From positions 1 through 21,692 of IMG/VR virus record IMGVR_UViG_3300034198_000241: 21,692 bases of DNA. One strand, 5' to 3'. Both the position numbers and the translations under genes were made by a program. The stretch is from a virus. Numbering within the stretch: position 1 is the first letter of the stretch; each line of letters starts with the position of its first letter. The notes under the pieces were generated by a model, which saw nothing but the letters and a program-made list of their open reading frames with translations, ran no database searches and had not been told where the DNA came from. Shown one piece after another: positions 1 to 21,692 of the stretch.

Positions 1-44
1 ACTGAACTCCTTCTTAAATCACCAGTGTTAGTTGTTTTCATCAT
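1..44 (-). CDS. Possible start of a further reading frame, cut by the window edge
   Basis: Two adjacent ATG codons (44-42 and 41-39) overlap the stop of the 43-residue gene and open a frame beginning MMKTTNTGDLRRSS that runs off the window. It has no good ribosome site and may be only a short peptide; see the ribosome site at 7-15, which points to a start codon just outside. Confidence 0.3.
   Translation of the reverse strand, partial: MMKTTNTGDLRRSS
7..15 (-). promoter_or_regulatory. Strong ribosome binding site for a gene starting beyond the window
   Basis: AAGAAGGAG on the minus strand, with six more bases before the edge. It predicts a start codon within the first few bases outside the window, so the cluster continues downstream. 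Confidence 0.6.
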
Positions 45-172
45 TTCTTTTTAGCTGTCTTAGCAGCATCCTTAAAGGCTTTATCCGTAGGTGCGCCTTT
101 ATCACCCTTCTTTCTCATCTTCTTACCAGCCTTACGCTTGGCATTGATGTTAGCATATAGACCTTTAACCAC
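41..172 (-). CDS. Tiny lysine-rich conserved phage protein (43 aa)
   Basis: A GTG-started frame of 43 residues: MVKGLYANINAKRK, then GKKMRKKGDKGAPTDKAF and a Lys-rich end. I recognise the pattern (KGLYANI.AKRK, KMRK.G.KGAPT..AFK.AAKTAKK) as a short protein present in many cyanophages and other marine phages, of unknown function. It overlaps phoH by eight bases; GAGGAA within the phoH end could serve as ribosome site. About one residue in three is Lys or Arg, so RNA or DNA binding is plausible but not shown. The TGA overlaps a following ATG (ATGA). Confidence 0.82.
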   Translation of the reverse strand: MVKGLYANINAKRKAGKKMRKKGDKGAPTDKAFKDAAKTAKKK

Positions 173-869
173 GCTTTTTTTCCTCTGCTATAAAAGCCTC
201 AATCCACATCTTACACAGAGGTGATCTGACCACATCATCTATGGTAAACTCAATGATTGGAACAGGAAGACAGTGCTTCTTTACCATCATAATTGTTTTA
301 CTAAGACCTGATGTCTCTTGGATATCTGACTGTGAGACATCCCCGTTAAGCAGAACCTTAGAGTTCTCTCCAACTCTTGTCAGAAACATCTTTATTTCAT
401 GAGGCGTTGTGTTCTGGGCTTCGTCAAGAATAATAAAAGCATTCTCAAATGATCTGCCTCTCATGGTCTCAAAAGGTATGATCTCAATATTCTTATTCTT
501 AATAGCAATTTCTACAACTGCTGGAGTAAGTGTCTTGTTTAGGACATCAATAATAGGTGCCATCCAAGGAGACATCTTCTCTTCCAGAGTCCCGGGGAAA
601 TAACCAATAGACTTACTGGCCCCTACGTTAGGTCTTGTTAGAATAATCTTATCGATAGTCTTTGTCTGATACAGGCTTGCAGCAAAGACAGAAGCAATGT
701 AAGTCTTACCTGTACCTGCTGGACCCAGAACAATAACCTGTTCACTGTTCTTCAGGGCCTTGATATACTCCCCTTGCATCTGTGTTTTAGGCAAGAGGAT
801 AATGGCTGGCTTACTACCGTCAAACTTGGAAGGCTTCCTTCTGGTTCCTTCCTTCTTTATCTTACCCAT
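165..869 (-). CDS. phoH: PhoH-like P-loop ATPase
   Basis: A 234-residue PhoH. Walker A is GPAGTGKT (49-56), Walker B FIILDEAQN (145-153), with the family signatures ILTRPNV (76-82), MRGRSFENAF and LLNGDVSQSD. Bacterial relatives include PhoH and the ATPase half of PhoH2; they have helicase-like or RNA-linked ATPase activity, and phage copies are common in marine phages. The role in infection is unsettled; phosphate response is often proposed but not shown by this sequence. It follows the 89-residue gene by three bases and overlaps the next small gene by eight. The ribosome site is poor, so expression may depend on reading through from upstream. Confidence 0.96.
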   Translation of the reverse strand: MGKIKKEGTRRKPSKFDGSKPAIILLPKTQMQGEYIKALKNSEQVIVLGPAGTGKTYIASVFAASLYQTKTIDKIILTRPNVGASKSIGYFPGTLEEKMSPWMAPIIDVLNKTLTPAVVEIAIKNKNIEIIPFETMRGRSFENAFIILDEAQNTTPHEIKMFLTRVGENSKVLLNGDVSQSDIQETSGLSKTIMMVKKHCLPVPIIEFTIDDVVRSPLCKMWIEAFIAEEKKRG

Positions 870-872
870 CCT

Positions 873-1142
873 TTACCACTTAACCTTGTCGGCCCAAAAA
901 GCCGCGCTCATCTTGCCCTTGGAGATATTCTTGGCATGTCTGGCCTTGAAGCTTTCTCTGCGCTTACGATAAGACTCAGACTCACCAGACTTCTTGGGAG
1001 AACCTGAGACACCCTGCTGACCAAACCGGATAAGCTTTACCTTATCACCCTCTTTAGCCAGCACAGCATGAGACTTAGAAGCATTAGGGGTACGCTTAGG
1101 TTTATTATATCCAGCAAACTTCTCACCTCTATATTCAACCAT
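873..1142 (-). CDS. Conserved small basic phage protein, unknown function
   Basis: 89 residues from the ATG at 1142. Phrases such as YNKPKRTPNASKSHAVL, VKLIRFGQQGVSGSPKK, RRESFKARHAKNI and SAAFWADKVKW belong to a short family I recall from many marine phages and some host genomes; I believe it carries a DUF name but cannot state the number with certainty. I choose ATG 1142 because it overlaps the previous stop (TAATG) and has GGAGGT four bases upstream. A TTG further upstream at 1154 would swallow that site. The conserved Gly/Ser/Lys and C-terminal Trp suggest a small nucleic-acid or protein-binding fold. No catalytic motif. Confidence 0.82.
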   Translation of the reverse strand: MVEYRGEKFAGYNKPKRTPNASKSHAVLAKEGDKVKLIRFGQQGVSGSPKKSGESESYRKRRESFKARHAKNISKGKMSAAFWADKVKW

Positions 1143-2194
1143 TAGTACCTCCAAGTAGAACCCATACCGGGTTGTAGTTTATCTTTAGTCCATACGTCAA
1201 AGTGAATACCAGCCTCTCCCATGTACGTACCGACTGATCCGTAGTCGTTCTGTAGCCAGAAGTCTCTGAGCTTATCCAAAGTCTTACGGTCCTTTACTTG
1301 CTGTCCCTCACGATCATAGATCTTTACATCCGCAGCAAGACCAGCACCTTCCTTGTCCACGTTATGTCGGACAGAACCTGTCTTCTCCTCATCCTGACCA
1401 CCAGAAAATACCTCTACTGTGTACCCTACACCCAAGACTTCTGTGATAGCAGAGTCAAGTTTTGCCTCAAGTTCAAAAGCCACAGGTTTGTTTCTGGTAG
1501 CATCTTGATTGGTATACTTGATAGTGGTAAACCCCACAGGCTTTAGCACTGTAGTCGTTCTAGACCTGATATTACCCGCAACAGTCTTTTCAAAATCTTT
1601 ATTCACCACAATACCAGTCCAAGTTTTCTGAAGGGCTTCTCTTAGAAACTGAGTATTCCCTGCCATAAGATCTGCCTCAAGGTCTCTGCCTTTTGTCCCT
1701 CTCTTATATCTTTCCTTGGCAAGGTAGAAAGCAGCCTTGTCCTGATTAGCAGGATCAAAGGGACCAAGGTCATCGTACTTACCCTTTAGGTAATCCCATG
1801 TCTGCTTTGTAATCTGGTACTTACCAGCGGCTGTACTAGAGCCAGCCTTTGTCACAATACCTACAATGTTAGGATGTTCTTCATAACCCTCAAATTTCTG
1901 ACCACCGACAATAATATTGTAGTCACCACCAGTACCTTCAGCACTGGCAATAGCATCAAGGAAGCCCTGTGCTTGGGGAGACAGACCTGAGTCTGGTACA
2001 GCCGGGGTAATCCTAGGCTCAATAAGATCCTTTGTCTCAGGATCTATAACCTTGTCCATGACAGTAACTTTGTCGAGCAAAGTCTTGACAGATGTCCCTA
2101 GATTGTAGATATCCTGAGGATCTATCGCAACAGGAGGGGTCTGTACTGTTGCATTAGTTACTGTATCCTGAACTTCTGGTTTCAACAGGGCCAT
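1142..2194 (-). CDS. Virion-associated peptidoglycan hydrolase: GH104 lysozyme plus M15-type peptidase
   Basis: 350 residues with three parts. Residues 1-70 are a linker with the KPEV/TPP motif shared with the preceding core protein. Residues about 73-165 match the lambda R (GH104) lytic transglycosylase: FLDAIASAEGT with catalytic Glu86, IIVGG, EHPN, and STAAGKYQITKQTWDYL. Residues about 238-350 look like an M15_3/YcbK-type peptidase: YTVEVFSGGQ, GSVRHN (His277), GLAADVKIY (Asp289, twelve after the His), SVGTYMGEAGIHFDVW (His331) and a final Trp. It would open both glycan and peptide bonds of the wall so that the ejection machinery can pass. Membership among the ejection genes points to a role at entry, not lysis. 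The GH104 call is firm; the peptidase domain is likely but unproven. Confidence 0.88.
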   Translation of the reverse strand: MALLKPEVQDTVTNATVQTPPVAIDPQDIYNLGTSVKTLLDKVTVMDKVIDPETKDLIEPRITPAVPDSGLSPQAQGFLDAIASAEGTGGDYNIIVGGQKFEGYEEHPNIVGIVTKAGSSTAAGKYQITKQTWDYLKGKYDDLGPFDPANQDKAAFYLAKERYKRGTKGRDLEADLMAGNTQFLREALQKTWTGIVVNKDFEKTVAGNIRSRTTTVLKPVGFTTIKYTNQDATRNKPVAFELEAKLDSAITEVLGVGYTVEVFSGGQDEEKTGSVRHNVDKEGAGLAADVKIYDREGQQVKDRKTLDKLRDFWLQNDYGSVGTYMGEAGIHFDVWTKDKLQPGMGSTWRY

Positions 2195-4038
2195 TACTGA
2201 AGACTCTGCTGAAGGATTGTAAGGGCGTCTCTGCCTTGCTTTACAGTATCAGGGATCTTACGACTGGTCCTTGCCAGAACAGCCATAGACTCTACCATAT
2301 CCAAGATTTGGGTAGCATTAGAACCCTGAAGAAGAGAGACATAGTTAGCCAGAATCTTTTTAGGATCTGTCTCAGTAGGAGCCTGTTCAACACCAACAGT
2401 TCTTGAAGCTCTACCAGAACTTTGAGTAGTATACCTATAAGCACCCATTGCCTTCTTTAGATTATTATCAAGTCTGGCTGCTTCAGCGTTTACCACAAGT
2501 TCAACATTACCGTTCTGGTCTATCTCAATATTAAAAGGAACAAGATCTGTTTCCTTAATTGTTTCCATCTGGTTCTTGAAGTTATTGGCAAGAACATTTG
2601 CAGCATTGATAGAGTATGTATTAATAACATTATACATACCCATTCCCTTGTCTGGCATAGACTTAGACATACTATCTGCAATCAAAAATGTCTTATCACC
2701 AAGAAGCTTCTTTATATTAAAAGACTTCATAGAATCCTGTGCCTTATCTATTTCAGGGAGAGAGACCATAAACATTGAAGTAACGGCACGGTGTGTAGCT
2801 TCCATAAACTCAGGACTTTCACCCTCAAGCTTATAGTTTTGTACAGTCTTAAGACCATCATCTACTATAGGTTTCCAAGCAGGTTTTGCATTAAATGTTT
2901 TTATCAAAGATTCATTACTAAAAGCTGTATTGTATCTGCTGGCAAAAGTAGAAGCTGAGTCTGTGGAAGAACCGTCAGACAAAGCTGGTGCCATAGAAGG
3001 AGGAGAAGTACCATTGACAGCAGCAGCGCCTGTGCCGCTCTCTGTAATCCTCATAAACTCTTCTTCACCACCACCATTGACAAGCCACCAGCTAAACGTA
3101 GCAGGGTCAACCTTACCAGCAGCCCACTGCCTAATCACAAACGAAGAATTTGAGAATGTCTTAGCCCAGTCTCTGTTAGCATTGTCTTTGAAAGACCTAT
3201 CCACAATCGTAGAGTTAGCCTCAAGCATACTAATCAAGGCATCAAACTCAGTCATGAATGTTTCAGGCTTGACTGCTGTAGGATCAATACCACTTTTATT
3301 TATATCTGTAGTAATAGAACTAAGAGATAAAGTTCTTGTTGCCTTTACAGCATCAATAAGAGCTAGAGAAGGAGTCGCACCAGACTTTAGGATAGCATCA
3401 ATATTATGCTTCTTAAACATTCCTTGATAATGTTCCTTAGCTCTTTCTTGGAACATTGGCCTAGCTCTGAGTTCAAAAGCTTCCTTCTTACCTTCTGCCT
3501 CTTTCTTAAGAGCAGCCATGTTTGCTTCAAATGTCTGTTGCTTGTGGTAAGCAGCAAAGATCATATCTTGCTGTACTTCGATATTACCCGGGGCAGACAT
3601 CATTGCATCTGACACAGCAAACTTACCCTCAGGTGATTCCTGCGCCCACTTAAGTCTGTTCTCTTTGTTGATGTCTTCAATAGAGATACCTGTCACAGGA
3701 TAAATCTCACCAGACACTTCACCAAAGAACTTGTTAAGATCATCCACATACATCGGATATTCACGGTAAGCATTCTGCTGAAGAGACTTGAAAGTCACAG
3801 CCTTACGTGTAGGATCTTCAATCTGGTCAATCTTCATCATGTTAGCAGAGACAACCCTAAGGGCTTCAGACTTTCTCTCAGCCTCAGTAGGGGCCTTTAC
3901 TTCCTTTTCTTCTGTTGCTGTTCTAAAGATCTGACCCACAGAAGAGATAACTCCAGAGTAGTCCATACTAGGTGGGGTATAGGCAGTTACATTAGTACCA
4001 CCAATTTCTCTTACTTCAGGTTTGAAAAGTTCAGCCAT
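2194..4038 (-). CDS. Internal core / ejection protein (T7 gp15-type)
   Basis: A 614-residue, mainly helical and charged protein between the 1451-residue core protein and the wall hydrolase. Size and helical content fit gp15-type ejection proteins, which form the periplasmic tunnel. The N-terminus (MAELFKPEVREIGG, then TPP at 21-23) resembles that of the next gene, see findings. A Ser/Pro/Ala-rich linker near 340-365 (GAAAVNGTSPPSMAPALSDG) divides two helical halves. GGGAG-like bases (GGGAGAA) precede the ATG, and the stop overlaps the next start (TAATG). I see no enzyme motif. Confidence 0.78.
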   Translation of the reverse strand: MAELFKPEVREIGGTNVTAYTPPSMDYSGVISSVGQIFRTATEEKEVKAPTEAERKSEALRVVSANMMKIDQIEDPTRKAVTFKSLQQNAYREYPMYVDDLNKFFGEVSGEIYPVTGISIEDINKENRLKWAQESPEGKFAVSDAMMSAPGNIEVQQDMIFAAYHKQQTFEANMAALKKEAEGKKEAFELRARPMFQERAKEHYQGMFKKHNIDAILKSGATPSLALIDAVKATRTLSLSSITTDINKSGIDPTAVKPETFMTEFDALISMLEANSTIVDRSFKDNANRDWAKTFSNSSFVIRQWAAGKVDPATFSWWLVNGGGEEEFMRITESGTGAAAVNGTSPPSMAPALSDGSSTDSASTFASRYNTAFSNESLIKTFNAKPAWKPIVDDGLKTVQNYKLEGESPEFMEATHRAVTSMFMVSLPEIDKAQDSMKSFNIKKLLGDKTFLIADSMSKSMPDKGMGMYNVINTYSINAANVLANNFKNQMETIKETDLVPFNIEIDQNGNVELVVNAEAARLDNNLKKAMGAYRYTTQSSGRASRTVGVEQAPTETDPKKILANYVSLLQGSNATQILDMVESMAVLARTSRKIPDTVKQGRDALTILQQSLQ

Positions 4039-4043
4039 ATTAT

Positions 4044-7000
4044 TTATTCTCCCAACTTCTGGAACTGTCTAGACAGACCCTGCTTGGCTGTCAGGCTATC
4101 CTGTTGAATAGCAATTTCACTCAGAGACTTCCAACTTTCTTGACTTCTTTTTATTACGTCTTTCTGTTGTGCAAAGTTCAATGGGGCCAGCAAGGACTTG
4201 ATCTCATCCCTGATTCCTTCCGCAGAACGATAATCTTTTTCTTGGATGTACTTACCTTTCAGTCTGGTAAGTTCACGTACTCTGTCAGTAACACTGGCAA
4301 TCATGTCTTTTTCTGCAAACAGTGTCTGCTTCATATCATAGTACATCTCAACTTCTTGGAAGGGGATGCCCAAGGTATTCCACAAAACATTCCAAGGATT
4401 CATACCTTCAGCCAGAACCTGACCCTTCTTATTCACAAACTCTCCGGTCTGCATAAGATAGTAAGCCTGAGTAGCCTTGTTCCAAGTAGAGATATTTCGG
4501 AGGACCTTATTCAGATCATACTGCTGTAGAGCGATGTCTGAGGTAAAGACAGAGCTTACCAGACCAATAGCACCCATGCCAGAATCATAAGCAATGGAAC
4601 CAGCAGGACCCCCAAGAATCTCTACAAAGTTCTTGTCCATGATGTCTTGCCAAAGCTGGTTAAGACCTTCGCCTGTGCCGAGTCTTGCGCTCAAAGCAGT
4701 ATCTTCACCCGTCACATTCGACAGGATTAAGTCTAGCATACCATATCTAAGAGTTGTATACAAGTCTTTATTTATACCATCAGAGGTTTGATCCACAAAG
4801 GCATTAAGACCCACACTGGCAAACGGAACACCAGCAGCACCGAAGAAAGCAATCTGGCTAAGACCAAACCTTGTCTTTTCAGCACCACTCAGGTTTCTGC
4901 CGAAGAAGATATTCTCCATCAGTCTTGCCTGATAACCAAGCCACTGCGTAGGCAAAGACCAGAAGCCCTGTTGCCAAGGTGCAGCAGAGGCTCTTGTCAT
5001 ATTCATTGTCAGAGTATCAGCCCTCTTGGTGATGAACTCATCCATGATCCTGTAGCCAGAATCTGTGGCAATATCCAATGTAGGATAAGCCTTTCTGAAA
5101 TCTCTATAGGCAACATTCGTAGCCATCAGTCGGCCAATTCTATCACCTTCGTTAAAGAACATACGACCAGATTCTCTGATGTTTCTGATTACACCACGGG
5201 TCATATCGTAGGTAGAATTAATCTCAGAGATATTCTGGTTAACCTGAAACCTACCAGACTTGTACATATAGTCTACGACTTCAAGGAAGTCCTTCTCAGG
5301 CATACCAATGAAAGCACTAGACCTTTTATACAAAGCCTTAAGTACCTCAGGGTTTCTGTTGATCATGGCAATACGCATGGGAAGATATGCCGCAGCAGCT
5401 TTCAGACCATGCAGAGGAGAAACAGCCATGATAGACAAAGCAGCAGAACCTTGGACAAGAAGCTGATCAATGTTGAATAGACCCATCTTAAGGTCAAAAG
5501 CAAAGGATCTCAGAGCCACATCCGGTCTAAAGCTCATCTTGTCGATGACATCAATACCAGACTTCTCAAAGATGAACTCGCCAAAGCCAGTCATTCTTCT
5601 ATTCCAAGCTTGAGCAAAGTCATTTGTCTCATTAAGTCTGTTCATGATAACTCTTCTTTCAGTTCTGAAGAGATCACCAGCCTTGTTGTTGGCAAACTTG
5701 GCCTGTCTTAACTGCTCAACAAAAGGAAGCTTTTCAATCTGGCTAAGATTGGTAATAGCATTATTAGCCCTAGCCCCCTTTAGGAAACCTTCAATAGCCT
5801 TATAAGAGTACTCTCTTTCGGCAATGTAGTTGATACCCTTGGCAAAGTCTCTTTCAACTGAGACAAGGGAATCAACTTGCTTAAACTGTCCACTGCCATA
5901 GCCGTGGATTACGTCATTGTCTAAGTTACCCTTGGCATACAGTTCTTCGTATGTTGTAAACTTACCAAGCCTGTAGTTTTCAAACTGACCAACACCAACT
6001 GAGGGTAGTTCAGCGCCCTTAGCCACAATCTCAACATCCCCTTCAATACCAGACTTTGCAAGGTACTTTTCAAAGAGATCGATGTCTTCGATGTTGGGGT
6101 TAAATCCGTTGTTAGCCTTGACCAGATCATCAGCCGCAGACTTGCTAATCGCCCCAGATTTAAAATCTCCAAGGGTCTTCATCAAGGACTTAATATCCTT
6201 GGCAGCATCAGCAAGTTCCTTTGCTGTTCTACCCACAAACACAATACCGGGAGTCAAGTTAAGAACATTACCAGAAAGATCTGATCTGATTTTTCTAGAG
6301 GCAAGAAAACCATGAATATTCCCTGTCTCCCTATACCCACCAGCAATCTTTGGTACAACATCAGACAGGGTGACAGGTCTAGAAGACTTCAGAGAACCCG
6401 TGGCATACAAGACTTTCTTACCATCGATAACCGGGGCATTGTCCACATCCACGATCTGGTAAAGACTATTCTGTTTCTTGTTCCTCTTCAGAGCAAACAA
6501 AGTCTTTCTGTCAATCACCTTACCTGTGTTAAGGTCAAGTACAAAGTTCTGGGGATACTTTTCAGTAGAAGGAAGATTGCCAATATCATCCAGCTTTTTC
6601 ATCCGGTAAAAGTTAGTACCATCACCTGTACCCATAAACTGGCCGTATTTTTCACCAGATGTTCTCTTCAGAACCTTATCAGCATCAAGCCAACGTGCAG
6701 TCTCAGAAAGCTTGTATGTGGAGACATAAGCATCCTGAACTTCCTGTGTGGCCTCACGCCCAGTCTGCTTACGATACACATCCTTGAACTCAGAAAGATC
6801 GTACCAGTCACTGTTTTCAATATTCAGCTTAGAAATAACCTGATCAAGACCTCTCTTGTCAGCCCTAGAAACCTTCTTCAAAAGGTTATTGTGTTCTTTC
6901 ACAATCTCTGATTCGACATAACCAATTTGCTGAAGACCTCTCTTCAGAGTTGTGTTAAGTCTATCGGAAGAGGTAATCTCAGGCGAGGCAAACCAATCAA

Positions 7001-8399
7001 ACAAAGAAGATCTAAGCTCTGAAGCTTCTGTGGCAGAAGCCAGTCCCTTCATACTAAGGTTTCTCTCAAGGGCTACGACATACCCCTCAGGGCCATCACC
7101 CTTGGCGTTGACACCATACGGTTCTACCTTACCACCAAACGGCTTGGCAAACTTCTGAGCATTGGCCCAGTCCTTGAACGGTACACCGTCTTCTCTGCCA
7201 AGAGTAACCTTTACAGCAAAGTTATCCAGACCCAAGTCTTTTTCCTGAATATCCAAGACATGAAACTTGTTCTTTTTCTCAAGGTAATTCTTGTACCTTG
7301 TCTTTGAAGCCTGAAGCATCTCAGGTGAATAGATACCACGGTAAGCCGCAGAAACCTTTTCAAAGTAATCATTGGCTACTTCATTAGCCAGAGTAGGCTT
7401 AAGGGTGGCACCAAGGCCATTAGAACCCACAGCAGAAGACCCGGGAGCCGCATGAGTGGCAAGATTAACTGATGTCTGCCCAGTACTCAGGGCATTGTCT
7501 ACCACAGCATTAGCCGCTGCCTTGCCTCCTGTAGCCTCTGCTACCTGTGCAGCATCCGTAGCCAAAGAAAGCTTTGCAGTTGTACCTGTTGTCCTTGCTA
7601 CGGCCTTACCAGCAGTAAGAACCTTACCAATAGGAACAAAGCCAGCCACATCAGCAGCCAGCCAAAGACCTTCGTTCTCTGTTGTACCCATCGTATTGAT
7701 TGTGTTAAACCGGGACCAGTACAGAAGAGAATTGTCACCAAAGATACCTAGCTCTTTGGCCTTTTGAGCAAACTTTCTGGCAAGGATTCTCTTCTTATTT
7801 AGATCAGTCTCAAGGAAGATCTCCATGTACTGTTCTCTGCCAAGCTGGGACTTACCCATCCAGTCTCCAGCACTTGTTTCTGTAACACCAAGAAAGTTCT
7901 CAGCAACACCTACAGTAGCTTCTGTAGCAAACATACCAAGGAAAGATCCAACATACCCAAGCATAGACTCATCCGGGGCATTGGCCTTAAACTCTTCAGA
8001 CAGGATAGCCATTGTCAAAGCAGTCTGATCTACATCAGGATTAAATCTGTCTACGACAATGTTCTCAATTACGTCTTTACTTTCCTGTGCATTCTCAATG
8101 TACTGGGTATTCTTCTGATAAGTATCCAGAGTTTGTCTAAAAGATTCTGGTGTAAAGTTTTCTGTATAAGCCTTCTCAACAAGATCAGGCTGTTCTTTTT
8201 CCATGAAGATATCGTAGTACTTGCCGTCTTCAACAGCAGTCAAAGCTTCTTGGACAGGGATGTTGTTATGCTGTGCATACCTCTCTGCTAAAGAGAGCTT
8301 GTACTTCTTACTCTTCTCAACCTGTTGAGTGACTTCTTCCTCGCTAGGAAAAAGACTTTCTACTACCTCAAAGGTTCCATCTTCAGGGAAAAGGCTCAT
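4044..8399 (-). CDS. Large internal core / DNA-ejection protein (T7 gp16-type position)
   Basis: At 1451 residues it is the largest protein here, comparable to T7 gp16 (about 1,300). The N-terminus is acidic with a repeated SLFP (SLFPEDG, SLFPSEE). A Gly/Ala-rich hydrophobic region lies at about 245-330 (AADVAGFVPIGKVLTAGKAV), and there is a long helical middle. Near 1135-1165, MTRASAAPWQQGFWSLPTQ resembles the late part of podovirus core proteins. A charged helical C-terminus closes it (VRELTRLKGKYIQEKDYRS). No lysozyme or transglycosylase domain is apparent, unlike T7 gp16; that activity is on the 350-residue protein instead. It would sit inside the capsid and span the envelope during DNA entry. 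The exact counterpart is inferred. Confidence 0.82.
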   Translation of the reverse strand: MSLFPEDGTFEVVESLFPSEEEVTQQVEKSKKYKLSLAERYAQHNNIPVQEALTAVEDGKYYDIFMEKEQPDLVEKAYTENFTPESFRQTLDTYQKNTQYIENAQESKDVIENIVVDRFNPDVDQTALTMAILSEEFKANAPDESMLGYVGSFLGMFATEATVGVAENFLGVTETSAGDWMGKSQLGREQYMEIFLETDLNKKRILARKFAQKAKELGIFGDNSLLYWSRFNTINTMGTTENEGLWLAADVAGFVPIGKVLTAGKAVARTTGTTAKLSLATDAAQVAEATGGKAAANAVVDNALSTGQTSVNLATHAAPGSSAVGSNGLGATLKPTLANEVANDYFEKVSAAYRGIYSPEMLQASKTRYKNYLEKKNKFHVLDIQEKDLGLDNFAVKVTLGREDGVPFKDWANAQKFAKPFGGKVEPYGVNAKGDGPEGYVVALERNLSMKGLASATEASELRSSLFDWFASPEITSSDRLNTTLKRGLQQIGYVESEIVKEHNNLLKKVSRADKRGLDQVISKLNIENSDWYDLSEFKDVYRKQTGREATQEVQDAYVSTYKLSETARWLDADKVLKRTSGEKYGQFMGTGDGTNFYRMKKLDDIGNLPSTEKYPQNFVLDLNTGKVIDRKTLFALKRNKKQNSLYQIVDVDNAPVIDGKKVLYATGSLKSSRPVTLSDVVPKIAGGYRETGNIHGFLASRKIRSDLSGNVLNLTPGIVFVGRTAKELADAAKDIKSLMKTLGDFKSGAISKSAADDLVKANNGFNPNIEDIDLFEKYLAKSGIEGDVEIVAKGAELPSVGVGQFENYRLGKFTTYEELYAKGNLDNDVIHGYGSGQFKQVDSLVSVERDFAKGINYIAEREYSYKAIEGFLKGARANNAITNLSQIEKLPFVEQLRQAKFANNKAGDLFRTERRVIMNRLNETNDFAQAWNRRMTGFGEFIFEKSGIDVIDKMSFRPDVALRSFAFDLKMGLFNIDQLLVQGSAALSIMAVSPLHGLKAAAAYLPMRIAMINRNPEVLKALYKRSSAFIGMPEKDFLEVVDYMYKSGRFQVNQNISEINSTYDMTRGVIRNIRESGRMFFNEGDRIGRLMATNVAYRDFRKAYPTLDIATDSGYRIMDEFITKRADTLTMNMTRASAAPWQQGFWSLPTQWLGYQARLMENIFFGRNLSGAEKTRFGLSQIAFFGAAGVPFASVGLNAFVDQTSDGINKDLYTTLRYGMLDLILSNVTGEDTALSARLGTGEGLNQLWQDIMDKNFVEILGGPAGSIAYDSGMGAIGLVSSVFTSDIALQQYDLNKVLRNISTWNKATQAYYLMQTGEFVNKKGQVLAEGMNPWNVLWNTLGIPFQEVEMYYDMKQTLFAEKDMIASVTDRVRELTRLKGKYIQEKDYRSAEGIRDEIKSLLAPLNFAQQKDVIKRSQESWKSLSEIAIQQDSLTAKQGLSRQFQKLGE

Positions 8400-8890
8400 T
8401 AAGTATACCCCATCCCAAGACCTCTGGACTGAATCGGGTTAGCCATCTTGCCAAGTTGCTTCATACCAGAGTTGTAAAGACCAGAGCCAAGATACCCAAG
8501 TTCACCACCGATAGATGCAACACCCTGTGCGATACCAGCCTGAGTCTGATACTGAGCGGCATTGTTAAGGAAGCCCTGTTGCTTGTCAACAGATCTAGCC
8601 GACATCTGCTGGAACCCAAGGGTAGACAGTACCTGATTTTGTAGGCCACTCAGTCCACCAGTAAGACCTGTGCCACCCAGACCACCAATCTGTGCAGCCA
8701 CATTGACTGTCTGTCCTGCGGCAATAGCCTGTGATCTAAGAAGCTGTCTACGTTCCCTCTCATCAGCAGACCTCTGGAGTCTACGTTGTTCCTTCATGGC
8801 CTTCTGCTGCTCTTCCATAGCCTTCTTCTGGGAGTACATCCCAAAGACACTGGCACCAATGCCAATAACCGCTCCTGCTGCTTGCGCCAT
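8399..8890 (-). CDS. Small internal virion protein (T7 gp14-like)
   Basis: A 163-residue Ala/Gly/Gln-rich protein. It has an N-terminal Gly/Ala hydrophobic stretch (AAGAVIGIGASVFGMYS), a strongly charged coiled coil (about 20-52, KKAMEEQQKAMKEQRRL), and Gly-rich hydrophobic segments (IGGLGGTGLTGGLSG and a later GELGYLGSGLY). This build is shared by gp14-type ejection proteins, which leave the capsid first and form a pore in the host outer membrane. It follows the acetyltransferase as TAAATG, with AAGGA upstream, and couples to the large core protein by TAATG. Assignment rests on composition and position. Confidence 0.8.
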   Translation of the reverse strand: MAQAAGAVIGIGASVFGMYSQKKAMEEQQKAMKEQRRLQRSADERERRQLLRSQAIAAGQTVNVAAQIGGLGGTGLTGGLSGLQNQVLSTLGFQQMSARSVDKQQGFLNNAAQYQTQAGIAQGVASIGGELGYLGSGLYNSGMKQLGKMANPIQSRGLGMGYT

Positions 8891-9349
8891 TTAAATATCC
8901 TTCCAATAAATAACTTCTTTTTCTGAATACCCTAGCCCTTTATAAAGTCTACCCAGATGCTTTGGACTAAGGTTTGTGAAAGTACTAACAGAAAGTACGT
9001 CTGCTTTCTTGTATCTACCCCATGCCTCAAAAGCCTTAAGCATTTCTTTTCCGTACTTCCGGTATTCTTCCTCTACAAAGATCGACATACAGTATGCCAT
9101 CATGGAAGAATGAAAGTAATGCGGGGTCAGGTAGCCAAAGACATAACCTTGAACTTTGCCGTTGATGACAAGCGAGATACCAGTAGCATTGTCATTCTTC
9201 AGGGCTTCTTTGAACAGGGCTTCTATCCGGTCTTCTTCAAACTCTCTGTCTGGTACAGCAGCTTTAACAGGAACCTTGGATAGTCTTACTATGTCTTCGT
9301 AGTCTTCTGGTCTGAAGTATCTTATCTTAATATCTTGGATTTGATCCAC
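8891..9349 (-). CDS. GNAT-family N-acetyltransferase
   Basis: A 152-residue protein with the GNAT layout. IRYFRPEDYEDIVRL starts the fold, and residues 58-75 (ISLVINGKVQGYVFGYL) form strands 2-4. Motif A (about 88-106, MSIFVEEEYRKYGKEML) binds acetyl-CoA. LGRLYKGLGYSEKEVIYWK is the usual C-terminal strand. In motif A the last Gly/Ala of the R-x-x-G-x-G/A pattern is Glu, so cofactor binding could be altered. It would move an acetyl group to an amine; the substrate cannot be told. The start is GTG at 9349, 23 bases inside the nozzle gene, without a strong ribosome site. Sitting in the tail module, it may act on a virion protein or on a host target late in infection. Confidence 0.82.
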   Translation of the reverse strand: MDQIQDIKIRYFRPEDYEDIVRLSKVPVKAAVPDREFEEDRIEALFKEALKNDNATGISLVINGKVQGYVFGYLTPHYFHSSMMAYCMSIFVEEEYRKYGKEMLKAFEAWGRYKKADVLSVSTFTNLSPKHLGRLYKGLGYSEKEVIYWKDI

Positions 9350-11759
9350 TTACAATTTCCCAACCAATAAGATAGAAATCTTTGCCAGCCTGAGACTCAA
9401 AGCGCATACGCATTACTCTACCCTTGCCTCTGATTTTAGTCCTAGCAACAATTGTATCATATGGATAAGTAAATGTCAAATTATCTGGATCAACCGTAGG
9501 ATAGTTAACCATCCGATATACCTCACTTGGGTTGCTCCAACGAGAACTATCACCAGACAAATCCCACTTGATTGTCAGAAGACACCCTGAGGGATAGTCA
9601 GCCTCATATCCACCACCCACAGCTACAAAGTTCTGTTCTGTTCTCTTGAAGTATGTGGTGATATACGGGGTATTCTTCTTCAGCGTAGCAGAACCCATAA
9701 AATCATACCCAGTTTCTGCATAGGAAGAGTAGTCAGCAGATCCCCAATCCACAAAGTCTCTGTTCCTAAACTCTGCAAAGGTAAGTTTACCAGAAGCAGT
9801 CCTGACAATAAACTTTACTTCTGTCAGGCTAGAACCAGAAGAAGTAATGGTCTGGATAACATTGTCTGAAGCTGCGGTAATAACATTATCAGCATTGACA
9901 AGAATATCATAGTTTACAGGAGAAGACCCAAGACCAGAAAGGAAGAAAGCATCAAGGATATACGGACTTGTACCAGTTGTATCCTCAACCTGCCAAGGGA
10001 AGTAAGCTTGGAGTGTCATATCCAAGATAAGGATATTGTTTTTCTTATGCTCCGCAGTTTCAGTTTCAGAAGGATACATCCAGTAAATACGGTTATTCAA
10101 CCTGTCATAGACTGAAGAAGCCTCAGTTTTTTTCTGATTACTAATCCCGTCATAGAATGTCTTGATAGTCTCTGAGATATTGGTAACAGCAGGAGTACTG
10201 TTTTCATTTGAGATTGCAAAGATACCAGACACACCCCAATAGATCGGAGTACCGGATACGTTTACCAGAGTCTTTCTGTTCATAATACCAAAGTTAGAGA
10301 TCTTACTGACGTAGTACTCTGTAGCTTTAAAGACCTGATCAACGCCACCGATAACCCATACACCGTTGCTGGCAAGAACATAAAGAACAGACCCTGTGGT
10401 AAACAAGGCAAGGATGTTATTGGCTTCTGGAATAACAATATACCCACCGTCAGAGTCCACAAGCCCTGCGGTATCTTCTGCACTAGGATCTGCGTTCTGA
10501 TAGCAACGTCCAAAGTCTTTCTTATTCTCAATAGTCTTGGTAAAAAAGACCTTACCACCGTTCTTTACAGAGTTAAGTCCTGCATACCAAATACGACCAG
10601 CATAAGCTTCTGTGCAGTTAAATCTAGCAGTCTCAATAATTGTTGTTAAACCTGTGATAGCACCCGGAGGAGCATCGGTAGTAGCAGCACTTCTATCTTG
10701 ATTAAAAAAGCTTAAGATATAACGGCCATTAGGAGCAAGAGTAGAACCTTGCTTCAAAGCAAAAAATTGATCATCACTCATAGAAGTATTAGTATTAGTA
10801 TTTCTACTAACCCACCACGGTTTATTTCTTGGTGGATAATCTGATCTATTTAAACCATTATTATTATTTCTCCAATAAGCGTAGGGACTAGATCTATTTC
10901 CTAAATTAGTTTTTTCTGCCCAACCCATATTATAAAGGTCATACTGGTAGTTTTTTGTAATGGCTGTAGGAGTCTTTTCAGTAGCAGTATCCCAATAAGT
11001 TTCATACACAAAACCTGTGGCAGACGTTGTAGACAGATTTGCACCTGTCAGGGCATAGGTAAAAGTTGTACTTGTTGGAACAGTAGCAACCACAAAAGAT
11101 CCATTGAAGATACCAAGAGATCCGTTGACTTGTATTGCATCTCCTACATTAAGCACATGCGCTGCATTTGTTGTAATAGTAACAACATTGCTTGTTCTTG
11201 AAATAGTAGATATGTTTGAGGACATACCAAGATATTCAAAGTCTCTGATCTTGATATTAATAATCTCAACAGAGATTGTATCAGAAGATGGAGTATACTC
11301 AACAGAGATAGGATTAATAGCCGCAGAAGTAATAATCAAAGAACCAGTAATTGAAGAAGTACTGATAGGCGTCTCAGACACGCTGTAGCTGTTACCAGCA
11401 GAGTAGTTACTAAGGTTAATGCTAAAAGGTTTCTCAGAAGCAGAAGTGGTATCATAGCTTTTGTCGTAGAAATAAACCATATTGTTTACCTGTACAACAA
11501 GGAACTCCGTACCACCGATACCAGACACATTCTGCCAGTTTTCTTTATGGATAAAGTTACCAGAGGCTACAGAAAAGGTACTGTCCTGATAGTTAATCTC
11601 GTATTCAATACCTCTACGTCTCTGTCTGGCCCCGTTCTTCAATAGGTCACAGTTAAGTTCATCTGAAGAAGCACCCTCAGGGAACGTCATCACTGTAGCT
11701 TCAGTGACAAGTCCCTTGTTGAAGGTGTTTACAGGCTTTAGATTAACTTGCTGTGGCAA
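9327..11759 (-). CDS. Tail nozzle protein (T7 gp12-like tail tubular protein B)
   Basis: An 810-residue protein forming the distal tail tube. The N-terminus (VNTFNKGLVTEATVMTFPEG, then NCDLLKNGARQRRRGIEYE) and the central propeller part (RIWYAGLNSVKNGGKVFFTK, FGRCYQNADPSAED, VLYVLASNGVWVIGG) are hallmarks of gp12-type nozzles. The start is TTG at 11759: an in-frame TAA lies just upstream, and AAGGA sits eight bases before it. Residues about 270-350 are coded by AT-rich DNA with short repeats giving NNNN and NTNTNT. The gene ends 23 bases inside the acetyltransferase frame. Confidence 0.93.
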   Translation of the reverse strand: MPQQVNLKPVNTFNKGLVTEATVMTFPEGASSDELNCDLLKNGARQRRRGIEYEINYQDSTFSVASGNFIHKENWQNVSGIGGTEFLVVQVNNMVYFYDKSYDTTSASEKPFSINLSNYSAGNSYSVSETPISTSSITGSLIITSAAINPISVEYTPSSDTISVEIINIKIRDFEYLGMSSNISTISRTSNVVTITTNAAHVLNVGDAIQVNGSLGIFNGSFVVATVPTSTTFTYALTGANLSTTSATGFVYETYWDTATEKTPTAITKNYQYDLYNMGWAEKTNLGNRSSPYAYWRNNNNGLNRSDYPPRNKPWWVSRNTNTNTSMSDDQFFALKQGSTLAPNGRYILSFFNQDRSAATTDAPPGAITGLTTIIETARFNCTEAYAGRIWYAGLNSVKNGGKVFFTKTIENKKDFGRCYQNADPSAEDTAGLVDSDGGYIVIPEANNILALFTTGSVLYVLASNGVWVIGGVDQVFKATEYYVSKISNFGIMNRKTLVNVSGTPIYWGVSGIFAISNENSTPAVTNISETIKTFYDGISNQKKTEASSVYDRLNNRIYWMYPSETETAEHKKNNILILDMTLQAYFPWQVEDTTGTSPYILDAFFLSGLGSSPVNYDILVNADNVITAASDNVIQTITSSGSSLTEVKFIVRTASGKLTFAEFRNRDFVDWGSADYSSYAETGYDFMGSATLKKNTPYITTYFKRTEQNFVAVGGGYEADYPSGCLLTIKWDLSGDSSRWSNPSEVYRMVNYPTVDPDNLTFTYPYDTIVARTKIRGKGRVMRMRFESQAGKDFYLIGWEIVSGSNPRY
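10785..10868. repeat. Two short in-frame microsatellites in the nozzle gene
   Basis: AGTATT occurs three times in a row (10785-10802), encoding Asn-Thr repeats, and ATT four times (10857-10868), encoding four Asn. Both keep the frame. The surrounding lines have only 19-20 G/C per 60 bases. Such repeats can gain or lose units by slippage. Confidence 0.7.
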
Positions 11760-12075
11760 CCTTTAATTCCTTTTTCTTCAGAGGAGGGGCCTTCTCTTCA
11801 CCAAACATCTTATCCCACTTGGCCTGTTTGGTTTCCTTGGCATGTTCAAGGAAAAACTTAAGAGCTTTTAGAGCAATCTTTCTTGAGGTAAAAGTCCCTG
11901 ATAGTTCTTCAGCAACCTCACCACCATTGTCCTGACGGATCTTGAACATCCCATATCCGTCTTCAGGCTTATAAATAATATACTTTGCTTTTCTCTTAGA
12001 CGAAGTAACACTCATCAGAGTGCCTTCAGGATTCTCTTCAACAATAATATCAGTAACGCTTTCTTCCATAATCAT
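11743..12075 (-). CDS. Conserved small phage protein between adaptor and nozzle
   Basis: A 110-residue protein overlapping the adaptor gene by 26 bases and the nozzle gene by 17. The core KYIIYKPEDGYGMFKIRQDNG and LSGTFTSRKIALKALKFFL looks like a small alpha/beta domain that I have the impression of seeing in other marine podoviruses in this place, without a known role. The C-terminus is very basic (PPLKKKELK). The start could be ATG at 12075 or the second ATG at 12069. Function unknown; its fixed place suggests tail assembly. Confidence 0.7.
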   Translation of the reverse strand: MIMEESVTDIIVEENPEGTLMSVTSSKRKAKYIIYKPEDGYGMFKIRQDNGGEVAEELSGTFTSRKIALKALKFFLEHAKETKQAKWDKMFGEEKAPPLKKKELKVATAS

Positions 12076-12808
12076 TCAGAACTCTCATTTCTCCGGTCTT
12101 GGATCTATTGTTCCTCTGGAAGTATCTGTGCTTCCGTGCGAACTGTTCTACTTTAGGATCAGCCCCGCCCTTGAACAGGGAGAAGGCCCGTGACTTAACT
12201 TCTGCAAGGTAGTAGGGGAAGATCGTATCATCGATATCTGGGACAGCAGCATCTGTCAGAGTAAAACTAGGGATCTTTACCCCAAGGACCATTGTCTTGC
12301 TTGTCTGGAGAGTGTTATCCACAGCAGAGTCATACGAATCAAAGCAAAGATACCTGTCATCAAAAGAGGTAAAGCTATCAGGCATCTTGTTGTTAAGGAT
12401 CGGTAGAGAGATACCTGAGGTAGGGTCAGTAACAATGATGACCTCAGTAGCCGTGGTATCTCTTGTGACAATGCTCTTGATAAACTCTTCCGGTGGGACA
12501 TAGTTGATAAGTTTATACTCAAGCTCACCAACAGTATCAGATACGTTATACCTCAACTCCTTGATCTCTGTAACAGACTCAGCATCCATGTAGTTAGGAC
12601 GAGAGGAGTTAGACAGGCCAGAGACTGTCATCAACTCTGTATGCTCTGGAAGATCAACGGTTGTGATTACATCGTAATAGACGCTTTTACAGATATTGGC
12701 AATCTGGGTAGCCTCTACTGTATCAGAGATAGAGTTAACCTCATCAGAGTCTAGGTCATTCAGTACATCCTGAACAACCTCTAGCAATGTCATTTTAATT
12801 GTTGCCAT
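12050..12808 (-). CDS. Tail tube adaptor (T7 gp11-like tail tubular protein A)
   Basis: A 252-residue protein that would bridge the portal and the nozzle. The N-terminal helical part (LLEVVQDVLNDLDSDEVNSISDT, then EATQIANICKSVYYDVI) is typical of gp11/gp4-type adaptors. The middle is beta-rich (RYLCFDSYDSAVDN), and the C-terminal LAEVKSRAFSLFKGGADPKV with a basic end is also expected. An AGGAG site precedes the ATG. The next gene starts 26 bases inside it. Its place before the nozzle gene matches T7 gene order. Confidence 0.86.
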   Translation of the reverse strand: MATIKMTLLEVVQDVLNDLDSDEVNSISDTVEATQIANICKSVYYDVITTVDLPEHTELMTVSGLSNSSRPNYMDAESVTEIKELRYNVSDTVGELEYKLINYVPPEEFIKSIVTRDTTATEVIIVTDPTSGISLPILNNKMPDSFTSFDDRYLCFDSYDSAVDNTLQTSKTMVLGVKIPSFTLTDAAVPDIDDTIFPYYLAEVKSRAFSLFKGGADPKVEQFARKHRYFQRNNRSKTGEMRVLNDYGRKRY

Positions 12809-12827
12809 TAGGATTCACTCCTGTTCA

Positions 12828-13448
12828 TTACCGTGCCTTATGAACTCTGGAAGAAATTACACCAATGTTAATGATATTGGCTGTACCTGTGTTTGTCCTG
12901 AGGTAGATCCTTGCCCCGTGTGTAACCATATTAGCAGTCACAGGAAAGAGAGAAGACTCTGTGATCACCTGACCAGCACCCTTTGCAAGGGACACAGTTG
13001 TTTCACCAAGGAGTGTGCTGTAGGTCGTACCATCAGAAGAACCATAAAGCTTCAGATCCATTGTTAGAGGATTAGAGGCAACAGTATAGACAGTGTATGT
13101 AAAAGTAATTGAATGAAGATCCCCAGCTGAGACAAACTGTAAGGTCTCTGTGGTCAGGTTCATCAGAGATGAAGTTATACCTGTAAGGGAGATCGGAAGC
13201 TGGGTGACATTAGCGTTGGTATCAAATGGGACCAGTACCTCAGTTGTACTGACTGCCAGAGCATTTGTACCTACGTAAAGAGCATTAGAGTACTGACCCC
13301 AGCCAGTACCCGGAAGTCTGTTAACTGCTGTCCATGCACCAGAGCCAGAACCATTGGCAAGATAAGCCGTATTAGCAGCAGCCGTAGAGGCACCCTTAGG
13401 CTCATGCAGATTAGGATCAGAAAGAGTTGAATGCTGTACGTTAGCCAA
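12828..13448 (-). CDS. HEPKG-motif structural protein (head fibre, decoration or tail fibre type)
   Basis: A 206-residue protein beginning ANVQHSTLSDPNLHEPKG, an N-terminal signature I know from many phage structural proteins near capsid or tail genes, followed by an Ala/Gly/Ser-rich linker (AYLANGSGSGAW). Residues about 55-206 are alternating hydrophobic strands rich in Thr, Ser, Val and Asn, consistent with a beta sandwich (ITFTYTVYTVASNP, MDLKLYGSSDGTTYS). The start is TTG at 13448: an in-frame TAA directly precedes it, and AAAGGA lies eight bases upstream. It is the first gene behind the promoter at 13.5 kb. The HEPKG part may anchor it to the particle. Exact placement on the virion is unknown. 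Confidence 0.75.
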   Translation of the reverse strand: MANVQHSTLSDPNLHEPKGASTAAANTAYLANGSGSGAWTAVNRLPGTGWGQYSNALYVGTNALAVSTTEVLVPFDTNANVTQLPISLTGITSSLMNLTTETLQFVSAGDLHSITFTYTVYTVASNPLTMDLKLYGSSDGTTYSTLLGETTVSLAKGAGQVITESSLFPVTANMVTHGARIYLRTNTGTANIINIGVISSRVHKAR

Positions 13449-13468
13449 TTACGTTATCCTTTAGATAT

Positions 13469-13482
13469 GGGGTTAACACCCC
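13469..13482 (-). repeat. Small hairpin in the leader of the tail operon
   Basis: GGGGTGTTAACCCC can fold into a five-base-pair stem with a four-base loop, between the predicted start of transcription and the ribosome site of the first tail gene. It may protect the 5' end of the mRNA or be incidental; no T run follows it, so it is not a terminator. Confidence 0.45.
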
Positions 13483-13499
13483 GGCTGGCCTATAGTCTT

Positions 13500-13527
13500 A
13501 TTATATAGATTCCAAAAGAAAAGTCAA
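13500..13527 (-). promoter_or_regulatory. Sigma70-type promoter driving the tail operon
   Basis: TTGACT at 13527-13522, a 16-base spacer and a perfect TATAAT at 13505-13500. Transcription would begin near 13493 and run into the gene at 13448. The -35 box shares bases with the descending arm of the terminator. The match to the host vegetative consensus suggests that host polymerase reads the tail genes. No phage polymerase gene or T7-type promoter is seen in the window. Confidence 0.75.
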
Positions 13528-13552
13528 GGGGGACCTTGAGATCCCCCTCAAC
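13513..13552 (-). terminator. Rho-independent terminator after the head genes
   Basis: On the minus strand GTTGAGGGGGA (13552-13542) pairs with TCCCCCTTGAC (13533-13523): eleven pairs, nine of them Watson-Crick and two G-U. The loop has eight bases, and the T-rich run ACTTTTCTTTTGG follows at once. It lies eight bases after the decoration gene's stop and before the tail genes. Long GC stem plus T tract is a classic intrinsic terminator. Confidence 0.85.
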
Positions 13553-13559
13553 AAGAGCG

Positions 13560-14051
13560 TTAGTCTTTTTCGATGTACTCAACAATCAGCCTGCCTGTAC
13601 CCGCCGTAACCGTACCACCCTTCGTCGTGTAGATGTAGCCATCCGCAGTAGCCGAGAAGTTGGTAAAGACACCAGACGAAGCAGCAGCAGCCGCACCATC
13701 GCACAGAAGCGACTTAGTAGCCGCAAGGTTAGCCTGAGTACCCAGAGTAGATGTCAGGATAGCATCATCGTCTGTAGAAGTTGAACCGTCTTTAGTAGAC
13801 AGACCAACCTTCAGCGTACCAGAAGTACCTGTCATCGCGGTCTTACCAATGAGGTAAGCTCTGACAATCTGAGCGCCCGCAGGAATGAAGGCTTCGTGAT
13901 TATCAGCCGCAGCCGAGATGTTTGTAGTGTAGTCAAGGTCCACTTCAAGAACCTTAACAGCACCCAGAGTGTTTAGACCAGCACCAGTCTGGCCCGCCTC
14001 CGGGTTAACGAAACGAACTTCAAGTCCGTCAGAGTTTGTCCAATCAGCCAT
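13560..14051 (-). CDS. Probable capsid decoration or minor head protein
   Basis: A 163-residue small-residue-rich protein (Ala, Gly, Ser, Thr), predicted to be mostly beta strand: VRAYLIGKTAMTGTSGTLKVGLS in the middle and RLIVEYIEKD at the end. Position right after the capsid gene, an AGGAGG ribosome site eight bases before the ATG, and a terminator immediately behind point to an abundant virion protein, most likely one bound to the shell. GC is raised as in the capsid gene. I cannot tie it to a named decoration family. Confidence 0.72.
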   Translation of the reverse strand: MADWTNSDGLEVRFVNPEAGQTGAGLNTLGAVKVLEVDLDYTTNISAAADNHEAFIPAGAQIVRAYLIGKTAMTGTSGTLKVGLSTKDGSTSTDDDAILTSTLGTQANLAATKSLLCDGAAAAASSGVFTNFSATADGYIYTTKGGTVTAGTGRLIVEYIEKD

Positions 14052-14066
14052 TTTAATATCCTCCTA

Positions 14067-15011
14067 TTAAACCGAGGTGTTCGAAAGAACACAGACAAGG
14101 TTCTCCGGACGATAGAGCTTAACACCATAACGAGCGGTAGTTACAAACTCTGTACGCTGGAAGTCCTTGTTGTACTCAGTATCGACCTCAGGCATCTGTC
14201 TCCAAGCACCAATGAACGGAACAACCGAAGCATCGGCAGAGAAGAACAGGTTAGCCTTAAAGCCAGCGCAGCTAACAGTCTCAAGCGTTTCCGAAGAGAT
14301 AGTAGCCAGACGCTGCGAAGTGTACACATCGAAACCGTAGACGTTACGGACGAAGCGCATACCAGTCGCGATACCCGAAGAGACAATACCCTCAAACATC
14401 GGGTTGAAGCCCGAAGAACCGTTAATGATCGACGATGTTTCAATTGTGTAAGCGACCGAAGGGTCCACAATAGCCACACGGTTATTAGCCGAGACATTAG
14501 CCTTATTCAGGGAAAGGTTAGCACGGGCGAAGTCATTCACGTTAATGACGTTGCTAGAGCCAGTAGCGACATAACGATGCTTACCACCGTTAATCGTATT
14601 GGTATTAGCAGCAGTCTGCTGAGACTGAAGACCAAGAACGGCCTCTTCAACATGCTCCATAATCGCACGCTCCTGCTCGGGCACGAAGCGCGAAACAAGC
14701 TCGTTCATGTAGAACATATCCTGTTCAGCCTTCTTGGTCACATACGTACCCGAAGAGAGGTACTCAGTGATCTGAAAGGTGAACTGACCAGTATCGAGCG
14801 GGCGATACTTTACAGCTTCGTCTTCAACGTAGTCATCAACATACGCCTGACCAATGCTGGGGATCTTGAAAGTGTCGCCGTCAGGGAACTCCTGAAGCCA
14901 ACGAACATACGTCTGAGCCATAAGCTCATCACGAAGAATCTCCTTCAGCTCACGCGACCAAACCTCTGCGCGAGTAAGGAGAGAAACAGTACTAGCTGTC
15001 ATACCTGACAT
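14067..15011 (-). CDS. Major capsid protein (HK97-fold)
   Basis: A 314-residue shell protein placed after the scaffold. The early segment VWSRELKEILRDELMAQTYV, the E-loop-like GDTFKIPSIGQAYVDDYVED and the late segments AIVDPSVAYTIE and YGFDVYTSQRLA are typical of T7-group HK97-fold capsids. The start at 15011 has AAGGAG eight bases upstream; the second ATG three codons on is less likely. Codon use is distinct: 16 of 17 arginines are CGT or CGC and only one is AGA, while the portal uses mainly AGA. This fits selection for very high expression. The gene after it has its own AGGAGG site, and a terminator lies beyond that. Confidence 0.95.
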   Translation of the reverse strand: MSGMTASTVSLLTRAEVWSRELKEILRDELMAQTYVRWLQEFPDGDTFKIPSIGQAYVDDYVEDEAVKYRPLDTGQFTFQITEYLSSGTYVTKKAEQDMFYMNELVSRFVPEQERAIMEHVEEAVLGLQSQQTAANTNTINGGKHRYVATGSSNVINVNDFARANLSLNKANVSANNRVAIVDPSVAYTIETSSIINGSSGFNPMFEGIVSSGIATGMRFVRNVYGFDVYTSQRLATISSETLETVSCAGFKANLFFSADASVVPFIGAWRQMPEVDTEYNKDFQRTEFVTTARYGVKLYRPENLVCVLSNTSV

Positions 15012-15029
15012 TTTTAGTTCTCCTTATGA

Positions 15030-15779
15030 TTAAGATTTGTAGAAACGATCTCCCAATCGGGTCCTATCCTGAAGCATCATATTCTGGACCTTAGGGGAAT
15101 AGTACAAACTCCGGTTATCCTTACGCAACTTCTGATAATAATCAAAGTCACGGTCCTGAGTATTGGAGTTAAAGGTTTCACTTCTGACTGAAGACTGAGG
15201 CGCTGTACCCGCTGTGGGCTTTTGAGCAGACACTCCAATCAACTGGAAAAACGCTGTAGGGGATTCAGCAGCAATCTCCTTAAGCTTGTCCAAGGACATA
15301 CCAAGTTCCTGACTCTTCGTCTTAAGAACCTGAGTAGCCTTGTCACCGAACTTCTTCTCCATCTCATCACTGACAACAGTGAGGTTCTGGGCAAGAGTCC
15401 GATTCTTTTCCTTCTCCGTGATTACCTTTTCTACAAGGGTTTCGATATCACTCGCGCTCTGAGTGGTGTTCTCAGTATTAGAGGAACTAGAAGTATTCGG
15501 AGGAGGATCGGCCTGTCTAGTCTCAGACCCCTTGCTCATCTGTTCAAGAAGTGACTTGGCATAATCCTGCTTTGCAAGTTCTGCCCGAAGCTCATCAAGG
15601 GTCTTTGTAATCTCACCGATATGCCTATCGGCCTCAAGTTTTCCCTTGGCAAGAGCTTCATAATCCTTGAACTTCTTACCTTCTCCTACCAACTGCGTAA
15701 CAAAAGAATCGTTTGTCTGAGTCTGCTGTGCATCAGTTGTCGTATCTGCCGTGGTCGCGGCTGTAAAAACATCAGTCAT
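15030..15779 (-). CDS. Capsid assembly scaffolding protein
   Basis: A 249-residue acidic, low-complexity, helical protein immediately before the major capsid gene, the standard scaffold position. The N-terminus is Thr/Asp/Gln-rich (TTADTTTDAQQTQTND). Then come FVTQLVGEGKKFKDYEALAKG, a motif I associate with podovirus scaffolds, and a helical stretch (KTLDELRAELAKQDYAK). A Ser/Thr/Asn-rich linker follows at about 90-108, then another long helix. The C-terminus YYSPKVQNMMLQDRTRLGDR is basic, like the capsid-binding ends of other scaffolds. The start has AAGGAG seven bases upstream. The product would line the prohead and leave before DNA packaging. Confidence 0.87.
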   Translation of the reverse strand: MTDVFTAATTADTTTDAQQTQTNDSFVTQLVGEGKKFKDYEALAKGKLEADRHIGEITKTLDELRAELAKQDYAKSLLEQMSKGSETRQADPPPNTSSSSNTENTTQSASDIETLVEKVITEKEKNRTLAQNLTVVSDEMEKKFGDKATQVLKTKSQELGMSLDKLKEIAAESPTAFFQLIGVSAQKPTAGTAPQSSVRSETFNSNTQDRDFDYYQKLRKDNRSLYYSPKVQNMMLQDRTRLGDRFYKS

Positions 15780-15793
15780 TTGTTCTCCTTGGT

Positions 15794-16024
15794 CTAGAAC
15801 TTTAGAATGTTAAGGACTTCTGTCAAAGCCCTGTTGTAACCGTTCCTGTCAGCCTGTTTATAAGCCCAACTAGGATTATCGTAATCTTCTGAAAGAACAA
15901 CTTCTTTCATCTTAGTCTTTACAATCTCTTCAAGTTTCTCAAGTACATCCTTTGCAGAAGAAACCTGTCTCTTAAATCCTTCCTGTTGGTCCTTAGGAAG
16001 ATCCATAAACCAAATTGTTTTCAT
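15794..16024 (-). CDS. Small conserved phage protein between portal and scaffold
   Basis: A 76-residue protein in two halves: an N-terminal helix with Lys/Glu heptads (KDVLEKLEEIVKTKMKEV), and a C-terminal stretch PSWAYKQADRNGYNRALTEV. I recall similar short sequences next to capsid genes of other podoviruses and tailed phages, but know no assigned function. It is coupled to the portal stop (TAATG) and followed within 14 bases by the scaffold gene with its own AAGGAG site. A minor head-assembly role is possible from context only. Confidence 0.72.
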   Translation of the reverse strand: MKTIWFMDLPKDQQEGFKRQVSSAKDVLEKLEEIVKTKMKEVVLSEDYDNPSWAYKQADRNGYNRALTEVLNILKF

Positions 16025-17772
16025 TAAATTCCTTGCTCCATTGCAATCATATTCTCTTCATTTGCAATAAGCTGGACTTCTTGAATTGTCTTCTGTGTTT
16101 CGTAGTTCTCGTAGACCGACACGTTCTCAGCAAACAGAGACTTCTCACCAAGCTCTTCTGCAAGAATCCTAGCAAATTCCTTGCCACTCATGTGAGCCGA
16201 GACAGTAGGATCAGTGGCCTTGATCTGCCAAAGCTGCTGGAGGTTCTGAAGCCTCTGCGCTCTCTCAGCAAAGTGTCTGGCACCCATCGGAACAATCTTA
16301 CCCTTGGCTGTGATATCTTCCTTGGTGATGGTATCAAAAACCACAATCCCAAGTTCATCATCGAAGACCCGGATAATGTCAGAAGCATCCATATTTCTTC
16401 TGGCAGCTTCAAGCATTGAGTTCAGGATAGGCTCAACAAAGACCTTTTCAAAGTGCTGAGTCTTATTCTGGAAGATTCTTCCGGCTGCATTCTGGAGAGA
16501 ACTGATTTCAAATGCTGTCTTCTCACCCGGGGTTCTGATACCCATAGCTTCTCTGGGAGCGCCAGCAAGCTGTTCCATCCGGTTCTCAAGCATTGAGATC
16601 TGGTTATCAGCAGCAAGGGCAGAAGCATCGGGGACAAGGTAAGAGACATCACCTTCGTCACCACAGTAGATTCTGGACCCCGGCTGGAAGTCAAAGTCTT
16701 CAACATCACCCTTGATCTTCAGAACAGGGAAGGCAATCTGGTCAAAGACATCTGCCCTGAGGTTCTCAAGATGATCAATCCGGTACTGCATACCAACAAG
16801 GTTGTCCAAAGGACCCATTGCGTACAGATTGTCAGGTCTTTCTCTCCAACCAACATGAAAGATAGGACTCTTTCCAAGCCAAGACGGGTTAGGAATATCA
16901 CGGAGAATATAAGATCTGTCTACAACCTTGATAATTCTGTTTTTTAGAAGGGTATTTGTATACTTGTCGTAGATATCCCCATAGAGTGTCAAAATCTCTA
17001 CGTAATCAGACTCGTAGTACTCACGAATAGACCCGAAACCATCAACAATAAAGCCATCGTTCTTGTGCAGATCAGAGTCTGAGTACCCTTGGATTGCATT
17101 TCTAGTACCAATCATCCGGTCAAAGACCTTAGACATATATTCCTTGTCAGGATCTTCATCAACCATCTTCTTAACTTCACCAAAAGTAAGAAGAGATCTG
17201 ATAATCTTTGGGGTCTTGTAGAAATCAGAAGCAACAGGATTAAAAACAACGTCATATGGAGAGATACGGACAATCTTGGGACCAATATATCCCGGGATAA
17301 ACTCACCGTCTTCCATCTCAGTATAGTTTGTTTCGTAATCAACAGTGGCAAAGCAGTTGCCATAGTCAATATAGTCCAAAACAAGCTTAGACATGGTGAT
17401 TTCAAAGTCAGATTGCTTGACCTTGTTCTCCATGTAAGCCTGAATGGTTTCACGCTTTATCTTGTTATTGCTGTCCTTGTCATCACCTGTCCACTTCATC
17501 CATCTGTTCTGAGGGAACAAAGCTGCCATATAGTTGGCATGGAGATTATCTCTGATCTGAGTCAGCTTGGGGACAGTGGTAGAGTTCTTCCACGGCAGAG
17601 AACTATTGCTTGTCTTTCTGGTATCAGTGGCAAAGAGGTAGTTTCTGAGTTCTTTCCACTCTTCAAGCTTACCAACTCTCTGCTGATTCCAGAGACGCCA
17701 TCTATCAGCAATTTCTGTAGCGATATTATCTGGACTGATAATAAGGCTCATGTCTATGGTATTACCAGCCAT
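16024..17772 (-). CDS. Portal (head-tail connector) protein
   Basis: The 582-residue dodecameric ring at the DNA-entry vertex and the docking site of the terminase. The N-terminal part (LEEWKELRNYLFATDT, then SSLPWKNSTTVPKLTQIRD) is characteristic of podovirus portals. The middle contains RIDHLENLRADVFDQIAFP and a wing-like segment. MEQLAGAPREAMGIRTPGEKT introduces the long crown helices (FEISSLQNAAGRIF). It ends in helical, Gln/Asn-rich sequence. The size fits podovirus portals. It starts with TAATG at the large-terminase stop and ends with TAATG into the next gene. Its arginine codons are mostly AGA (8 of the first 12), unlike the capsid gene. Confidence 0.95.
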   Translation of the reverse strand: MAGNTIDMSLIISPDNIATEIADRWRLWNQQRVGKLEEWKELRNYLFATDTRKTSNSSLPWKNSTTVPKLTQIRDNLHANYMAALFPQNRWMKWTGDDKDSNNKIKRETIQAYMENKVKQSDFEITMSKLVLDYIDYGNCFATVDYETNYTEMEDGEFIPGYIGPKIVRISPYDVVFNPVASDFYKTPKIIRSLLTFGEVKKMVDEDPDKEYMSKVFDRMIGTRNAIQGYSDSDLHKNDGFIVDGFGSIREYYESDYVEILTLYGDIYDKYTNTLLKNRIIKVVDRSYILRDIPNPSWLGKSPIFHVGWRERPDNLYAMGPLDNLVGMQYRIDHLENLRADVFDQIAFPVLKIKGDVEDFDFQPGSRIYCGDEGDVSYLVPDASALAADNQISMLENRMEQLAGAPREAMGIRTPGEKTAFEISSLQNAAGRIFQNKTQHFEKVFVEPILNSMLEAARRNMDASDIIRVFDDELGIVVFDTITKEDITAKGKIVPMGARHFAERAQRLQNLQQLWQIKATDPTVSAHMSGKEFARILAEELGEKSLFAENVSVYENYETQKTIQEVQLIANEENMIAMEQGI

Positions 17773-19316
17773 TAGTGAGCAATGCCTCCGAATCTAGGAG
17801 AGTAAACTACATTCGCTGTATTTACCCTTCTGTTGATCATATTAGCAGAAGGCTTTACTGCAATCTCAATAGCAGAAGACAAAGCATCCTTGATGTCATC
17901 ATGAGGAGGATTTCTTGTCACAAGCTCTTCTTCCAGAAGCTGACAGTTACCGCCCTTGTAATGATAGATCGAAAGGTTATCATATCTTGGTTCAAGGATT
18001 GCAGCCATTCTTTCTTCCTTTGAACCAGAGTGCCTAGTAGGTCTATGTTCTTCAACCTTTAGCATAAGCCCATGAGGCTTAATATAACTGTCTTTCAATT
18101 CTTGAACAATTGCAGACTGTGCAGCAGTGACTTCAGCCCTGATCTTTTTAAAATCCCATTTGTTAAGGAGATCAAGAACGTGTCTAAAGTACTCAGAAAT
18201 TTTGTCCGTTCTGAATCGGTCAATGTCAAGAACATAAACATTATTTTCGTAATCTACCCCAATAACAACAATAGCTGTATAATCTGCTTTTCTTCTTAAA
18301 CTATACGCAAAGTCAACTGCGGCAAATACATTTAATTTTCTGTCCTTATGATACCATGAACCAGCAGTCTTTGTCAAGTATTCTTTTTCAAAGTACTGAA
18401 ACTTATTATAGTCAATAGGTCTATTGTCTGGATCACTTGGATCGTTATAGTACTGCGCCCTGAACTGAGTCTTGTCTAGATACTGCGCTCTTTTCTTAGC
18501 CAATACTTGGATGTCAAAGCCAAAGGACTTACCGTCATGCCTTGTCTGTCTAGGCCATAGGAACTGTCCTGTGCCATCGCCAATGTCTTCCACAGCCCTC
18601 TCAAAGATTTCGTAAATAGGCTCTGATCCAATTATTTCAGAGGCATTATTATAGATATCTTCTTCCATACTAAGAAGTTCTGAGTATAAATCCTTGGGGT
18701 GATACCTAGTACCAACCACCCACTCTCTGGCATCAGCACCTTCAATAGAAGACAGAAGGGAGTACTGAGACTTAACCCTGTCTCTGCCTTCTTGAGTATA
18801 AGCGTTCTCGTAAACAACAACGTCATCAAGGACAGCAATGTCACAGTGAAGACCAGTCAAAGAAGTAGTAAGACCACCTGTAAAGACTGAGGGATCACGG
18901 ATATGTTCTTCTTTTCTCAGAGGATGATCCAGACTGATTTCAGTCATGGTCCACTTTTCTCTCTTGCCTTCGTCATCATGTATATGCTCAGGCCAATATC
19001 TCCGGTGGATGTCAGAGGTAAAAATAGACTTGATAAATGAAAGCTGCTTTTGGGCCAGATTAGATGTGGCTGAGATGTACAGAACCCTGAGGGTAGGGTC
19101 CTTGGTAAGTTCCCAAGCAACCCTATAAGCAACCATAGCAGACTTACCGTGATCTCGTGGGAGAAGAGTAAGCTGATGAGACTTAGCCTCTTCTTTGTTC
19201 CACCAACGGCAAAGCTCTTCATGTACAGAACCAAGTACCCTGTTAGGGGAGACAAGCCTGATAAAAGTAATCAGATCTTGTTCTGCGACTTCCCTGATGT
19301 CGTTGATACTTGCCAT
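17772..19316 (-). CDS. Large terminase subunit (ATPase and nuclease of the packaging motor)
   Basis: The 514-residue motor that pumps DNA into the prohead and cuts it. Residues 52-59 (LPRDHGKS) are a Walker A variant ending in the required GKS. Residues 159-165 (DIAVLDD) are Walker B with its acidic pair, and VVGTRYHP (200-207) is the coupling motif. The RNase H-like nuclease half starts at FAAVDFAYS, with Asp335 and Asp345. Further acidic residues are Glu395 and the HDDIKDAL cluster (472-479), which supply the metal ligands. The length fits T7 gp19-like and related podovirus terminases. It lies between the small subunit and the portal, both by TAATG overlaps. The stretch around 18060-18400 is AT-rich (19 G/C of 60 from 18361), possibly a recombination patch. 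Confidence 0.96.
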   Translation of the reverse strand: MASINDIREVAEQDLITFIRLVSPNRVLGSVHEELCRWWNKEEAKSHQLTLLPRDHGKSAMVAYRVAWELTKDPTLRVLYISATSNLAQKQLSFIKSIFTSDIHRRYWPEHIHDDEGKREKWTMTEISLDHPLRKEEHIRDPSVFTGGLTTSLTGLHCDIAVLDDVVVYENAYTQEGRDRVKSQYSLLSSIEGADAREWVVGTRYHPKDLYSELLSMEEDIYNNASEIIGSEPIYEIFERAVEDIGDGTGQFLWPRQTRHDGKSFGFDIQVLAKKRAQYLDKTQFRAQYYNDPSDPDNRPIDYNKFQYFEKEYLTKTAGSWYHKDRKLNVFAAVDFAYSLRRKADYTAIVVIGVDYENNVYVLDIDRFRTDKISEYFRHVLDLLNKWDFKKIRAEVTAAQSAIVQELKDSYIKPHGLMLKVEEHRPTRHSGSKEERMAAILEPRYDNLSIYHYKGGNCQLLEEELVTRNPPHDDIKDALSSAIEIAVKPSANMINRRVNTANVVYSPRFGGIAH

Positions 19317-19816
19317 TAGTTGACCAGCTTAAGACCAATTCTTTCAGCGTCATCTCTGAAGGTCTTGCTGGTCTCTACTTCCTTACGAAGTTCAGCATTA
19401 ATCTCTTCCTTGCTAGGACGGCCTCTCTTACCCTTCTTGTCGAGGTATTCGTTATCAGCCAGATACTTCATAGCCTGAAAGGAAAGCTTCTCATCTTCTG
19501 TGGCAGCACGGATAATAGATCTCATAGCCCGTGCCTTGAGCTTGAGGTTCAGTTCCTTACGCCACTGATCAATGTGCTTTCTGATAATCGGAGACTCAAC
19601 AAGTCTTTCCCAGTGCTTATACGAACCAAGAGTAGCAATGGCAAAGTCGTACTCAGTAACGTCTTCCATCTCAAGGTAGACTCTCTTCATACTGGTATAG
19701 GTCTTATCTACAACAACAAGATCCTTTTCCTTTAGAGTCCACTTGGTTCCAAAGATAGGGCGCTCTTCAGGAAGAGTGGTCTCGTAGAACAAACCTTTGG
19801 TCTGATACCCGGCCAT
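19316..19816 (-). CDS. Probable small terminase subunit (DNA maturase A analogue)
   Basis: A 166-residue, mostly helical and charged protein directly before the large terminase, the usual place for the small subunit that recognises phage DNA and hands it to the motor. No helix-turn-helix is obvious. Residues 86-124 (RKELNLKLKARAMRSI... to ADNEYLDKK) look like the oligomerisation core of small terminases and some T7 gp18-like proteins. They are followed by KRGRPS (130-135), an AT-hook-like basic motif that could touch the minor groove, and a charged C-terminal helix. It overlaps its neighbours by one base on both sides (TAATG at 19816 and 19316). The role comes mainly from position. Confidence 0.7.
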   Translation of the reverse strand: MAGYQTKGLFYETTLPEERPIFGTKWTLKEKDLVVVDKTYTSMKRVYLEMEDVTEYDFAIATLGSYKHWERLVESPIIRKHIDQWRKELNLKLKARAMRSIIRAATEDEKLSFQAMKYLADNEYLDKKGKRGRPSKEEINAELRKEVETSKTFRDDAERIGLKLVN

Positions 19817-20043
19817 TATTCACACCTTCTTTTTCTATGGTTCCATTTACCACCACGAAGCTGACATTTACGCCATTCGGCTTCTTCTTCAGGTGGCATT
19901 CTTTTTAACAGATAAGGCAGAGCAGCCTTGAACAACACAGTACCAAGACCTATCCAAAACGTAGGAGATCTTGCAACCAGTACTCCTCCTGCGAATAATC
20001 CAAGGATTAAACTTAGGATTAGTACTGGTTCAATCCAGTTCAC
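19816..20043 (-). CDS. Small single-span membrane protein of the lysis/packaging junction
   Basis: A 75-residue protein starting at a GTG that overlaps the stop of the holin-like gene. Residues about 6-24 are a hydrophobic helix (VLILSLILGLFAGGVLVA), 28-47 a second amphipathic or membrane-lying helix, and the tail after PPEEEAEWRKC is highly basic with two cysteines (60 and 74). It could be a second holin, an antiholin or an inner-membrane lysis accessory. It lacks the long periplasmic coiled coil of an Rz-type spanin. I do not recognise the family with certainty. Its TAA overlaps the start of the next gene (TAATG), tying it to the packaging genes. Confidence 0.65.
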   Translation of the reverse strand: MNWIEPVLILSLILGLFAGGVLVARSPTFWIGLGTVLFKAALPYLLKRMPPEEEAEWRKCQLRGGKWNHRKRRCE

Positions 20044-20207
20044 GCAGACTTCTTAGCCCAGATAGACCAGCCAGCAGCAAAGATCGTACCCAAGGCACCA
20101 AGGACTGTCTCCAGAGTGCCAGCATCAACCATACCCTTAGCAACAAGATAGCCACCACCAGCAGCCAGAACCGCACGGGCAACGCCCCAAATCATTTCCT
20201 TTGTCAT
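20040..20207 (-). CDS. Small holin-like membrane protein (55 aa)
   Basis: A short reading frame starting at an ATG at 20207 with AAGGAG six bases upstream, and ending at the TGA at 20042-20040. The product begins MTKEMIWGVARAVLAAGGGY and ends FAAGWSIWAKKSA. It has two hydrophobic Gly/Ala-rich segments (about residues 6-24 and 32-49), separated by a short polar turn (MVDAGTLE) and closed by a basic tail. Small two-helix Gly/Ala-rich proteins beside an endolysin are typical phage holins, which form pores in the inner membrane. The stop overlaps the GTG of the next gene (GTGA), a classic coupled junction. The strong ribosome site and membrane profile make it real despite its size. Holin is inferred from location and shape. 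Confidence 0.75.
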   Translation of the reverse strand: MTKEMIWGVARAVLAAGGGYLVAKGMVDAGTLETVLGALGTIFAAGWSIWAKKSA

Positions 20208-20232
20208 TATAGTCTCCTTGACTTTATATCAG

Positions 20233-20634
20233 TTATGGATATTTATTTCTAGGTAGCTCAAAGTGAGGACCGTCTTTAAAAGACTTCCAATCACCACCCC
20301 AAGTAATAGGAATATTTTCTAGCTTGGCTGCTTCCTTTACTAGAATAGAAAGCTTAATATACAAAGGCCAATCCCATTTAATCTTACCGTTTAGTGTAAC
20401 AGCAAAGTCTACAGCCTTACTGTAGCCATCCTTACCGGGGATATGTCTAGAGTTTAGCGTTGTTGTAGCACCAGCCTTAAGCAGCTTCTTCTGTTCTTCT
20501 AGAGTTCTAGGACCACAGGTAATAATGAATCCAAAAGACTTATCTTTTATGAGTTTAGCTGTACGGCGAACAACCTTAACAAGATCCGGGTGAACTCTTT
20601 TAAGTTTCGCTTCAGACGAAGAGTTAATAACCAT
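20233..20634 (-). CDS. Endolysin, M15-family zinc peptidase (L-Ala-D-Glu / D-Ala-D-Ala type)
   Basis: Peptidoglycan peptidase that would cut the peptide stems of the host wall at lysis. From the ATG at 20634 it has 133 residues. The first metal site is NSRHIPG (His64), twelve residues before Asp76 in SKAVDFAV; the second is GPHFEL (His124), with Asp121 three residues earlier, matching the D-x-x-H arrangement of T5-type M15 endolysins. GGDW at 113-116 is also typical. I prefer this start to an upstream in-frame ATG at 20670 because 20634 has GGAG about ten bases upstream and overlaps the previous stop as TAATG, whereas 20670 has no ribosome site and would add 12 unconvincing residues. No signal peptide is seen, so export needs a holin; membrane proteins on both sides fit. 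The family call is firm, the exact bond cut is not. Confidence 0.92.
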   Translation of the reverse strand: MVINSSSEAKLKRVHPDLVKVVRRTAKLIKDKSFGFIITCGPRTLEEQKKLLKAGATTTLNSRHIPGKDGYSKAVDFAVTLNGKIKWDWPLYIKLSILVKEAAKLENIPITWGGDWKSFKDGPHFELPRNKYP

Positions 20635-20906
20635 TACGGTATTCTCCAGTGTATATGAGAAGAAATCCATTGAAAGATATACGGAATAGCCATACCAACT
20701 ATAACAATAACACCACCGATATACGCAATCTTTTCTTTTATAGCTGTTTGGAATACCTGAAGTTCTTCTACTTCTTCTTTTAATTCAGCAATATCTTTAG
20801 CACACTGCTCAGACTGAGGCAGATTTTTAATACCATCTTTCATATATTCTTGATTGGCTTCAATCCTAGCCAACCTTTCTGCTACCTCAATCTGCCACTG
20901 TTCCAT
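20634..20906 (-). CDS. XhlA-like small membrane protein, candidate holin or lysis accessory protein
   Basis: A 90-residue protein. Residues 1-30 are polar, about 33-58 form a heptad-rich, Glu/Lys-rich coiled coil (AELKEEVEELQ), and about 61-80 form one hydrophobic helix (IGGVIVIVGMAIPYIF), followed by a short tail. An N-terminal amphipathic or coiled part with one C-terminal membrane helix is the layout of XhlA/haemolysin-type lysis proteins, which work with a holin to release endolysin. It sits directly before the endolysin, and its TAA stop overlaps the preferred endolysin ATG (TAATG), so the two are probably translated together. The Shine-Dalgarno before its own ATG is weak. It could instead be a spanin component or another membrane anchor. 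Confidence 0.6.
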   Translation of the reverse strand: MEQWQIEVAERLARIEANQEYMKDGIKNLPQSEQCAKDIAELKEEVEELQVFQTAIKEKIAYIGGVIVIVGMAIPYIFQWISSHIHWRIP

Positions 20907-20923
20907 AACCTATCTTTCAGACA

Positions 20924-21692
20924 TTAAGTAAAGCGGGTCGAATAGGTAGAGTATTCAAGAGCAACAAAAGCTTCAGGCGTTACGACCGAAAGATTGTCAA
21001 CGGAAGCACGAAGCACGGTCATGTTGACCGGATTTGCCGAGCCACCAAAGTAAGGCGATCCGCTAGGTTGCGGCAGCGAAGTGAGGGCACTTGTAAAAGT
21101 GGTTATCTTGACGCCGTTCCAGAACCCCTTGTAGACATAGACGCCGCCAACCAGTTCCATTGATACGGCAATGTGAGCAATCTTGCTGGCTCCCAGAGTG
21201 GAAATTGCCTGGGAGGTCAAGGCAGAGCCCACGTTGTTGCCGCTATAGACTGCAACAAACGTGTTAGCATCAGTAGTCCCATACTGCATATGGCAAACCC
21301 ACTGGTTGGTGCCAAGGCTACCAACGCGGGCAATGTAGTTATTGGTTCCAGACGTAAAGGCCTGCGTTCCAAACTTGATCCAGAACGAAACTACGCCGTT
21401 TTCCGCCGCCCCGCGCTTGAAGGTCGATGGCAGCGTAATCGTGTCAGCCGTGGCATCGAGCGTAAAGCCGTTTGACCAACCAACCGTCCCTGCAAACGCC
21501 GCTGAGTTACTGCCTATCAAAGACTTCCAAGTATCAGTCCCTTCAAGTGGGTCTGCCTGCGCAGGCCACGACACATCAGCGTCAAGAGCATCAAAGATGT
21601 CGAGGGTGCCATTGTTAGCAATCCTATCGTTCCGTAAAATAGGGATCGTCGTGTCGGTAAACGAGACACCGGGAACGCGAAGAAGTAGAGTC
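20924..21692 (-). CDS. LamG-like (concanavalin-type) adhesin or tail-fibre protein, 5' end outside window
   Basis: The frame stays open from the window edge to the stop at 20924, giving 255 residues of a longer protein; the GTG at 21574 is only an internal codon and need not be the start. The pattern NGFTLDATADTITLP followed by alternating beta strands, with VSFWIKFGT, a YVYKGFWNG hairpin and a C-terminal LRASVDNLSVVTPEAF segment, is what LamG/concanavalin-like jelly rolls in phage fibres look like. Such domains usually bind carbohydrate, so a virion surface protein that contacts the host is the best guess. The residues before it (VPGVSFTDTTIPILRND) look like a linker or trimerisation region. 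The DNA is richer in GC than most of the window (33 of 60 bases from 21061), and its seven arginine codons include no AGA. This suggests recent acquisition. The fold call is by eye and the role is inferred. Confidence 0.6.
   Translation of the reverse strand, partial: TLLLRVPGVSFTDTTIPILRNDRIANNGTLDIFDALDADVSWPAQADPLEGTDTWKSLIGSNSAAFAGTVGWSNGFTLDATADTITLPSTFKRGAAENGVVSFWIKFGTQAFTSGTNNYIARVGSLGTNQWVCHMQYGTTDANTFVAVYSGNNVGSALTSQAISTLGASKIAHIAVSMELVGGVYVYKGFWNGVKITTFTSALTSLPQPSGSPYFGGSANPVNMTVLRASVDNLSVVTPEAFVALEYSTYSTRFT

Follow-up and report, generated by a model that had tools for sequence, protein, structure and literature searches.

The enzyme with which a phage opens the wall at entry is generally regarded as a lone muramidase. 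Two-enzyme virion hydrolases are already known, among them gp13 of phi29, a single podovirus virion protein that joins lysozyme-type and zinc peptidase domains and is used at entry; its lysozyme half was reportedly described by Xiang et al. in 2008. T7 likewise holds its entry glycosidase within the ejection-protein set, as the N-terminal lytic transglycosylase of gp16, and the hydrolase domains of ejection proteins are known to be mobile, moving between gp16 and gp15 homologues (PMC8954989). Relatives of the individual domains are found elsewhere: lambda R is a GH104 endolysin, Ply500 and LysB4 are M15 endolysins, and E. coli MepK/YcbK is an L,D-endopeptidase of the Peptidase_M15_3 type. Proteins of Rhizobium phages RHEph12 and Y65 and of phiM6 are structural proteins in which an M15-like domain accompanies a glycan-cutting domain (PF18013 or Hydrolase_2).

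Here we describe a gene for a 350-residue protein in a 21,692-nucleotide stretch of viral DNA (IMG/VR virus record IMGVR_UViG_3300034198_000241; the window hereafter). The gp13 peptidase (listed in PMC9662197) is an M23 enzyme at the tail tip of a Bacillus phage, whereas the window protein pairs GH104 with a predicted M15-like domain, is encoded in an ejection operon and belongs to a phage with a presumed Gram-negative host. Unlike the enzyme of T7 gp16, it is the product of a separate gene, its glycosidase is GH104 rather than SLT, and it has gained a peptidase-like domain and an N-terminal tag like that of its neighbour. It shares the fold and the catalytic Glu of lambda R, but lambda R consists of a single domain and works in lysis, and the window protein has two domains and is linked to ejection genes. 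The second domain aligns with the H-x6-D and HxD metal motifs of MepK in a profile comparison, yet it is missed by PF08291, bears an insertion in the first motif and occurs in a phage virion context. Ply500 and LysB4 are its best PDB sequence matches, aligned at the H-x6-D motif; they are, however, endolysins with an ExxH base, and only the first half of the window-type domain aligns with them. The RHEph12, Y65 and phiM6 proteins carry other glycosidases and are much larger, and the Rhizobium cases lie in a myovirus baseplate region. What is new is the GH104 and M15-like pair as a separate ejection-operon gene, the tag common to this enzyme and its neighbour, and a peptidase-like family, not modelled by Pfam, that stands beside several glycosidases. 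Both domains, their catalytic residues, the gene coupling, the common tag and a separate lysis cassette were computed here; their coordinates are collected in Table 1.

Table 1. Features of the window that bear on the two-domain hydrolase
Feature	Position	Strand	Basis
Small basic protein MVEYRGEKF..KLIRFGQQGVSGSPKKSG..	873-1142	minus	coupled to hydrolase stop
Two-domain putative entry hydrolase gene, 350 aa	1142..2194	minus	ORF, ATG start
M15/MepK-like predicted peptidase domain, residues 221-350	1145..1534	minus	profile vs PDB, MepK alignment, Foldseek
His331, predicted zinc ligand 3, followed by Asp333 (HxD)	1202..1204	minus	MepK alignment
Asp289, predicted zinc ligand 2	1328..1330	minus	aligned with Asp of MepK H-x6-D
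His277, predicted zinc ligand 1	1364..1366	minus	aligned with first His of MepK H-x6-D
GH104 (lambda R-like) glycosidase domain, residues 70-195	1610..1987	minus	PHROG, phmmer, Foldseek
Glu86, counterpart of lambda catalytic Glu (lambda Glu19), SEGT motif	1937..1939	minus	phmmer alignment
N-terminal tag, residues 1-45 (MALLKPEVQ..TNATVQTPP...)	2060..2194	minus	HMM and pair shuffles
614-aa internal virion protein, possibly gp15-like, N-terminal tag residues 1-48	2194..4038	minus	position and size only
gp16-like internal virion protein D, 1451 aa	4044..8399	minus	PHROG_12003 internal virion protein 8.9e-38; ICBM2 match
gp14-like internal virion protein B	8399..8890	minus	PHROG_8168 1.6e-12; PHROG_418 internal virion protein 0.08; ICBM2 synteny
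Separate M15_4 endolysin, lysis cassette	20233..20670	minus	PF13539 1.5e-8; PHROG_465 endolysin 2.8e-48; kept in two relatives
90-aa membrane protein, holin-like, overlapping endolysin start	20634..20906	minus	sequence and position; same place in L156

The gene, its neighbours and the N-terminal tag

By sequence, the phage is a cobavirus-like (SIO1/ICBM; Zobellviridae), marine-type, short-tailed podovirus; the tail tube B protein shares 43% identity with its counterpart in Roseobacter phage SIO1, and internal virion protein D of Lentibacter phage ICBM2 is a match for the gp16-like protein. Gene-order comparison, including that with ICBM2, places the hydrolase gene in the ejection/structural operon. 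The stop codon of the 614-aa gene overlaps the hydrolase start as TAATG, and at position 1142 the hydrolase stop is in turn overlapped by the ATG of the small gene that comes next, making the hydrolase gene a member of a translationally coupled series in which the genes for the gp14-like, gp16-like and 614-aa proteins precede it. Its immediate neighbours are thus the 614-aa protein in the ejection position and a small basic ORF, for which Pfam gave no match; neither a holin nor a spanin gene adjoins it. No homologue of the 614-aa protein emerged from a phage-database search, and it is from position and size only that this protein may be called gp15-like. Neither Pfam nor the PHROGs detected a muramidase or SLT domain in the gp16-like protein.

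The hydrolase and the 614-aa protein begin alike. When an HMM of the first 48 residues of the 614-aa protein was run against 1536 ORFs, this neighbour ranked first and hydrolase N-termini came next, the best of them, from L008, at E 3.2e-8. The window hydrolase itself scored weakly (E 0.13), yet above every unrelated ORF, as did the hydrolase N-termini in 11 of 12 relatives. Direct comparison of the two N-termini in the window gave a score of 47, which none of 500 shuffles reached; the pairs from L017 and L009 were weaker, with 2 and 3 of 500 shuffles, respectively. Nine pairs were tested, and in each of them the remainder of the 614-aa neighbour scored below its N-terminus. The tag is kept across relatives whose hydrolases are 52-98% identical, and a search for it outside their clade found none.

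Two predicted catalytic domains

An earlier note had read the 350-residue protein as a GH104 muramidase followed by an M15_3/YcbK-like peptidase. Its first half is upheld: residues 66-195 match the PHROG_90 endolysin family (2.7e-19), phmmer retrieves lambda lysozyme (3d3d/1am7) from the PDB at 1.7e-9, and Foldseek aligns the AlphaFold model with 1am7 at E 5.5e-8 (probability 1.00, TM 0.70 by target). The model used was built from 62 sequences and has a pLDDT of 75.6, with values of about 71-94 in the GH104 domain; a first model from 10 close sequences (pLDDT 54) was discarded. The column of Glu86 holds E in all 36 GH104 sequences that have a residue there.

The second half of that reading stands in part: a remote match to the M15/MepK group was found, but not to Peptidase_M15_3 as Pfam defines it. 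Residues 221-350 matched no Pfam peptidase in hmmscan, and PF08291, sought directly, gave nothing at E<=10, its curated Pfam score not being reached. Relatives of this half were taken from phage records and viral contigs (59 loci, and later 294 confirmed relatives, of which 80 were kept). A profile of 37 such sequences found M15 wall peptidases as its first four matches in the PDB, namely Ply500 (5.1e-4), LysB4 (0.009), 8q2g (0.037) and 23ri (0.076); a narrower alignment of the same region gave chance matches only (E>=0.06). Aligned with E. coli MepK by hhalign, the profile scored 35.3 (E 4e-5, probability 70%, 92-96 columns); none of 200 shuffled MepK sequences exceeded 21.4, and none of 86 decoy ORFs exceeded 20.2. 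The PDB ranking and this alignment, set against shuffles and decoys, led us to reject an unrelated fold for the C-terminal half. Structure comparison of the whole-chain model is weak, the matches being Ply500 (2vo9, probability 0.69) and MepA (1u10, 0.44) at E of about 0.2 and low TM; in BFVD the matches include Sinorhizobium phage proteins as well as phage proteins that bear the names Peptidase M15B and Peptidase. No useful alignment was obtained between this domain and the window's own M15_4 endolysin, and homology of the two was discarded.

The MepK alignment places His277, Asp289 and His331, the residues that the earlier note had named for the peptidase, on the H-x6-D...HxD motifs of MepK, and each is invariant in 37 of 37 diverse sequences and again in a second set of 38 proteins. 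The surrounding SGGQ and RHxxGxAxD are likewise invariant among the 37. Variation is seen around this core. The third-motif Asp333 is D in 25 of the 37 and G in the other 12. In the window clade five extra residues separate His277 from Asp289, giving H-x11-D in place of the H-x6-D of nearly all other members, and this insertion could affect the predicted site. The ExxH general base of M15B/C enzymes such as Ply500 was sought in the alignments, where no Glu stands three residues before His331; Glu327 of the window protein lies four residues before it and is not conserved. Taking together the missing Pfam match, the insertion, the absence of ExxH and the replacement of Asp333 by Gly in 12 of 37, we assign residues 221-350, on profile evidence, to a remote M15/MepK relative that is outside Pfam Peptidase_M15_3 proper. 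The domain limits first put forward, 70-170 and 235-350, had to be redrawn nearer to 70-195 and 221-350.

Recurrence of the M15-like domain in phage proteins

Occurrences of the M15-like domain were sampled by motif patterns, and the list that follows is a sample rather than a census. In tail proteins of Rhizobium phages RHEph12 and Y65 it accompanies a PF18013 tail lysozyme, as it does in tape measure L106, and in a structural-region protein of Sinorhizobium phage phiM6 it accompanies Hydrolase_2; it is also present in the SLT protein L137 and in several tape measures. A T7-type gp16 homologue (L166:3728-8227; PHROG_342 at 8.6e-136 over residues 234-1496) carries the domain at residues 92-219, directly before an SLT domain that begins at 240, with 37% identity to the window domain; by homology, L166 places the M15-like domain in a T7-style ejection set. 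In a virion RNA polymerase of the N4 type (L092:1898-8314), a transglycosylase at 548-687 is followed by the M15-like domain at 702-806, both before the polymerase region.

T4-type hubs of the Gp5 kind (L108, L110, L113 and L133) have the domain at about residues 150-267, in L108 and L133 directly after the OB domain. In T4 gp5, a lysozyme sits in this hub position after the OB domain. Short proteins of 220-310 aa also start with the M15-like domain (L196-L199, L202, L203, L223, L224, L231, L233 and L235), and in at least several of them the third motif reads HxG rather than HxD. When genome contigs were scanned with one or two short patterns, nothing convincing emerged, and a single archaeal MAG fragment that matched was judged on its sequence to be a chance hit. 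Given the minority of short proteins, this widespread family is found mostly, but not only, in virion proteins; it appears usually to stand beside an unrelated glycosidase and mostly in phage proteins of DNA delivery.

The occurrence of the M15-like half beside four different glycosidases and in several tail types suggests that paired glycan and peptide cutters may serve entry in many phages. With a little more doubt than conviction, we propose a large, Pfam-unmodelled family of M15-group phage peptidases that would act mainly in genome entry and would on many independent occasions have become fused to unrelated glycosidases in gp16 and hub proteins, in tape measures and in virion RNA polymerase, complemented by short gp15-type N-terminal tags that would recruit extra enzymes into the ejectosome. 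If this is true, the repeated joining would make the cutting of both bonds a common requirement of entry in these hosts. Because Pfam misses the family, such predicted peptidases are annotated as hypothetical, tail or structural proteins.

Entry, lysis and packaging

We regard it as likely that the window protein is a virion-carried, ejected peptidoglycan hydrolase whose GH104 and M15/MepK-like zinc domains open the wall at entry; from its domains and residues, it very probably cuts both sugar strands and peptide bridges. How it would be packaged and ejected, what each domain would do and which bond the second would attack, we infer as follows. The hydrolase would be packaged with the ejection proteins, probably via its N-terminal tag of about 45 residues, and, as the DNA is delivered, ejected into the periplasm. 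The GH104 domain would there cut the glycan strand (lambda R does so by transglycosylation), and the zinc domain of M15/MepK type would cleave a bond in a stem peptide or a cross-link, so that a local hole would open in the wall around the growing ejection tube. In T7, where gp16 carries the transglycosylase, gp14 is thought to hold the N-terminus of gp15 (PMC8954989), and by analogy the neighbour-like N-terminus of the hydrolase could bind at that site. MepK is L,D-specific (PMC12729407) and about 30% of cross-links in Agrobacterium are of the 3-3 type (PMC11527210); we hypothesize that the second domain might cut L,D (3-3) cross-links as MepK does, and we keep the idea of a 3-3-rich host as a hypothesis since the domain has relatives, too, in tape-measure and hub proteins of phages without known hosts.

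Alternatively, the protein could act late in infection, as an additional endolysin or as an accessory to lysis, which we consider rather unlikely. GH104 is the family of the lambda endolysin, and the genes that occupy a comparable slot in the cobaviruses ICBM1 (lysozyme-like) and ICBM2 (amidase) have been labelled endolysins, near spanins and holins (PMC6775973). Against this, the window and three relatives have a dedicated membrane-protein/endolysin cassette near TerS. The cassette endolysin is M15_4 in two of the relatives (92% and 80% identical), whereas the third (L155:6861-7932, record G006) has a GH19-like endolysin instead (PF00182 at 1.2e-4, just under the curated cut-off); similar small membrane proteins surround the endolysin despite this swap, the L155 protein in the holin-like position being DUF6127, and the GH19-like relative still keeps the hydrolase, at 64% identity. 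The published label itself may be wrong: SIO1 gp24 (L013:13485-14228) shares 91% identity with the gene that is labelled an endolysin in ICBM1 and 38% with the C-terminal part of the T5S1 gp15-position protein (L011:15910-18546), to which a lysozyme-like domain is fused at the C-terminus. With this fusion, and with an amidase or SLT enzyme in the slot in other cobaviruses, the slot looks like an exchangeable position for entry hydrolases, and in cultured cobaviruses a slot annotated as endolysin may hold entry enzymes. As we read the sequences, (i) the separate cassette, (ii) the N-terminus that resembles that of a neighbour in the ejection position, (iii) a gp16-like protein with no muramidase match in Pfam or the PHROGs and (iv) the T5S1 fusion and slot exchange all argue against lysis, as does the finding of most C-terminal domain relatives in tape measures, hubs, gp16 and virion RNA polymerase. 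The gp16-like protein with no muramidase match, the TAATG coupling, the tag, the separate cassette and L166 together also support the suggestion of the earlier note that the entry hydrolase is here encoded as a separate gene outside gp16.

Entry could also be served by a virion muramidase whose M15-like C-terminal domain is degenerate and, no longer a peptidase, only binds wall peptides. The insertion between His277 and Asp289 in the window clade, the missing ExxH base, the change of HxD to HxG in part of the family and the weak fold score would all fit such a binder; mere binding, however, is not expected to preserve a metal triad, and the invariance of the triad and of its SGGQ and RHxxGxAxD surround across very different proteins makes this quite improbable to us. 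A further alternative touches the packaging step only and would leave the remainder of the entry model intact: the tag could be a trace of duplication or a structural coincidence with no packaging role, the enzyme being carried otherwise or in the tail. We give this an appreciable, though lesser, chance, as the tag is confined to one clade and some pairs are weak; that two proteins with no other relationship both begin with it, and that relatives retain it, speaks for a role in packaging. The common tag gives a testable handle on how ejection proteins reach the virion core.

Elsewhere in the ejection region, a GNAT acetyltransferase gene (8891-9349, minus) separates the gp14-like gene from that for tube B; cobaviruses have this arrangement too, and in them the enzyme was proposed to be the T7 gp13 counterpart (PMC6775973). 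A near-repeat, SLFPEDGTFEVVE / SLFPSEEEVT, opens the gp16-like protein (8330-8399, minus) and might represent another kind of address signal.
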